This document shows positions 1 through 64,000 of a DNA stretch of 64,000 nt, in pieces; position 1 is the stretch's first letter, and each line of letters opens with the position of its first letter. The notes under the pieces were generated by a model. That model saw nothing but the letters and a program-made list of their open reading frames with translations. It had not been told where the DNA came from and did not search any database. The position numbers were made by a program, and so were the translations under genes. Origin of the DNA: Microbacterium murale (GTDB lineage: Bacteria; Actinomycetota; Actinomycetes; Actinomycetales; Microbacteriaceae); assembly GCF_014635185.1 (NCBI RefSeq), contig NZ_BMCM01000001.1, positions 1-64,000 of the forward strand, given 5' to 3'.

Positions 1-38
<38 letters not shown>

Positions 39-281
39 AGAAAAAAACCACAACCACCGGAAAAAGGTGAATCGCAGCGAGTTTGAACTGACCAAAGAAA
101 TGAATCAAACTGACTTCATTAAAATGCCAACCCCCGGAAGGGCTGGTCTTTGATCCAAAGGAATTCTCACCAGTCCGAAGACCGACGAGGATAATTTGGC
201 ATTTGACAAGTGCACGCTGTTGAGTTCTCAAGGATCGGACGCTCCCCCGACCCAGTCATCACAACCAGGCCCGAAGGGCAA
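39..281 (-). other. rRNA operon leader with processing stem
   Basis: No gene is seen here; this is the transcribed spacer before 16S. It holds GAGAACTCAACAGCGTGC (218-235, minus strand), a sequence typical of actinobacterial rRNA leaders, where antitermination and processing signals lie. A 9-bp inverted repeat (AAATGCCAA at 122-130, TTGGCATTT at 196-204) could form part of a processing stem. The role is inferred from position and similarity to known leaders. Confidence 0.7.
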
Positions 282-288
282 CTTCTCA

Positions 289-316
289 ATCTTACCCGCT
301 TCGCGGTGCCTGTCAA
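289..316 (-). promoter_or_regulatory. rrn promoter, proximal
   Basis: On the minus strand a perfect -35 TTGACA (311-316) is followed by a 16-nt spacer and -10 TAAGAT (289-294). This predicts a start near 281 and a leader of about 240 nt before 16S. It is the best consensus sigma-70-type promoter noticed in the window. Confidence 0.8.
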
Positions 317-503
317 ATCGGCGCTCCCGGATCTGAGATCCGGTGCGCAGCCGATGACTGCGATCCACGAGGTGGGACTCTCCATCCTAGACGCAAGCGT
401 CCGCACTCTCAAGTGAGAGAAGGATTTCGGGGAGTTGTTCTTTCCGCTTGAGGGGGGTGAGGCCTTCCGGCCTTTCCGCTTCCCTGTGGGGCGAACAAGT
501 AAT

Positions 504-532
504 AACTTACGCGGGATCCGGGTATGCGGCAA
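504..532 (-). promoter_or_regulatory. rrn promoter, distal candidate
   Basis: On the minus strand TTGCCG (527-532) and TAAGTT (504-509) are 17 nt apart, about 215 bp upstream of the proximal promoter. Tandem promoters are usual for rRNA operons, but this one is a weaker match. The rest of 317-608 shows no gene and only short GC-rich palindromes, such as GGCCTTCCGGCC. Confidence 0.4.
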
Positions 533-608
533 ATCCTGCCCGTCCCCCGGGCGTGTCCCGGCCACCTGCGACGGGCGACGGCCCGCCGGCGAGCCAGAAC
601 GGTACGAC

Positions 609-642
609 GAAGGGCCCCTGTCGCGACGACAGAGGCCCTTCG
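609..642 (-). terminator. hairpin after rplA
   Basis: Positions 609-623 (GAAGGGCCCCTGTCG) can pair with 628-642, with one A-C mismatch (617/634) and a 4-nt loop, starting 11 bases past the rplA stop. There is no clear T run on the minus strand, as often seen in high-GC actinobacteria. It probably separates rplKA transcription from the rRNA promoters. Confidence 0.6.
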
Positions 643-652
643 TTTGTCATGC

Positions 653-1339
653 TCAGATGGCGTTGACGTCCAGCGGGATGCCAGGACCGAACGTCGTCGA
701 CACTGCACCCTTCTGGATGTAGCGACCCTTCGCGCTCGACGGCTTCAGGCGGACGATCTCCTCGAGGGCAGCGCCGATGTTCTCATCGAGCTGCTCAGCC
801 GTGAACGACGCTTTGCCGACGACGAAATGCACGTTGGCGTGCTTGTCGACGCGGAACTCGATCTTTCCGCCCTTGATCTCCTCGACGGCCTTGGCCGTGT
901 TCGGGGTCACGGTGCCGGTCTTCGGGTTCGGCATCAGGCCACGGGGGCCGAGCACCTTGCCCAGTCGACCGACCTGTCCCATGAGCTCAGGCGTCGAGAC
1001 GGCCGAGTCGAAGTCGGTCCAGCCTGCGGCGACCTTCTCGATGAGCTCGGCGCCGCCGACCTCATCTGCACCTGCGGCGATCGCAGCCTCGGCCGCGGGG
1101 CCGGTGGCGAACACGATGACGCGGGCGGTCTTGCCGGTGCCGTGCGGGAGGATGACGGTGCCGCGCACCATCTGGTCCGCCTTGCGCGGGTCGACGGCGA
1201 GCTTCAGCGCGACCTCGACGGTGGAGTCGAACTTCGCCGAGCCGGTCTCCTTTGCGAGAGCGACAGCCTCGGTGGGGGTGTAGAAACGGTCTGCCTCGAT
1301 CTTCGCGACGGCAGCGTTGTAAGCCTTGGACTTAGTCAT
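653..1339 (-). CDS. rplA: 50S ribosomal protein L1
   Basis: The 228-residue product is the normal length for L1 and carries the conserved region [20 protein letters not shown] near residues 128-147. L1 binds 23S rRNA at the L1 stalk, controls exit of deacylated tRNA and, in bacteria studied, represses its own rplKA mRNA. The ATG at 1339 follows rplK by 11 bases, so the two are one transcription unit. It is followed by a hairpin and then the rRNA leader. Confidence 0.97.
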
Positions 1340-1350
1340 GATTGTTCTCC

Positions 1351-1782
1351 TCAGCCCTCGACCGTGATGCCCATGGAACGGGCAGTGCCCGCGATGATCT
1401 TCGAGGCGGCCTCGATGTCATTCGCGTTCAGGTCGGCCTGCTTGGTCTCGGCGATCTGGCGGACCTGGTCCTTGGTGATCTTGCCGACCTTGACGGTGTG
1501 CGGCGTAGCCGATGCCTTCTGCACTCCGGCGGCCTTCTTGATCAGCTCTGCGGCCGGCGGGGTCTTCAGGACGAACGTGAAGCTGCGGTCCTCGTAGACG
1601 GTGATCTCCACCGGGATGACGTTGCCGCGCTGCGACTCGGTCGCGGCGTTGTACGCCTTGCAGAACTCCATGATGTTCACGCCGTGCTGACCCAGCGCGG
1701 GTCCGATCGGCGGAGCCGGGTTGGCGGCGCCGGCGTTGATCTGGAGCTTGATCAGGCCGGTCACCTTCTTCTTCGGTGCCAT
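1351..1782 (-). CDS. rplK: 50S ribosomal protein L11
   Basis: The product is 143 residues, the usual L11 size, beginning [15 protein letters not shown]. The proline-rich [14 protein letters not shown] motif (about residues 20-33) binds the GTPase-associated 23S rRNA that thiopeptides target. The reading frame stays open further upstream, but the ATG at 1782 is preceded by GAGAGG and matches the family start. L11 supports factor binding and RelA activation. The gene is parted from nusG by a regulator/VOC pair, which is not the textbook arrangement. Confidence 0.97.
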
Positions 1783-1922
1783 TTCAATTCCTCTCATCGA
1801 ACGGATGCCGGAGCATCCGATCTCCCACGAACCCGGCATCTCCGGGCTGTGGTGTGTTCGCGTGCGCGCCGAAGTGCACACACAAACCACGTCAGTCTAC
1901 CTGATCACGGCGGATGCGGCCA
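1783..1922 (-). promoter_or_regulatory. rplKA leader and candidate promoter
   Basis: This gap must start rplKA transcription because nusG is not directly upstream. A possible -10 TAGACT lies at 1894-1899 (minus strand) with no good -35. A 7-bp hairpin with a 4-nt loop (CGGATGC 1802-1808, GCATCCG 1813-1819) lies close to the rplK start, where an L1-binding translational operator would be expected. Both calls are tentative. Confidence 0.35.
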
Positions 1923-2906
1923 TCAGTCGTCATCCGCGGCATACCGCTCGACGATCTGCTCCCCCAGCGCATGCAGGGCGGCGCGCACTTCGACGGGCCC
2001 GATCACCTCGCTGACGCTCGACCATCCGGCGAGCTGTTCGGCCAGTGCATCCACGCGGTGAGCGTGCACCTCGACGAGCGGGCTGCCGTCGTCGGCGCGG
2101 GAGTCCAGCGCATGCGCATGCGCGCCGAACTGATCGCACAGGGCCTTCATCGCCCACGGGCGTACGCTCACCACGGCACGCACCGTGCCTCGCAGGTCCT
2201 CAACCCGCGCGACCATCGCTGTCCAGACCGCGGACGTATCGAACCCTTCGGGTGGCTCGCCCTGAGCATCCAGGGTCTCCAGTTCACGGATCCGATCCAC
2301 TCGGTATGTCCGCATCCGACCTCCATCCGCGACCGGCGCGTCCTCGCGCGGCGGCGCGGCGAGCAGGTACCAGCGCACGCCCCGACTTCCTACGACCAGC
2401 GGGACGAGCTCAACGGAACCTCGGCGAGATCCCTCGTACGACAGGCGCACGCGCCGACGCCGTGCGATGGCACGCTGCAGGTGCTCGACCGTGGCTGCGG
2501 CTCGGGCATCCTCTTCCTGTCCCCACGGCACGTCATGCACTGTCGCTGCCGCCACGCGCTCCGCTCCCTCGCGGAACGGCGCCGGCATCGCGCGGACGAG
2601 TTTGCGCACCGCCGCGATGCGCTCCGGATCACCGGCGCCGCCCTGCGCGAGACCGATGAGCACCGAGGTCACCTCACCTTCGGTGAGCCCGGTCAGGTCG
2701 GTGCGCGCGCCGCCGATCAGGCGCCAGCCGCCACCGCGCCCGCGCGTCGGATAGATCGGCACGCCCGCCATCGCCAGCGCCTCGAGGTCGCGGCGAGCAG
2801 TCGGCACAGATATCTCAAGCTCGCCGGCGAGCTGCTCGGCTGTGATCTGCGGTCGCCCCTGGAGCAGAAGGAGCGCCTGGATGAGGCGATCGGCGCGCAT
2901 CTGCAC
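1923..2906 (-). CDS. WYL-domain transcriptional regulator (YafY/DeoR-like)
   Basis: The 327-residue protein has an N-terminal winged helix-turn-helix (residues 1-60; ITAEQLAGELEISVPTARRD looks like the recognition region), a middle WYL domain (RWYLLAAPP near residue 180) and a C-terminal extension. WYL regulators often sense small ligands. It is divergent from the VOC gene, with a 23-bp palindrome between them, so it probably controls that gene and itself. The start may be the ATG at 2906 or the in-frame ATG at 2900. The ligand is unknown. Confidence 0.85.
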   Translation of the reverse strand: MQMRADRLIQALLLLQGRPQITAEQLAGELEISVPTARRDLEALAMAGVPIYPTRGRGGGWRLIGGARTDLTGLTEGEVTSVLIGLAQGGAGDPERIAAVRKLVRAMPAPFREGAERVAAATVHDVPWGQEEDARAAATVEHLQRAIARRRRVRLSYEGSRRGSVELVPLVVGSRGVRWYLLAAPPREDAPVADGGRMRTYRVDRIRELETLDAQGEPPEGFDTSAVWTAMVARVEDLRGTVRAVVSVRPWAMKALCDQFGAHAHALDSRADDGSPLVEVHAHRVDALAEQLAGWSSVSEVIGPVEVRAALHALGEQIVERYAADDD

Positions 2907-2927
2907 CTCATTCGAAGAATCTTTTTA

Positions 2928-2950
2928 AAGTGATCAGAAGATGATCACTT
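2928..2950. promoter_or_regulatory. operator palindrome between regulator and VOC gene
   Basis: The arms AAGTGATCA (2928-2936) and TGATCACTT (2942-2950) are perfect inverted repeats with a 5-base spacer, in an AT-rich island of a high-GC genome. It lies 21 bp before the regulator start and 45 bp before the VOC start. This is where an autoregulatory WYL protein would bind. Confidence 0.65.
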
Positions 2951-2995
2951 CATTGTCGAGCATAGAAGAAACAACCGCAATGAAGGAGAAAGATC

Positions 2996-3394
2996 ATGTT
3001 CCGTGGACTGGCCAACATCAACGTCGTCGCCGAAGACATGCCGGCCGCGATCAAGTGGTACCGCAAGGTGTTCGACGCTGCGCCGTACTTCGTCCGCCCC
3101 GAAGAAGGACCCGCGCAATACGCCGAATGGCGCTTCGGCGACGACGAGGACGAGTTCGCGTTGATGGATGCGCGCTTCCGACCCGCGCTCGTTCAGCCCG
3201 GCGGCGCATTGGTGAGCATGCATGTCGACGACATCCGGGCGGCTTTCGACCGGCTGATCGCGCTCGGAGCGACCGAGTTCGACCCGGTCGTCCAACGCGG
3301 AGACGGCTGGTGGTCGGCATCGGTCAGCGATCCGTTCCGCAACCTCATCGGACTCATCCAGAGCCCGCACTGGGCATCGCAGCACGAATCCTGA
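2996..3394 (+). CDS. VOC-family (glyoxalase/bleomycin-resistance fold) protein
   Basis: This 132-residue protein has the beta-alpha-beta-beta-beta repeats of vicinal oxygen chelate proteins: NINVVAEDMPAAIKWYRKVF at residues 8-27, and SVSDPFRNLIGLIQSPHW at the end. Such proteins are metal-dependent lyases, isomerases or dioxygenases, or drug-binding proteins; the substrate cannot be told from sequence. AAGGAG precedes the ATG. It is transcribed away from the WYL regulator, which probably controls it, and ends at a terminator shared with nusG. Confidence 0.85.
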   Translation: MFRGLANINVVAEDMPAAIKWYRKVFDAAPYFVRPEEGPAQYAEWRFGDDEDEFALMDARFRPALVQPGGALVSMHVDDIRAAFDRLIALGATEFDPVVQRGDGWWSASVSDPFRNLIGLIQSPHWASQHES

Positions 3395-3402
3395 GCCCCG
3401 AA

Positions 3403-3442
3403 CACGAAGACGGCCGCCCCGCGAGGGACGGCCGTCTTCGTG
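3403..3442. terminator. bidirectional terminator between VOC gene and nusG
   Basis: A perfect 14-bp inverted repeat (CACGAAGACGGCCG at 3403-3416 with 3429-3442) with a 12-nt loop lies between two convergent genes, 8 bases from each stop. The symmetry suggests it serves both directions. Confidence 0.75.
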
Positions 3443-3450
3443 GAAGCGGG

Positions 3451-4491
3451 TCAGTTCATCTTGGTGACCTGGTCGAACGACAGCTCGACCGGGGTCTCGC
3501 GCTCGAAGAGGGAGACGAGCACCGTGAGCTTGCCGCTCTCGGGCTTGATCTCGCTGATCGAGCCAGGAAGGCCGGCGAACGAGCCTTCCTTGATCGTGAT
3601 GGTCTCGCCCACCTCGAAGTCGACCTCAGCGGGGATCGAGCGGGCGACAGCCATGCCGCCCTTCGACTGGACGTTCTTCGCGGTCGGGAGATCCTTGACC
3701 TCGACGAGCGCCTTCAGCATGTTGAAGGCCTCTTCGAAACGCAGCGGCGTCGGGTTGTGGGCGTTGCCCACGAAGCCTGTGACGCCGGGTGTGTGGCGGA
3801 CGACCGACCAGGTGTCTTCGTTGAGCTCCATGCGCACGAGCACGTAACCGGGGATCCGGACGCGCGTGACCATCTTGCGCTGGCCGTTCTTGATCTCGAC
3901 GACGTCCTCCATCGGGACCTCGATCTGGTAGATGTCGTCCTCGACCTCGAGCGTCGACTTGCGCTGCTCGATGTTGGCCTTCACCTTGCGCTCGAAGCCG
4001 GCGTAGGAGTGGATCACGTACCACTTGCCCGGCATCATGCGCAGATCCATGCGGAAGGCCTCGTAGGGGTCTTCTTCCGCGTCCTCGTCTGCGTCGTCAG
4101 CAGCCTCGTCGGTCACGGCATCCTCATCGCCGTTCACGTCGGGGCCGTCGTATGGGGTGACCTCGTCAGCGGAAGCCGCCTCGAGGTCTGCGGCCTCTTC
4201 GGCCGCTCCGTCGTTGAGGACCTCAGCGGCAGCTTCGGATTCTGCCGCTTCGTCCAGGTTGAGAGCGTCGTTCACGATCGCGTCCGCCTCCGGGTCGTCG
4301 ATGTCGATGTCTTCCGTGCCTTCTTCGTTCGAGTCATCCGCGTCGGCTTCGATGTGCACAGCGACATGCTCGGCAGCCGAAGCCGACTTCTCTTCAGCGG
4401 AGAGCACGTTGCCCTCCTGCGCCTCGTCGTCCTCACTGGACTGCTCCGCAGCTGTCGCCCAGTCGGCGTCGTCGGAATATCGTTCAGACAC
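3451..4491 (-). CDS. nusG: transcription termination/antitermination protein NusG, with long acidic N-terminal tail
   Basis: The NGN core starts near residue 155 ([20 protein letters not shown]) and a KOW domain follows from about residue 292 ([17 protein letters not shown]). NusG links RNA polymerase with Rho or the ribosome. The first 150 residues are Glu/Asp/Ala-rich and unlike the compact E. coli protein of about 181 residues; actinobacterial NusG is often extended. I chose the GTG at 4491 because GGAAAG lies 7 bases upstream; a TTG at 4506 is the alternative. secE is 45 bases upstream. Confidence 0.95.
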
Positions 4492-4536
4492 GTTGTTTCT
4501 TTCCAATCATTGCGGCACTGGCCGCGGGGATGACGC

Positions 4537-4800
4537 TTACTGCGGCACCCCGAAGACCTGGGCCGTCAGCCACGAGAAGGCGGTGTCCAGGCCGTAGACC
4601 AGAGCCATCATGATCGCCACGAAGACCAGCACGACGCCGGTGAACTTGAACAGTTCCTTGCGCGTGGGTGTGACGACCTTGCGAAGCTCGCCGATGACCT
4701 GACGGAAGAACAGCGCGATCCGTCCGAAAAAGCCGAGCTTCTTCACACTGGCGGCGCCGCCTGCCGCGACGACATCGCCGCGCGGTTCGTCCTGATCCAT
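4537..4800 (-). CDS. secE: preprotein translocase subunit SecE
   Basis: This 87-residue protein has the single-helix SecE design: an amphipathic stretch (FFRQVIGELRKVVTPTRKEL, residues 31-50), then one membrane helix (about residues 54-76). The VTPTR element is typical. SecE clamps SecY and is needed for Sec export. It lies between tRNA-Trp and nusG, the standard order. Confidence 0.95.
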   Translation of the reverse strand: MDQDEPRGDVVAAGGAASVKKLGFFGRIALFFRQVIGELRKVVTPTRKELFKFTGVVLVFVAIMMALVYGLDTAFSWLTAQVFGVPQ

Positions 4801-4840
4801 CCTGAATGTACCTTTCGTGTGCCAGCGTGGCGCTGACGCG

Positions 4841-4913
<73 letters not shown>

Positions 4914-5023
4914 AGAGACCATGAGGCCCCTGGATCCGCATCCCATCCGCACCCGCGGGCATGGAAAAAGAATGCAGACAACTGCCTCTCCAGTGTAGGG
5001 CATGCTGTCCGCCCCGGCGAACA

Positions 5024-5051
5024 GCGGCCCTTCGACAGGCTCAGGGGCCGC
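5024..5051. repeat. palindrome of the CCCTTCGACAGGCTCAGGG type, likely poxB terminator
   Basis: The outer arms GCGGCCC (5024-5030) and GGGCCGC (5045-5051) enclose CCTTCGACAGGCTCAGG. Palindromes with this core are, as I recall, widespread in high-GC bacterial genomes, often at gene ends. This copy starts 6 bases after the poxB stop, so it probably doubles as its terminator. Confidence 0.55.
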
Positions 5052-5057
5052 ACCTCG

Positions 5058-6782
5058 TCAGAACAGCTGCCGCCAGTTCGCCCTGGCGAGATCGAGCAGT
5101 TCATCGCCACGGCCGGACATGACAGTGCGGATCGCGTAGAGGGCGAAGCCCTTGACCTGCTCGGCGGTGATCGCCGGCGGCATGGACAGCTCCTGTCGCT
5201 CGGTGACGACGTCGAGCAGCGCCGGCCCATCATGAGCGAGAACCTCGCGCACGGCATCCGGAAGATCCTCACTGCGCTCCACGCGCCGCGCGAAGATGCC
5301 GAGAGCCTCGGCGACGGCCGCGAAGTTCGGATTCTCGAGGTCGGTCGCGTATGTGACGAAGCCTGCCGCCTTCATCTCGAGTTCCACGAAGTTGAGCGAC
5401 GAGTTGTTCACCACGATCGTCTTCACCGGCAGGCGGTTCTGCGTGAGCGTGATGAGTTCGCCCAGCATCATCGCGAGTCCCCCGTCCCCCGCCAGCGCGA
5501 CCACCTGCCGCTCCGGCTGCGCGGTCTGCGCGCCGATGCCGTGCATGAGCGCGTTCGCCATCGAGCCGTGGGTGAACGAGCCGATCAGGCGGCGCCGTCC
5601 GTTCATCGTGAGGTAGCGCGCCGCCCACACCGTCGGCGAGCCGACGTCGGCGGTGAAGATCGCGTCATCGCTTGCCGCCTCGTCGAGGAGTCGGGCGAGG
5701 TACTGCGGGTGGATCGGCTTCTCACCCTTCGTGGGCACGGCCAGTTCGTCGAGCTTCGCCCGCGTCTTGCGGTAGTGCGCGACGGCGTCGTCGAGGTGGG
5801 AACGATCCGACTTCTCGGCGATCCGCGGGAGGAGTGCATCGGCGGTCGCCTTGACGTCGCCGACGAGGCCGAGATCGAGCGGATGCCGTTTGCCGAGCTG
5901 CGAGCCCCGGATGTCGACCTGGATAGTGGTGGCGTCTTCGGGATAGAACTGCGGGTAAGGGAAGTCGGAACCCAACACCAGCAGCGTGTCAGCCGACTCC
6001 ATGGCTCGGAAGCCAGAGGCGAACCCGAGCAGGCCCGTCATGCCGACGTCGAACGGGTTGTCGTACTCGATGTACTCCTTGCCGCGGAGGGCATGCACGA
6101 TGGGTGCGCCGAGGCGGTCAGCGAGAGCGACGACCTCATCATGGGCTCCCTCGACGCCCGCACCGGCGAGAATCGTCACCTTCTTGGCCGCGTTCAGCAG
6201 CTGCGCCGCCCTCTCGAGCTCGGTCGGGTTCGGAACGACGATCGGATGCGCGCGCTCGATGACGACGGCGCGATCGTCGGGGACATCTGCGAGCGCGACC
6301 TCGCCGGGTATCACGATCACGGCGACGCCGCGCTTCTCGATGGCCTCGCGCATCGCGATCTCCAGGATGCGGGGCATCTGCACTGGGTCGGCGACGTACT
6401 CGACGTAGACGCTGCACTCGCGGAACAGCTCCTGCGGATGTGTCTCCTGGAAGTACCCGGTCCCGATCTCGCTGGTCGGGATGTGCGCCGCGATCGCCAG
6501 CACGGGCACGCGGGACCGGTTGGCGTCGAACAGTCCGTTGATCAGGTGCAGGTTGCCTGGGCCACAGGAGCCGGCGACGACGGCGAGGTCGCCGGTGATC
6601 GCTGCGTCGGCAGCAGCCGCGAAGGCCGCGGACTCCTCATGGCGCACATGCAGCCAGCGGATCGTGCCGTCTTTACGCAGCGCATCGGTGAATCCGTTGA
6701 GCGAATCACCCGGGATGCCGTAGACCCGCTCGATTCCGTTGGCTCGAAGCGTGCGGACCATGTTCTCAGCGACAGTGACCAT
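5058..6782 (-). CDS. poxB: pyruvate dehydrogenase (quinone), PoxB-type ThDP enzyme
   Basis: The 574-residue protein matches E. coli PoxB (572) through long stretches, such as AGSCGPGNLHLINGLFD and GYFQETHPQELFREC. Three ThDP-family domains can be read: PYR with the catalytic Glu in HVRHEESAAFA, a central FAD-binding domain, and PP with the diphosphate motif GDGGLAMMLGELITLTQN. It should decarboxylate pyruvate to acetate and CO2 and pass electrons to membrane quinone through its C-terminus. It is set off from gntP by a strong hairpin and is probably its own unit. Confidence 0.92.
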   Translation of the reverse strand: MVTVAENMVRTLRANGIERVYGIPGDSLNGFTDALRKDGTIRWLHVRHEESAAFAAAADAAITGDLAVVAGSCGPGNLHLINGLFDANRSRVPVLAIAAHIPTSEIGTGYFQETHPQELFRECSVYVEYVADPVQMPRILEIAMREAIEKRGVAVIVIPGEVALADVPDDRAVVIERAHPIVVPNPTELERAAQLLNAAKKVTILAGAGVEGAHDEVVALADRLGAPIVHALRGKEYIEYDNPFDVGMTGLLGFASGFRAMESADTLLVLGSDFPYPQFYPEDATTIQVDIRGSQLGKRHPLDLGLVGDVKATADALLPRIAEKSDRSHLDDAVAHYRKTRAKLDELAVPTKGEKPIHPQYLARLLDEAASDDAIFTADVGSPTVWAARYLTMNGRRRLIGSFTHGSMANALMHGIGAQTAQPERQVVALAGDGGLAMMLGELITLTQNRLPVKTIVVNNSSLNFVELEMKAAGFVTYATDLENPNFAAVAEALGIFARRVERSEDLPDAVREVLAHDGPALLDVVTERQELSMPPAITAEQVKGFALYAIRTVMSGRGDELLDLARANWRQLF

Positions 6783-6818
6783 GACTCAACGCTACGCCTG
6801 ACTGCTCGTATGCAGGGC

Positions 6819-6856
6819 GAGGCCCTCGGCATCCGTCTCCGGATGCCGAGGGCCTC
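6819..6856 (-). terminator. terminator between gntP and poxB
   Basis: A perfect 17-bp stem (GAGGCCCTCGGCATCCG at 6819-6835 with 6840-6856) and 4-nt loop lies 15 bases past the gntP stop. It probably ends the sugar-acid operon before poxB. Confidence 0.75.
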
Positions 6857-6871
6857 ATCGCTCGATGATCG

Positions 6872-8296
6872 TCAGCTGATCGGGATCGCGGCGTACAGGA
6901 TCCAGGTGAGAAGGAACCCGGCCACGCCGAGCACGGTCGTCAACGGCGTCCACGTGCGAAGGCCGTCCTTCACCGAGAGTCCGAGGTAGCGGGTGACGAC
7001 CCAGAAGCCGGAGTCGTTGACGTGGCTGAGCCCCAGAGCGCCGTATCCGATCGCGACCGCGACGAGGGCGATGTGGATGGTGTCGAGGCCGAGCACTGCG
7101 ACCGAAGGCAGCAGCAGGCCCGCCGTCGTCGTGATGGCGACGGTGGCCGAGCCCTGCGCGGCGCGCATGATGAGCGAGATGAGGAACGCGGCGAGCAGGA
7201 GCGGCATGCCCGATCCGGCGAGCACCTCGGCAACCGCACCGCCGATGCCGGTCTCGGTCAGGATCTTTCCGAACGCGCCACCGGCACCGGTCACGAGGAT
7301 GATGACGGCGGCTGCGGGCAGCGCGGACTCCATGACCTCACCGAGCTTCGCAGCCGACCATCCACGGCGCACGCCGAGGAAGAACATCGCCGCGGCGATC
7401 GCGACCATGAGAGCGAAGATCGGCTGGCCGATCATCGACAGGAAGGTGTTCCAGAAGCTGCCGGCCTCGAATGCGGGGGCGACAGCCGTGCCGAGCATGA
7501 TGAGCACGAGCGGCAGCAGGATCAGGCCGAGCACGGTGAAGGCACTGGGCGCCTTCTCTCCGTCACGCAGTCCCGCATTCGCCGAGGGCTGGTCGTTGCC
7601 GAAGCTGTCGAACATCTGCTTGGTCGCCTCGATCATGGCGAACTCGCGGCGGTTGATCAGCTTGCCGACCCAGAACGACAGTGCGGCAAGCGGGATCGAG
7701 ACCAGCAGCGCGAAGATCGTGACCCAGCCGATGTCGGCGCCGAGGATCGTCGCGCCGCCGACGATGCCGGGGTGCGGCGGGACAGCGACGTGCACGGCGA
7801 GCATGATGCCGGCGACGGGGAGACCGAACTTGATGGGGTTGAGCCCTGCGACCTTCGAGAAGGCGAAGATGATCGGCACGAGGATGATGAAGCCCGCGTC
7901 GAAGAACACCGGGATGGCGAGGATCGCGGCGGCGATCACCAGAGCGACGCCGACCCGCTTCGGACCGAGCCACTTCGTGAACTTGCCGGCGAGAGACTCT
8001 GCGCCCCCGGAGAGCTCGATGATCTTGCCGAGCATCGAGCCGAGGGCGACGAGTACGGCGACGGAGCCGAGGGTTCCGCCGACACCGGCGATGATCGCCT
8101 GGATGATGCCGAGCTGTTCGACGGTGCCGTCGTCCGCCGTGATGTTCGTCATCGGAAGACCGGCGGCGAGGCCGACGACGATCGAGACGAGGATCAGGGC
8201 GTAGAAGGCCTGCATCTTGAAGCGGATGATCAGCAGGAGCAGCAGGGCGAGGCCGGCGATTCCGATCGCGATCAGCGCGGGAAGAGGGAGCGTCAC
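6872..8296 (-). CDS. GntP-family gluconate/sugar-acid:proton symporter
   Basis: The 474-residue protein is hydrophobic throughout, with about 12-14 predicted helices, and carries GntP features such as PVFFDAGFIILVPIIFAFSK near residue 130, VPPHPGIVGG near 172 and LSHVNDSGFWVV near 424. Members import gluconate and other aldonates. Its place after an LtnD-type dehydrogenase and an OtnK-type kinase suggests a four-carbon aldonate such as threonate or erythronate rather than gluconate; that is inference. It is the last gene of the operon. Confidence 0.9.
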   Translation of the reverse strand: MTLPLPALIAIGIAGLALLLLLIIRFKMQAFYALILVSIVVGLAAGLPMTNITADDGTVEQLGIIQAIIAGVGGTLGSVAVLVALGSMLGKIIELSGGAESLAGKFTKWLGPKRVGVALVIAAAILAIPVFFDAGFIILVPIIFAFSKVAGLNPIKFGLPVAGIMLAVHVAVPPHPGIVGGATILGADIGWVTIFALLVSIPLAALSFWVGKLINRREFAMIEATKQMFDSFGNDQPSANAGLRDGEKAPSAFTVLGLILLPLVLIMLGTAVAPAFEAGSFWNTFLSMIGQPIFALMVAIAAAMFFLGVRRGWSAAKLGEVMESALPAAAVIILVTGAGGAFGKILTETGIGGAVAEVLAGSGMPLLLAAFLISLIMRAAQGSATVAITTTAGLLLPSVAVLGLDTIHIALVAVAIGYGALGLSHVNDSGFWVVTRYLGLSVKDGLRTWTPLTTVLGVAGFLLTWILYAAIPIS

Positions 8297-8315
8297 TGGA
8301 TCTCTTCTTTCAGTT

Positions 8316-8340
8316 CTCGGGCGCGCGTGAGCGCGCCGAG
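8316..8340 (-). other. hairpin between ltnD-like gene and gntP
   Basis: GGCGCGC (8320-8326) pairs with GCGCGCC (8331-8337) around a GTGA tetraloop, extended by CTC/GAG pairs, in the 72-bp gap before gntP. It may protect the upstream mRNA or tune permease expression. There is no T run, so a full terminator is unlikely. Confidence 0.4.
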
Positions 8341-8368
8341 GTAGAGGGTCGGGCGGTCTGGGATGGGG

Positions 8369-9259
8369 TCAGGAAAGGCGCTCGGGCGCGATCACACGGA
8401 TCACGGCGGAGTCGTCGCGTGCACCGAGGCCCTGTGCCTCGCCGAGCAGGAACAGCTGCTCGGCGGCGTTCGCGACCGGAGTCGAGAGGTGCGCGGCACG
8501 TGCCGCGTTTCCCACGATGCCCATGTCCTTGACGAAGATGTCGAGGCGGCTGAGCACCTCGGCGCCGTCCTCGTCGTACGCCTGCAGCGCACGCGGACCG
8601 CGGTTGCCCAGCATGAACGAGTTCGCGGCACCCGCCGTGAGCGCCTCGAGGGTCTTCTCACGGTCGAGGCCGAGGGCGTCGGCAAGTGCCAGCGCCTCGG
8701 CAGCGGCGGCGATGTGCACGCCGCACAGCAGCTGGTTGACGGTCTTCAGCGCCTGGCCGTCGCCGGGCTTGTCGCCGACGATCGAAAGTGTGGAGGCGAG
8801 CTGCTCCAGCACGGGGCGGGCGATCTCCAGCGCGGCCGCGGTCGCTCCGACGACGATCAGCAGATCGCCCTCGCCTGCGCGCACCGGTCCCCCGGACAGC
8901 GGAGCGTCCACGAGCTCGGCGCTGTGCTCGGCAAGTCGTTCGGCGATGTCGGCGATGCCGTCGGTGCCGACGGTGCTGGTGAGGATGACGACTGCGCCGT
9001 CGGCCAGGTGCGAGGCGAGGCCCGTCTTGCCGAACAGCAGCCCGTTCAGCTGCTCCCCGGTGCGAACGGCCACGAGAACGGCCTGGGCATCGGCGACAGC
9101 ATCTGCGGCGGAATCCGCCGGCGTGACGCCCTTCTCAGCGGCCAGTGCCATGCGCTCGGCCGCGATGTCGAAGCCGCGCACATCGAAGCGCTCGGCGAGG
9201 CGGGTGGCCATCGGGAGGCCCATGGCTCCCAGCCCGATGACGGCGACGGTGGAGGTCAT
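8369..9259 (-). CDS. NAD(P)-dependent 3-hydroxyacid-type dehydrogenase, LtnD (L-threonate dehydrogenase)-like
   Basis: This 296-residue protein has the N-terminal Rossmann motif GLGAMGLPMATRLAE (residues 8-22), the substrate-binding region DAPLSGGPVRAGEGDL near 118 and the catalytic lysine in ALKTVNQLL near 168. These are hallmarks of beta-hydroxyacid dehydrogenases. The neighbouring four-carbon-acid kinase points to LtnD, which oxidises threonate at C2. I chose the ATG at 9259, with AAAGGAAG upstream, over a longer open frame. It is 10 bases after the kinase stop. Tartronate-semialdehyde reductase is an alternative. Confidence 0.85.
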   Translation of the reverse strand: MTSTVAVIGLGAMGLPMATRLAERFDVRGFDIAAERMALAAEKGVTPADSAADAVADAQAVLVAVRTGEQLNGLLFGKTGLASHLADGAVVILTSTVGTDGIADIAERLAEHSAELVDAPLSGGPVRAGEGDLLIVVGATAAALEIARPVLEQLASTLSIVGDKPGDGQALKTVNQLLCGVHIAAAAEALALADALGLDREKTLEALTAGAANSFMLGNRGPRALQAYDEDGAEVLSRLDIFVKDMGIVGNAARAAHLSTPVANAAEQLFLLGEAQGLGARDDSAVIRVIAPERLS

Positions 9260-9269
9260 CTTCTTCCTT

Positions 9270-10673
9270 TCAGTTGGCGTCGGCGAGCGTCGAGACGACG
9301 CGGGCCAGCGAATCCGTGTCGCCGACGTTGCCGGCGAAGACGATGTAGGGGATGCCGACCGCTGGGCCGGTCTCGGGCTGCCACAGCGACACGATGCCGG
9401 GCAGCATCGGCCCGAGCACGGTGGCACGGCGGATCTCGAGAGCTTCGCTCGCGACATCGCTCGATGTGATGCCGCCCTTCGCGATCACGAATCGTGGCGG
9501 TGCGATCGCGAGCACTCGGCGCACCAGCTCGACGACTCCGCTGGAGACCTTGCGGGCGATGTCGAGGCTCTCGTCGCCGTCGGCGCCCGTGACCAGCTCC
9601 CGCGTGGTGTGCACGATGACCGAACCGGTCGCGAGAGCCGCGGCCACGGCATCCGCCTGGGCATCGAGATGCGCTTCACGGCGCTCATCGATCAGCTGAC
9701 GCACGTCGAGCTCGATCGTGACGGTGTCCGGCCGCTGCCTTCGCAGTTCGGCGAGTTGTTGCGTCGTGAGCGGCACGTGGCTGCCGACCACGACGAGTCC
9801 GCCCCGGTCATAGGCGAAGGGGATGTCTGCGGCCGCGACGGGCTGGGCGATGTCCTGTCCGATGTGCGCACGCACGTACGGCGGGCCGACACGCAGCAGC
9901 ACCTCGCGATCGCGCATGCGGTGCAGAGCGAGTGCGACGACGCGCATGTCGGTCTCATCGACGACGTCGACCACGACGACCGACCCTGCCGGTACGTCGC
10001 GGAGGAAGGACACGACACGATCGACGCCCGATCGGACGATGTCGATCGTGAGGGCTGCCACCTGATCGGCAGCGATGCGGCCCTCGGTCTTCTCGGCGAC
10101 CCACTCGCGCAGATCGGACGAGGCGAATCCGAACGTGGCGTCGGCGGCGAACGGAGTCTCGCCGACCGGTGTCGCCTCGCCGTCGGTGACCCAGTAGTGG
10201 ACCGAGTCGACGGTGATGCGACCGGCATCCGGGAAGGCGGGGATGATCAGGACGAGTTCGGGAGCGGCGGCGCCATGCGCGACGATCTCCTGCGAGAGCA
10301 CATCCGTCTCGAGCGGGAAGTGGCCGCGGAGCGTCGAATCGCTCCGCGAGACGAACGTCACTCGACGATCGGCCTCGGATGCCGCGGCCAGAGTCACCGC
10401 GACGACCTCGCGGTTTCGCGCCGCGGCGGTGTGCTCGTCGAGCGATCGGGTGTTCGTCAGCACGTAGATGGCCGGAGCTCCGGTGGCGAACGCGCCGGCG
10501 AGATCCTCGAAATCCCAGCGGGTGAGCACCGGAAGACCCGAGACCGACTGCGTTCCGGTCGGGTCGTCGTCCAGGACGACCAGCACTTCCCGAGGATCGA
10601 GAGCCGCGCGCACCTCGGCGGCGTCGATCTCGACGGGGGCCGGCAGAGGGGCGAGAAGCGCATCGACGTGCAT
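9270..10673 (-). CDS. four-carbon acid sugar kinase (OtnK/DtnK family)
   Basis: The 467-residue protein has the two-domain family layout: an N-terminal substrate domain starting VVLDDDPTGTQSVSG (residue 32) and a C-terminal nucleotide-binding domain with AKGGITSSDVASEAL near 395. Family members phosphorylate C4 of 3-oxo-tetronate or of D-threonate/D-erythronate. GAAGGAG lies just before the ATG. It is the first gene after the operator at 10731, so it leads the operon. No OtnC decarboxylase, OtnI isomerase or PdxA2 is visible in this window. Confidence 0.88.
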   Translation of the reverse strand: MHVDALLAPLPAPVEIDAAEVRAALDPREVLVVLDDDPTGTQSVSGLPVLTRWDFEDLAGAFATGAPAIYVLTNTRSLDEHTAAARNREVVAVTLAAASEADRRVTFVSRSDSTLRGHFPLETDVLSQEIVAHGAAAPELVLIIPAFPDAGRITVDSVHYWVTDGEATPVGETPFAADATFGFASSDLREWVAEKTEGRIAADQVAALTIDIVRSGVDRVVSFLRDVPAGSVVVVDVVDETDMRVVALALHRMRDREVLLRVGPPYVRAHIGQDIAQPVAAADIPFAYDRGGLVVVGSHVPLTTQQLAELRRQRPDTVTIELDVRQLIDERREAHLDAQADAVAAALATGSVIVHTTRELVTGADGDESLDIARKVSSGVVELVRRVLAIAPPRFVIAKGGITSSDVASEALEIRRATVLGPMLPGIVSLWQPETGPAVGIPYIVFAGNVGDTDSLARVVSTLADAN

Positions 10674-10730
10674 GGGAACTCCTTCGTTCAGAGGGTCTGC
10701 TGCGGGTTCGTAAGAGAGGATCGGTGATGC

Positions 10731-10746
10731 TATCCGATATCAGATA
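10731..10746. promoter_or_regulatory. GntR/FCD-type operator upstream of the kinase operon
   Basis: TATCCGATATCAGATA is a 16-bp palindrome with one mismatched pair, centred on GATATC, 57 bp upstream of the kinase start. Short AT-centred palindromes of this kind are usual targets of FadR-subfamily regulators, and the regulator gene ends 42 bp away. Confidence 0.6.
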
Positions 10747-10788
10747 ACGAGGTTACGCGCAGTTCGCCGGTCTGCAAAATCGCTGTTG

Positions 10789-11496
10789 CTACTCGCCCAG
10801 CACGTAGTGCAGCAGGTCGTCGCGGGTCTGACGCATGTGACTCGCCATCGCCTCGCGCGCGGCATCCGCAGAACGCGTGCGCATCGCCTCGAGCACGGCA
10901 GCATGCTCGGCGATCGCGTGCTCGCGGATGTCGCGGACCGAGCTCGTCTCGGTGCGCGAGTCCTGCAGCATCGTGGTGAGCGGACGAACGGATGCGACGA
11001 GGATGCGGTTGTCCGCAGCGGCGAAGATCACGTCGTGGAATGCGAGGTCGGCGTCCACGAATCCCGGGACGTCGCCGTTGTCGTGCGCCGCGCGCATCAG
11101 CGCGAGCATCGACTCGAGCTGCGCGATGTGGTCGTCGGTGCAGCGCGGAGCGGCGAGCTCGGCCGCGCCGGTCTCGAACATGACGCGCATGTCGATCAGG
11201 TCGAGCGATGAGCGCCGCCGCGCTCCCCCGCTGCGAGCCAATCGCACGACCGCTTCGAGCCCGGTCCATTCCTCGACCGGCGCGATCCGGTGCCGGCTGC
11301 CCGGTACCGGGACGATGACGCCCTGCGCCTGCAGCAGCCGCACTCCCTCGCGCAGCGTGAGCCGCGAGACGCCGAGCAGCATGGCGAGATCGGCCTCTGC
11401 GGGGAGGGTCTCGCCGGCGACGAGCCGCCCGGCGATGATCTCATCGAGCAGCCCGTCCACCACGGATTGCGTGCGGGAGACTCGTTCGACCTTCAT
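10789..11496 (-). CDS. GntR-family (FadR/FCD) transcriptional regulator
   Basis: The 235-residue protein has an N-terminal winged helix (LPAEADLAMLLGVSRLTLRE, residues 30-49) and a C-terminal all-helical FCD ligand domain with the metal-binding pattern DLAFHDVIF and, later, HAAVLEAM. Such regulators usually repress sugar-acid or short-chain-acid operons and let go on binding the acid. The ATG at 11496 fits the family start; the open frame upstream does not look coding. It lies directly upstream of the operator and the kinase operon it probably controls. Confidence 0.88.
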   Translation of the reverse strand: MKVERVSRTQSVVDGLLDEIIAGRLVAGETLPAEADLAMLLGVSRLTLREGVRLLQAQGVIVPVPGSRHRIAPVEEWTGLEAVVRLARSGGARRRSSLDLIDMRVMFETGAAELAAPRCTDDHIAQLESMLALMRAAHDNGDVPGFVDADLAFHDVIFAAADNRILVASVRPLTTMLQDSRTETSSVRDIREHAIAEHAAVLEAMRTRSADAAREAMASHMRQTRDDLLHYVLGE

Positions 11497-11539
11497 GCGT
11501 CCACGGTAGCGCGCACGGATGCCTCCGCAGATTCCACTC

Positions 11540-12904
11540 CTATGCGGTGCGGATGAGCTTCCTGTTGACGAATTCATCGGCTGCGAGATGACCGAGCTCA
11601 CGCGAGGTACCGCTGCGCTTGACGCCGCCGAACGGCAACTCCGGACTGTCGGCGAGCACGAGGTTCACGTAGACCATGCCCGCCTCGATCCGATCCGCGA
11701 CCCGCTCCGCCTGCTCCGCATCTGTGGTGAAGAGATACGACCCGAGTCCGAAGGTGGTGTCGTTGGCCAGTTCCACAGCCGCATCCTCGTCCGCCACCCG
11801 ATACACGACGGCGGCGGGGCCGAACAGCTCCTCGCGGTAGACGTTCATCTCGGGTGTGACATCGGCGAGCACTGTTGGTGCGAAGAACGCGCCGTCGCGG
11901 GTGCCGCCGGTGAGCAGAGTCGCGCCCTGCCCGACAGCGCCGTCGACTTGCTTCTGCAGCTGCTCCGCCGCCGCGAGCGACGCGAGCGGGCCGAGCACGG
12001 TGTCATCCTGCATCGGATCGGTCGCGGGCACGATCGACATGCGCGCGACGAACTTCTCCACGAACTCGTCGTACAGCCCGTCCACGATGATGAAGCGCTT
12101 AGCGCCGTTGCAGGCCTGGCCGTTGTTGTCCAGGCGTGCGTCGACGCCGGCCTGCACCGTGGCATCCATGTCGTCGGTGGAGAGCACGATGAAGGGGTCT
12201 GAGCCGCCGAGCTCCAGCGCGACCTTCTTGAGATTGCGTCCTGCGACCTCGGCGACGGCAGCGCCCGCGCGTTCGGACCCGGTGAGCGAGACGCCCTGCA
12301 CGCGCGGGTCGGCGATGATGCCGGCGATCTGCTCGTTCGTGGCGAGCACGTTCTGGTAGGCGCCGTCGGGGAACCCCGCCGCACGGTAGATGTCGGCGAT
12401 CGCGTTCGACGACTCGGGGCACTGCGGTGCGGGCTTGAGGAGGATCGTGTTGCCGACGATGAGGTTGGGGGCGGCGAAGCGGACGATCTGATACGCAGGG
12501 AAGTTCCACGGCATGATGCCCAGCAGCGGCCCCAGCGAGTCGCGCCGGATGATCGCCGACCCCTCCCCCAGGATCGCGATCGGCTGGTCGGCCATGATCG
12601 ACTCCGCCTGGTCGGCGTAGTACTCGGCGATGTCGGCGGCGAAATCGACCTCGCCGAGCGCTGCCTCGCGGGGCTTGCCCATCTCACGCACGAAGATGTC
12701 GGCGAGCTCCTCGCGCCGCTCGCGGTGGAGCTCCGCCGCACGCCGCACCAGCGCCGCGCGCTCGGCGACCGTCGATGAACGCGACCAGTCGCGGTGCGCT
12801 GCATCCGCGGCGGCGAGCGTCTCCTCGATCTGCGCATCGGTGAACGTGTCGTACGTGGTGAGCGTCTCGCCCGTGGCCGGGTTGACGACGGCGTAGTCGG
12901 TCAT
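11540..12904 (-). CDS. NAD(P)-dependent succinate-semialdehyde dehydrogenase, GabD1-like
   Basis: This 454-residue aldehyde dehydrogenase has the general base Glu in VALELGGSDPF (near 230) and the nucleophile Cys in NGQACNGAKRF (near 264). The NAD-site sequence LGIMPWNFPAYQ is near 126. Its length and start resemble actinobacterial GabD1 enzymes, which oxidise succinate semialdehyde to succinate. It is the last gene of the polyamine/GABA cluster, 30 bases after a second SSADH. A broader aldehyde role, for example on aminobutyraldehyde, is possible. Confidence 0.85.
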   Translation of the reverse strand: MTDYAVVNPATGETLTTYDTFTDAQIEETLAAADAAHRDWSRSSTVAERAALVRRAAELHRERREELADIFVREMGKPREAALGEVDFAADIAEYYADQAESIMADQPIAILGEGSAIIRRDSLGPLLGIMPWNFPAYQIVRFAAPNLIVGNTILLKPAPQCPESSNAIADIYRAAGFPDGAYQNVLATNEQIAGIIADPRVQGVSLTGSERAGAAVAEVAGRNLKKVALELGGSDPFIVLSTDDMDATVQAGVDARLDNNGQACNGAKRFIIVDGLYDEFVEKFVARMSIVPATDPMQDDTVLGPLASLAAAEQLQKQVDGAVGQGATLLTGGTRDGAFFAPTVLADVTPEMNVYREELFGPAAVVYRVADEDAAVELANDTTFGLGSYLFTTDAEQAERVADRIEAGMVYVNLVLADSPELPFGGVKRSGTSRELGHLAADEFVNRKLIRTA

Positions 12905-12934
12905 GATCGGTCCTCTCAGTCGTCTTCGCAGTGT

Positions 12935-14401
12935 TCAGTTCGGGATCAGCGTGTACTTCGTGGACAGGTACTCGTGGATGCCCTCGAGGCCGCCCTCGCG
13001 GCCGATGCCCGACTGCTTCACGCCGCCGAACGGGGCTGCGGCGTTGGAGACGACGCCCACGTTGAGACCCATCATGCCGGTCTCGAGCGCGTCGATCATC
13101 CGGTGGCCGCGTGCGAGGTCTTCCGTGAAGACGTACGACACGAGCCCGTACTCGGTGTCGTTCGCGAGGCGCACACCCTCGGCCTCGTCGGTGAAGGTGG
13201 CGATCGCGAGGACGGGTCCGAAGATCTCCTCGCGGAGGATGTCGCTGCCCTTTGCGACGTCGGTGATGACGGTCGGCTCGAAGAAGGTGCCATCGCCGTC
13301 GATCGCATGGCCTCCGGCGAGCAGGCTCGCTCCCCGCCCGACGGCGTCCTCGACGAGTTCGGATGCTTTCGACACGGCATCCGCATCGATGAGGGGCCCG
13401 ATCGTGACGCCGTCCTCGGTGCCGCGTCCGATCTTCATCGCCTGGACGCGCTCCGTGACCCGGCGCGCGAACTCCTCGGCCACATCCGCGTGCACGATGA
13501 ACCGGTTCGCCGCCGTGCATGCCTGGCCGATGTTGCGGAATTTGGCGAGCATGGCGCCGTCGACCGCCTTGTCGAGGTCTGCATCATCGAACACCACGAA
13601 CGGGGCGTTGCCGCCGAGCTCCATCGACACGCGAAGAACACCCTCTGCGGCCTGGGCGATGAGCTTGCGTCCCACCTCGGTCGATCCCGTGAAGGACAAC
13701 TTGCGCAGCCGGGGGTCGGCGATGATCGGAGCCGACAGCTTGGACGACGACGACGTCTGCACGACGTTGACAACCCCGGCGGGAAGACCCGCCTCCTCCA
13801 GCAGCGTGACGAAGAACATCGTCGTCAGCGGCGTGAGTGCCGGGGGCTTGATCACCACGGTGCATCCTGCGGCGAGCGCCGGCGCGATCTTGCGCGTCGC
13901 CATCGCGAACGGGAAGTTCCACGGCGTGATGAAGAACGAGGGCCCGACCGGACGCTGCGAGACGACCATGCGCCCTGTGCCCTCGGGGTTGGATCCGTAC
14001 CGGCCGGAGATGCGCACGGCCTCTTCGCTGAACCACCGCAGGAACTCCCCGCCGTAGACGACCTCGCCGCGCGACTCCGCGAGCGGCTTGCCCATCTCGA
14101 GGGTCATCAGCAGTGCCAGATCCTCCTTGTGCTCCTGCACGAGGTCGAAGGTCCGGCGCAGGATGTCGCTGCGGGTGCGTGCGGGCGTCGCGGCCCAGGA
14201 TTCCTGCGCCTCGACGGCGGCATCGAGGGCACGGATGCCGTCGTCCGGCGTCGCATCGGCGATGGAGTGGATCACGGCGTTGGTCGCGGGGTCTCGCACG
14301 TCGAACGTGCGCCCGCCGGAGGCATCCACCCACTGGCCGCCGATGAAGAGTCCCGAGGGGACGCGGTCCAGGAGGGCTTTCTCGTCAGGTGCGGTTGTCA
14401 T
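12935..14401 (-). CDS. gabD: NAD(P)-dependent succinate-semialdehyde dehydrogenase
   Basis: The 488-residue enzyme is close to the classical GabD length. It has the base Glu in VSMELGGNAPFVVF (near 258) and the nucleophile Cys in NIGQACTAANRF (near 291), plus TPWNFPFAMATRK near 158. It differs strongly from the neighbouring 454-residue paralogue, so this is not a recent duplication. One enzyme may act on succinate semialdehyde and the other on 4-aminobutanal. It follows the APC permease by 28 bases, within one operon. Confidence 0.88.
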   Translation of the reverse strand: MTTAPDEKALLDRVPSGLFIGGQWVDASGGRTFDVRDPATNAVIHSIADATPDDGIRALDAAVEAQESWAATPARTRSDILRRTFDLVQEHKEDLALLMTLEMGKPLAESRGEVVYGGEFLRWFSEEAVRISGRYGSNPEGTGRMVVSQRPVGPSFFITPWNFPFAMATRKIAPALAAGCTVVIKPPALTPLTTMFFVTLLEEAGLPAGVVNVVQTSSSSKLSAPIIADPRLRKLSFTGSTEVGRKLIAQAAEGVLRVSMELGGNAPFVVFDDADLDKAVDGAMLAKFRNIGQACTAANRFIVHADVAEEFARRVTERVQAMKIGRGTEDGVTIGPLIDADAVSKASELVEDAVGRGASLLAGGHAIDGDGTFFEPTVITDVAKGSDILREEIFGPVLAIATFTDEAEGVRLANDTEYGLVSYVFTEDLARGHRMIDALETGMMGLNVGVVSNAAAPFGGVKQSGIGREGGLEGIHEYLSTKYTLIPN

Positions 14402-14429
14402 CGTGCTCTCTTTCTGTGTGAGGGAGTTG

Positions 14430-15980
14430 TCAGCGGCGACGCAGGCTGGGCGGAGCGTCGATGGAGAGGGTCTCGCCGCGGAAGAAGGCGGGGCGTTTGA
14501 TCGCCTGCCAGATCATGATGACGATGCCGACCACGATCACGGTGACGCCGAGGATGAACACCAGGCCGACGCCGGCGATGTTCGATCCGCTGCCGTAGTC
14601 GGGGTTCATGCTGTCGACGAGAGTCATCACGAACAGGGCGGCGAGGATGATGCCGCCGACCAGGGGGAACAGCAGCGTGAAGAAGAACGTGCGCGCGGAG
14701 TCGAACCACTGCTTGCGGAAGTACCAGACGCAGGCGAACGCGGTGATGCCGTAGTAGAAGCAGATCATCATGCCGAGCGCCGTGATGGTGTCCCACAGCA
14801 CGTCCTCGCTGATGAAGCGCATGACGGCGTAGAAGGCGGATGCCACGACCGCGGCGATGATCGTCGCGTACCCGGGCGTGAAGAACCGCGGGCTGACCTT
14901 GGCGAACTGCGAGGGCAGAGCGCCGTAGTGCCCCATCGCGAGCAGGGTGCGCGCCGGGGAGACGAACGTCGACTGCAACGACGAGGCCGAGCTCGTGAGC
15001 ACGGCGAGCGAGACGAGGAAGGCGAGCGGGCCGAGGATGGGTCCTGAAAGGTAGAAGAAGACGTTGCTCTGGATGTCTTCGTTGCCGAGCCCCAGCGCAC
15101 CGGTGCCGATGCCTGCGAACGACAGCAGAGCGATCGAGAGCAGCAGGTAGAGGACGACGATCGTGATGACGGTGAGGGTCGCCGCTCGACCCGGCGTCTT
15201 CTCGGGGTTCTTCGTCTCCTCGTTCATCGTGAGGGTGACGTCCCACCCCCAGAAGATGAAGATCGACAGCGAGAGCCCGGCGACGATCGCCCCGACTGAA
15301 CCGACGGCGAACGGGTTGAACCAGCTCAGTTCGATAGGACTCGCGTCGAACGCATTGCCCTGTGCGACCTGCACGAACGCGGTGATCGAGAAGACCAGCA
15401 GCACGAGCAGCTGGAAGCCGACGAGGTAGTACTGCAGCTTCTGCGTGGTCTGCATGTCGCGATAGGACACGAGCGTCGCTCCGAGCATGAACAGCAGGCA
15501 GACCGCGACGTTGATGAACGGGTTGAAGGCGAGCTCGGCGATCGTCCCCGGGCTGCCCGCGATCTGGTCGATCAGCAGGAACAGGAACTCCACGGCGATG
15601 CCGGCGAGATTCGACAGCACCAGGATGGTCGCGGCGATCAGGCCCCAGCCGGCCATCCATCCCACCCACGGGCCGAATGCACGTGCGGCCCAGGTGAACG
15701 AGGTGCCGGAGTCGGGCATCGAGCGGTTGAGCTCGCGGTACCCGAAGGCCACCAGGAGCATCGGGATGAAGCCGATCAGGATGATGGCCGGCACCTGGAA
15801 GCCGACTTCGGACACCGTCGGGCCGAGCGCTGCGGTGAGTGTGTACGCCGGCGCGATGCAGGAGATGCCGATGACGACGGCGCCGATGAGGCCGACGGTT
15901 CCGGCGCTCAGCCCCTTCTGCGAGAGGCCTCCGGTGACGGGGGCGGGCTCGGGTGCTGTGACGGGAGGTGTGGTGCTCAT
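14430..15980 (-). CDS. APC-superfamily amino acid/polyamine permease
   Basis: The 516-residue protein has about 12 predicted membrane helices and the APC signature near the first helix (GAVVIGISCIAPAYTL), with a short proline-rich cytoplasmic start. Its operon partners (amine oxidase, GABA transaminase, SSADHs) suggest uptake of putrescine, GABA or a related amine. Its ATG overlaps the stop of the universal stress protein in an ATGA, so translation is coupled. The substrate is inferred from context only. Confidence 0.88.
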   Translation of the reverse strand: MSTTPPVTAPEPAPVTGGLSQKGLSAGTVGLIGAVVIGISCIAPAYTLTAALGPTVSEVGFQVPAIILIGFIPMLLVAFGYRELNRSMPDSGTSFTWAARAFGPWVGWMAGWGLIAATILVLSNLAGIAVEFLFLLIDQIAGSPGTIAELAFNPFINVAVCLLFMLGATLVSYRDMQTTQKLQYYLVGFQLLVLLVFSITAFVQVAQGNAFDASPIELSWFNPFAVGSVGAIVAGLSLSIFIFWGWDVTLTMNEETKNPEKTPGRAATLTVITIVVLYLLLSIALLSFAGIGTGALGLGNEDIQSNVFFYLSGPILGPLAFLVSLAVLTSSASSLQSTFVSPARTLLAMGHYGALPSQFAKVSPRFFTPGYATIIAAVVASAFYAVMRFISEDVLWDTITALGMMICFYYGITAFACVWYFRKQWFDSARTFFFTLLFPLVGGIILAALFVMTLVDSMNPDYGSGSNIAGVGLVFILGVTVIVVGIVIMIWQAIKRPAFFRGETLSIDAPPSLRRR

Positions 15981-16873
15981 GCGAGGTCTCCTTCGACCTG
16001 GTCACCTGTGCGGGTGCGTGGCACGACGATCATGGGAACGGGAAGCACGCGCAGCATCTTCGCCGCCGTGGACCCGAGGAACAGCCTGCGCGGCTGCGCG
16101 AGGCGGCTGGAGCCGACGAGGATGACCTCGCCGGACAACCACGACAAGTGGGTGACGGCATCCTCGACGCTGTCTCCCGGTGCCTGCTCGGCCGATACCT
16201 CGACGTCCTGCGGCAGAGCCTCCTTGGCCGCGGCCAACACCTCATCGGCGTGGCCGCCGGCGACGACTCGGATCGCGCCGGTGTCGAGTCCGGGTGGGAC
16301 ATCGAACGGCACCAGCGACACGAGGCGCAGCGGAGTGCTGCTGTCGGTCGCCATCGCCACGGCCTCGTCGAGCAGGACATCGGCCCCGGCGCGCGTGCCG
16401 AGCGCCGCCGTGATGCGCGGGACGACGTCGACCGTCTCCTGCGCGGTCCCGGCCGGCGCGAGCGCCACCGGAATCGGCGAGGAGTGCACGAGAGCGGATG
16501 CCACACCACCGAGGCGGTGCCGGCCGAAGCCCGCGCCCTCGGCGGCGCCGACGACGATCAGTCGGGCGCCGAACTCCTCACCCGCGGCGATCAGACCTTC
16601 GGCGAAGGATTCTCCGAGGCGGACGTGTCCGCTGCGGGTGAGCTCCTGCGGCAGGTGGGTCATCGCATCCGCGAGCCATCTCTTGCCCTGCGCGCGGATC
16701 ACGTCCTCATAGGCGCGCTCCGGCGGAACGGCCGCGCTGCGCGTGCCCTCAGAGGGCAGCACGATGACCAGATGCAGCCGGGCGCCGAGGCTTCGCGCCA
16801 GGCGTGCGCCCAGAGCAGCGGCGTCGGCTCCGGCATCCGTCGCGGTGTACCCGACGACGATCGCGCCGCTCAT
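15977..16873 (-). CDS. tandem universal stress protein (UspA family)
   Basis: The 298-residue protein has two Usp folds. The second ends in the ATP-binding pattern GSSRLAQPRRLFLGSTAAK followed by LPVPMIVVPR; the first has a similar GAAEGAGFGRHRLGG. Usp proteins bind ATP and modulate stress physiology or partner proteins. The ATG at 16873 overlaps the amine oxidase stop, and its own stop overlaps the permease start, both as ATGA. That tight coupling suggests it acts with the permease or oxidase; how is unknown. Confidence 0.88.
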   Translation of the reverse strand: MSGAIVVGYTATDAGADAAALGARLARSLGARLHLVIVLPSEGTRSAAVPPERAYEDVIRAQGKRWLADAMTHLPQELTRSGHVRLGESFAEGLIAAGEEFGARLIVVGAAEGAGFGRHRLGGVASALVHSSPIPVALAPAGTAQETVDVVPRITAALGTRAGADVLLDEAVAMATDSSTPLRLVSLVPFDVPPGLDTGAIRVVAGGHADEVLAAAKEALPQDVEVSAEQAPGDSVEDAVTHLSWLSGEVILVGSSRLAQPRRLFLGSTAAKMLRVLPVPMIVVPRTRTGDQVEGDLA

Positions 16874-18282
16874 TGCGCGCTCCCGGCCGCTGCGCTGGTG
16901 TGCGCGCTCCCTGCCGCTGCGCTGGTGGACCGGCTCGCTTCCACGATGTCGGAGGCGACCAGGTGCCCCATGCGGATCGCTCCGTCGACGTGCTGGTATC
17001 CGGCGCCGGCGAGATCGCTGCATGCGAAGTGGATCGGGCCGACGGGGGTGCGCAGGTCTTTGCCGTAGCGGTGCAGGCCGCCGAGGTCGAAGCTCGCGGC
17101 GTACGCGCCGCGCGTCCACTCCTCGCTCCCCCAGTCGCTCTCGTAGTACACGACCGGGTTCTTCGCCTCCGGGCCGTAGTAGTGCGAGAGGGATTCGAGG
17201 ATGCGCTCCTTGCGCTCTTCCGCGCTGAGCTCGAACACCCCGTCTGCGTGCTTGTCGGAGACGAAGCCGACGAGCGTTCCGCGCTCATCGCCGTGATTGG
17301 TGTTGTCGTACGCCTCGTGCGAGAGCTCGTACGGACTGAACGCGGTGCCGCTGAGACCCTGTTCGCGCCAGAACGGACGGTCGTAGACGGCGTGCACCTT
17401 GATGACGAAACCCATCGAGAGGTGCTGGTGCAGCTGGTGCTGCCTGCGCGGCATCGGCGGCACGAACGATATGCGGTTGTAGAGCACGGGCGCGTGGGCG
17501 AGGATCGCGAAGCGCGCCCTGACCGTCAGATCATCCGTGGTGGCAGTCACGCCTGCATCGCCCCATTCCAGCGACCGCACCGGCTGGTTCAGCAGCACAT
17601 CGTCGCCGAGGCGCTCCGCGAGCAGCAGCGGCACCTGCTGCAGGCCGCCGACGACGCGCTCATCGAGGATGAAGTCGGCGTCGACGAGATTCGAGAAACT
17701 GCCGGCGGATGCCGCCATCAGCAGCGCCTGCAGAGTGGAGAATGCGTGGGCGGGCTTGGTGAGCATGGCGCCGGCGATGAAGAGGGCGATGTTGTCGCGC
17801 GCCTCCTGATCGTCGGTCTGCACCGCGAGCCACTGTTCGAACGAGACCTCGTCGAGCGCCTCGGCATCGGGATGAGCCCATGGCCGGTCGGGATCGATCT
17901 CGGCGACCATGGCGTCGAGCCTCTCGATCAGATCGACCATGATCTTCTCGGTCGCGGGAGCGACGGGGAAGATGTCGCCCGTGAAGCGAGTGAGCTCTCC
18001 CGAGGGCCCGATGTAGACGCTCTCGCCCTCGCGATAGCGGCTGTAGGTGGACAGGCCGAGCTCTTCGAGCGCGTCCTTCAGCGCATCCTGATCCGGCGAG
18101 ACCCATTGGCCGCCGATCTCGAGCATCGCGCCGTCGATGACGTCGGTCCACAGCCGCCCGCCGACGCGGTCACGCGCCTCCAGCACGGCGACGGAGAGGC
18201 CTGCCTTGCGCAGGTCGTTGGCGGCGGTGAGCCCGGCCGCTCCGGCACCCACGATGAGCACGTCCCGTGTGATCTCAGCCAT
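16870..18282 (-). CDS. flavin monoamine oxidase (putrescine oxidase-like)
   Basis: The 470-residue protein begins with a dinucleotide-binding fold (VLIVGAGAAGLTAANDLRKA) and RVGGRLWT, then the MAO substrate domain, and ends with the FAD-contact region DLAGAGYQHVDGAIRMG. It probably oxidises a primary amine such as putrescine to 4-aminobutanal, NH3 and H2O2. The ATG at 18282 has GAAGGAG at good spacing; a TTG two codons upstream is less likely. The context (GABA transaminase, SSADH) favours putrescine over tyramine, but this is inference. The tail carries a 27-bp repeat. Confidence 0.85.
   Translation of the reverse strand: MAEITRDVLIVGAGAAGLTAANDLRKAGLSVAVLEARDRVGGRLWTDVIDGAMLEIGGQWVSPDQDALKDALEELGLSTYSRYREGESVYIGPSGELTRFTGDIFPVAPATEKIMVDLIERLDAMVAEIDPDRPWAHPDAEALDEVSFEQWLAVQTDDQEARDNIALFIAGAMLTKPAHAFSTLQALLMAASAGSFSNLVDADFILDERVVGGLQQVPLLLAERLGDDVLLNQPVRSLEWGDAGVTATTDDLTVRARFAILAHAPVLYNRISFVPPMPRRQHQLHQHLSMGFVIKVHAVYDRPFWREQGLSGTAFSPYELSHEAYDNTNHGDERGTLVGFVSDKHADGVFELSAEERKERILESLSHYYGPEAKNPVVYYESDWGSEEWTRGAYAASFDLGGLHRYGKDLRTPVGPIHFACSDLAGAGYQHVDGAIRMGHLVASDIVEASRSTSAAAGSAHTSAAAGSAQ
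16874..16927 (-). repeat. 27-bp tandem direct repeat at the 3' end of the amine oxidase gene
   Basis: Two adjacent 27-bp units (16874-16900 and 16901-16927) differ at one base. They encode the repeated tail TSAAAGSAH / TSAAAGSAQ, after which the stop codon follows. The repeat is in frame and adds a low-complexity C-terminus, probably from recent slippage. Confidence 0.85.
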
Positions 18283-18323
18283 CAGCAACTCCTTCGTCGT
18301 TTCAGCGGTGTGTGTGACAGGCG

Positions 18324-18364
18324 CCGGTCGCGATCCGAAATCCCCCGATACGGATCGCGACCGG
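18324..18364 (-). terminator. hairpin between gabT and amine oxidase
   Basis: A perfect 14-bp stem (CCGGTCGCGATCCG at 18324-18337 with 18351-18364) with a 13-nt loop begins 5 bases past the gabT stop. It could attenuate transcription, so that gabT is made in excess over the downstream genes. Confidence 0.6.
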
Positions 18365-18369
18365 ACGTT

Positions 18370-19731
18370 CTATGCGGCGGCGAGCGCCTCCGCGACGACG
18401 TCGAGCCCTTCGACCAGCAGGTCGTCGCCGATGGACAGGGGTGGCAGGAAGCGGATGACGTTGCCGTACGTTCCGCAGGTGAGCACGATCACGCCCTGCG
18501 CGATGGCCGCCTTGGCGACCGCGGCGGTGAGTGCGGCATCCGGGGCATTCGTCTCGGGGTCCACGAACTCGGCCGCGATCATCGCACCGTGCCCACGGAC
18601 ATCGCCGATGCGCGGATCCTGCGACTGCATGGCGCTGAGCCGCTCGGTGAGGATCGACCCGATCTGCTCGGCGCGCTCGATCACGCCGTCGTTCTCGAAG
18701 ACGTCGATCGCGGCGAGCGCTGCGGCGCACGCGATCGGGTTGCCTCCGTACGTGCCCCCGAGTCCTCCGGCGTGCGAGGCGTCCATGATCTCGGCGCGGC
18801 CGGTGACGGCGGCGAGCGGCAGGCCGCCTGCGATGCCCTTCGCCGTCGTGATGAGGTCGGGCACGATGCCGAAGATCTCGCTGGCGAACATGTGACCGGT
18901 GCGGGCGAACCCGGTCTGCACCTCGTCCGCGATGAAGACCACGCCGTTCGCGCGACACCAGTCGGCGAGCGCGGGCAGGAATCCGTCCGCGGGGACGATG
19001 AAGCCGCCCTCGCCCTGGATCGGCTCGATGACGATTGCGGCGAGGTTGTTCGCCCCGACCTGCTTCTCCATCTGCGAGATCGCGCGGGCGGCGGCATCCG
19101 GCCCGGTGAGTCCGTCGCGGAACGGGTACGACATCGGCGCGCGGTACACCTCAGGGGCGAACGGGCCGAAGCCGCTCTTGTACGGCATCGACTTGGCGGT
19201 AAGCGCCATCGTGAGGTTGGTGCGACCGTGATAGCCGTGGTCGAAGGCGACGACGGCGGAGCGGCCGGTGTGCTTGCGGGCGATCTTGATCGCGTTCTCG
19301 ACGGCCTCGGCTCCCGAGTTGAACAGCGCGGTCTTCTTGGCGAATTCGCCAGGAGTGAGTCGGTTGAGCGCTTCCGCGACCTCGATGTACGACTCGTACG
19401 GCGAGATCATGAAGCAGGTGTGCGTGAACTGCGCCGCCTGCGCCGCGACGGCGGCGACGATCTTCGGATGCGCGTTGCCCACCGTGGTCACGGCGATGCC
19501 GCTGCCGAGATCGATGAGCGAGTTGCCGTCGGCATCCACCACGACTCCCCCGCCGGCTGCCACGGCGGCGACCGGCACCGTGTGTCCGACGCCGGCCGGA
19601 ACCGCATCGGCCTTGCGGGCGAGGATCGCGGCCGAGCGCGGTCCGGGGAGATCGGTGACGAGTCGCCGCTGCTGCGGGAGCTCGGGGCCGCCCTGAATCC
19701 GGTGTTCGGTCTCTGCATCGAGAAGTGCCAT
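18370..19731 (-). CDS. gabT: 4-aminobutyrate--2-oxoglutarate aminotransferase
   Basis: The 453-residue class III aminotransferase has the PLP lysine in LITTAKGIAGGLPLA, the phosphate-binding FNSGAEAVENA and the DEVQTGFARTG aspartate motif. It converts GABA and 2-oxoglutarate to succinate semialdehyde and glutamate. The start at 19731 fits GabT families; the open frame runs much further upstream into the PucR region but is not coding there. It is the first gene after the PucR intergenic operator. Confidence 0.93.
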   Translation of the reverse strand: MALLDAETEHRIQGGPELPQQRRLVTDLPGPRSAAILARKADAVPAGVGHTVPVAAVAAGGGVVVDADGNSLIDLGSGIAVTTVGNAHPKIVAAVAAQAAQFTHTCFMISPYESYIEVAEALNRLTPGEFAKKTALFNSGAEAVENAIKIARKHTGRSAVVAFDHGYHGRTNLTMALTAKSMPYKSGFGPFAPEVYRAPMSYPFRDGLTGPDAAARAISQMEKQVGANNLAAIVIEPIQGEGGFIVPADGFLPALADWCRANGVVFIADEVQTGFARTGHMFASEIFGIVPDLITTAKGIAGGLPLAAVTGRAEIMDASHAGGLGGTYGGNPIACAAALAAIDVFENDGVIERAEQIGSILTERLSAMQSQDPRIGDVRGHGAMIAAEFVDPETNAPDAALTAAVAKAAIAQGVIVLTCGTYGNVIRFLPPLSIGDDLLVEGLDVVAEALAAA

Positions 19732-19777
19732 GTTCGTGAGCGTATGCCGCCTCGGCACCTCGTCGCACTCGCCCGTC

Positions 19778-19813
19778 TGTACAATCTTGAACAATTGTTC
19801 ACCCACTTGTACA
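19778..19813. promoter_or_regulatory. PucR operator: four TTGTWCA heptamers
   Basis: The 94-bp gap between gabT and the PucR gene holds TGTACAA (19778-19784), TGAACAA (19788-19794), TTGTTCA (19795-19801) and TTGTACA (19807-19813). The central pair forms the perfect palindrome TGAACAATTGTTCA. The two outer heptamers are in the same inverted arrangement, about one helical turn away. This looks like a multi-site operator for the divergent regulator. Confidence 0.7.
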
Positions 19814-19825
19814 ACGGAGTAGCTC

Positions 19826-21334
19826 ATGGACCAGCCGACGCTGCGCGCGCTGCTGCGACGTCGCGATCTCGGGCTGCGTCTCGTCTCCGCCGAGAGCGCG
19901 CTGCGCGCACGCGCACTCGATCGGCCGATGCGCTGGGTGCACTCCTCGGATCTCGCCGACCCCACGCCGTTCCTCGCCGACGACCTCGCGCTTCTGACGA
20001 CCGGGGCGCAGCTCGAGGGGCAGGACGACGCCGGCATCGGCGCGTACGTCGATCGCCTCGCCGCTCGCGGCGTCGTCGGGCTGGGGTTCGGCACCGGGAT
20101 CGGCTTCGGCACGAGCGGAACGCGCTCCGCGATACCCGAGCAATTGGTGGACGCGTGCGAGGCCACTGGCATCCCGCTGTTCGAGGTGCCGTACGACACG
20201 CCCTTCATCGCCGTCGCCCGAGCGCATTCCGAGGCGATCGCCGCGCAGGCGTATGCCAGGCGCACGTGGGCACTGGAGACGCAGCGGGCACTCGCACGCG
20301 CGGCGCTGCGGCCTCGGGGGCTGGAATCCACGCTGTCCGAGCTGGCGCGCCGGCTAGAGCGATGGGTGGGGATGTTCGATGCGACCGGCGCGCTGGTGCA
20401 CGAGCATCCGCACGACAGGCTGCCCGCCCACGACGTGGCCGACCTCTCGCTGCGCGCCACCGAGTTGATCACCAGGGGTGGGCAGGCCGGACAGTCGCTG
20501 ACGCTCGGATCGGAGTCGTTCACGCTCTTCACCCTGGGCCGCAGCGGTCACCTGCGTGGTGTGATCGCCGTCGGGACGGCCTCGCTCGATCCCGAAGCGC
20601 GTGCGGTCGTGACATCGGTGATCGCGATGGCCGGGCTCGCTCTCGAGCAGAACGACCAGCTCGAGCGCGGCCGGCGGCGGTTGCGCTCTCAGGTGCTCGC
20701 CTCGCTGCTTCTCGACGATCCGACCCTCGCGCGTCGCGTGCTCGGCTCGCTTCCGGTCTCCCCCGTGGTCATTGCCGTGGCGGATGCCGATGCCCCTGCG
20801 GATGCGATCGCCGAGTGGTGGGATCGCTGGCAGACCGAGCACGGCACTGCAGTGTTCGCCGCCTCGTCGGACGAGGGGCTGACGATCTGCGTCTCCGCCG
20901 GCGATGAGGGCCTGTTCGACGAGGTCGCGACGCGTTTCGGCATCCGCCTCGGAGTCTCGGAGCCGGAGGGGTACGGGGCCTTCTCCAAGGCGCACGCCCA
21001 GGCCGTCGTGGCGCTCAGACACAACGATCAGGGGGCGGTGCGCTACGTGGACACCGTGGCATCCAGCATCCTCACCGCCTTCGCCACGGATGAGGCTCGA
21101 CTGGTCGCGGACTCACGGCTCGCGCCGATCCGTGCGCACTCCGAGCTGGAGCACTCGCTGCGGATCTGGCTCGAGCACGATGCGCGCTACGAATCGGCGG
21201 CCGTGGCTCTCGGCATCCACCGTCACACGCTCAGGTCACGGATCACCCAGGCGGCCGGGCTTCTGAACCTCGATCTGAGTTCGTTCCCCGCCCGCGCCGA
21301 GCTGTGGGCGGCGCTGCAGACCGCCCGCGACTGA
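19826..21334 (+). CDS. PucR-family transcriptional regulator of the GABA/polyamine cluster
   Basis: The 502-residue protein has the N-terminal PucR domain (about residues 5-120), a GAF-like middle region and a C-terminal PucR-type helix-turn-helix (YESAAVALGIHRHTLRSRIT, near 450). PucR regulators usually activate nitrogen-catabolism genes on sensing a substrate. It is divergent from gabT, and the shared gap carries four heptamer sites. CGGAG lies 7 bases before the ATG. GABA or a polyamine metabolite is the likely inducer, by context. Confidence 0.9.
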   Translation: MDQPTLRALLRRRDLGLRLVSAESALRARALDRPMRWVHSSDLADPTPFLADDLALLTTGAQLEGQDDAGIGAYVDRLAARGVVGLGFGTGIGFGTSGTRSAIPEQLVDACEATGIPLFEVPYDTPFIAVARAHSEAIAAQAYARRTWALETQRALARAALRPRGLESTLSELARRLERWVGMFDATGALVHEHPHDRLPAHDVADLSLRATELITRGGQAGQSLTLGSESFTLFTLGRSGHLRGVIAVGTASLDPEARAVVTSVIAMAGLALEQNDQLERGRRRLRSQVLASLLLDDPTLARRVLGSLPVSPVVIAVADADAPADAIAEWWDRWQTEHGTAVFAASSDEGLTICVSAGDEGLFDEVATRFGIRLGVSEPEGYGAFSKAHAQAVVALRHNDQGAVRYVDTVASSILTAFATDEARLVADSRLAPIRAHSELEHSLRIWLEHDARYESAAVALGIHRHTLRSRITQAAGLLNLDLSSFPARAELWAALQTARD

Positions 21335-21362
21335 GCGGGGATGCCGCGAAGACATCGCTCGT

Positions 21363-21399
21363 TGCGTGAGACACCAGCTGCGATATGTGGTCTCACGCA
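21363..21399. repeat. 37-bp palindromic element, copy 1
   Basis: The left arm is TGCGTGAGACACC (21363-21375), then an 11-nt spacer and the right arm GTGGTCTCACGCA (21387-21399); the outer 10 bp pair perfectly. It starts 28 bases after the PucR stop. It is the only unpaired copy of the seven in the window and may end transcription here. Confidence 0.75.
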
Positions 21400-21433
21400 G
21401 TACGAGGTGTGGACCGCTCCGTGCCCGGCCAGA

Positions 21434-22885
21434 TCAGCGCGGCGCGTGCGCCTCCAGGAATTCGTACACGTCCGTCGTGTCGACCCCCGGGAACGCCCCG
21501 GTCGGCAACGTCGCGAGCAGCGTGCGCGGGGTCTTGACGTTCGGCCAGGACTGTTCACGCCAGCGCTCCTCAAGGTCGGCCGGCGCCCGGCGACAGCACA
21601 CCTCCACCGAGTGCTTCGATACGCCGCGGTTCGTGGTGTCCCGCCCGACGAACCACTTGGTGTCGTCGAATCGCACGCCGACGCTCACCGAGTGCAGGCC
21701 CTCGCTGGACGATTCGACCCGCGCCGTGCACCAGTAGGTGCCGTTGCCCGTGTCGGTGTACTGGTAGTACGGGTTGAATCGGTCGTCCTCGTCGAAGACC
21801 ACGCGGCTGGTCCACTTGCGGCAGCACATCTGCCCCTCGATCGCACCGAGCCGATCGGTCGGGAAGTTCACGTCGTCGTTCTCGTACGCCTTCGTGATCG
21901 TGCCCGACTCATGCACCTTCAGGAAGTGCACCGGGATGTCGAGGTGCCTCGTGGCCAGGTTCGTGAAGCGGTGCGCCGCGGTCTCGTATGACACCGAGTA
22001 CGCATCGCGCAGATCTTCGATCGAGATCGCCCGACGCTCCTTCGCCGCCTTCAATGCCGGCACGACATGCGCCTCAGGAATCATCAGAGCGCCGGTGAGG
22101 TAGTTCGTCTCTACCCGCTGACGCAGGAACTCGGCATAGCTGCGCGGCTCCGAATGCCCCAGCATCCGGCTCGACAGCGCCTGCAGCACCGCGGTGCGCG
22201 CGTCGCCCTTGGCCGGCACGCTGCTCGACAGATACAGCCGACCGTTCGCCAGATCGGCGACGCTGCGTGTGGTCTGCGGCAGGTCGGGGGCGTAGTGCAG
22301 AGTGAAGCCGAGATAGGCGGCGATCTCGGATGCTGTGCGCTGAGTCAGCGGACCGCCGGGGTGCCCGACGGCTTCGAGGATCTCGGATGCCTTCGTCTCG
22401 AGTTCTGCGAAGTGGTTGTCCTGCCGACGCATCAGGTGGCGCAGCTCGACGTTGGCACGGCGGGCCTCCTCCGGCGTCGCAGCGCGCTCATCCTTCAGCC
22501 GATCGATCTCGCTGTGCAGCGCGAGCATCGCCTTCAGAGCATCAGTCGGCACACTCTTGGCGATGCGGAACGGATCGATCCCGAGCGCCTGGAACGTCTG
22601 CCCCTTCATCGCCCGCTCGAGCGCGATCTCCACGGCGCTGCGCTCGTCGAGCGGCTCGCCCTCGAGCAGCGAATCGATGCCGGTGCCGAGCGCGCGGGCG
22701 ATCGCCTGCAGCAGGGTGAGCTTCGGCTCGCGCTTGCCCGTCTCGATCATCGAGAGCTGACTGGGCGCCCGCTCGACCGCGCTGGCGAGATCTTCGAGCG
22801 TCATCCCGCGGGCCGTGCGGAGCTGCCGGATGCGGCGGCCGATGGTGAGGGCGTCGGTGTCTTCTGCGGCGTCAACGGTGCTCAT
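21434..22885 (-). CDS. ramB: RamB-type short-chain acyl/acetate metabolism regulator
   Basis: The 483-residue protein has an N-terminal XRE helix-turn-helix (residues 15-70; [17 protein letters not shown]), a central ImmA/IrrE-like region and a C-terminal short-chain fatty acyl regulator domain with clustered cysteines (MCCRKW, VEVCCRR). In Corynebacterium RamB represses aceA, aceB and acetate genes. Here it is divergent from aceA, which supports the same role. The length matches known RamB proteins (about 475). Confidence 0.88.
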
Positions 22886-22902
22886 GGCGCCAATTCTGTC
22901 AC

Positions 22903-22915
22903 GTTTGCAGAAATT
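22903..22915. promoter_or_regulatory. candidate RamB site
   Basis: GTTTGCAGAAATT lies 18 bases before the ramB start in the ramB-aceA gap. Its TTTGCA(G/A)A core resembles the TTTGCAAA core I recall for corynebacterial RamB boxes. A leader hairpin (CCCGGT 22983-22988, ACCGGG 22995-23000) precedes the aceA ribosome binding site in the same gap. Confidence 0.4.
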
Positions 22916-23023
22916 CGATCAATCTTCACACCGCGAATGTTCAGTCCGAGGGTGGAACTTCACTCAGAGTGGTGTCAAGCCACCCGGTTTCGCTACCGGG
23001 GATCATCCAACGAAGGAGACGCC

Positions 23024-24337
23024 ATGACGAACATCGCACCTCGCCCCGCCGGCCTGCGAGCCGGAGACCAGACGCAGACCGCGGCGGAGCTCCAGGAGAT
23101 CTGGGACACCGACCCCCGCTGGGACGGCGTCGAGCGCACGTACACGGCTGAGGACGTCATCCGCATCCGCGGCTCTGTTCGCGAGGAGTCCACACTCGCC
23201 CACCGGGGCGCGGAGAACCTCTGGAACCTGCTGCACACCGAGGACTACGTCCGTGCACTCGGCGCGTACACCGGTGGCCAGGCCGTGCAGCAGGTGCGCG
23301 CAGGCTTGAAGGCGATCTACCTCTCGGGCTGGCAGGTCGCCGCGGACGGCAACCTCGCCGGTCAGACCTACCCCGACCAGTCGCTGTACCCGGCGAACTC
23401 GGTGCCCGCCGTGGTCCGCCGCATCAACAACGCCCTGATCCGTCAGGACCAGCTTGAGCACGCGGAGGGCAACACCACGCAGGACTGGCTCGCTCCGATC
23501 GTCGCGGATGCCGAGGCCGGCTTCGGCGGTCCGCTGAACGCCTACGAGCTGGCGTCGTCCCTCATCCAGTCGGGTGCCGCCGGCATCCACTGGGAGGACC
23601 AACTGGCCAGTGAGAAGAAGTGCGGCCACCTCGGCGGCAAGGTGCTGGTGCCCACCCAGCAGCACATCCGCACGCTGAACGCGGCACGGCTCGCGGCCGA
23701 CGTCGCAGGAGTCCCGACGGTGATCATCGCTCGCACGGATGCTCTCGCCGCCGACCTGCTCACGAGCGACGTCGATGAGCGCGACCAGGCGTTCACGACC
23801 GGCGAGCGCACCAGCGAGGGGTTCTACCGGATCCGCCCCGGCATCGACTCGGTGATCAGCCGCGGACTCGCGTTCGCGCCGCACGCCGACCTGATCTGGG
23901 TCGAGACCGGCGAGCCGGACATCGAGCTCGCCCGCGAGTTCGCGAAGGCCGTGCACGCCGAGTTCCCCGGCAAGCTGCTCGCGTACAACTGCTCGCCGAG
24001 CTTCAACTGGAAGAGCAAGCTGTCGGATGCCGAGATCGCGACGTTCCAGCAGGAGCTGGCCGACCTGGGCTACAAATTCCAGTTCATCACGCTGGCCGGC
24101 TTCCACGCCCTGAACTACTCGATGTTCGACCTCGCCCGCGGCTACGCCGATCGCGCCATGAGCGCATACGTCGAGCTGCAGGAGGCCGAGTTCGCCGCAG
24201 AGGCAGACGGCTACACCGCCACCAAGCACCAGCGCGAGGCGGGCACCGGCTACTTCGACGTCATCTCCACGGCGCTCAACCCCGAAAGCGCCACGCTCGC
24301 CCTCGCCGGCTCCACCGAAGCCGCACAATTCCATTGA
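23024..24337 (+). CDS. aceA: isocitrate lyase
   Basis: The 437-residue enzyme carries the catalytic signature KKCGHLGG at about residues 198-205 and the active-site stretch [12 protein letters not shown] near 320. It splits isocitrate to glyoxylate and succinate, bypassing the CO2-releasing steps of the TCA cycle. The ATG at 23024 has AAGGAG 5 bases upstream; the frame remains open to the left but overlaps ramB there. aceB follows after 28 bases, so the two shunt enzymes are one unit. Confidence 0.96.
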
Positions 24338-24365
24338 TCCACGCCCCTTCCTAAGGATTCAGATC

Positions 24366-26021
24366 ATGACAACTCCCACCGCCCCACCGACCACCGCTCC
24401 GACGCAGACCATCCAGCAGGGTCCTGCCCTGCATGTCACCGGACCGCAGCGCGACCGCTTCGACGAGATCCTCACACCAGAGGCGATCGCCTTCCTCAGC
24501 GAACTGCACCACCGCTTCGCCGGACGCCGGCATGATCGGCTCGCCGACCGCATGCGCCGCCGCTTCGAGATCGGCAACGGCCACGATCCCCGTTTCCGCG
24601 ATGACACCCGCCACATCCGCGACGATGCCGACTGGCAGGTCGCCGGTGCGGGCCCAGGGCTCGAGGATCGCCGCGTGGAGATCACGGGGCCGACTGATCC
24701 GAAGATGACGATCAACGCGCTGAACTCCGGTGCGAAGGTCTGGCTCGCCGACCAGGAGGATGCCACGAGCCCCACCTGGGCGAACGTGATCGGCGGCCAG
24801 CTTTCGCTGCGCGACGCCATCCGCGGCGAGCTGAGCTTCACGTCTCCCGAAGGCAAGACCTATGAGGTCACTGCCGAGCAGACGCCCACGATCGTGATGC
24901 GACCGCGCGGCTGGCACCTCACCGAGAAGCACCTGACGTTCGTCGACCGCACGGGGCGCAGCATGGCGGCATCCGCATCGCTCGTCGACTTCGGACTCTA
25001 CTTCCTGCACAACGCGAAGGCACTGATCGAGTCCGGCCGCGGGCCGTACTTCTACATCGCCAAGCTGGAGTCCAGCGAAGAGGCCAAGCTGTGGGATGAC
25101 GTGTTCACCTTCAGCGAGGACTACATCGGCATCGAGCACGGCACGATCCGCGCCACAGTGCTGATCGAGACCCTGCCGGCAGCATTCGAGATGGACGAGA
25201 TCCTGTTCGAACTGCGCGATCACTGCGCGGGCCTGAACGCCGGACGCTGGGACTACATCTTCTCCATCATCAAGAACTACCGCGGTCGCGGCGCACGCTT
25301 CGTGCTGCCGGACCGCAGTGAGGTCACGATGACCGTGCCGTTCATGCGCGCATACACCGAGCTGCTCGTGAAGACGTGCCACAAGCGCGGAGCCTTCGCG
25401 ATCGGCGGCATGAGTGCATCGATTCCGAACCGCCGCGACCCCGAGGCGACGGCCACGGCCCTCGAGAAGGTCGCCGCTGACAAGAAGCGCGAGGCCGCAG
25501 ACGGCTTCGACGGCACGTGGGTCGCGCACCCCGATCTGATCCCGACCGCGCAGGCAGAGTTCGATGCGGTGCTCGACGGCCGCCCCAACCAGCTCGACCG
25601 CCAGCGCGACGATGTGAGCGTGCGTGCGGAGGACCTGCTGGATCTGCGCATCGGTCGCCCGATCACGAGCAAGGGAGTGCGCGAGAACGTCTCGGTGGCG
25701 ATCCGCTACATCGAGGCATGGTTGCGCGGGCTCGGCGCCGTCGCGATCGACAACCTGATGGAGGATGCCGCGACCGCGGAGATCTCGCGCTCACAGGTCT
25801 GGCAGTGGATCCACCAGGATCGCTCCACCGAGGACGGCACCCGCATCACGCCGGAGTACATCGAAGGACTGATCACCGACGTGCTGGCGCAGGCCACTCG
25901 CTCTGCGGGCGACCGGTTCGACGACGCCGCCGATCTCTTCCATGAGGTGTCGCTGGGCGCGGAGTTCCCCGCGTTCCTCACCACCTCGGCATATTCGAAG
26001 TTCCTGGTCGAGACGGACTGA
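24366..26021 (+). CDS. aceB: malate synthase A
   Basis: The 551-residue protein has the malate synthase signature DHCAGLNAGRWDYIF (about residues 283-297) and RPRGWHLTEKHL near 179, and is the length of isoform A (E. coli AceB, 533). It condenses glyoxylate with acetyl-CoA to malate. It follows aceA and ends at a convergent terminator. It is probably repressed by the divergent RamB when sugar is available. Confidence 0.96.
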   Translation: MTTPTAPPTTAPTQTIQQGPALHVTGPQRDRFDEILTPEAIAFLSELHHRFAGRRHDRLADRMRRRFEIGNGHDPRFRDDTRHIRDDADWQVAGAGPGLEDRRVEITGPTDPKMTINALNSGAKVWLADQEDATSPTWANVIGGQLSLRDAIRGELSFTSPEGKTYEVTAEQTPTIVMRPRGWHLTEKHLTFVDRTGRSMAASASLVDFGLYFLHNAKALIESGRGPYFYIAKLESSEEAKLWDDVFTFSEDYIGIEHGTIRATVLIETLPAAFEMDEILFELRDHCAGLNAGRWDYIFSIIKNYRGRGARFVLPDRSEVTMTVPFMRAYTELLVKTCHKRGAFAIGGMSASIPNRRDPEATATALEKVAADKKREAADGFDGTWVAHPDLIPTAQAEFDAVLDGRPNQLDRQRDDVSVRAEDLLDLRIGRPITSKGVRENVSVAIRYIEAWLRGLGAVAIDNLMEDAATAEISRSQVWQWIHQDRSTEDGTRITPEYIEGLITDVLAQATRSAGDRFDDAADLFHEVSLGAEFPAFLTTSAYSKFLVETD

Positions 26022-26032
26022 CCGCGAACACA

Positions 26033-26066
26033 CGAAGGGCCGGATGCTGCGGCATCCGGCCCTTCG
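26033..26066. terminator. convergent terminator, aceB / acyl-CoA dehydrogenase
   Basis: A perfect 15-bp stem (CGAAGGGCCGGATGC at 26033-26047 with 26052-26066) with a TGCG loop sits between the two convergent stops, 11 and 5 bases away. It can serve both strands. Confidence 0.8.
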
Positions 26067-26071
26067 CGTGA

Positions 26072-27781
26072 TCAGCGAATCTCGCCGGCAGCGACGGTCT
26101 CCGCCAGCGCGAGCACGCGCGGCAGGTGGTGGGCGGCGTAGAAGCCGGCATCCGTCAGGCGCGCGGCATCCGCCTCGGTCGGCGTCTCATGCGCCGAGAC
26201 CGCGACCGCGGCGAGCGCGTGCATCCAGCCGCCGGCGAGGGTGCCGAGCAGCATGAGGTAGGGAACGCCGACGGCGTACGCATCGCGCGGAGACTCGGCG
26301 AATCCGAGCACCGCGTCGGTAGCGCGGCGAGCGGCGTCGAGCGCGCGAGTCAACCGATCCGCGAGCGGCGCACCCTGCAGTGCTTCCACCGTCCGCTCGA
26401 TCTCGGAGAACAACTCGGCGACGGTCGCCCCCCGATCGCGCAGCACCTTGCGTCCGATGAGGTCGTTCGCCTGGATCGCCGTCGTCCCCTCGTAGATCGG
26501 CACGATGCGGGCATCCCGATAGTGCTGCGCGGCCCCGGTCTCCTCTATGAATCCCATGCCTCCGTAGACCTGGATGCCGTCGGACGTCACCCGGAGCGCC
26601 TCCTCGCTCGTCCACCCCTTGAGGATGGGGACGAACAGCTCGGCCATGCGGAGCACGTCTTCGCCGCTGTCGGCACGATCGAACAGGTCCCCGACGAACA
26701 CCGACAGCGCACGCATGGCGAACACCTGGCTCGACATGGAACCGAGGATGCGGCGCACATCCGGATGCTCGGCGATCGTCGCGCCGGCCGGTCGTTCGAG
26801 CACACGCCCCTGCAGCCGTCCTGCGGCGTACGAGGCGGCACCCTGGTAGGCACGGTCGGAGATACCGGTGGCCTGGTGGCCCATGCCCACGCGGGCGGAG
26901 TTCATCATCACGAACATGCCGGCGAGCCCGCCATGCAGCTCCCCCACGAGGTAGCCGGTGGCGTCCTCGTACGCGAGCACGCAGGTGGGGCTGGCGTGGA
27001 TGCCGAGCTTGTGCTCGATCGCGACGGTCTCGATCCGGTTGCGCTCCCCCAGCGATCCATCGGCGTTCACCAGGAGACGCGGGGCGACGAACAGGGAGAG
27101 CCCCTTGGCACCGTCCGGTGCGCCGGGAGTGCGGGCGAGCACGAGGTGCACGATGTTCTCCGCGGCGTCATGGTCGCCCCAGGTGATGAATATCTTCTGC
27201 CCGCTGATCGACCACGATCCGTCATCCCTCGGCGTTGCGATCGTGCGGATCGCGCCGAGATCGGTGCCGGCATCCGGCTCGGTGAGGTTCATCGTGCCGG
27301 TCCACTCGCCGCTGACGAGCTTGGTCAGGTACGTCTCGCGAAGCTCTTCGGATGCCGCGGCGTCGAGGGCATGGATCGCACCGGAGCTCAGCATCCAGCA
27401 CAGGGCGAATGCGGCATTCGAGGCGTTCCAGATCTCACCGAGTCCTGCGCCGACCGATGCCGGCAGGCCGTCGCCGCCGGCGGACTCGGGGGCAGTCGCG
27501 GTGACCCAGCCCGCCGCGACGAGTGCCTGGTACGCCTCGGCGAAGCCATCGGGAAGGTGCACGTCGCCGTCCCGGAGTTGAGCGCCTGCCTTGTCACCGC
27601 CGGCATCGAGCGGAGCGAGGACCTCCGCGGCGAACTCACCCGCGCCGGCGATGATCTCCACGGCGTCCTCGGCCGTGAGTGCGCCGTCCGACGCGGTGGC
27701 GACGATGTCGCGGCCGAACGCCTCCCCGTAGAGGAAGGCGTAGTCGGCGACGGGCGGGACGTAGGGGATGTTGGCGGTCAT
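26072..27781 (-). CDS. acyl-CoA dehydrogenase
   Basis: The 569-residue protein has the acyl-CoA dehydrogenase domains in order: helical N-domain, beta middle domain (TGTMNLTEPDAGTDLGAI near 165) and C-domain with the likely catalytic Glu in VPIYEGTTAIQ near 450, plus a C-terminal extension found in long forms. It catalyses the first FAD-dependent step of beta-oxidation; chain length is unknown. The start at 27781 fits the family (MTANIPYVPPV). A palindrome between its promoter elements suggests TetR-type control. Confidence 0.9.
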   Translation of the reverse strand: MTANIPYVPPVADYAFLYGEAFGRDIVATASDGALTAEDAVEIIAGAGEFAAEVLAPLDAGGDKAGAQLRDGDVHLPDGFAEAYQALVAAGWVTATAPESAGGDGLPASVGAGLGEIWNASNAAFALCWMLSSGAIHALDAAASEELRETYLTKLVSGEWTGTMNLTEPDAGTDLGAIRTIATPRDDGSWSISGQKIFITWGDHDAAENIVHLVLARTPGAPDGAKGLSLFVAPRLLVNADGSLGERNRIETVAIEHKLGIHASPTCVLAYEDATGYLVGELHGGLAGMFVMMNSARVGMGHQATGISDRAYQGAASYAAGRLQGRVLERPAGATIAEHPDVRRILGSMSSQVFAMRALSVFVGDLFDRADSGEDVLRMAELFVPILKGWTSEEALRVTSDGIQVYGGMGFIEETGAAQHYRDARIVPIYEGTTAIQANDLIGRKVLRDRGATVAELFSEIERTVEALQGAPLADRLTRALDAARRATDAVLGFAESPRDAYAVGVPYLMLLGTLAGGWMHALAAVAVSAHETPTEADAARLTDAGFYAAHHLPRVLALAETVAAGEIR

Positions 27782-27813
27782 CGATGACTCCTGACGGTGA
27801 GAGACTCCGATCC

Positions 27814-27836
27814 ATCTTAGCTGAGACTGAGTCTCA
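27814..27836 (-). promoter_or_regulatory. promoter with operator of the acyl-CoA dehydrogenase gene
   Basis: On the minus strand a -10 TAAGAT lies at 27814-27819. Directly upstream (27822-27836) is the palindrome TGAGACTGAGTCTCA, arms TGAGAC/GTCTCA, filling the spacer where a repressor would block RNA polymerase. Similar AGACT/AGTCT palindromes are targets of TetR-family fatty-acid regulators. No TetR gene is nearby, so the regulator would act in trans. Confidence 0.55.
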
Positions 27837-27911
27837 TCACTAGACGTTCGCGCTTCGAGCCCTGTGGATAACGTGCGCGGTGCGGGAGGGATGCCGATTA
27901 CGCTCGCCGTC

Positions 27912-28313
27912 ATGTCGACCCTCGCTCCACGGCGCCGAATCGAGGCACGTATACGGCGCATCGTCTCACTCGTGCTCAGCACAGTCTGCGGTGTGATCCT
28001 CGTCGCGAACGTCGTGCTGTTCTTGGAGCGCCCGTCGACGTTCTTCACAGATGGAGCGTTCGGGCTGGCACCGATTCCCACTCTGCTCGTGCACGCGCTG
28101 TGGTGGACGCCCGTCGCCGCGACCGCGGCAGTGCTCGTCATCGGCACGATGCCCGAGGCTGCCAAAGGTTCGCCAACTGTCGATCAGCTCCCGAGACGGC
28201 TCCCCATGATGGCCGCAGTGGTCGCGCTCTGCGTCGCCGTCGCGTTCATCGCGGTGCCCAGCGTGATATTCATCGCGTCGATCATGACCGTCGTGTTCGC
28301 TGCTGTGCTCTGA
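27912..28313 (+). CDS. small membrane protein, unknown function
   Basis: The product is about 133 residues with a basic start (RRRIEARIRR) and three predicted membrane segments: near residues 16-38, 57-79 and 95-130. I recognise no family. The start is uncertain: ATG at 27912, ATG at 27891 and GTG at 27864 are all in frame, and none has a well-spaced ribosome binding site. It precedes an aminotransferase gene by 33 bases. Confidence 0.55.
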   Translation: MSTLAPRRRIEARIRRIVSLVLSTVCGVILVANVVLFLERPSTFFTDGAFGLAPIPTLLVHALWWTPVAATAAVLVIGTMPEAAKGSPTVDQLPRRLPMMAAVVALCVAVAFIAVPSVIFIASIMTVVFAAVL

Positions 28314-28346
28314 CACGGGCTGACGCATCCGAGTAGCATCTGAGGT

Positions 28347-29546
28347 GTGACCGAACGCGCTCCTCTCTCCCGCAAACTGTCCGCCATCGCCGAGTCCGCG
28401 ACCCTCAAGGTGGATGCCAAGGCCAAGGCTCTGAAGGCCGAGGGCAAGCCCGTCATCTCGTACGCGGCGGGCGAGCCCGACTTCGCCACGCCGCAGTTCA
28501 TCGTGGATGCTGCCGCTGAGGCGCTCGCCGACCCGGCGAACTATCGCTACACCCCTGCGGCAGGTCTTCCCGCACTGCGCGAGGCGATCGCCGCCAAGAC
28601 CCTCCGCGATTCCGGCCTCGAGGTCGCGCCCAGCCAGGTGATCGTCACCAATGGCGGCAAGCAGTCCGTCTACCAGGCCTTCCAGACCGTTCTCAACCCG
28701 GGCGATGAGGTGCTACTGCCCGCCCCTTACTGGACGACCTACCCGGAGGCGATCGCCCTGGCCGACGGCATCCCGGTCGAGGTCTTCGCCGGCGCCGATC
28801 AGGATTACAAGGTCACCACCCTGCAGCTCGAGGCGGCGCGCACAGAGCGCACCACCGCGCTCGTGTTCGTCTCGCCCTCGAACCCCACCGGTGCGGTCTA
28901 CACGGCCGAGGAGACGAAGGCGATCGGCGAGTGGGCCGTCGAGCACGGCATCTGGATCATCTCCGACGAGATCTACCAGAACCTCACCTACGAAGGCGTC
29001 AAGGCGACCTCGATCGTGGAGGCTGTTCCGGATGCGGCAGCGCAGACGATCCTCGTGAACGGCGTCGCCAAGACCTATGCGATGACCGGATGGCGCGTGG
29101 GCTGGATGGTCGGGCCTGCTGACGCGATCAAGATCGCCGGCAATCTGCAGTCACATCTGAGCAGCAACGTGAACAACGTCGCTCAGCGCGGCGCGATCGC
29201 CGCCCTGAACGGCCCGCAGGACGAGTCGGAGCGCTTCCGCGAGGCGTTCGATCGCCGCCGACGCCTGATCGTCGCCGAACTCTCGAAGATCAATGGCGTG
29301 CGTGTGCCGAACCCGCTCGGCGCGTTCTACGTGTATCCGGACGTGCAGGGCCTGCTGGGCCGCACGTGGGGCGGCGTGACCCCGACGACGTCACTCGAAC
29401 TCGCGGATCTGATCCTGGATCAGGCCGAGGTCGCGGTCGTGCCGGGCGAGGCCTTCGGCCCGTCCGGTTACCTGCGCCTGTCGTACGCGCTCGGAGACGA
29501 CCAGCTGTTGGAGGGCGTGCAGCGCCTGCAGCGCCTGTTCGCCTAG
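28347..29546 (+). CDS. class I aminotransferase, aspartate aminotransferase-like
   Basis: The 399-residue enzyme has the PLP lysine in [14 protein letters not shown] (near 239), [12 protein letters not shown] near 172 and a C-terminal arginine region (GYLRLSYA). This is the Ib-type aspartate/prephenate aminotransferase layout. It probably interconverts aspartate and oxaloacetate with glutamate. It starts with GTG; TGAGG is the only weak ribosome binding site, so the mRNA leader may be very short. It converges on a VOC gene only 10 bases away. Confidence 0.9.
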
Positions 29547-29556
29547 TGCAACGCGC

Positions 29557-29955
29557 TCACTCCTCCTGATATCCGATGAGCCAGCGGATGCCGTAGCGAT
29601 CGGTCACCTGACCGTCGAAGTCGCCCCAGGCGCGCTTCTGCAGTGGGTCGACGTTCGTTCCGCCCTCTGACAACTGCGCGAACCATCGCTGCAGCACGGC
29701 AGCCTCGGCAGTGCCGAGCAGCGAGAAGGTCGCGCCGACGATGTGCACGGCATCCTGATCGGGGCCGGCGTCCGAGCCGAACAGCTCGACGGCGCCGGAC
29801 ACCGCGCCGTGCGCGATCGCATCGCCGGGTCCGTCGGTGCGGCTGAACTGCTCGTACGTGAACAGCGACAGCTCACCGCCGAACACCTCGTGGTAGAAGG
29901 TCAGCGCATCGCGGGCGTTGCCGGGGAAGAACAGGTACGGGACGAGTCCACTCAT
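29557..29955 (-). CDS. PhnB-like VOC-family protein
   Basis: The 132-residue protein matches the PhnB-like branch of the VOC fold: LVPYLFFPGNARDALTFYHE at the start, LSEGGTNVDPLQKRAWGDFD in the middle and DRYGIRWLIGY at the end. These proteins are common, and most have no known substrate. It is 39 bases downstream of murB on the same strand. Confidence 0.85.
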   Translation of the reverse strand: MSGLVPYLFFPGNARDALTFYHEVFGGELSLFTYEQFSRTDGPGDAIAHGAVSGAVELFGSDAGPDQDAVHIVGATFSLLGTAEAAVLQRWFAQLSEGGTNVDPLQKRAWGDFDGQVTDRYGIRWLIGYQEE

Positions 29956-29994
29956 GCGGGCGAGTGTAGCGCGGACCTCGTACAGCCGAGACTC

Positions 29995-31140
29995 TTACAG
30001 ATCGACGTCGATCAGCACAGGTTCGGGCTGCAGCAGCAGTCCGAACTCCGACTGCACTCGCGACTGGATGAATCGGGCGAGCTCGGCCAGTTCGGCGGCG
30101 GTCGCCCCTCCCCTGTTGGTCAGCGCCAAAGCGTGCTTGGTCGACACTCCGGCGCGAGAGCGCGGCAGGCGGAACCCCTTCGAGATGCCGGCGTTCTCGA
30201 TCAGCCACGCTGCGCTCACCTTGACTTCGCTGCGTGCGGACGGCGTCGGCGCGATGAAGCCGTCGTATGCGCCGAGCGGGATGACGGTCACAGCATCCAG
30301 ATCGGGCGTGACCGGCCATCTCGGGCATTCGGGTGGCAGCTGGAGGGCGACCGATTCCGCCACGATCGCGTTCTGGAAGAACGATCCGGCACTAGCGGTG
30401 TCCGGATCGGCGGGGTTCAGCAGCATCCCCTTCTGCGCGCGGATCCAGAGGATCTGCTCCCTCACCCACTCGAGAGGCACCGGCTGCTCGGCGGCGTCGC
30501 CCGACAACCCGAGCGCACGTCGCAGCTGCTCACCACGCACGACGCGCCCGGCGGGGCCGACGTCCGCGAGGTCCAGCGTCACGGACAGGATCACAGCACG
30601 TCGAAGCGGCACGCCGCCATGGTGGTGCTTGAGCACGGAGGTGCGGAACCCGAGCCCGAGTTCGGATGCCGGCACGGTCGAGACGTCGCCGGTCGACTCG
30701 TCGATCATCTCGACCTCGACCAGTGTCGACTGGATCTCCTGCCCGTACGCTCCGACGTTCTGCACCGGCGCTGCCCCGACTGTGCCCGGGATGCCGCTCA
30801 TCGCCTCGATACCGGCGAGCCCGTGCTCGACCGTGTACGCGACCAGGGCATCCCAGTCGTGCCCGGCCTGAGCGCGCACGCGCACCCGACCTTCGTGCGG
30901 GGACGGAAGTCGTTCGACGCCAGAGGTCAGCACACGGATGACCGTGCCGTAGAAGGGCTCATCGCCGGCGAAGAGGTTGGATCCGCCGCCCAGCACGAAC
31001 CACTCATCCCCTCGTGCCCACGTGTCGCGCAGCGCGTCGATGAGGTCGGGGGTGCTCGTGGCATCCAGCATCCGCTCGGGGGCGGCGCCGGTGCGCAGCG
31101 TCGTCAGCTGCGCGAGCGGGATGGGGGTGATCTCGGTCAT
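29995..31140 (-). CDS. murB: UDP-N-acetylmuramate dehydrogenase
   Basis: The 381-residue flavoenzyme has the FAD-binding GGGSNLFAGDEPF (near 50), the region IPGTVGAAPVQNVGAYGQEI near 116 and the catalytic serine in SAGSFFQNAIV near 233. It reduces UDP-GlcNAc-enolpyruvate to UDP-MurNAc with NADPH in peptidoglycan synthesis. It lies 10 bases after the MaoC-like gene, an arrangement seen in several actinobacteria. Confidence 0.95.
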   Translation of the reverse strand: MTEITPIPLAQLTTLRTGAAPERMLDATSTPDLIDALRDTWARGDEWFVLGGGSNLFAGDEPFYGTVIRVLTSGVERLPSPHEGRVRVRAQAGHDWDALVAYTVEHGLAGIEAMSGIPGTVGAAPVQNVGAYGQEIQSTLVEVEMIDESTGDVSTVPASELGLGFRTSVLKHHHGGVPLRRAVILSVTLDLADVGPAGRVVRGEQLRRALGLSGDAAEQPVPLEWVREQILWIRAQKGMLLNPADPDTASAGSFFQNAIVAESVALQLPPECPRWPVTPDLDAVTVIPLGAYDGFIAPTPSARSEVKVSAAWLIENAGISKGFRLPRSRAGVSTKHALALTNRGGATAAELAELARFIQSRVQSEFGLLLQPEPVLIDVDL

Positions 31141-31150
31141 GTCGGGCGGC

Positions 31151-31549
31151 TCAGAGCACGACGCGCAGCTGTGCTTTGACGAGGACCGTCGTGTCGGCGT
31201 GCTTCACCGTGAGGTCGATGCGCACGCTCTGCTCATCAACCGCTCCGACCTTGGCGAGCACCGAGACGTCGGCGCCGTTGTCGGGATCGACAACGACCGG
31301 GCGAGTGAAACGCACCCCGTAGTCGGTGATCTTCGATGAATCGCCGAGCGCCGCCACGACCACAGACGACGCGAGACCCATGGTCAGCATGCCGTGCGCG
31401 AGCACGCCGGGCAGACCGACGGATGCCGCGATTTCGTCACGGTAGTGGATCGGGTTGAAGTCGCCGGAGGCTCCGGCGTAGCGGACCAGCGACTCGCGCG
31501 TGAGATGAATGGTGCGCTCGGCGATGACGTCTCCGACGGTGTAGCTCAT
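31151..31549 (-). CDS. MaoC-family dehydratase, HadB-like
   Basis: The 132-residue hot-dog-fold protein contains the hydratase-2 motif YAGASGDFNPIHYRDEIA (residues 24-41), with the catalytic Asp and His. In mycobacteria HadB pairs with HadA or HadC as the fatty-acid elongation dehydratase. Its ATG overlaps the stop of the upstream HadA-like gene (ATGA), consistent with an obligate heterodimer. It probably dehydrates 3-hydroxyacyl chains. Confidence 0.85.
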   Translation of the reverse strand: MSYTVGDVIAERTIHLTRESLVRYAGASGDFNPIHYRDEIAASVGLPGVLAHGMLTMGLASSVVVAALGDSSKITDYGVRFTRPVVVDPDNGADVSVLAKVGAVDEQSVRIDLTVKHADTTVLVKAQLRVVL

Positions 31550-32013
31550 GCCTTCCCCTCCCCGTCGTTGTCCTCGGAGCCGACGAGCAGCACGCTCGTC
31601 GCCGTGACGACGTGCTCGCCGGCCGCATCGGTGATCTCCGCTTCACTCGTGATCATCGCGTTGCCCGCCATCATGCGGATGCCGGTGACCTTGAGGCGCC
31701 CCGACAGCTCGTCGCCCGCGACGATCGGGCGCGTGTACGCGAAGCGCTGCTCGGCGTGGATGGTGCGCGCCAGCTCGATCCCGGAGTCGGGTTCGCTCAG
31801 CAGCTGCTGCAGCGTCTGGTCCTGGATGACCATCGCGAACGTCGGCGGAGCCACCACGTCTGCGTATCCGAGCGCACGCGCCGCGTCGACGTCGACGTGC
31901 AGCGGAGCGTCGGCGAAGACGGCGCGCGCGAACTCGCGCACCTTCTCGCGGCCGACCAGATAGGGCGGGGTCGGCGGGAATTCCCTGCCGATCAGTTCGG
32001 AGTTCACAGGCAC
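31546..32013 (-). CDS. FAS1-like dehydratase domain protein, HadA/HadC-like
   Basis: The 155-residue hot-dog protein lacks the catalytic Asp/His motif of its partner but has the family start (REFPPTPPYLVGREKVREFA) and a substrate-binding middle (APPTFAMVIQDQ). In Had complexes this subunit stabilises the long acyl chain while HadB does the chemistry. The two genes overlap by 4 bases. Confidence 0.82.
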   Translation of the reverse strand: MPVNSELIGREFPPTPPYLVGREKVREFARAVFADAPLHVDVDAARALGYADVVAPPTFAMVIQDQTLQQLLSEPDSGIELARTIHAEQRFAYTRPIVAGDELSGRLKVTGIRMMAGNAMITSEAEITDAAGEHVVTATSVLLVGSEDNDGEGKA

Positions 32014-32058
32014 TGTCCGAGTCTACCGACCGGAGCCCGCGGCCCGGCACAGCTGCGG

Positions 32059-32868
32059 TCAGCGCCGGCGCATGCGGAGGGCCTTGACCGCCATCTGCAC
32101 AGCGATCACCACGAGGTATGCCGCGAACAGCATGTTGCCGAGGAACGGGTCGATCAGCGTCGCGAGCCACGCGCCGAGCGCGGTCGTCGTGCACGCCGAG
32201 ACGCCGATGAGGCCGGCCGCGAGCAGGTCGACGTTGCGGTGGCGGAGATTGCCGATCGTGCCGGAGATCGCCGTGGGGATCATCATCAGCAGCGAGGTGC
32301 CCTTCGCCTCGAGGTCGCTCGTGCCGAACACGAGCATCAGCACGGGGACGACGATCACGCCGCCGCCGACGCCGATGAGGCCCGCGATGATCCCCGTGAG
32401 CACGCCGACGAGGGCGAGCCCAGCGCCGTTCAGCCAGCCGAGTTCGAACTCGGCCGCGCGTGACGGGATCACGAGGAACAGGCTGATGATCACCAGTACG
32501 AGGAAACCGACGAATCCCCAGCGCAGTGCGCTCTGCGAGATACGAGGCAGCAGGCGGGTGCCGACCTGGGCGCCGATCACGGCGCCTGCGGCGAGGATGA
32601 GGGCGGGAATCCACGCCACGGATCCGGATGCCGCGTACGAGATCACGCCGACGCTCGCGGTGGGAACGATCGCCGCGAGCGAGGTGCCGGCGGCGAGCCG
32701 CTGGTCGAAGCTCAGGAACAGCACGAGCAGCGGAACGATGACCGTCCCGCCCCCGACCCCGAAGAGCCCGGACAGGAGGCCGGCGACGAGTCCGATGAGG
32801 ACGAAGGTCACATAGGCGCGGGGGCCTCGGATCCGTGGAGCGAGTTCGTCAGAGGTTCCGGGCACCAC
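32059..32868 (-). CDS. TSUP-family (TauE/SafE) anion exporter
   Basis: The 269-residue membrane protein has two homologous halves, each with the TSUP glycine motif: GLLSGLFGVGGGTVIVP near residue 28 and GIIAGLIGVGGGVIVVP near 158. About eight helices are predicted. Members move sulfite or other organosulfur anions; the substrate here is unknown. It lies 45 bases upstream of the HadA-like gene. Confidence 0.88.
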   Translation of the reverse strand: MVPGTSDELAPRIRGPRAYVTFVLIGLVAGLLSGLFGVGGGTVIVPLLVLFLSFDQRLAAGTSLAAIVPTASVGVISYAASGSVAWIPALILAAGAVIGAQVGTRLLPRISQSALRWGFVGFLVLVIISLFLVIPSRAAEFELGWLNGAGLALVGVLTGIIAGLIGVGGGVIVVPVLMLVFGTSDLEAKGTSLLMMIPTAISGTIGNLRHRNVDLLAAGLIGVSACTTTALGAWLATLIDPFLGNMLFAAYLVVIAVQMAVKALRMRRR

Positions 32869-32928
32869 GTCAGACTATCGCGGGTGCCGCCGGCATCCGG
32901 CATCCGGCCGAAGCGTCGGCGCAACGCA

Positions 32929-32967
32929 AGAAGGCCCGCCTTCCCTGAACGGGATGGCGGGCCTTCT
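32929..32967 (-). terminator. terminator of the rpoA-rplQ end
   Basis: AGAAGGCCCGCC (32929-32940) pairs perfectly with 32956-32967, and a short inner stem (TCCC/GGGA) sits in the loop. It starts 26 bases past the rplQ stop and closes the ribosomal super-operon. Confidence 0.75.
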
Positions 32968-32993
32968 CGGCGGAAGAACTCCGGGGCGGCGTG

Positions 32994-33707
32994 TTACTTG
33001 CCGGCCTCGACGAACCCTGCGGCCTCAGCGGCCTCGGCGGTGCGGAACCAGACCTCGGCGACCGTCGCGTCGTACCACTGACCGTCGGGGCGGTGGAACT
33101 TCATCGAGTCCTTGTTGCCCTTGATGTCGAAGCCCTCGGGCGCCGAGCCGTCCTCGTTCGCAGCGGCGGAGTCGGCACCGAAGCCACCGTCGACGAGTGC
33201 AGCGGCGGCGGTAGTCTCAGCGGCTGCGCCCTCCTCCTGCGACTCGGCACCGGCGTCGGCGGCCTCATCGGCCTTCGGAGCCTCTGCGGCCTTCGGAGCC
33301 TTCTCAGCCTTCGGCTCAGCCTTGGCGGTGGCCTTCTTCTTCGGCGTGACGGGCTCGAGGACGAGCTCGATCACTGCCATCGGGGCGTTGTCGCCCTTGC
33401 GGTTTCCGACCTTCGTGATGCGGGTGTAGCCACCCTCACGGTCGGCGACCAGCGGTGCGATCTCGGTGAAGAGAGTGTGAACGACCTGCTTGTCACCGAT
33501 GATCGACAGCACCCGGCGACGGGCGTGCAGGTCGCCGCGCTTGGCGAACGTGATCAGGCGCTCAGCGAGCGGACGAAGGCGCTTGGCCTTGGTCTCGGTC
33601 GTCTTGATCGACTTGTGGGTGTACAGAGCCGCGGCAAGGTTGGCAAGCAGCAGACGCTCGTGGGCGGGGCCGCCTCCGAGGCGGGGACCCTTGGTGGGCT
33701 TAGGCAT
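32994..33707 (-). CDS. rplQ: 50S ribosomal protein L17 with long C-terminal extension
   Basis: Residues 1-120 are a complete L17 ([20 protein letters not shown]). Residues 121-190 are an Ala/Lys then Ala/Glu-rich linker. The last 45 residues form a compact module starting [18 protein letters not shown] and ending [10 protein letters not shown], like the small sunset-type domain seen on some actinobacterial proteins. E. coli L17 is 127 residues, so this doubles it. L17 lies at the polypeptide exit, where an exposed tail could recruit factors. It is the last gene of the cluster. Confidence 0.95.
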
Positions 33708-33741
33708 ATTGATCTAACTCCTGGTCAGAATTTCGGGAAGG

Positions 33742-34731
33742 TCAGAAGGACTCGTCTTCGCCTGCGCCGTAGAAGTGGGCGCCGTCGAAACCGGGCACCG
33801 AATCCTTGAGCGACAGACCGAGCGAGATGAGCTTGTCGCGCACCTCGTCGACCGACTTCTGGCCGAAGTTGCGGATGTTCATGAGCTGCGTCTCGGACAG
33901 TGCCACGAGCTCGGACACCGTGTTGATGCCCTCGCGCTTGAGGCAGTTGTACGAACGGACCGACAGGTCGAGGTCTTCGATCGGCATCGACAGTTCGCTG
34001 GAGAGCACGGGCTCAACGGGTGCCGGACCGATCTCGATGCCCTCGGCCTCGACGTTCAGCTCGCGGGCCAGACCGAACAGCTCGGTCAGGGTCTTCGCGG
34101 CCGACGCGATGGCGTCACGCGGGAGCATGCTGTTCTTCGTCTCGACGTCGAGGATCAGCTTGTCGAAGTCGGTGCGCTCACCGGCGCGAGTCGCCTCGAC
34201 GCGGTAGCTGACCTTGAGGACCGGCGAGTAGATCGAGTCCACGGGGATCTGCCCGGCCTCGGCGTACTCGTTGCGGTTCTGGGTCGCCGACACGTAGCCG
34301 CGGCCACGCTCGATCGTGAGCTCGAGCTCGAACTTCGCGGTGTCGTTGAGCGTCGCGATGACGAGCTCGGGGTTGTGGACCTCGACACCGGCCGGAGCCG
34401 AGATGTCAGCGGCGGTCACTTCACCGGCACCGGTCTTGCGCAGGTACGCCGTGATGGGCTCGTCACGCTCGGACGAGACGACGAGCTGCTTGATGTTGAG
34501 GATGATCTCGGTGACATCCTCCTTCACGCCGGGGATGGTGCTGAACTCGTGCAGCACGCCGTCGAGACGGATGCTGGTGACAGCAGCGCCGGGGATCGAC
34601 GAGAGCAGGCTGCGACGCAGCGCGTTACCGATGGTGTAGCCGAAGCCGGGCTCGAGCGGCTCGATGATGAACCGGCTGCGGTCCTCGGCGATCTTTTCCT
34701 CGGTCAGTGTGGGACGCTGTGCAATGAGCAC
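33742..34731 (-). CDS. rpoA: DNA-directed RNA polymerase subunit alpha
   Basis: The 329-residue protein has the N-terminal assembly domain ([20 protein letters not shown], residues 26-45) and the C-terminal DNA- and activator-binding domain ([15 protein letters not shown] near 260). It nucleates core polymerase assembly. It lies between rpsK and rplQ; rpsD, which sits here in E. coli, is absent, as in many actinobacteria. Confidence 0.97.
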
Positions 34732-34828
34732 TCTGTGTTCCTTTCGATCACATGCCCGCTATATGACATGTGGTGGGGTGAGGTCTTGAGTTGTGAAAGT
34801 CTGAGCCCCGTCCGCGAACTCGTCGCGG

Positions 34829-34852
34829 GAGGGCGGTGAGTCGCCCGCCCTC
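34829..34852 (-). other. hairpin between rpsK and rpoA
   Basis: GAGGGCGG (34829-34836) pairs with CCGCCCTC (34845-34852) around an 8-nt loop, 24 bases past the rpsK stop in the 145-bp gap where rpsD would lie. It may adjust rpoA expression relative to the ribosomal proteins. Confidence 0.4.
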
Positions 34853-34876
34853 AGGCGAGCGACTCGACAGCCAGGG

Positions 34877-35275
34877 TCAGACGCGACGGCGCTTCGGCGG
34901 ACGGCATCCGTTGTGCGCCTGCGGGGTGACGTCCTGGATCGAACCGACCTCGAGGCCTGCGGCCGTCAGCGAGCGGATCGCGGTCTCGCGGCCCGAGCCC
35001 GGACCCTTCACGAAGACGTCGACCTTCTTGACGCCGTGCTCCTGAGCCTGGCGGGCGGCCGACTCGGCAGCCATGCCTGCGGCGTACGGGGTCGACTTGC
35101 GCGAGCCCTTGAAGCCCACTCCACCGGACGATGCCCAGCTGATGACAGCGCCGGACGGGTCGGTGATCGAGACGATCGTGTTGTTGAACGTCGACTTGAT
35201 GTGGGCCTGGCCCAGCGCGATGTTCTTCTTTTCCTTGCGGCGCGGCTTGCGCGCGGCGGCCTTGGGTGCAGCCAT
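34877..35275 (-). CDS. rpsK: 30S ribosomal protein S11
   Basis: This 132-residue protein has typical S11 features: [15 protein letters not shown] (residues 28-42) and the basic C-terminus [18 protein letters not shown]. It forms part of the 30S platform near the E site. It starts 30 bases after rpsM. Confidence 0.97.
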
Positions 35276-35305
35276 GAAAGTGTTCTCCTATTCCCTGGCC
35301 GCTGC

Positions 35306-35680
35306 TTAGCGGGCCTTCTTCTTGCCGGCGACGGTGCGCTTCGGGCCCTTGCGGGTACGGGCGTTGGTCTTGGTGCGCTGACCGCGGACGGGCAGGCCAC
35401 GACGGTGGCGGATGCCCTCGTACGAGCCGATCTCGACCTTGCGGCGGATGTCGGCGGTGACCTCGCGGCGCAGGTCACCCTCCACCTTGTAGTTGCCTTC
35501 GATGTGGTCACGAAGAGTGATCAGCTGCTCATCGCTGAGGTCCTTGACGCGGATCGACTCGTCGATCTCGGTCGCCTTGAGGATCTCGACGGAGCGGGTA
35601 CGGCCGATGCCGTAGATGTAGGTAAGGGCGATCACCACGCGCTTGTCGCGCGGGATGTCAACGCCGGCAAGACGTGCCAT
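35306..35680 (-). CDS. rpsM: 30S ribosomal protein S13
   Basis: This 124-residue protein starts [20 protein letters not shown] and has [20 protein letters not shown] near residue 88, the S13 signature. It contacts the P-site tRNA and the 50S subunit at the head of 30S. It follows rpmJ after 129 bases. Confidence 0.97.
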
Positions 35681-35809
35681 GCGGTTCTCCTGGGATGTGT
35701 AGAGGTGTGGAGCAGGATGTGGACCCGGGCCTCTGTCCCGAGGTGTCCCTCACTTGCGTGAGTTCTTGATCCTGCCTTTATGTGTTCAGTTGTGAGTCGG
35801 ATCCGGAGA

Positions 35810-35926
35810 TCAGCCCTGGCGCTGTTTGTGGCGCGGGTTGCTCTTGCAGATGACCATGACGCGGCCGTGACGGCGGATCACCTTGCAGTGATCGCACATG
35901 GGCTTGACGCTGGGCTTGACCTTCAT
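35810..35926 (-). CDS. rpmJ: 50S ribosomal protein L36
   Basis: This short gene encodes 38 residues ([20 protein letters not shown] at the start, NPRHKQRQG at the end). The zinc ligands are C11, C14 and C27 with H33, the zinc-binding (C+) form of L36. It lies between infA and rpsM as usual. Confidence 0.96.
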
Positions 35927-35986
35927 TGTGTTTCCTGTTCGCTGTCTTCGTGCACGCCCAATGGCGTGCCGTTACTTCTCGACCGA

Positions 35987-36208
35987 TCAGCGGTAGCGGT
36001 AGACGATACGGCCGCGGGTCAGGTCGTAGGGGCTGAGCTCCACGACCACGCGGTCTTCGGGGATGATGCGGATGTAGTTCTGCCGCATCTTTCCGGAGAT
36101 CGTCGCAAGGACCTTGTGTCCGTTGCTGAGCTCAACGCGGAACATCGCGTTGGGCAGAGCCTCGGAGATCACGCCCTCGATCTCGATGACACCGTCTTTC
36201 TTAGCCAT
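35987..36208 (-). CDS. infA: translation initiation factor IF-1
   Basis: The 73-residue OB-fold protein starts [20 protein letters not shown] and ends RGRIVYRYR. It blocks the A site during initiation. The open frame continues upstream, but the ATG at 36208 gives the exact family length. A dsbA-like gene lies upstream instead of the usual map. Confidence 0.96.
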
Positions 36209-36367
36209 AGCCTCGCTGACGCTTCTGCAGACCGGTCGATCTGCGGTGGATGAGTGATGTGGTGCCGCACCGGACGGACATGCCGGAACACGGCGCAAGG
36301 CACCAACGGTCTATCTTATCGATCCGGATGCGATCCGGCAACTTGAGATGCGCCGGAGCGCCTCGGA

Positions 36368-37030
36368 TCAGCCGAGCAGCTTCTCCATCTCGGTGATCTC
36401 GCCGGCCTGCAGGTCGAGTCGCTTGCCGTTGACCTCGACGGTCGGAGTGCCCGCGATGTCGTGGGCCTTGGTCTGAGAGTCGACGAAGTCCATGTACGTG
36501 CCGTCTGCGATGCAGTCTGCCGCGGCGCCTGCGCCGGCCTGCTCCGCAAGAGTGGCCAGGTCCTCGTCCGAGATGCCGGCCGAGTTCTCTTCGGGCTGGT
36601 TGGCGAACAGTGCGTTGAAGAAGTCCAAAGCCGCATCGGGCGCCTCGGCCGCGACGCAGTACATTGCACTGCCCGCACGGGTGGAGAACTCGGTGTTCTG
36701 AGAGGCGCGATTCAGGATCGACACCGGGTGGATGTTCAGCGTGATGTCGCCGTTCGCCGCGGCGGTCTGCAGCTGCTCGCCATAGGATTTTTCGAAGTCG
36801 CCGCAGATCGGGCACATGAAGTCGACGTAGGTGTCGACGGTGTCTTCACCGTCGCCGAACACGATCGCGCCGGTCTCATCGTTGATGATCGCACTCTGCG
36901 GCGCGGTGCCGGGGTCATTGGCCTGGTTGTTGAGGAAGACCACGAGCCCGCCGAGCGCCACAAGAACGACGACGACCGCGATCGAGATGCCGATCGCGAA
37001 CCAATTGGTGTTGCTCTTTGCTGCTGCCAT
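36368..37030 (-). CDS. membrane-anchored DsbA/thioredoxin-like disulfide oxidoreductase
   Basis: The 220-residue protein has an N-terminal anchor helix (about residues 10-33) and then a DsbA-type fold outside the membrane. The redox motif CPIC is at residues 73-76 and the cis-proline is in AGTPTVEV near 200. It probably oxidises or isomerises cysteines of exported proteins. AGGAGAACG precedes the ATG at 37030. It is placed between infA and map, an unusual position within the ribosomal cluster. Confidence 0.88.
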   Translation of the reverse strand: MAAAKSNTNWFAIGISIAVVVVLVALGGLVVFLNNQANDPGTAPQSAIINDETGAIVFGDGEDTVDTYVDFMCPICGDFEKSYGEQLQTAAANGDITLNIHPVSILNRASQNTEFSTRAGSAMYCVAAEAPDAALDFFNALFANQPEENSAGISDEDLATLAEQAGAGAAADCIADGTYMDFVDSQTKAHDIAGTPTVEVNGKRLDLQAGEITEMEKLLG

Positions 37031-37198
37031 GGCTGTTCGTTCTCCTGGTGCTGGACGCCTCGGGGGCGCGGAAAATGCTGTGGGGGACGCTTCTATCGTC
37101 CCTGCAAAGTCTATGCACCCGTTGTGAGCGCCCCTCGCCCCCGAGGCCACGTCTCCGCCATGCCCGCGCACGCCGACCCCGGGCGTGACATCACCCGC

Positions 37199-37235
37199 TG
37201 CGTGAGACACCACGTCCGAGTCGGTGTCTCACGCA
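37199..37235. repeat. 37-bp palindromic element, copy 2
   Basis: The arms TGCGTGAGACACC (37199-37211) and GGTGTCTCACGCA (37223-37235) are perfect 13-bp inverted repeats with an 11-nt spacer, the best-formed copy. The next copy begins exactly 81 bp later. The 405-bp gap 37031-37435 between dsbA and the AbiEi-like gene holds these two elements and no gene. Confidence 0.85.
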
Positions 37236-37279
37236 CAAGCCGTTGCCTCACGGGTTCGTCGGTCGGTGACATCAGTTCC

Positions 37280-37316
37280 CGCGCGAGACACCATGGCAGG
37301 CGCGGTGTCTCACGCA
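37280..37316. repeat. 37-bp palindromic element, copy 3
   Basis: The arms are CGCGCGAGACACC (37280-37292) and GGTGTCTCACGCA (37304-37316), with two mismatches and an 11-nt spacer. Copies 2 and 3 are each followed within about 10 bases by GTTGCCTCA, so the repeated unit may extend beyond the palindrome. Confidence 0.8.
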
Positions 37317-37435
37317 GAAACTGTTGCCTCAGTTCCACCGTCACTCGCGCTGCACATGTCCTGCCGTGTCGTGGTTATCCACCGCACGGGCCTTTCACGC
37401 ACCGATGCCATCTCCGCTGCGACCAGAATGCACGG

Positions 37436-38464
37436 ATGCCGCACCTGCTCTCAGATCGGGCTGTCACCTCATCGCCCGTCTCACTCATCACGACATCCGA
37501 AGCGCGAATGCTCGGCGTGCCCCTCGTCCCGAGCACGATGCGCCGCATCCGCCGAGGCATCTATGTGCGGCGCGCGGAGTTCGATCACCTTCCGCCGTGG
37601 ACCAAGTACGCCGTCCGCGTGCACGCGTTCGCTCGGCTGCACCCGGACGCGATCCTCTGCCTGGAGTCAGCCGCCGTCCCCCACGGCCTCCCTGGCTTCG
37701 GCGAGACGGCTGACATCCACGTGTTCGATCCTGAGCGGCTGCGCTCGCGACGCTTCGGCGATGTTTTCGTCCACGCCAGTCACGAGCCACGCGAGGTGCT
37801 GCGGATCGACGGAGTGCTGGTGACCGGCATCCGCGAGACCGTGATCGACCTCAGTCGTGTGCTGCCTCCGGCTCGAGCACTCGCTGTCGCGGACAGCGCG
37901 ATCTCCCCTGCGCAGGGTGGCCTGCTGTCATTGGACGAACTGCGCACGAACGCTGAGACGCAGACGAATCGCCGCGGGCGCAATCGCTCCCGTTGGGTCT
38001 GGGACCGTGCAGAGGGCCAGTCCGAGTCACCCGGTGAGAGCATCAGCCGCGCCGTCATCGCATGGTGCGGATTCGAGGCGCCCGAACTGCAGCATGTGTT
38101 CCGATATGAAGGATGCGAAGACCGCGTCGACTTCTACTTTCGGGGTAACCGCGCCATCGGTGAATCCGACGGGTGGGGCAAGTACGCGCTGGAGGACCCT
38201 GCTGAAGGCGCACGGATTCTCCGGGAGGAGAAACTACGAGAAGAACGGCTTCGCCGCAATCAGCATCCGTTCGCGCGATGGGATCTCGCCGGTGCGCAGA
38301 AGGTGAATCCGTTGGTCAGAGCGTTGGAGTCCGCGGGCGTACAGCGCGTCCGTGCCGCCCAGCCCGAGATGCTGGCGACACTGAGGGATCACACCCGCGA
38401 GAAGCCGCGGGCGCAGCGGATGAACGCTGCGCCGTCTCGATCGCAGACAACACGCTCCGCGTGA
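37436..38464 (+). CDS. AbiEi-antitoxin-like protein with nuclease-like C-terminal half
   Basis: The 342-residue protein resembles the many actinobacterial proteins labelled type IV antitoxin AbiEi domain proteins. The N-terminal half has a winged-helix-like start (RMLGVPLVPSTMRRIRRGIY, near 26) and LESAAVPHGLPGFG near 80. The C-terminal half has FRYEGCEDRVDFYFRGNRAI and EKLREERLRRNQHPFARWD, reminiscent of DUF559/Vsr-like endonuclease folds. No AbiEii-type toxin is adjacent. It is antiparallel to the ribosomal genes around it and bracketed by paired 37-bp palindromes; its stop codon lies inside copy 4. Function is unproven. Confidence 0.75.
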   Translation: MPHLLSDRAVTSSPVSLITTSEARMLGVPLVPSTMRRIRRGIYVRRAEFDHLPPWTKYAVRVHAFARLHPDAILCLESAAVPHGLPGFGETADIHVFDPERLRSRRFGDVFVHASHEPREVLRIDGVLVTGIRETVIDLSRVLPPARALAVADSAISPAQGGLLSLDELRTNAETQTNRRGRNRSRWVWDRAEGQSESPGESISRAVIAWCGFEAPELQHVFRYEGCEDRVDFYFRGNRAIGESDGWGKYALEDPAEGARILREEKLREERLRRNQHPFARWDLAGAQKVNPLVRALESAGVQRVRAAQPEMLATLRDHTREKPRAQRMNAAPSRSQTTRSA

Positions 38465-38494
38465 GACACCACGCCCGCAGTGGGGTCTCACGCA
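38458..38494. repeat. 37-bp palindromic element, copy 4
   Basis: The arms are CGCGTGAGACACC (38458-38470) and GGGGTCTCACGCA (38482-38494). The TGA of the AbiEi-like gene (38462-38464) is inside the left arm. Copy 5 begins exactly 81 bp later. Confidence 0.85.
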
Positions 38495-38538
38495 GCAAAC
38501 GATGTGCGTCTCTCTGGCGCCGGCGCGACACCACGATC

Positions 38539-38575
38539 CGCTTGAGACACCATGCCCGCAGTGGGGTCTCACGCA
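38539..38575. repeat. 37-bp palindromic element, copy 5
   Basis: The arms are CGCTTGAGACACC (38539-38551) and GGGGTCTCACGCA (38563-38575). The spacer differs from copy 4 at one base, and the following GCAA is shared, so copies 4 and 5 look like a recent duplication. Confidence 0.85.
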
Positions 38576-38607
38576 GCAACCCATGTCTCACCCGGGTAGT
38601 GGCACCA

Positions 38608-38631
38608 GCCCGCGAGGCGCGCGAGGCGGGC
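38608..38631 (-). terminator. hairpin after map
   Basis: GCCCGC (38608-38613) pairs with GCGGGC (38626-38631) around a 12-nt loop, 8 bases past the map stop. It is a weak stem in a very GC-rich stretch and may end the secY-adk-map transcript. Confidence 0.4.
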
Positions 38632-38639
38632 GCCCGGGG

Positions 38640-39488
38640 CTAGGCCAGGGGCGTGGGAGCCACGCCGAAGGGGGCGAGGCCGGCGGCGCCGCCGTCGGGG
38701 GCCGTCAGGACCCAGATGCCGTCCGCGTGACGGGCCACGCTGTGCTCCCAGTGCGAACCGTCCGTGCCGTCGACCGTGGAGACGGTCCAGTCGTCGTCCT
38801 CGATGTACGTCTCTTCGCCACCGGCGGTGACCATTGGCTCGATCGCCAGCACCAGACCGGGCTTGACGTCAGGGCCGGGGTCGGGCGTGCGGTAGTTGAA
38901 CACGCTCGGCGCCTCGTGCATCTTGCGGCCGATGCCGTGGCCGACGTATTCGCGGAGGATGCCGTAGGTCTCCCCCGACACCTCCGAGACGCCCTGCGCC
39001 TCGATGTACTCCTGGATGGCCGCGCCGATCTCGCCGATGTTCCCGGCGGATGCCATCGCGGCGATGCCCGCCCACATCGAGCCCTCTGTCACACGCGACA
39101 GTTCCTCGCGCGTCGAGACCAGAGCAGAGCGTGTCGGATCCGGAACCACCACAGTGATGGCGCTGTCGCCGTTCCAGCCCTGGAACTGCGCCCCGCAGTC
39201 GACGGAGACGATGTCGCCGGGCTGCAGCACCCGCTCGCCGGGGATACCGTGCACCACCTCGTGGTTCACGGAGACGCAGATCGTGTGGTGATAGCCGCGC
39301 ACGAGCTGGAAGTTCGACTCCGCACCGCGCGCGCGGATCGTGCGGTTCGCGATCGTGTCGAGCTCGAGGGTCGTGACACCGGCGCGGATCAGCGGCCGCA
39401 CGGCATCCAATGCCGCGGCCGTGATGAGCCCCGGCTCGACCATCGCCTGCAGCTGGGCAGGCGTCTTGTAGATGGAGCGGCGGAACAT
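38640..39488 (-). CDS. map: methionine aminopeptidase, type I
   Basis: The 282-residue enzyme has the five metal ligands of MetAP-I in context: VSVDCGAQFQGWNGDSA (two Asp), GHGIGRKMHEAP (His), LAIEPMVTAG (Glu) and SHWEHSVA (Glu). It removes the initiator methionine co-translationally. It follows adk by 14 bases. infA, normally next, is displaced by the AbiEi-like and dsbA genes. Confidence 0.96.
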   Translation of the reverse strand: MFRRSIYKTPAQLQAMVEPGLITAAALDAVRPLIRAGVTTLELDTIANRTIRARGAESNFQLVRGYHHTICVSVNHEVVHGIPGERVLQPGDIVSVDCGAQFQGWNGDSAITVVVPDPTRSALVSTREELSRVTEGSMWAGIAAMASAGNIGEIGAAIQEYIEAQGVSEVSGETYGILREYVGHGIGRKMHEAPSVFNYRTPDPGPDVKPGLVLAIEPMVTAGGEETYIEDDDWTVSTVDGTDGSHWEHSVARHADGIWVLTAPDGGAAGLAPFGVAPTPLA

Positions 39489-39502
39489 GTCAGAGGTGGC
39501 GA

Positions 39503-40099
39503 TCAGACGGTGACGGCGAGCCCGCGAGCCGCCAGCGCTGCGAAGATGCGCTCGGTGATCTCGTCGAGCGAGCCGACGCCGTCGATACGGTCGACGATGC
39601 CGCGTTCCCCGTACACGTCGAGGATCGGCGCCGTCTCCTTCTCGTAGATGTCCAGACGATGCGCGATGCCCTCGACGGTGTCATCCGCCCGGCCCTGCTC
39701 ATGCGCGCGCAACTGCAGGCGGCCGATGCTCTCTTCGCGTGGGACGTCCAGCAGGATGACGGCATCCAGAGCTTCTCCGCGCCCGCCGAGGAAATCGTCG
39801 AGGTGACCGACCTGCACCGCGTTGCGCGGGTATCCGTCGAGGACGAAGCCGTTCGCAGCATCCTCATCCGACAGACGATCGCGCACGATCTCACTCGTCA
39901 GCTCATCCGGCACGAGATCGCCGCGAGCGGTGATCTCGCTGACCTGCGCACCGAGTTCGGTGCCGCCGTTGATGTTCGCACGGAAGATGTCACCGGTGGA
40001 GACCACCGGGACGCCGAACGCCTCCGAGATGCGCACGCCCTGCGTGCCCTTGCCGGAGCCCTGAGGGCCGACGATGAGAAGTCGAGTGGATGCTGTCAA
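39503..40099 (-). CDS. adk: adenylate kinase
   Basis: The 198-residue enzyme has the P-loop GPQGSGKGTQ (about residues 10-19), STGDIFRANI and FVLDGYPRNAVQ. It is the short form without a zinc-binding LID. It balances AMP, ADP and ATP. The start is a TTG at 40099 overlapping the secY stop as TTGA, so translation is coupled; no ATG in this frame fits. Confidence 0.95.
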   Translation of the reverse strand: MTASTRLLIVGPQGSGKGTQGVRISEAFGVPVVSTGDIFRANINGGTELGAQVSEITARGDLVPDELTSEIVRDRLSDEDAANGFVLDGYPRNAVQVGHLDDFLGGRGEALDAVILLDVPREESIGRLQLRAHEQGRADDTVEGIAHRLDIYEKETAPILDVYGERGIVDRIDGVGSLDEITERIFAALAARGLAVTV

Positions 40100-41418
40100 C
40101 GGAGGAGCCCTTCGTAATGGCGCTGCTGGAGCTGTGCGTCGATCTGCTTGACGGTCTCCAGCCCCACGCCCACGATGATGAGGATCGAGGCGCCGCCGAA
40201 CGGGAAGTTCTGGTTGGCGCCCACGGTGGCCAGAGCGATCAGCGGGATGAGCGCGATCAGGCCGAGATAGATCGACCCGGGGAACGTGACTCTGGTGAGC
40301 ACGAAGTCCAGGTACTCGGCGGTCGGACGACCGGCACGGATGCCGGGGATGAATCCGCCGTACTTCTTCATGTTGTCTGCGACCTCGACCGGGTTGAACG
40401 TGATCGCGACGTAGAAGTAAGTGAAGCCGATGATCAGCAGGAAGTACGCCGCCATGTAGAGCGGCTGATCGCCCGTGGTGAAGTTCTGCGAGACCCACAC
40501 GACCCAGGCGGCCGGCTCTGAGCCGTCCTGCGGGGTGTTGAACTGCGCGATGAGCATCGGGATGTACAGCAGCGACGACGCGAAGATGATCGGGATCACG
40601 CCCGCCATGTTCACCTTGATCGGGATGTACGTGTTCGTTCCGCCGTACGTGCGGCGTCCGACCATGCGCTTGGCGTACTGCACAGGAATGCGTCTCTGCG
40701 ATTGCTCGACGAACACGACGAGACCGGTGACGACGACCCCGACCGCGAGAACGAGGAGGAACACTTCGAGGCCGTTCGACTCGAAGATGGCCCACATGGC
40801 CGACGGGAAGGTCGCGGCGATCGAGGTGAAGATCAGCAGCGACATGCCGTTGCCGATGCCGCGCTCTGTGACGAGCTCGGCGAACCACATGATCAGGCCG
40901 GTGCCGGCGGTCATCGCGATGATGATGAGCAGCTGCGCCCACCAGACGTCGTTCGTCAGCAGCTGCTGACATGCGGCGATGTCGGTCGTGCCGAACAGCT
41001 GACCGCTGCGGGCCACGGTGACGAGAGTCGTCGACTGCAGCAGCGCGAGAGCGATCGTGAGGTAACGCGTGTACTGGGTCAGGCGGGCCTGGCCGGCCTG
41101 GCCTTCCTTGTGCAGCGCCTCGAAGTGCGGGATGACGACGCGCAGCAGCTGCGTGATGATCGTCGCGGTGATGTACGGCATGACGCCGAGCGCGAAGATC
41201 GACAGCTGCAGCAGAGCGCCGCCGGAGAACAGGTTGACCAGGCTGAGCAGCCCCTCGGTTCCGGCGTTGAGACGCAGGCACTCCTCGACGTTCGGGAAGT
41301 GGACGAACGGGGCAGGCACGTGCGAGCCGAGCCGGTAGATGGCGATGATCGCCAGGGTGAAACCGATCTTCCGACGCAGGTCGGGCGTGCGGAAGATCCG
41401 CGCGATAGCGCTAAACAA
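40096..41418 (-). CDS. secY: preprotein translocase subunit SecY
   Basis: The 440-residue protein has ten predicted membrane helices and SecY motifs such as FSGGALLQLSIFALGVMPYI (plug region, near 59-78) and YLGLIALIPLIA. It forms the protein-conducting channel with SecE. The start is the TTG at 41418, with AGGAGG 7 bases upstream. It is separated from rplO by a strong hairpin and continues into adk and map. Confidence 0.96.
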   Translation of the reverse strand: MFSAIARIFRTPDLRRKIGFTLAIIAIYRLGSHVPAPFVHFPNVEECLRLNAGTEGLLSLVNLFSGGALLQLSIFALGVMPYITATIITQLLRVVIPHFEALHKEGQAGQARLTQYTRYLTIALALLQSTTLVTVARSGQLFGTTDIAACQQLLTNDVWWAQLLIIIAMTAGTGLIMWFAELVTERGIGNGMSLLIFTSIAATFPSAMWAIFESNGLEVFLLVLAVGVVVTGLVVFVEQSQRRIPVQYAKRMVGRRTYGGTNTYIPIKVNMAGVIPIIFASSLLYIPMLIAQFNTPQDGSEPAAWVVWVSQNFTTGDQPLYMAAYFLLIIGFTYFYVAITFNPVEVADNMKKYGGFIPGIRAGRPTAEYLDFVLTRVTFPGSIYLGLIALIPLIALATVGANQNFPFGGASILIIVGVGLETVKQIDAQLQQRHYEGLLR

Positions 41419-41482
41419 GGGCGTTCCTCCTGAAAGGTTGCCATTCCGCGGAGGAAAGGCTGAAAGACCAGGGTAACGCACG

Positions 41483-41511
41483 AGAGGGGCCGGAGAATCT
41501 CCGACCCCTCT
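41483..41511 (-). terminator. hairpin between rplO and secY
   Basis: AGAGGGG (41483-41489) pairs with CCCCTCT (41505-41511), with an inner CGGAGA/TCTCCG stem, 11 bases past the rplO stop. It may partly uncouple secY-adk-map from the ribosomal genes. Confidence 0.6.
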
Positions 41512-41521
41512 TGCGCAGTGG

Positions 41522-42229
41522 TTACTTGACGGATCCGCCCGCAGCCACGATCTTCTGCTCGGCTGAACCCGAGACCTTGTCGACCGAGACGGTGAGCTTC
41601 ACGGCGATGTCGCCGTTTCCGAGAACCTTGACCTTCTCGTTCTTGCGAACAGCACCCTTGGCGACCAGGTCGCCCACGGTGACATCGCCACCCTTCGGGT
41701 ACAGTTCCGCGAGCTTCTCCAGGTTCACGACCTGGTACTCGACGCGGAACGGGTTCTTGAACCCGCGCAGCTTCGGGGTGCGCATGTGCAGAGGCATCTG
41801 CCCACCCTCGAAGCCGACGCGAACGGTGTTGCGGGCCTTGGTGCCCTTGGTGCCACGACCGGCCGTCTTGCCCTTGGAGCCCTCACCGCGACCGACACGG
41901 GTCTTCGCGGTGTTGGCGCCGGGGACCGGACGCAGGTGGTGGACCTTGAGCACACCGGGGCGGGATGCCGGAGCATCCGCCTTCGGCGCCTTCTTGCTCT
42001 TCGGAGCGGGCTTCTTGACGGCGGAGTCAGCCTTGGCGTCGGAGGCAGCGGTCTTGGCCGGTGCCTTCTTCGCGGCGGGCTTCTTCTCGGCAGCGTCCTT
42101 GGACGCGGCAGCCTTGGGAGCAGCCGCCTTCTTCGGAGCAGCCTTCTCAGCCGCAGCCTTGGGAGCGGCAGCCTTCTTGGCGGGGGCCTTGGCGGCCTTC
42201 TCCTCGACGGCGTCGTTCTTCTCAGCCAT
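41522..42229 (-). CDS. rplO: 50S ribosomal protein L15 with Ala/Lys-rich N-terminal extension
   Basis: The L15 core starts near residue 93 ([20 protein letters not shown]). Before it are about 90 residues of Ala, Lys and Pro, such as [20 protein letters not shown], like histone-H1 tails. The ATG at 42229 overlaps the rpmD stop in TAATG, so the extension is genuinely translated. E. coli L15 is 144 residues; this is 235. The tail is probably disordered and RNA-binding. Confidence 0.96.
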
Positions 42230-42414
42230 TAGTCGATCTCCTCAACCTTGACGAGGTGTGCGACGGTCTTGACGTAACCGCGCGTCTGCGCGTCGTCGGG
42301 GCGGACGGTGCTGTCGCCGATCCGCTTCAGACCGAGGCTGCGCAGCGTGTCACGCTGATACTGCTTCTCGCTCACCTTGGACTTGATCTGGGTCACCTTG
42401 AGACGCTCGGCCAT
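42229..42414 (-). CDS. rpmD: 50S ribosomal protein L30
   Basis: The 61-residue protein ([20 protein letters not shown] at the start) is a normal L30. Its start overlaps the rpsE stop as TGATG and its stop overlaps the rplO start as TAATG, so three genes are translated in series. The ATG at 42414 is chosen over the longer open frame by length and coupling. Confidence 0.96.
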
Positions 42415-43130
42415 CAGGCACCTACCTTCGCTGCGGCCGCAGCTGCGGCCTTCGCCTCGTTGCGGATGATGATGTCCGGAACGACGGCGTCGTACTCGAG
42501 GCCACGGCGAGCCGCGACTGCACGAGGCTCTTCGAGGCTCTTCAGGGCCGCGACGGTCGCGTGCACGATGTTGATCGTGTTCGACGAGCCGAGCGACTTC
42601 GAGAGGACATCGTGGATGCCGGCGCACTCGAGGACGGCGCGTACCGGACCACCGGCGATGACACCGGTACCGGCAGCAGCCGGACGCAGCAGCACGACAC
42701 CGGCAGCGGCTTCGCCCTGCACCGGGTGCGGAACCGTGGTTCCGACGCGCGGCACGCGGAAGAAGTTGCGCTTGGCCTCTTCGACACCCTTGGAGATGGC
42801 CAGAGGCACCTCGCGGGCCTTGCCGTAGCCGACACCGACCAGACCGTTGCCGTCGCCGACGACCACGAGGGCGGTGAAGCTGAACCGACGTCCACCCTTC
42901 ACGACCTTCGAGACGCGGTTGATGGTGACGACGCGCTCCAGGAACTGGTTGTCGCCACGATCGCGCGAGTTGCGGTCACGGCCACCCTGGTTGCGGTCAC
43001 GGCCGCCGCGGCGGCCTTCGCGTGCGGGCTCTGCCTGAGTCGTGCCGGCAGCCGTCTCGGAGACGACAGCGGCCGTCTCGGGAGCGGCAGCAGCCGTTTC
43101 GGTCACTTCGTTCTCCTTGTTGTCACTCAC
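42414..43130 (-). CDS. rpsE: 30S ribosomal protein S5 with extended N-terminus
   Basis: The S5 core begins near residue 62 ([20 protein letters not shown]). It is preceded by an Ala/Thr/Glu stretch and an Arg/Gly/Asp-rich segment ([20 protein letters not shown]). The total of 238 residues compares with 167 in E. coli. S5 guards decoding accuracy and the mRNA entry site, where an RG-rich tail could touch RNA. Its start overlaps the rplR stop (ATGA). Confidence 0.96.
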
Positions 43131-43486
43131 AGTGCCAGCCCTCCTTCGCGGGCGCCGTCTGCGATGGCCGCGACGCGGCCCGCATAACGGTTGCCACCGC
43201 GGTCGAAGACGACCTCGGAGAAGCCGGCGGCCTTCGCGCGCTCAGCGAGAAGCTCGCCGACCTTGCGGGCCTTGGCGGTCTTGTCGCCCTCGAACGAGCG
43301 CAGCTCGGTCTCGAGCGTGGATGCAGATGCAACCGTGATGCCCTTGCTGTCATCGACCAGCTGGACGAAGACGTGGCGAGCCGAACGGTTGACGACCAGA
43401 CGCGGACGCGCCTCGGTGCCGACGACCTTCTTGCGAAGGCGTGCGTGACGACGCGCGCGGGCGTCAGACTTTGACTTGAGAGCCAT
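43127..43486 (-). CDS. rplR: 50S ribosomal protein L18
   Basis: The 119-residue protein ends with the L18 signature [20 protein letters not shown]. It brings 5S rRNA into the 50S subunit with L5. It follows rplF by 2 bases and overlaps rpsE by 4. Confidence 0.97.
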
Positions 43487-43488
43487 GG

Positions 43489-44025
43489 TTACTTACCACT
43501 CTTTCCGGCCTTGCGACGCACGATCTCGCCGGCGTAACGCACGCCCTTGCCCTTGTACGGCTCGGGCTTGCGGATCTTGCGGATGTTGGCAGCTGCCTCA
43601 CCGACAGCCTGCTTGTCGATACCACTCACGGTGACCTTGTTGTTGCCTTCGACCGTGAAAGTGATGCCGGCGGGCGGGTCGACCAGCACGGGGTGCGAGA
43701 AGCCGAGGGCGAACTCGACCGAGCTGCCCTTCTGCTGCACGCGGTAACCGGTGCCGACGACCTCAAGACCCTTGGTGTAGCCCTGGGTCACGCCGATGAT
43801 GTTGTTGTTGATGAGCGTGCGGGTCAGGCCGTGAAGCGACCGGGACTCGCGCTCGTCGTCGGGACGGGAGACAACCACCTGGTTGTCCTCGACCGCGACC
43901 TCGATGGGGCTGGCCACCTTCAGGGTGAGTTCACCCTTGGGGCCCTTCACCGCGACCGCACGGCCGTCGACCGAGATGGTGACGTCCGAGGGGATCGAGA
44001 TGGGAAGTCGTCCAATACGCGACAT
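43489..44025 (-). CDS. rplF: 50S ribosomal protein L6
   Basis: The 178-residue protein has two L6 repeats and the C-terminal signature [14 protein letters not shown] (near 154). It sits at the base of the stalk near the sarcin-ricin loop. It starts 6 bases after rpsH. Confidence 0.97.
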
Positions 44026-44031
44026 TTCGAA

Positions 44032-44430
44032 TTACCACACGTAGGCGAGAACTTCTCCGCCCACGCCCTTCTGCTCAGCCTGACGGTCAGTGAGAAGACC
44101 GGAGGAAGTGGACAGGATGGCCACGCCGAGGCCGCCGAGGACCGTGGGCAGCTCCGTGGACTTCGCGTAGACGCGAAGACCGGGCTTCGACACGCGCTTG
44201 ATGCCCGCGATCGAACGCTCCCGGTTGGGGCCGTACTTCAGCGTGAGGGTGAGGTTCTGGCCGACGCGTGCGTCGGTGACCTCGTAGCCTGCGATGTAGC
44301 CCTCCTGCTGGAGGATGTCGGCGATGTGCGTCTTGAGCTTGCTCGACGGCAGGGACACGGAGTCGTGGTGTGCCGAGTTCGCGTTGCGCAGACGGGTCAG
44401 CAAGTCTGCGACCGGGTCTGTCATTGTCAT
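44032..44430 (-). CDS. rpsH: 30S ribosomal protein S8
   Basis: The 132-residue protein starts [20 protein letters not shown] and ends with the S8 signature [21 protein letters not shown]8 binds helix 21 of 16S rRNA and in E. coli represses the spc operon. Here the usual upstream neighbour rpsN is missing and a hairpin lies in the 124-bp gap to rplE. Confidence 0.97.
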
Positions 44431-44520
44431 GGGTGTTTTCCTTTGTTCATGAGGTTTCGGCTGCCGTTACACGACAGACGACCTTCTATGATTCGCAATC
44501 TTCAATTGTATGCGCATGCG

Positions 44521-44548
44521 GGACCCCCACCCGACAGGGCAGGGGTCC
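44521..44548 (-). terminator. hairpin between rplE and rpsH
   Basis: GGACCCC (44521-44527) pairs with GGGGTCC (44542-44548) around a 14-nt loop, 6 bases past the rplE stop. A TACAAT box (44505-44510, minus strand) follows; it could be a -10 element without a clear -35. The gap holds no gene. Confidence 0.45.
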
Positions 44549-44554
44549 TGAGCA

Positions 44555-45145
44555 TCACGCCTTGGCGTCGTCGGCCGCGAACGGGAAGCCGAGGTGACGC
44601 AGCAGCGCACGACCCTCGTCATCCGTCTTCGCCGTGGTCACGACGGTGATGTCGAATCCACGGACACGGTCGATCTTGTCCTGATCGATCTCGTGGAACA
44701 CGCTCTGCTCCTGGAGACCGAAGGTGTAGTTGCCGTTGCCGTCGAACTGCTTGCCCGACAGGCCGCGGAAGTCGCGGATGCGGGGCAGGGCGAGCGAGAC
44801 GAGACGGTCGACGAACTCCCACGCACGGTCGCCACGGAGGGTGACGTGCGCGCCGATGGCCTGGCCCTCGCGCAGTTTGAACTGCGCGATGGACTTGCGG
44901 GCCTTCGTGACGATCGGCTTCTGCCCGGTGATCTTGGTGAGGTCCTCGACCGCGCCATCGATCACCTTGCTGTCACGAGCCGCCTCACCGACACCGGTGT
45001 TGACGACGACCTTGACGAGGCCGGGGATCTGCATCACGTTCTTGTAGCCGAACTCGTCCTGCAGCTTCTGCTGGATCTCGGCCTTGTACTTCTGCTTCAG
45101 GCGCGGCTGGATCTTGCCAGCCGGCGCGGCAGTGTCGGTGCTCAT
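44555..45145 (-). CDS. rplE: 50S ribosomal protein L5
   Basis: The 196-residue protein contains [20 protein letters not shown] (near 39) and the C-terminal [19 protein letters not shown]. It binds 5S rRNA and P-site tRNA. Its start overlaps the rplX stop (TGATG). Confidence 0.97.
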
Positions 45146-45504
45146 CAGAGGTCCTTACCGCTCTTCTTCGCGTAACGCACGCGGACGGTGCGCTTGACGC
45201 CGTCCTTGGTCCGCTCCTCGACCCGGTGACCGACACGAGTCGGCTTCTTGGTCTCGGGGTCGACGACTGCGACGTTCGAGATGTGGATGGGGGCCTCGAT
45301 GGTCTCGATGCCGCCCGTCTTGGTGCCACGCTGCGTCTGGCCGACGCGGGTGTGCTTGGTGACGTAGTTCACGCCTTCGACGATGACGCGGTTGCGCTCG
45401 GCGAAGATCTCGAGGACCTTGCCCTGCTTGCCGCGGTCGCCGCCGCGCTCGGGCTTGGCACCCGAGATGACCTGAACCAGGTCGCCCTTTTTGATTTTCG
45501 CCAT
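45145..45504 (-). CDS. rplX: 50S ribosomal protein L24
   Basis: The 119-residue protein has an N-terminal KOW motif ([20 protein letters not shown]) and the L24 middle [14 protein letters not shown]. It starts 50S assembly by binding the 5' end of 23S rRNA. It follows rplN by 2 bases. Confidence 0.97.
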
Positions 45505-45506
45505 GA

Positions 45507-45875
45507 TCAGATAACCTCCGGCGCGAGCGAGACGATCTTCATGAACTTCTTGTCGCGAAGCTCACGGCCGACCGGTCCGAAGATGCGGGTGCCGCGAGGC
45601 TCCCCGTCGGTCTTCAGGATGACGGCGGCGTTCTCGTCGAACTTGATGTAGGAGCCGTCCGGACGACGGACTTCCTTCTTGGTACGGACGATGACCGCCT
45701 TGACGACGTCGCCCTTCTTGACGTTTCCGCCCGGGATCGCGTCCTTGACCGTAGCGACGATGGTGTCACCCAGACCTGCGTAACGGCGGCGTGAGCCACC
45801 GAGAACGCGGATCGTGAGAAGCTCCTTCGCACCGGTGTTGTCGGCGACCTTGAGGCGGGATTCCTGCTGAATCAC
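45507..45875 (-). CDS. rplN: 50S ribosomal protein L14
   Basis: The 122-residue protein starts [20 protein letters not shown] and is the standard length. It forms an intersubunit bridge and is the binding site of the silencing factor RsfS. It lies 26 bases after rpsQ. Confidence 0.97.
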
Positions 45876-45901
45876 TATTACTCCTTAAGCAAGCCGGAGG
45901 C

Positions 45902-46216
45902 TTACTTGGCCTTTTCGACGATCTCGACCAGGCGCCAGCGCTTCGTGGCGCTGAGCGGACGGGTCTCACTGATGACAACGAGGTCGCCGATGCCCGCCGA
46001 GTTGGTCTCGTCGTGCACCTTGCGCTTCTCGGTACGGCGGATGACCTTGCCGTAGAGCGGGTGCTTCACGCGGTCTTCGACCTCGACGACGATGGTCTTG
46101 TCCATCTTGTCGCTGACGACGTAGCCGCGCTGCGTCTTGCGGTAGCCGCGGGCGTTCTCGTCACGCACATCGTGCGAGACGGGAGCTTCCACTGCCGCTT
46201 CCTTCTTGGTGGCCAT
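45902..46216 (-). CDS. rpsQ: 30S ribosomal protein S17
   Basis: The 104-residue OB-fold protein has [20 protein letters not shown] (near 29) and [15 protein letters not shown] near the end, both typical of S17. About 20 extra residues ([15 protein letters not shown]) precede the core. Its start overlaps the rpmC stop (TAATG). Confidence 0.97.
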
Positions 46217-46533
46217 TACTCAGCCTTCCCTTCGGCGTCAGCCGAGGCATCCTCGGACTTCTTCGCCTTCGACTTGGACGCCTTCTTGGCCGGGGCCGGT
46301 GCAGCGGCAGGCGTCGCACGGATGCCCAGCTCGCGTTCGCGGATCACGGTGTACAGGCGCGCGATGTCGCGCTTGACGGCGCGGATGCGGCCGTGGCTCT
46401 CCAGCTGGCCGGTGGCCGACTGGAAACGGAGGTTGAACAGCTCCTCCTTGGCCTTACGCAGCTCCTCGACGAGGCGCTGGTCTTCGAACGTGTCGAGCTC
46501 TGCCGGAGCGAGCTCCTTGGTGCCGATCGCCAT
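46216..46533 (-). CDS. rpmC: 50S ribosomal protein L29 with C-terminal tail
   Basis: Residues 1-73 are a complete L29 ([33 protein letters not shown]). About 30 further residues are Ala/Lys then Asp/Glu-rich, ending [11 protein letters not shown]29 lies at the peptide exit, where trigger factor and SRP dock. The ATG at 46533 overlaps the rplP stop (TAATG). Confidence 0.95.
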
Positions 46534-46952
46534 TACGCGTCGCCCTCCTCGCGCTTGATGATGCGTGCCTTGAGAGGCAGCTTGTGAATGGCTCGGGTCA
46601 GTGCTTCGCGAGCAAGTTCCTCGCTGACGCCTGCGACCTCGAAGAGGACGCGACCCGGCTTGACGTTGGAGACCCACCACTCAGGCGAACCCTTACCGGA
46701 ACCCATGCGGGTTTCGGCCGGCTTCTTCGTGAGCGGACGGTCCGGGTAGATGTTGATCCACACCTTTCCACCGCGCTTGATGTGACGCGTCATCGCGATA
46801 CGAGCTGCCTCGATCTGACGGTTGGTCACATAAGCGGGCGTGAGGGCCTGGATGCCGTATTCGCCGAAGGAGACCTTCGTGCCGCCGGTAGCGTGCCCGG
46901 TACGACCCGGGTGGTGCTGCTTGCGGAACTTGACCTTACGGGGGATGAGCAT
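46533..46952 (-). CDS. rplP: 50S ribosomal protein L16
   Basis: The 139-residue protein starts [20 protein letters not shown] and contains [20 protein letters not shown] (near 82), the L16 signature. It positions A-site tRNA and completes the peptidyl transferase centre. It overlaps rpsC and rpmC by one base on each side. Confidence 0.97.
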
Positions 46953-47701
46953 TATGCCGACGCTCCTTCTGCAACAGGTGCCTCGTTGCGCGGGCCACGA
47001 CGACGGTCGCCGCCACGGTCGCGCGAAGGCTTCTGGTTGGCCTGCTCGCGAGCAAGCTCCTTGGCGGTGAGATCGCCCTTGTAGATCCAGACCTTCACGC
47101 CGATGCGGCCGAAGGTGGTCCGTGCCTCGTAGAAGCCGTAGTCGATGTTCGCGCGCAGCGTGTGCAGCGGCACACGACCCTCGCGGTAGAACTCCGAACG
47201 GCTCATCTCGGCGCCGCCGAGGCGGCCGGAGACCTGGATGCGGATGCCCTTGGCACCAGCGCGCTGCGCGCCCTGGAGGCCCTTGCGCATCGCACGACGG
47301 AACGCCACGCGAGCAGAGAGCTGCTCGGCGATGCCCTGTGCGACGAGCTGAGCGTCAGCCTCGGGGTTCTTGACCTCGAGGATGTTCAGCTGGATCTGCT
47401 TGCCCGAGAGCTTCTCGAGGTCGCCACGGATGCGCTCGGCCTCAGCACCACGACGACCGATCACGATGCCCGGACGGGCGGTGTGGATGTCGACGCGGAC
47501 GCGGTCACGGGTGCGCTCGATCTCGATGTTCGAGACACCGGCGCGGTCGAGCTGCTTCTTGAGCAGGTTACGGATCTTGATGTCCTCGGCCACGTAGTCG
47601 GCGTAACGCTGACCTGCCTTGGTCGAGTCCGAGAACCAACGCGAGACGTGATCCGTCGTGATTCCGAGGCGGAAGCCGTACGGGTTTACCTTCTGTCCCA
47701 T
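46952..47701 (-). CDS. rpsC: 30S ribosomal protein S3
   Basis: The 249-residue protein starts [20 protein letters not shown], with a KH domain ([17 protein letters not shown] near 75) and a C-terminal S3 domain. It helps unwind mRNA at the entry site. The basic tail ([15 protein letters not shown]) is longer than in E. coli. Its start overlaps the rplV stop (TAATG). Confidence 0.97.
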
Positions 47702-48099
47702 TACTTGCTCGCCTTCTTCTTGCTTTCGCCCTCGGCTGCCGTGGCAACCTCAGGCGTCGAGAGCACGACCGTGATGTGGCTCGTGCGCTTCTTGATCTGG
47801 AAAGCGCGACCCTGTGCGCGGGGGCGGAAACGCTTGAGCGTCGTGCCCTCGTCGACGTACGCGTTGACCACGTACAGGTCCTGCTCGTCGAGGTACTCGC
47901 CGTCACGATCCGCCTTCACCTGCGCGTTGGCCATGGCCGACGCGACAAGCTTGTAGATCGGCTCACTGGCGCTCTGTGCTGCGAACTTCAGGATCGCAAG
48001 AGCCTCCTGGGCCTGCTTGCCCTTGATGAGCGCGACGACACGACGAGCCTTCTGAGGGGTCACGCGGATGTGTCGCACGCGTGCGATGGACTCCACCAT
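47701..48099 (-). CDS. rplV: 50S ribosomal protein L22
   Basis: The 132-residue protein starts [20 protein letters not shown] and contains [20 protein letters not shown], the L22 beta-hairpin that lines the exit tunnel and is a macrolide-resistance hot spot. No deletion is seen in the hairpin. The ATG at 48099 is chosen over a longer open frame. Confidence 0.96.
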
Positions 48100-48124
48100 T
48101 TCTCTCTCCTCTATCGTCCCCGCG

Positions 48125-48406
48125 TCAGCGGCGACGGCCCTTCTTGTCGTCCTTCTCGTGGCCGCGGAAGGTGCGGGTGGGCGCGAACTCGCCCAGCTTG
48201 TGACCGACCATGGTCTCGGTGACAAACACAGGAATGTGCTTGCGACCGTCGTGGACCGCGATCGTGTGACCCAGCATGGCCGGGATGATCATGGACCGGC
48301 GAGACCAGGTCTTGATGACGTTCTTGGAACCGGCTTCGTTCTGCACGACGACCTTGCGAAGCAGGTGCTCGTCGACGAAGGGGCCCTTCTTGAGACTCCG
48401 TGGCAT
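48125..48406 (-). CDS. rpsS: 30S ribosomal protein S19
   Basis: The 93-residue protein starts [20 protein letters not shown] and has [18 protein letters not shown] near its end. It pairs with S13 at the 30S head. It lies between rplB and rplV. Confidence 0.97.
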
Positions 48407-48418
48407 CTTCTTCTACTC

Positions 48419-49258
48419 CTACTTACGCTTCTTAGACGCGGTGCGACGACGAACGATGTACTTGTCGCTTTCCTTGTTGGCGTGACGGGTACGACCCTCT
48501 GCCTGACCCCAGGGGGTGACGGGGTGACGACCACCGGAGGTCTTACCCTCACCACCACCGTGCGGGTGATCGACCGGGTTCATGGCCACACCACGCACGG
48601 TCGGGCGGATGCCCTTCCAGCGGTTACGGCCGGCCTTGCCCCAGTTGATGTTCGACTGCTCGGCGTTGCCGACCTCGCCGATCGTTGCGCGGCAGCGTGC
48701 GTCGACGTTGCGGATTTCACCCGACGGCAGACGGAGCTGCGCGTAGATGCCTTCCTTGGCGACGAGACGAACGGATGCACCCGCGGAACGAGCCATCTTG
48801 GCACCGCCGCCGGGGCGGAGTTCGATCGCGTGGATCACGGTACCGGTGGGGATGTTCTTCAGCGGGAGGTTGTTACCCGGCTTGATGTCAGCCGATGCAC
48901 CCGACTCGACGACGTCGCCCTGCTTCAGCTTGTTCGGCGCGATGATGTAGCGCTTCTCGCCGTCGAAGTAGTGCAGCAGCGCGATGCGTGCGGTGCGGTT
49001 GGGGTCGTACTCGATGTGAGCGACCTTGGCATTGACGCCGTCCTTGTCATTGCGACGGAAGTCGATGACGCGGTACTGGCGCTTGTGGCCACCACCGATG
49101 TGACGGGTCGTGATGCGGCCCTGGTTGTTGCGACCACCGGTCTTCGAGAGCGGGCGCAGCAGCGACTTCTCCGGCGTCGATCGAGTGATCTCGGCGAAGT
49201 CAGCCACCGACGAGCCGCGGCGACCCGGGGTCGTGGGCTTGTACTTGCGAATAGCCAT
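48419..49258 (-). CDS. rplB: 50S ribosomal protein L2
   Basis: The 279-residue protein ends with the L2 signature [20 protein letters not shown] (near 225), including the histidine near the peptidyl transferase centre. It is needed for subunit joining. It starts 21 bases after rplW. Confidence 0.97.
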
Positions 49259-49279
49259 GATTGTCCTTTATCCCCCGGA

Positions 49280-49603
49280 TCAGCCGATTGCCGTGAAGAT
49301 GTCGATGGTGCCCGACTTCAGGCTCACGATGGCGCGCTTGGTGTCCTTGCGCTTTCCCGTGCCGAAGCGGGTGCGACGGGCCTTGCCGACGCGGTTGATC
49401 GTGTTGACCGACGCGACCTTGACGCCGAAGATCTTCTCGATGGCGAGCTTGATCTCGGTCTTCGTAGCACGCGGGTCGACGAGGAAGGTGTACTTGCCTT
49501 CGTCGATCAGCGAGTAGCTCTTCTCAGAGACGACCGGCTTCAGGATGATGTCGCGGGGGTCCTTGTTGAACGCCGACTGGAGGGCGCCTACCTGCTCGGT
49601 CAT
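49280..49603 (-). CDS. rplW: 50S ribosomal protein L23
   Basis: The 107-residue protein has [20 protein letters not shown] (residues 15-34) and the basic loop [20 protein letters not shown]23 is the docking site for trigger factor and SRP at the tunnel exit. Its ATG overlaps the rplD stop (ATGA). Confidence 0.97.
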
Positions 49604-50262
49604 GCCGAGACCTCCTCGGTTGTGCCGGTCTTCGAGGCGATGAAGCCCTCGAGCGCGGCCTTGGTGAAGACGATGTCGTCAGAGACGAGCACGTCGTACG
49701 CGTTGAGCTGGTCGAACGTCAGCACGTGGATGTTCGCGAGGTTGCGAATGCTCTTCGTGGTGATGTCGTCGCCTCGTTCGATCACGAGGAGCACGTTCTT
49801 CGACGTGACGACTGTCGTGAGGAAGCTCACGGCAGCCTTCGTCGAAGGTGCACCGTCGATGCCGAAGGACTCGATGGCGTGCAGACGGTCGCCGCGGAAG
49901 CGGTCGCTGAGCGAGCCCAGGAGGGCGGCCGCGATCATCTTCTTGGGCGTGCGCTGCGAGTAGTTACGCGGCTTCGGGCCGTGGACGATGCCACCGCCGG
50001 TCATGTGCGGCGCGCGGATCGAGCCCTGACGGGCGTTACCCGTGCCCTTCTGCTTGAAGGGCTTGCGGCCGGCACCGGAGACCTCACCGCGACGCTTGGT
50101 CGAGTGGGTGCCCTGGCGAGCCGCCGCGAGCTGCGCGACGACGACCTGGTGGATGAGCGGAATGTTCGTCTTGACGTCGAAGAGCGCGGCGGGCAGCTCG
50201 ATCGAGCCTGCCTTCTTGCCGTCGGCCTTGAGGACGTCGAGCGCGAGAGACGAGTCAGCCAT
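49600..50262 (-). CDS. rplD: 50S ribosomal protein L4
   Basis: The 220-residue protein has the extended loop near residue 60 ([20 protein letters not shown]), which reaches the exit tunnel. In E. coli L4 represses the S10 operon by attenuation and at translation; whether it does so here is unknown, but the operon leader is long and structured. It follows rplC by 3 bases. Confidence 0.97.
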
Positions 50263-50265
50263 GGA

Positions 50266-50925
50266 CTAGGCCCCCTTCACTGCGTTGCGGACGTAGACGA
50301 TGCGGCCACGAGCACCGGGAACGGCGCCCTTGACGAGCAGCAGTCCCTTGTCGGTGTCGACGGCGTGCACCGTCAGGTTGAGAACGGTCACGCGCTCGCC
50401 GCCCATACGGCCGGCCATGCGCATGCCCTTGAAGACGCGGCTCGGGGTCGAGGACGCGCCGATCGAGCCGGGCTTGCGGTGGTTGCGGTGCGAACCGTGG
50501 GATGCCGAAACGCCCTTGAAGTTGTGGCGCTTCATGACACCCGCGGTGCCCTTGCCCTTGCTGGTGCCGACGACGTCGACCAGCTGGCCCGCCTCGAAGA
50601 GGCCGTCGACCGTGAGCTCCTGACCAAGCGAGTAGTCAGCAGCATCCGCAGTGCGGATCTCGGTGACGTGGCGGCGCGGCGTGACGCCGGCAGCCTCGAA
50701 GTGGGCCGTGAGGGGCTTGTTGACCTTGCGCGGGTCGATCTGACCTGCCGCGATCTGAACGGCGTTGTAGCCGTCCTTCTCGGGGGTGCGGATCTGGGTG
50801 ACCACGTTCGGTGCCAGCTCGATGACGGTGACGGGGACGAGCTTGCCGTCCGCGTTCCACACCTGGGTCATGCCGAGCTTGGTGCCCAGCATTCCCTTTG
50901 AAATCTTTGCGTTGATGTCAGCCAT
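50266..50925 (-). CDS. rplC: 50S ribosomal protein L3
   Basis: The 219-residue protein has the L3 signature [19 protein letters not shown] (near 121) and [16 protein letters not shown] near the start. It lies near the peptidyl transferase centre. It starts 8 bases after rpsJ. Confidence 0.97.
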
Positions 50926-50933
50926 GTCGATCC

Positions 50934-51242
50934 TCAGAGCTTGATCTCGATGTTGACGTCAGCCGGAAGGTCGAGACGCATCAGCGAGTCGACTGCCTTG
51001 GGCGTCGGGTCGACGATGTCGATCAGACGCTTGTGGGTGCGCATCTCGAAGTGCTCGCGGCTGTCCTTGTACTTGTGGGGCGACCGGATGACGCACACGA
51101 CGTTCTTCTCGGTCGGAAGCGGCACCGGGCCGACGACAGTCGCGCCCGCACGGGTCACGGTGTCTACGATCTTGCGCGCCGACGAGTCGATGACCTCGTG
51201 GTCATACGACTTCAGGCGAATGCGGATTTTCTGTCCCGCCAT
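50934..51242 (-). CDS. rpsJ: 30S ribosomal protein S10
   Basis: The 102-residue protein starts [20 protein letters not shown] and contains [20 protein letters not shown], both canonical. It is also the NusE antitermination subunit that pairs with NusB. It is the first gene of the S10 operon, with about 275 bases of likely leader upstream. Confidence 0.98.
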
Positions 51243-51523
51243 TGTCTGTTCACTCTCTTTAAGGCGTCTTACCGTCCTGGGCCGGGTGACCCAGGGGCAT
51301 TGGACGCACGTCGACGCTGTTCGCGCCGGGCATCACTCTTCTTCTGTCAGCCCGCACGTCTCTCGACGCACGGCAGAACCTCCGTGAGGAGGTGGTTGCT
51401 GTTCTGCCACCCGCGGCCTAGGTCCCTGCGCGCGATCTCCGAGAAGATGACGCCGCCTATGCACTGCCCTGGTGGTGATCCGATGGGCACACAAAGTGCA
51501 CCGCCGGAATGTGGAACCTGTCT
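51243..51523 (-). other. S10 operon 5' leader, structured, no gene
   Basis: The gap before rpsJ holds no convincing gene. It contains a hairpin GGCAGAAC (51372-51379) with GTTCTGCC (51401-51408). Overlapping it is a second, ACCTCC (51378-51383) with GGAGGT (51388-51393) and a GTGA loop; they share bases 51378-51379. CTGGG/CCCAG near 51277-51295 lies closer to rpsJ. Alternating structures could regulate the operon. Confidence 0.5.
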
Positions 51524-51552
51524 ATTCTGCCAGCCGGATTTCACTTACGCAA
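51524..51552 (-). promoter_or_regulatory. candidate S10 operon promoter
   Basis: On the minus strand TTGCGT (51547-51552) and CAGAAT (51524-51529) are 17 nt apart. This predicts a start near 51517 and a 275-nt leader. It is a moderate match in the right place for a strong ribosomal promoter. Confidence 0.5.
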
Positions 51553-51634
51553 ACCCGGGCGTGTCGCGGTTTGCGGATCCGCTCCGCGAGCCTACCCGAG
51601 TCGTTCCGTGACCGTGTCGACGGGTCACCCCGGC

Positions 51635-51668
51635 GGCAGGGCGGAGCATCCCCATGCTCCGCCCTGCC
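51635..51668. other. 15-bp perfect hairpin upstream of the S10 promoter; no gene in 51553-51931
   Basis: GGCAGGGCGGAGCAT (51635-51649) pairs perfectly with 51654-51668 around a CCCC loop, flanked by CCCC and GGGG. The whole stretch 51553-51931 shows no gene with a family match or ribosome binding site. The hairpin may insulate the S10 promoter from upstream transcription or be a mobile palindrome. Confidence 0.5.
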
Positions 51669-51931
51669 TGGGGACGCGTTCAGCGCGAGGGGGCACGCCG
51701 AACGCAAGGATCCGGACGTGAAGGGACGCCCGAATCCTCGTCAAGGGCACGGCGGGGCGCCTGCGCGATGGCGCAGCGAGGCATCGGCGCACAGATGGCG
51801 CACGACACACGATGTTCCCCAAGATCGTTCCCCAGTTTTCAAGCACGGCCCCAGCCGTGCGTTTCGGTTCGTCGAACCCCTTCGACGTACCCGGCCGCGA
51901 GATCCCCAGGCGGCCTAGCTCATGCTACACG

Positions 51932-51970
51932 GAAAGGGACGACGCACTGAAGAAGTGCGTCGTCCCTTTC
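51932..51970 (-). terminator. terminator of the antitoxin-like gene
   Basis: A perfect 17-bp stem (GAAAGGGACGACGCACT at 51932-51948 with 51954-51970) and a 5-nt loop begins 12 bases past the stop. It separates this gene from the S10 region. Confidence 0.8.
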
Positions 51971-51982
51971 AGAGAAAAGTGT

Positions 51983-52195
51983 CTACTCGTTGCCGACGGC
52001 CTTGTCGGCGCCGTCGCGGATCTCGTCGATCTTGTCAGCAGCACCCGGCGCCAGCTTCTTGGCGAAGTCGGCCACGCCGTCGAGGACCTTGTCACTGATG
52101 TCCTCGGCCTGTTCGCTCTTGACGGCCTCGGCGATCTTGTCCTTGTTCTGCTCGTACAGGTCCTTGCCCTTGGTCGCGATGTCGTCGATGCCCAT
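51983..52195 (-). CDS. small antitoxin-like protein (Rv0909/MT0933 type)
   Basis: The 70-residue, highly charged helical protein starts MGIDDIATKGKDLYEQNKDK and resembles the small actinobacterial family named after the Rv0909 antitoxin. No toxin gene lies next to it, so it may instead be a CsbD-like stress protein. GGGGG precedes the ATG. It is flanked by terminators on both sides and is its own unit. Confidence 0.7.
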   Translation of the reverse strand: MGIDDIATKGKDLYEQNKDKIAEAVKSEQAEDISDKVLDGVADFAKKLAPGAADKIDEIRDGADKAVGNE

Positions 52196-52299
52196 ATCGG
52201 GTCCCCCTTGAGGTTGTGACGTCGACCGAGTATGCCGACGCCTCTCATTGTGCCCGGCATCCGCCGCGAAGGGAACCCTGCACCACTCGCACCGACGAC

Positions 52300-52331
52300 A
52301 AAGGGGCCGAGCCCGAAGGCTCGACCCCTTT
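52300..52331 (-). terminator. tuf terminator
   Basis: AAAGGGG (52300-52306) pairs with CCCCTTT (52325-52331), with an inner GAGCC/GGCTC stem and CGAA loop, 16 bases past the tuf stop. Confidence 0.75.
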
Positions 52332-52347
52332 GCTGAGAAGCAGATGC

Positions 52348-53538
<1,191 letters not shown>

Positions 53539-53615
53539 TTGGTCCTCCTCAGGACGTTCGTGTAGAGATTGCCGAGCACTGGATTGTGACCGGTTCCCTA
53601 CGGGGTTTGATTCTC

Positions 53616-53621
53616 AGTTTA
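53616..53621 (-). promoter_or_regulatory. candidate -10 of a tuf promoter
   Basis: TAAACT on the minus strand lies about 80 bases before the tuf start in an AT-richer patch just after the fusA hairpin. No good -35 is seen, so this is only a candidate. Confidence 0.3.
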
Positions 53622-53650
53622 GTAGAGAGAGCTTTGTGAAGTTGTGTGTT

Positions 53651-53677
53651 GTCCGGGCGGCCGCAGGCCGCCCGGAC
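53651..53677 (-). terminator. hairpin after fusA
   Basis: A perfect 12-bp stem (GTCCGGGCGGCC at 53651-53662 with 53666-53677) around a 3-nt loop begins 8 bases past the fusA stop. It probably attenuates read-through into tuf. Confidence 0.65.
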
Positions 53678-53685
53678 GGAAGGGC

Positions 53686-55800
53686 TTACTCGCCCTTGGT
53701 CTTCTGGACGATCTCGTCTGCCACGGCCCTGGGGACCTCGGCGTAGGAGTGGAACTCCATCGAGTACACCGCGCGACCAGAGGTCTTCGAGCGCAGGTCG
53801 CCGATGTATCCGAACATCTCAGACAGCGGAACCTGTGCACGGACGATCTTGATGCCGGTGGCATCTTCCATCGACTGGATCTGGCCACGACGCGAGTTCA
53901 GGTCGCCGATCACGTCGCCCATGTACTCCTCGGGTGTACGGACCTCAACGGCCATGAGCGGCTCGAGAAGAACGGGGTTCGCGCGTCGGAGAGCTTCCTT
54001 GAAGCCCATGGATCCAGCGATCTTGAACGCCATCTCCGAGGAGTCGACGTCGTGCGCCGCACCATCGACGATGGTCGCCTTGACGCCCACGATCGGGAAG
54101 CCGGCGAGAACGCCGACGTTCATGGCGTCCTGGAAACCGGCATCGATCGAGCCGATGTACTCACGCGGTATGCGACCACCGGTGACGGCGTTCACGAACT
54201 CGTAAGTCTTCTCGGCGTCCAGGTCGAGCGGCTCGATGTTGAACTGGATCTTCGCGAACTGACCCGATCCACCCGTCTGCTTCTTGTGGGTGTAGTCGTA
54301 CTTCTCGACCGACTTCTTGATCGTCTCGCGGTACGCCACCTGAGGCTTGCCGACGTTCGCCTCGACGTTGAACTCGCGCTTCATGCGATCCACGAGGATG
54401 TCGAGGTGCAGCTCGCCCATGCCCTTGATGGTCGTCTGACCGGTCTCGGGGTTGAGCTCCGTGCGGAAGGTCGGGTCCTCTTCAGCGAGCTTCTGGATGG
54501 CGACACCCAGCTTCTCCTGGTCGGCCTTGGTCTTCGGCTCGATGGCGACCTCGATGACAGGCTCGGGGAACGTCATCGACTCGAGGACGACCGGCGCTGC
54601 CGGGTCGGTCAGGGTGTCACCGGTGGTGGTGTCCTTCAGACCGATGACCGCGTAGATGTTTCCGGCGGTGACCGAGGGAACAGGGATCTCCTTGTTGGCG
54701 TGCATCTGGAAGATCTTCCCGATGCGCTCCTTCTTGCCCTTGGTCGAGTTGATGACCGCAGAGCCGGAATCGAGGTGACCCGAGTAGACGCGGACGTAGG
54801 TCAGGCGACCGAAGAACGGGTGCACGGCGACCTTGAACGCAAGAGCCGCGAACGGGTCGTTCGAGTCAGGGTTGCGCTCGATGATCGTGTCGTAGTCCTT
54901 CGGGTCGTGCGCCTGAATGGCACCGACGTCGAGGGGGTTCGGCAGGTAGTCGATGACCGCGTCGAGCATCGGCTGCACGCCGCGGTTCTTGAACGCCGAA
55001 CCGCACAGCACCGGGTAGATCTCAGAGGCGACCGTCAGCTTGCGGATCGCGCCCTTGATCTCGGCGACGGTGAGTTCCTCGCCACCGAAGAACTTCTCGA
55101 GCAGCGCGTCGTCGGTCTCGGCGACGGTCTCGAGGAGCAGCTGGCGGTACTCGGCAGCCTTCTCCTTGAGGTCGGCGGGGATCTCCTGGATGTCGTACTT
55201 GGCACCCATGGTCACGTCGCCCTTGGAGTCGCCCTCCCAGACGAGCGCACGCATCTCGACGAGGTCGATGACGCCGACGAAGTCGTTCTCAGCGCCGATG
55301 GGCAGCTGGATCACGAGGGGCTTCGCACCGAGGCGCTTGATGATCGTGTCGACGGTGAAGTAGAAGTCGGCGCCGAGCTTGTCCATCTTGTTGACGAAGC
55401 AGATGCGCGGGACGTTGTACTTGTCGGCCTGACGCCAGACGGTCTCGGACTGGGGCTCGACGCCCTCCTTGCCGTCGAAGACGGCGACTGCGCCATCGAG
55501 GACGCGCAGCGAACGCTCCACCTCGACGGTGAAGTCCACGTGACCGGGGGTGTCGATGATGTTGATCTGGTTCTTGTCCCAGTAGCAGGTCACGGCGGCA
55601 GACGTGATCGTGATGCCGCGTTCCTTCTCCTGCTCCATCCAGTCGGTCGTCGAGGCGCCATCGTGCGTCTCGCCGAGCTTGTGGTTGACGCCCGTGTAGA
55701 ACAGGATGCGCTCGGTGGTGGTGGTCTTGCCGGCATCGATGTGCGCCATGATGCCGATGTTGCGGACCTTGCTCAGGTCGGTGAGCACGTCTTGTGCCAC
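53686..55800 (-). CDS. fusA: elongation factor G
   Basis: The 704-residue GTPase has [16 protein letters not shown] (residues 19-34), [17 protein letters not shown] and [12 protein letters not shown], followed by domains II-V ([19 protein letters not shown]). It drives translocation. It sits in the standard str order rpsL-rpsG-fusA-tuf. Confidence 0.98.
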
Positions 55801-55848
55801 AGGAGTGTCCTTATCTTCGTGATGTCGCTGAGCGACGAGGTGAAGGGT

Positions 55849-55883
55849 GCTCGGTCAGGGGCGGAGACCGCCCCTGACCGAGC
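55849..55883 (-). other. 16-bp hairpin between rpsG and fusA
   Basis: GCTCGGTCAGGGGCGG (55849-55864) pairs perfectly with 55868-55883 around a 3-nt loop, 8 bases past the rpsG stop. It is strong enough to be an attenuator within the str operon. Confidence 0.6.
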
Positions 55884-55891
55884 GAAGCTGT

Positions 55892-56362
55892 TTACCAGCG
55901 GTAGTGAGCGAACGCGCGGTTCGACTCGGCCATCTTGTGAGTGTCCTCACGACGCTTGACCGCAGCGCCCAGGCCGTTCGAGGCATCCAGGATCTCGTTC
56001 TGGAGGCGCTCGGTCATGGTCTTCTCACGACGACCCTTGGCGTAGCTGACGAGCCAGCGCAGGGCGAGCGTGTTCGCACGGTGAGGCTTGACCTCGACCG
56101 GCACCTGGTAGGTCGAGCCACCGACGCGGCGGCTGCGGACCTCAAGGGTGGGGCGCACGTTGTCGAGCGCCTTCTTCAGTGTGGCGACAGCGTCCTGGCT
56201 GTTCTTCGCCTCGACGCCGCGGAGGGCGCCGTAGACGATCGACTCGGCGAGCGACTTCTTGCCGTCGACAAGAATCTTGTTGACCAGCGAGGTGACGATC
56301 GGAGCGCCGTATACCGGGTCGTTGACGACGGGACGCTTGGGGGCGGGACCCTTACGAGGCAT
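55892..56362 (-). CDS. rpsG: 30S ribosomal protein S7
   Basis: The 156-residue protein starts [20 protein letters not shown], contains [20 protein letters not shown] (near 103) and ends [10 protein letters not shown]. It organises the 30S head and in E. coli represses the str operon. It follows rpsL by 5 bases. Confidence 0.97.
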
Positions 56363-56367
56363 CTAAC

Positions 56368-56736
56368 TCAACCCTTCTTCGCGCCGTAGCGGCTACGAGC
56401 CTGCTTACGGTTCTTGACTGCCTGGGTGTCCAGGGCGCCACGGACGATCTTGTAACGCACACCGGGGAGGTCCTTGACACGACCGCCGCGCACGAGCACC
56501 AGGGAGTGCTCCTGCAGGTTGTGGCCCTCGCCGGGAATGTAGGCGGTGACCTCTGCGCCGTTACGGAGCTTCACACGAGCGACCTTGCGCATCGCCGAGT
56601 TCGGCTTCTTCGGGGTGGTGGTGTAGACGCGGGTGCATACCCCGGCCTGCTGCGGGTTCGACTTGAGTGCTGGCGCCTTGGTCTTGGTGACCTTGGGCGA
56701 GCGTCCCTTGCGAACCAACTGCTGAATAGTTGGCAC
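56368..56736 (-). CDS. rpsL: 30S ribosomal protein S12
   Basis: The 122-residue protein has [18 protein letters not shown] (residues 39-56) and [18 protein letters not shown] (84-101). The lysines equivalent to E. coli K42 and K87 are present, so it is the streptomycin-sensitive type. It leads the str operon from a promoter near 56900. Confidence 0.98.
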
Positions 56737-56904
56737 GTTCTCTCCTCATAATGCTGCACGGTGACAGCGTGATGGGTTTCACATCATGACCCACCGGCAC
56801 GCCTGATCAGACGTGCTTTTGGTGTGATGGGTATGCCGTGGGGGCAGACCGGTATGGACCGGAGCCCGTGTGCAGGCACGCCGAGACGTGCACACACCTG
56901 ATCA

Positions 56905-56934
56905 AGTGTAATGCCGCGTAACGTACGCGGTCAA
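56905..56934 (-). promoter_or_regulatory. str operon promoter
   Basis: On the minus strand TTGACC (56929-56934) and TACACT (56905-56910) are 18 nt apart. This predicts a start near 56898 and a leader of about 160 nt. The -35 lies 10 bases past the stop of the upstream membrane protein gene, with no terminator between. Confidence 0.65.
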
Positions 56935-56944
56935 ATGCCGCAAA

Positions 56945-59900
56945 TCACCGCAGATCTCTGATCCGCGCGACCACCGTGTCCGCATCCCCGCTGCGCCGTT
57001 CGTAGGTGACGGCGATGATGAGCAGCACGGCGCCGATCACGGCGAGCGTGATCCACCACGGCATCGACTCTATTCCCCGCCCGATCTGCACCGAGAACAC
57101 GAACACGTTCTCGATCGGCAATACGATCATGCCGAGGATGAAGGGGGCCGCGAGGCGCCGTCCGGCGCCGACCATGATCGCGGTGAGCGCGAGCACCATG
57201 ACGAGGATCGCCCGCCAGGTCAGCGGGTCGGTGAACGTCGCCACGATCGACGCGCTCATCATCGTGATGATCCCCGGCGCGAGCAACCGCCACGAACCGA
57301 CGTGTCCGGCAGGCCAGGCGTTGAGCCCTCCCCCGATCTTGGCTCGTCCGATTCCGTCTCCCCCGCGTCGCAGCGCATGGACGCCGGCGAGCAGCAGGAA
57401 CATCCCCAGAGGCAGCGAGAACCACTCCACCCGCAGATCGCGTGGACTCCAGGCGATCACGGCCGTGGCGAAGGCGATGGCGAACAGGAACCACACCGGA
57501 GGCAGCGCTGTACGCTCCGCGCGGACGGCAGCGGCGAGCATGAGGGCGAGAAGGCCGATCATGAGCGCCCACATCAACCAGATCGAACCCCAGTCGCGCT
57601 CGATCGCGCACCACGTGCCAGCGGCGAGCGCGAGTACGGCGGGCGCGAACATCCAGCGGGATGTGCGCAGCGGCGAGTCCGCGCGCGCTGCGGATCGGAT
57701 GCCGCACCCGGCGCACACGAGGATCATGGCCGCCACCGCGGCGACGGCGAAGCAGGCGGCGAAGAGGGCCGCTCCGTGCAGGCTGGCACCGTGCAGCGCT
57801 CCCAGGTCGGCGCCGAGACCCATCCTGATGCCCTGCACAGGACCTGCGAGCGCCGCGACGCCCGCCGCGGCGAAGGTCGAAGGAACGAGCATGCGCATCC
57901 GCGCGGTGCGGGTGCTCCGGCCCAGGCGCCCGAACCACGCGCCGATCCCGAGCAGCACGGCCCCTCCCGCGAGCAGCGCGAATGCCCGCCAGGGCACATC
58001 GACGGCGGTGCGAGCGTCCGGTTCGACGAGGACGAGCAGTGCGAGGCTCGGCAGCACGGCGAGACCGGCTCCCGCTGCGTACAGACCGCGCACGTCGATC
58101 CCCCGGGCGCTGAGCACGGCGGCGACCGTCATCGCGGCGAGCGCCGGCGGCAGCAGATACGCCTCGAGCAGATCGACGCCGTTCATGGTCCAGATGCACC
58201 ACAGAGCACCGGTGAATGCCGCACCGGCCACCCACCATCCGTAGCGGCGGCGGGTGAACACGGCACTCGCCGCCGCGCCGACTCCGAGGATCATGAGGAC
58301 GAGGAACGTGGTGCCGAGCCCCGCCGCCTCCCTGGCGAGGGCGAGAACGGTGGCGATCGCTCCGGTCAGCAGCGCAGATGCCTCGATCGCCACGCGTGCG
58401 GCAGCCGCAGCATCCGCCGGCAGGCCACCCTGACGCAAGGCGTCTCGGATCAGTGTCGTGCTCGGCAGCACGAGCGCCACGATCGCGGCAATGACCGGAA
58501 GCGTGACCGGCGACGCGCTGATCGCGAGCACCTGAGCGCCGAGGCACACGACGACGACCGCGACGGTGGGCACCAGCATCCCGCTCGCAAGAGTGCGCAG
58601 CACGATGTTGAGCCCCGGACGCCTGGTCAGCACCAGCGACAGCGCGAGCGCGAACATCAGCGCGGTCGAAAGAGCCGTCCAGCCGCTGCGCTCGAAGACC
58701 ACCTGCACGATGCCTGCGGCGAAAGGCACGGCCGTGACGACGAGCACGGCATACCAGTCGCGGGCACGCACACGCGGCAGGAATGTCACGATGATCGCTC
58801 CGAGCAGTCCGGCCGTCGTCACCAGGCACAGTACGGCGATGCTGCCGAGGTCGGTCTGCGCCAGCGCCTGGGCGAGGCACACGAGCGCGTAGGCGAAGCC
58901 CGCGCCGACGTGCAGGAATCGGATGCCGTCGGGCAGCGTCCTGCTCGCAAGAGCCAGCGCGACGATCGCGCCGATGCCGGCGAGCGGCACGGTCCGCGGA
59001 TCGATCCAGGAGATGAGGATGCCGACTGCGACGGCGGCGTGGATTCCGATCAGCAGGACGATGCGATGGAGCGTGATCGGATGGTTCGCCGTGCCGTTCG
59101 TCCGGCTCAAAGCGACGGCCGTGATGGCGGCAGCTCCGAGCACGATGACGAGGCGGACGACGAGAGGCAGGAGGTCGCTGCACGCGAGGGTGAGAACGGT
59201 CAGTACTGCCGCGCCGATCGCGACGACGTCCGTGCCGGCGGCGAAGCCGCGCAGCGACTGATGGCGCTCATGCTCACCGCCGGGCCGGCCCGCGTCGTCC
59301 GACGCGTCGATTCGCCGCGCGTGGCGGGCGTCGCGATCGCGGGCGAGGCCGCCGAACAGGGCGAGTCCCGAGGCGATCCCCGCCATGCCGAGCAGCGGCG
59401 CCCAGTCGTACGGCTGTGCGAGCACAGCACCGCCATCGCCACGGGCGACGGCGCCGCGGACAACGGCGCCGAGCGCGTCGATGGCTGTCGCTGCGGCGTA
59501 CATCACGGGAATCACCCCGAGCACTCCGACCACCACGATCCCGCCCGCCGCGAGCATCGAGCGGACGAGCATGCGCATCCCCGGTGCCATCGCGACCAGG
59601 GCGAACGCGAACGCCGCTGCGGTCGGCAGCGCCGCAGGCAGCCACTGACCCGTCGAATGAGCCACGGGGGACGTGGTCGCGAGCACGAGGGCCACCGTCG
59701 CGGAACCGCCGGCGACGAAGCTCCACCAATGCCGCAGCAGCTGACGCGCGGCCAGGACCGCGTGCAGCGCGATGAGCGCGAACACCGCGCTGAGGCCGAG
59801 CATCGCCACGACCGTGATGCCGAAGGAGAGGGCGCCGAAGACGGACAGCGGAACGGCGCTCAGCACAGCGATCACCTGGAACACCGCGAGTGACCGCGTC

Positions 59901-60802
59901 GCGATCCGCGCAGACGTCGCGATCCGCGCGGACGTCGCGATCCGCGCCGACGCGGCGATCAGTGCTGTCGCGAGGAAGGCCGAGCCGAGGTGCCCGAGAG
60001 CCGAGACATAACTCGACGAGGCGGCGTAACCGAGCATGGCCGGCACGGTCGCGACGGCCAGCATGGCGGCCCACTGCCATACGCGGACCTGCGAGAAACG
60101 GCCTGCGGTGAGCATCACGGCACCGGCGACTGCCGTGGCGAGGGCTGCGAGCAGCCAGGTGGAGGCGTGGTCGCGGCCGAGCCCGGCGAAGGCATAGACG
60201 TCGAGGCCCACGAACACGAGTCCGAGGCCGCCGACGGCCTCGGCGGAGAACTGCAGTCCGCGGCGGGCGAGCAGCCAGGCGCCACCGAGGAAGACGAGTG
60301 TCACCAGTCCCACGACGACGCTGCGGATGCCGCGGTCGGAGAGGTCGGGGTTGAGGAAGGTGAAGATGAGCGCGGCGATCGCGAAGAGTCCCGCCCCGGC
60401 GATGGCGAGCACCGACTGGACGGTGGCGCTGGAGCGCGGCGGCTGGGGGTGCGACTGCAGTACCGCGTGCGTGCCGGGAGGTGCGGGAGGCGCAGCGGGC
60501 GCATTCGCTGACGACCCGGTGGCTTCATGGGGTGTCGACATGGAGGCCGCGCCGGCGGTCATGAGCGAGGCCGACACCCGAGGTGCGCGGCTCAGCACCG
60601 CCTCGCGTGCACGCAGCGCCAGGGCCGCAGAGGTCGACGCCTCCCACAGCTCGGTTCCGTAGGCGCCGCGAAGGTCTGCGCCGCAGCGGTTGCAGCATCC
60701 GTCGGCCAGCCCATCGAGGCCGCAGACCGGACATGCGGTCGCGTCGAGCAGGTGCCTGGCAACGCTCTCGCCCCAGCTGATCGTCTCTGTCACTGCGCTC
60801 AT
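56945..60802 (-). CDS. very large zinc-ribbon polytopic membrane protein (SCO7613-like), unknown function
   Basis: The 1285-residue protein starts with a zinc ribbon (CPVC at 24-27, CCNRC at 36-40), then an Ala/Pro-rich linker, then more than 30 hydrophobic segments to the end. I recall similar actinobacterial proteins under the name SCO7613-type membrane protein; none has a known role. The ATG at 60802 touches the XRE gene stop (TGATG), so it is coupled to the regulator and DUF2975 gene. An 18-bp triple repeat lies inside it. Confidence 0.8.
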   Translation of the reverse strand: MSAVTETISWGESVARHLLDATACPVCGLDGLADGCCNRCGADLRGAYGTELWEASTSAALALRAREAVLSRAPRVSASLMTAGAASMSTPHEATGSSANAPAAPPAPPGTHAVLQSHPQPPRSSATVQSVLAIAGAGLFAIAALIFTFLNPDLSDRGIRSVVVGLVTLVFLGGAWLLARRGLQFSAEAVGGLGLVFVGLDVYAFAGLGRDHASTWLLAALATAVAGAVMLTAGRFSQVRVWQWAAMLAVATVPAMLGYAASSSYVSALGHLGSAFLATALIAASARIATSARIATSARIATRSLAVFQVIAVLSAVPLSVFGALSFGITVVAMLGLSAVFALIALHAVLAARQLLRHWWSFVAGGSATVALVLATTSPVAHSTGQWLPAALPTAAAFAFALVAMAPGMRMLVRSMLAAGGIVVVGVLGVIPVMYAAATAIDALGAVVRGAVARGDGGAVLAQPYDWAPLLGMAGIASGLALFGGLARDRDARHARRIDASDDAGRPGGEHERHQSLRGFAAGTDVVAIGAAVLTVLTLACSDLLPLVVRLVIVLGAAAITAVALSRTNGTANHPITLHRIVLLIGIHAAVAVGILISWIDPRTVPLAGIGAIVALALASRTLPDGIRFLHVGAGFAYALVCLAQALAQTDLGSIAVLCLVTTAGLLGAIIVTFLPRVRARDWYAVLVVTAVPFAAGIVQVVFERSGWTALSTALMFALALSLVLTRRPGLNIVLRTLASGMLVPTVAVVVVCLGAQVLAISASPVTLPVIAAIVALVLPSTTLIRDALRQGGLPADAAAAARVAIEASALLTGAIATVLALAREAAGLGTTFLVLMILGVGAAASAVFTRRRYGWWVAGAAFTGALWCIWTMNGVDLLEAYLLPPALAAMTVAAVLSARGIDVRGLYAAGAGLAVLPSLALLVLVEPDARTAVDVPWRAFALLAGGAVLLGIGAWFGRLGRSTRTARMRMLVPSTFAAAGVAALAGPVQGIRMGLGADLGALHGASLHGAALFAACFAVAAVAAMILVCAGCGIRSAARADSPLRTSRWMFAPAVLALAAGTWCAIERDWGSIWLMWALMIGLLALMLAAAVRAERTALPPVWFLFAIAFATAVIAWSPRDLRVEWFSLPLGMFLLLAGVHALRRGGDGIGRAKIGGGLNAWPAGHVGSWRLLAPGIITMMSASIVATFTDPLTWRAILVMVLALTAIMVGAGRRLAAPFILGMIVLPIENVFVFSVQIGRGIESMPWWITLAVIGAVLLIIAVTYERRSGDADTVVARIRDLR
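59898..59951 (-). repeat. three tandem 18-bp units inside the large membrane protein gene
   Basis: Units at 59898-59915, 59916-59933 and 59934-59951 share GTCGCGATCCGCGC and differ at one or two bases. They encode the repeated hexapeptide SARIAT in a hydrophilic loop between helices. Copy number could change by slippage without breaking the frame. Confidence 0.85.
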
Positions 60803-61041
60803 CACTTCTCCGATCCGGTGGAGGAGCCGGCATCCTCGTCGGAGATCCAGCGCAGGATGTCACCAGGCTGGCATTCCAGCACCTGGCAGATGGCGTCGAG
60901 CGTGGTGAAGCGCACGGCCTTGGCCCGCCCGTTCTTGAGCACTGCGACGTTCGCGGGGGTGATGCCGATCGCATCCGCGAACTCCTGCACGCTCATCTTC
61001 TTGCGCGCGAGCTGCACGTCGAGGTCGATGACGATGGGCAT
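60802..61041 (-). CDS. XRE/Cro-CI-type small regulator (YozG-like)
   Basis: The 79-residue protein is a single helix-turn-helix domain (SVQEFADAIGITPANVAVLK, residues 18-37), followed by the common LECQPGDILRWISDED. Such proteins are often paired with DUF2975 membrane proteins. It overlaps genes on both sides (TGATG), so all three are translated together. It may bind the palindromes upstream of the operon. Confidence 0.9.
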   Translation of the reverse strand: MPIVIDLDVQLARKKMSVQEFADAIGITPANVAVLKNGRAKAVRFTTLDAICQVLECQPGDILRWISDEDAGSSTGSEK

Positions 61042-61517
61042 CAGACGACCTCGGACATGTCCTGCTCGAGCTCGAGCGCCTTGCGCAGCAGACCGCGCAT
61101 CACCACGACGAGGAGAGCGAGGGCGATGCCGACGACGACTCCGAGGATCGAGACGAGCAGAATCGACGGCGAGCCGGCTCTGGCTCCCAAGATGATCAGG
61201 TTCGAGACGACGATGATCAGACTCGCCGCGACCATCGTGCCGATGATCACGTCGACGTAGATGAACGCCTTCGAACTGAAGATGCGCTCGGTTCGCACGA
61301 GCGACAGAAGCCGCCAGATGCAGATGAGCACCACCTCCACGCACACGAGGAACACCACCGCCGCGATGATTCCCGGAACCTCGAGGTGCGCGAACTCCGG
61401 AAAGCTGTCCGCCGTGGCCGCAGCCAGCCCCGGGATCATCCACACCTGGGCGGCGACGAGGAGCGCGAGCATCACGGCGATCAGGGTCTTGAGCACTGCG
61501 GTCACACGTGGTTGCAT
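61041..61517 (-). CDS. DUF2975-type membrane protein
   Basis: The 158-residue protein has four predicted helices (about residues 8-30, 48-68, 88-110 and 120-145) with the motif IWRLLSLVRTERIFSSKAF between helices 2 and 3, typical of this family. It heads the operon with an XRE gene and the large membrane protein. The ATG at 61517 is preferred to the longer open frame. Function is unknown; similar pairs are thought to sense membrane or peptide stress. Confidence 0.82.
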   Translation of the reverse strand: MQPRVTAVLKTLIAVMLALLVAAQVWMIPGLAAATADSFPEFAHLEVPGIIAAVVFLVCVEVVLICIWRLLSLVRTERIFSSKAFIYVDVIIGTMVAASLIIVVSNLIILGARAGSPSILLVSILGVVVGIALALLVVVMRGLLRKALELEQDMSEVV

Positions 61518-61526
61518 CAGTCTGCC

Positions 61527-61563
61527 TATCGATAAGCGGCCGGTATCTATCGAAAAACGATAG
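61527..61563. promoter_or_regulatory. operator-like TATCG palindromes before the DUF2975 operon
   Basis: TATCGATA (61527-61534) and CTATCG-AAAAA-CGATAG (61547-61563) share the half-site TATCG, about 20 bp apart, within 50 bp of the first start codon. They probably overlap the promoter and are good candidates for XRE autoregulation. Confidence 0.6.
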
Positions 61564-61652
61564 CTGAGGAGGAATGCTTCGGCCAAGCCACACGTCCTGC
61601 CTCACAGCGAATCCACGGGATGCCGACGCGCGATGGCGGACACATCAACTGT

Positions 61653-61689
61653 TGCTTGAGACACCATGTCGGGCACGGGGTCTCATGCG
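61653..61689. repeat. 37-bp palindromic element, copy 6
   Basis: The arms are TGCTTGAGACACC (61653-61665) and GGGGTCTCATGCG (61677-61689) with an 11-nt spacer. It forms a pair with copy 7, 71 bp further on. Confidence 0.8.
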
Positions 61690-61723
61690 GCAGGGTGGCA
61701 CCCTCGGCGCGCACATCGACGGC

Positions 61724-61760
61724 TACATGAGACACCATGCATGCGATGGGGTTTCACGCA
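61724..61760. repeat. 37-bp palindromic element, copy 7
   Basis: The arms are TACATGAGACACC (61724-61736) and GGGGTTTCACGCA (61748-61760), the most diverged copy. It begins 16 bases past the stop of the next gene (minus strand), where a terminator would be expected. Confidence 0.75.
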
Positions 61761-61776
61761 GCGGAGGCGCGCAACA

Positions 61777-62505
61777 TTAGGGGGATTCGGGGTCGAAGGG
61801 CGAGTCCAAAGAGGACGTCAGCTCTTCCAGAAGCGCCTCGATCTGCGGCTCGACGTGCTGCGAGATCGCGGCCTGCACATTGAGGCGGTGGCGCAGCAGG
61901 ATGCCGCAGATCTCACGGCCGACCATGTTCGCGTACTCGTCCGCGAGGGCGACCTCCTGGCGGAGCGCGGCCTTGGCCTCTTCGGTCAGCGGAGGCAGCG
62001 GCGGCAGTTCGATGCTCTCCGCATCTGCGAGTCCGGCGATCGTGAACAGGAATGGCGCGCCGGGCACCGGATCGGGGTCCAGTGGCAGACCCTCGAACTC
62101 CGGCTCGAGGTCTTCGGATGGGCGATAGCTGCGCGCGCGATTGCGGGCCGCCTGCTGATCGAGCTCCTGCTGCAGCATCGGAAGATTGCGCGCGGTGTAC
62201 TCGGCGACGGCGTGATCCACGATCGTCTTGATGCGAGTCGAGAGCCCGTGCTGCACGCCGTGCGGCACGTTCGCGCCGATGCCAGCGGCGGAGAGGATGG
62301 GCGAGCCGAGACAACGCCGGCATGGGGCGATGCGTCCGCGATGCGTCGCAGGCTCCCAACGCGGCACCCAACGCAGCCAGGCCTCGACGGCCTGGTCGAC
62401 CTGCGTCTCTAGCGACCGCTGCACGTTTTCCAGAATAGGGTCATCCGCACGATTATCGCGTCTGTCGATCAGTTCTCGTCGAGATCGTCGCGTTCCCACG
62501 GCCAC
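61777..62505 (-). CDS. conserved-looking protein of unknown function
   Basis: The protein is up to 242 residues, soluble and rich in Glu and Leu, with a CRRC motif near residue 62 and a C-terminal helical region. I recognise no family. The start is uncertain: the GTG at 62505 overlaps the upstream gene by 37 bases, and a GTG at residue 28 (VQRSLETQVD) is an alternative. It is read in the same direction as the two membrane genes upstream and ends at paired palindromes. Confidence 0.6.
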   Translation of the reverse strand: MAVGTRRSRRELIDRRDNRADDPILENVQRSLETQVDQAVEAWLRWVPRWEPATHRGRIAPCRRCLGSPILSAAGIGANVPHGVQHGLSTRIKTIVDHAVAEYTARNLPMLQQELDQQAARNRARSYRPSEDLEPEFEGLPLDPDPVPGAPFLFTIAGLADAESIELPPLPPLTEEAKAALRQEVALADEYANMVGREICGILLRHRLNVQAAISQHVEPQIEALLEELTSSLDSPFDPESP

Positions 62506-62939
62506 CGCGGGCGCTTCGCGCGTGTGCGCCGCAGCGCGACACCGGCCCAGCCGGCGATCGCCGCGGTCAGGAGGATCACGAGGCTCGCGCCGCCGGTGAT
62601 CAGCTCACCCATCACCGCGAGCGCGTTCACGAAGTCGCCCGTCACGGCCACGGCGCCGATTCCTGCGGCGATGAGATGCGCGAATGCCGTGGCGATCGAG
62701 ATCGCCCAGACGGAGCGGAACTTCGGGTGGGTGATCCGTACCGCGAGGTACAGGATGGCGGCGAACACGGCGACTGCGATGACCATTCCGACGATGCCAG
62801 GAGCCTGCCCCGCCTCTGGGACCTCGATGATCTCGGCATCCGTCACGATGCTCAGCGCCCCGAGGCCGAAGACGGCGATCGCGAAGAAGCCGATCGTCGT
62901 CATGGCCGTCGCCAGGACGGCCGAGACCCCCGCAGGCAC
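62469..62939 (-). CDS. membrane protein with four helices, unknown function
   Basis: From the GTG at 62939 the product has 156 residues, with four predicted helices (about residues 8-30, 42-62, 76-98 and 110-130) and a basic tail (RRTRAKRPRWPWERDD). The true start may be further upstream, since ETSSPDPRGP reads like an N-terminus but has no usual start codon. It follows a related membrane gene on the same strand. Confidence 0.6.
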   Translation of the reverse strand: MPAGVSAVLATAMTTIGFFAIAVFGLGALSIVTDAEIIEVPEAGQAPGIVGMVIAVAVFAAILYLAVRITHPKFRSVWAISIATAFAHLIAAGIGAVAVTGDFVNALAVMGELITGGASLVILLTAAIAGWAGVALRRTRAKRPRWPWERDDLDEN

Positions 62940-62974
62940 GGGGCCGCGGGGGTCGGGCGAAGAAGTCTCCGTGA

Positions 62975-64000
62975 TTACCTCGAAAGGGTGGGGCCGGCTT
63001 CGAGCGTGCGCTCGTACTCGCGCTGAGACTCGATGTTGAGCTCGGTCTTGCGAGCACCGCTGCGAGCGACCCACGCGCCGAACCAGATGGTGAGCTCGCG
63101 TCCGAACACGAATGCGGCGATCGCGAGAGGTGCGAGCAGCTGGTCACCGACGAGCTCGTTGCCCTCCGACGTCGAGATCAGCCAGAACGGCGCCTCGAAC
63201 AGCTGGCCGAGGATATGACCGGCGTACGCGAACAGGCCGACGATGATGCCGAAGACCACCCACAGTCCCCAGCGGCCGCGGTTGATGACTGCGCCGAGCA
63301 GGCAGAAGCCGATGAAGAACACGACGACCGGAACCCAGAAGCCCCATGTCATGAGCGGCGCGAGTGCTGCTTCGCCGATGTTCTCGCCGGTGACGTCGCC
63401 GGCGAGAGCGCCGAGACCGAGGGCGGTGGCGAGGTACAGGATCGCGAACACGAGCGTCGCGAGCAGCCCGATTCCGGCCGCGGCGGCGCGGTTGCCGCGG
63501 TCGCGGGGCGGTTCGGGTGCCTGCACGAAGATGGGCTGCTGCTGCTGCGTGACCGGCGCGACGACGACGGCCGGCTCCGACGGGACGACTCGCGTCTCGG
63601 AGTCGTCTGCCACCGGTGGCAGGTATGCGGTGTCGGCGATGGAGTCTTCCCGCCGAGCGTCCGTGTCGAAGGTCGATGCGCGGTCTGCCGCGAAGAGGCC
63701 TGTCGTTGCCGCCGATCCTGTGCCGCGGTCGTCGGCGTTCGAGCGGTCGTCAGCGCGCTGATCGAAGGAGTCGGACGGCTCGTTGAGCTCGGGAGTCGCG
63801 AACGTTCCCGGGTGAGATTTCTCGGCCTCTTCGAAGGCTGCGAGGTCGGGGTCGACGGCGTCCCGGTCTGCGGCTTCCCGGTCGACGGCGTTCTCGCCCG
63901 CGGCGTCGCGATCCACGGCGTCGTGCTCGGCCGAGTCGCGCTCACCAGGGACCTCGGCGCCAGCCGCAGCGGCGTCGGCAAGTCCCGCGTTCGCGCTGTC
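62975..64000 (-). CDS. membrane protein with acidic, repetitive N-terminal region; 5' end outside window
   Basis: The frame is open to the window edge, so the N-terminus is missing. The visible start is Asp/Ala/Glu/Arg-rich with loose repeats (DRDAAGENAVDREAADRD), then a QQQQP linker, then about four helices (WGFWVPVVVFFIGFCLLGAV is one). It looks like a cytoplasmic disordered domain plus membrane domain; no family is recognised. A GTG at 63916 is a possible internal start. Confidence 0.65.
   Translation of the reverse strand, partial: DSANAGLADAAAAGAEVPGERDSAEHDAVDRDAAGENAVDREAADRDAVDPDLAAFEEAEKSHPGTFATPELNEPSDSFDQRADDRSNADDRGTGSAATTGLFAADRASTFDTDARREDSIADTAYLPPVADDSETRVVPSEPAVVVAPVTQQQQPIFVQAPEPPRDRGNRAAAAGIGLLATLVFAILYLATALGLGALAGDVTGENIGEAALAPLMTWGFWVPVVVFFIGFCLLGAVINRGRWGLWVVFGIIVGLFAYAGHILGQLFEAPFWLISTSEGNELVGDQLLAPLAIAAFVFGRELTIWFGAWVARSGARKTELNIESQREYERTLEAGPTLSR

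Follow-up and report, generated by a model that had tools for sequence, protein, structure and literature searches.

In Microbacterium murale, a gene for an AbiEi-like protein with a predicted Vsr-like nuclease half is bracketed by pairs of palindromic repeats, and further copies of the repeat are dispersed over the genome. We consider it fairly probable (roughly 60%) that gene and repeats form a self-bracketed element, in which the palindromes are the binding sites of the encoded protein and the dispersed ones are non-autonomous copies or targets. This reading is built on features visible in sequence comparison, namely the geometry of the repeats, the bracketing, the matched half-sites on both sides of the gene and their co-divergence with it, the dispersed copies, empty sites, changed locations and orientations of the gene and the presence or absence of single sites. 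From them we infer binding, cutting and movement by the element.

The window, i.e. the whole stretch of 64,000 nucleotides that was analysed, contains seven copies, the number given in the original prediction, at 21363, 37199, 37280, 38458, 38539, 61653 and 61724. The four copies next to the gene have 13-nt arms and 11-nt spacers, and the start-to-start distance is 81 bp in both pairs (37199/37280 and 38458/38539). The arms pair at 13/13 positions in the copy at 37199 and at 11/13 in those at 37280 and 38458; the copy at 38539 attains 11/13 after a shift of one base inward. These palindromes are real and go beyond chance. There is one exact dyad GTGAGACACC-N6..16-GGTGTCTCAC in the window and none in 100 shuffles of the window, and genome-wide GTGAGACACC/GGTGTCTCAC is found at 3 places, the reversed control pattern at 0.

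The unit length of 37 bp proposed at the outset holds for the core but not for the whole, to which outer half-sites belong as well. On alignment of the copies they are conserved before the 37-bp core (GAGACATCA) and after it (TGATGTCTC), some being degenerate in the window copies. The full unit of about 75 bp consists of four half-sites of about 14 bp each in the orientation >><<, spaced by 19/23/19 bp, with the half-site consensus TGAGACAYCA among the copies of this genome. The period of 81 bp arises because two units stand back to back on the half-site lattice (23+19+20+19 = 81). As a fixed distance it applies to both gene-flanking pairs but not to the whole genome, where pairs at 71 and 82 bp also occur.

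All units are recorded without strand. On the upstream flank, unit 1 spans 37180..37254 (core 37199-37235; E 2.3e-15; template score 56/84) and unit 2 spans 37261..37335 (core 37280-37316; E 9.4e-15; 48/84). Unit 3 (38439..38513, core 38458-38494; E 1.2e-14; 41/84) overlaps the stop codon of the gene and has a strong inner dyad and a degenerate right outer half-site, and unit 4 (38520..38594, core 38539-38575; E 2.3e-14; 53/84) lies on the downstream flank. The dispersed copies of the window are a single one at 21344..21418 (core 21363-21399; E 1.7e-12; 42/84) and a pair 71 bp apart at 61634..61708 (E 4.4e-12; 35/84) and 61705..61779 (E 1.9e-10; 27/84), both members with degenerate outer sites. 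The 19/23/19 template reaches at least 48/84 in the window only at 37180, 37261 and 38520; the remaining window copies have a good inner dyad and degenerate outer sites. A search of positions 37000-38700 against Rfam returned only three miRNA families far under their cut-offs, which we regard as chance hairpins.

The bracketed gene (37436..38464, plus strand) encodes 342 aa with an AbiEi-like half (residues ~14-193) and a half resembling Vsr and EDxHD homing endonucleases (~196-304). By predicted fold, the product is an AbiEi-like two-domain protein fused to a Vsr/EDxHD-like nuclease. The list of predicted folds contains the AbiEi antitoxin fold and a Vsr-like nuclease, besides nucleotidyltransferase toxins, and the AbiEi/Vsr assignment is a reading of that list, so that families outside it could also fit. 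The original prediction of an AbiEi-like gene between two palindrome pairs is borne out in its bracketing, and the predicted fold supports the AbiEi half. AbiEi antitoxin profiles were matched by 35/40 family members. Pfam gave one match below its cut-off for the window protein (E 0.048) and NCBIfam none; among the 40 members the sole sensible Pfam match was AbiEi_4, in 2 of them, and a search of the PDB by sequence returned nothing credible. The residues E201, D232, E243, D245 and K249 are invariant in 76/76 aligned sequences and are putatively catalytic. No AbiEii partner gene adjoins the gene in the window; its neighbours encode DsbA-like (Thioredoxin_4/DSBA) and Peptidase_M24 proteins.

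Throughout the 3.9-Mb genome (G000), a covariance model located the repeat at 17 places with E <= 6.5e-8, taking the better strand of each, and the next new place followed only at E = 1.87; the model was built from nine copies, all among the 17, and 150 of 1102 first-look candidates were scored. Eight of these places are paired (81, 81, 71 and 82 bp apart) and nine are single. A chance arrangement, for which the original prediction had expected neither preferred pairing nor a link to variable loci, is therefore not what the genome presents, as 8/17 places belong to pairs and variable loci are among the positions of the copies. The symmetrised consensus of the 17 copies ends in TGAGACATCA. When 83 copies from different genomes were pooled, the inner arms were more symmetric than permuted pairs and the outer flanking positions hardly so, a test that does not separate hairpin from dyad. 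Two more homologs are encoded in the genome at C2:232053-232919 and C3:439431-440312, neither near an R1-type palindrome; each may have its own type of palindrome. The homolog at C2:232053 carries outer half-sites CGAATCRACA on both sides, with template scores of 44 and 41, under the threshold of 47.

Two-sided bracketing recurs within the genus. It was scored in 80 named loci from a second collection, nearly all from Microbacterium and with contigs partly shared with the first set, against the 99% shuffle level of the four-half-site template (47/84). Among named loci with enough flank, the template was above this threshold upstream in 60/73, downstream in 50/75 and on both flanks in 45/68, as compared with 0/448 real control windows. 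Of the 30 closest genus loci (L079-L108), 29 have both flanks, and 23 of these exceeded 47/84 on both sides. Scanning the spacing in 147 flanks gave a sharp optimum at 19 bp with a mean best score of 53.7, all other periods remaining at 38 to 44. The four-site arrays mostly lie ~130-230 bp before the start codon, a position consistent with promoter binding of the AbiEi type. The number of nine-mers shared between flanks proved a weak measure in Microbacterium, only 1/68 loci lying above the 99% level of cross pairs. Some relatives have longer arms that grow in 19-bp steps: L065 has five half-sites opposite three (L065:2823-3055, where as many as five point the same way ahead of the dyad), and L066 has three opposite three. 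Many GGTCTCGCGCA-type repeats lie beside the gene in L098, and in L170, L186 and L148 the outer and inner half-sites differ within the array, with the same outer/inner difference on both gene sides.

The position of the gene is variable. The original prediction had proposed comparing map-dsbA loci with and without the insertion, and 19 of 20 such loci, chosen from a longer list, were empty: the map stop is followed by dsbA within ~200 bases, and no array was seen. In G018 (L255), the map-dsbA interval holds a different AbiEi/REase-like gene that has, by eye, AGAAGTGGCCACTTCT-type palindromes on both sides and a weak Pfam match to MTES_1575 (5.8e-4, under its cut-off). Within the 80 named loci, the gene lies between dsbA and map in 14 cases in one orientation and in 6 in the other, and between infA and dsbA in 6; another 5 could be resolved in part, and in the remaining 49 the map, dsbA and infA markers are all missing from the <=2.5 kb read. 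In G000 and in G096, the closest relative sampled, the gene lies between map and dsbA in opposite orientation, and the motifs differ. These two genomes are 90% identical in dsbA and in a glycosyltransferase, and 57% in the AbiEi-nuclease protein.

Dispersed units are likewise present or absent at orthologous sites. One of them (G000:C1:535229-535295, corresponding to L025:4229-4295) sits in frame within the inter-domain linker of the glycosyltransferase. Of the 30 best-matching genomes, drawn from 103 with a match among 149 searched, G000, G124 and G147 have a linker stretch of 60-68 residues and the remaining 27 one of 44-50. G096 lacks 60 bp at this site and may have kept a remnant of the unit. 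At C1:526448 the unit is present in G000 and G147 and absent from G096 and G078. Site 21348 is occupied in G000 and empty in G099 and G005, G147 has no unit there, and in G078 a unit with another motif stands next to an additional gene. At site 61638 there is none in G075. The spots orthologous to C1:545600 and 61638 are occupied in G096 as well, but by units of the G096 motif GAGACCGA(G/C), a single one at 61638, and C1:545600 in G078 shows a third motif that is unlike that of its resident gene and resembles that of G099. No target-site duplication was found, and the alignments at orthologous sites show no clean junction. The initial suggestion of a mobilisable or regulated unit is thus supported: the bracketing is found again around homologs that occupy different loci, point either way and have different motifs, most of the chosen map-dsbA loci are empty, and sites present in some genomes are absent from others; movement is what we infer.

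The motif differences at fixed spots could be explained by point-by-point selection on many sites, but we favour hot-spot re-insertion or nuclease-driven gene conversion. Since G000 and G096 each carry units of their own motif at two orthologous dispersed sites, we tentatively entertain, as a possibility with the odds against it, a new class of genome-wide homing, in which, once the resident AbiEi-nuclease gene had been exchanged for one of another specificity, the new nuclease would drive the conversion of palindromes at old positions to the new motif.

How the repeats might be recognised is suggested by two described cases. AbiEi-family proteins are known as autorepressors, whose binding sites are two or four inverted repeats ahead of the gene; AbiEi binds two inverted repeats cooperatively and bends the DNA, and Rv2827c binds four inverted repeats of 23 bp each in its own promoter (PMC7319586). 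The homing endonuclease I-Bth0305I is described as forming a dimer on its target, which spans nearly 60 bp (PMC3943268). By analogy with the repeat binding of Rv2827c and the ~60-bp target of I-Bth0305I, four half-sites would be plausible targets of an AbiEi-type domain combined with a nuclease. The same background lends itself to a chromosomal regulator, in which the palindromes would be operators that autoregulate and insulate the gene, the dispersed ones would control genes or organise the nucleoid, and the nuclease half would be structural. Such a role would agree with the autorepression described for the family from repeats upstream of its own gene (PMC7319586) and with the two orthologous sites that retain units with altered half-sites, as expected if sites stay functional. 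However, the fused nuclease and the two-sided arrays go beyond autorepression, the putative catalytic residues are invariant, gene position and orientation vary, and whole cassettes are absent. Moreover, according to gene calls made with a simple script, four of the nine dispersed loci outside the window lie between convergent 3′ ends, one lies within an ORF and only some are near promoters. We therefore regard a purely regulatory function as unlikely, though it is the strongest competitor of the self-bracketed element.

Homologs of the protein extend beyond the genus, occurring in 117/199 genomes and 61/85 genera of the family (E <= 1e-30) and in 195/394 genomes and 85/137 sampled genera of the class (1e-20), a small part of the latter having been read for flanks. 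Of 27 family loci read, one comes from the same genus and 26 from other genera; on average their flanks have 22.1 nine-mers in common versus 5.5 between loci, and 7/27 lie above the 99% level of cross pairs. The 19/23/19 template exceeds 47 on both sides in only 2/28 family loci (L221 and L235). Outside the family, 8/13 loci read share more flank nine-mers than 95% of cross pairs, several of them in the form of near-perfect terminal inverted repeats whose ends are of the TGATCA type. Homologs from another family of the class (L352, L357, L358 and L359) are flanked by such repeats, the inner parts of which are diverse. In viral contigs, no relative is encoded in any of 89 candidate stretches. 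This lack of a confirmed viral relative, together with the missing AbiEii neighbour in the window, counts against a defence or toxin-antitoxin-like selfish gene, in which the AbiEi half would restrain the nuclease, the palindromes would titrate it or mark self DNA, and cassette loss or invading DNA would free it. The AbiEi antitoxin profiles in most members, the predicted antitoxin fold and a nuclease in place of the partner toxin would suit such a gene, but two-sided bracketing and dispersed copies would be left unexplained, which makes it improbable in our view.

Half-site sequences differ between genomes, with TGAGACACCA in G000, TGAGAAACCA in G071, GAGACGGCA in G138, GAGACCGAG in G096, GAGAAACGT in G124, CGAGAATTGC in G092 and GCATAAACGC in G007, although the two sides of one gene agree. 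Upstream and downstream motifs match at 10.2/14 positions within a locus versus 6.7 between loci (45 loci; 0/10,000 permutations), and the own flank partner is the best match in 26/45 loci. Similarity of the sites correlates with that of the proteins (Mantel r 0.59 for 44 loci; 0/2000). Across loci, the sites of proteins that share 55-70% identity have a similarity of 8.4, and above 70% it reaches 10.3, a rise as expected from relatedness.

The dispersed copies, too, follow the resident gene. The covariance model found matches in 50/149 genus genomes; no more than 34 candidates were scored in each, and the counts take in hits on either strand as well as gene-flank copies. Matches occur in 33/39 genomes with a close homolog versus 17/110 others (p ~1e-14), and at least five in 29/39 versus 6/110, where close homolog means E <= 2.7e-78, a cut-off chosen after the lists were seen. 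A dyad of another type, ATAAACGC-N-GCGTTTAT, is present in 6/149 genomes, 16 times in G007, and of the permitted spacers of 7-11 bases only that of 9 appears at the places listed. In all six genomes the resident gene has ATAAAC-type half-sites on its flanks, and several other genomes with ATAAAC in the outer half-sites only (e.g. G053, G020 and G024) have no ATAAACGC dyad. The corresponding GAGACGGC dyad of the G138 type was uninformative, with 1-3 matches in 14/149 genomes versus 6 genomes with the reversed control.

In 19 genomes, the best R1-type dispersed copy resembles the sites of its own resident more than those of others (0/10,000 permutations); the own resident came first in 5 genomes and ranked sixth or better out of 22 in 16. 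For this comparison 22 genomes were tried, three of which were dropped with resident flanks under the threshold; R1 itself favours copies similar to those of G000, and of the two homologs in G068 the one with flanks looking alike was chosen. Dispersed copies mostly resemble the resident motif; those in G075, G138 and G109 disagree with it. In G112 the homolog is split into two frames (C1:678161-679074, L303), and the genome has 12 repeat matches. In G033 there are 33 repeat matches, and all the homologs found are distant. In G007, G093 and G072 (L298-L302), pairs of units that resemble short non-autonomous elements lie 146-307 bp apart with no obvious gene between them; two such pairs, in G093 and G072, are at seemingly the same locus.

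The many copies in G033 without a close gene are what one would expect if the palindromes were another mobile family, moved by an unrelated transposase, and the AbiEi-nuclease gene a passenger. Because flank half-sites co-vary with this gene, any other gene would need to co-vary too, and a Y1 HUH transposase domain (PF01797) gave no Pfam match in the bracketed protein or the 40 members scanned; a passenger role thus appears decidedly improbable. Ordinary bidirectional terminators or chance palindromes are scarcely credible, for although convergent genes flank several copies, which would form hairpins, the repeat is a sequence-specific family at 17 places with fixed spacing and a genus-wide association with one gene family, and no obvious T-run stands beside the copies read.

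For the self-bracketed element, the following course can be envisaged. The AbiEi halves would bind the half-sites as a multimer, and the nuclease half would nick or cut at the arrays. Repair might then move, copy or rewrite palindromes through excision and insertion or through ectopic gene conversion, while the whole cassette would move rarely. Recombination between the flanking palindromes could leave single palindromes behind, like solo LTRs.

With homologs in 85/137 sampled genera of the class, many of the genes that go by the name of orphan AbiEi proteins in databases could belong to units of this kind. As one genus holds many specificities of gene and site, the co-change of DNA-binding specificity and dispersed sites is directly testable.

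The element shares single features with several known systems. With AbiE type IV toxin-antitoxin systems (AbiEi, Rv2827c) it has in common an AbiEi-like predicted fold and inverted-repeat arrays upstream of the gene, but no AbiEii gene adjoins, a nuclease domain is fused and the repeats lie on both sides and dispersed. The predicted fold of the catalytic domain is that of EDxHD/Vsr-like nucleases. In contrast to the homing endonuclease I-Bth0305I, Vsr and DUF559-type proteins, this domain is combined with an AbiEi-like half instead of phage-type DNA-binding modules, and the gene is located outside an intron or intein and bracketed by its own palindromes. Like insertion sequences and MITEs, the system comprises a gene-bearing unit and short paired units without an obvious gene, and it shows presence or absence at orthologous sites, but it has no known transposase domain, and the alignments, in which no clean junction is seen, yielded no target duplication. 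In the open-access papers searched, which leave most subscription papers and preprints out of scope, we found no apparent description of AbiEi or DUF559-type genes bracketed by palindromes.

The closest parallel is REP/REPIN and RAYT (TnpA-REP), the standard example of a dedicated enzyme coupled to short palindromes. Two inverted REPs are described as flanking RAYT genes in every case (PMC2817692), and REPs occur within genes too (PMC3733652). In both systems, the gene of a DNA-processing enzyme has palindromes on both sides (here in 45/68 loci), and many copies are dispersed in the same genome, some of them inside genes; here their sequence follows the resident gene, with the exceptions of G075, G138 and G109. 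However, RAYT is a tyrosine (HUH) transposase, whereas the present protein combines AbiEi with a predicted Vsr-like nuclease. The REP palindrome has 20-40 bp and a GT(A/G)G head, as opposed to four half-sites at 19/23/19 bp and a consensus without such a head, as read off the symmetrised consensus of the 17 own copies. The element is therefore not a member of the REP/RAYT group but follows the same logic with an unrelated protein and different repeat features. The presence of such genes in many related bacteria, bracketed by palindromes that change in sequence along with the gene, points to a selfish or mobile DNA system that has not been described so far.
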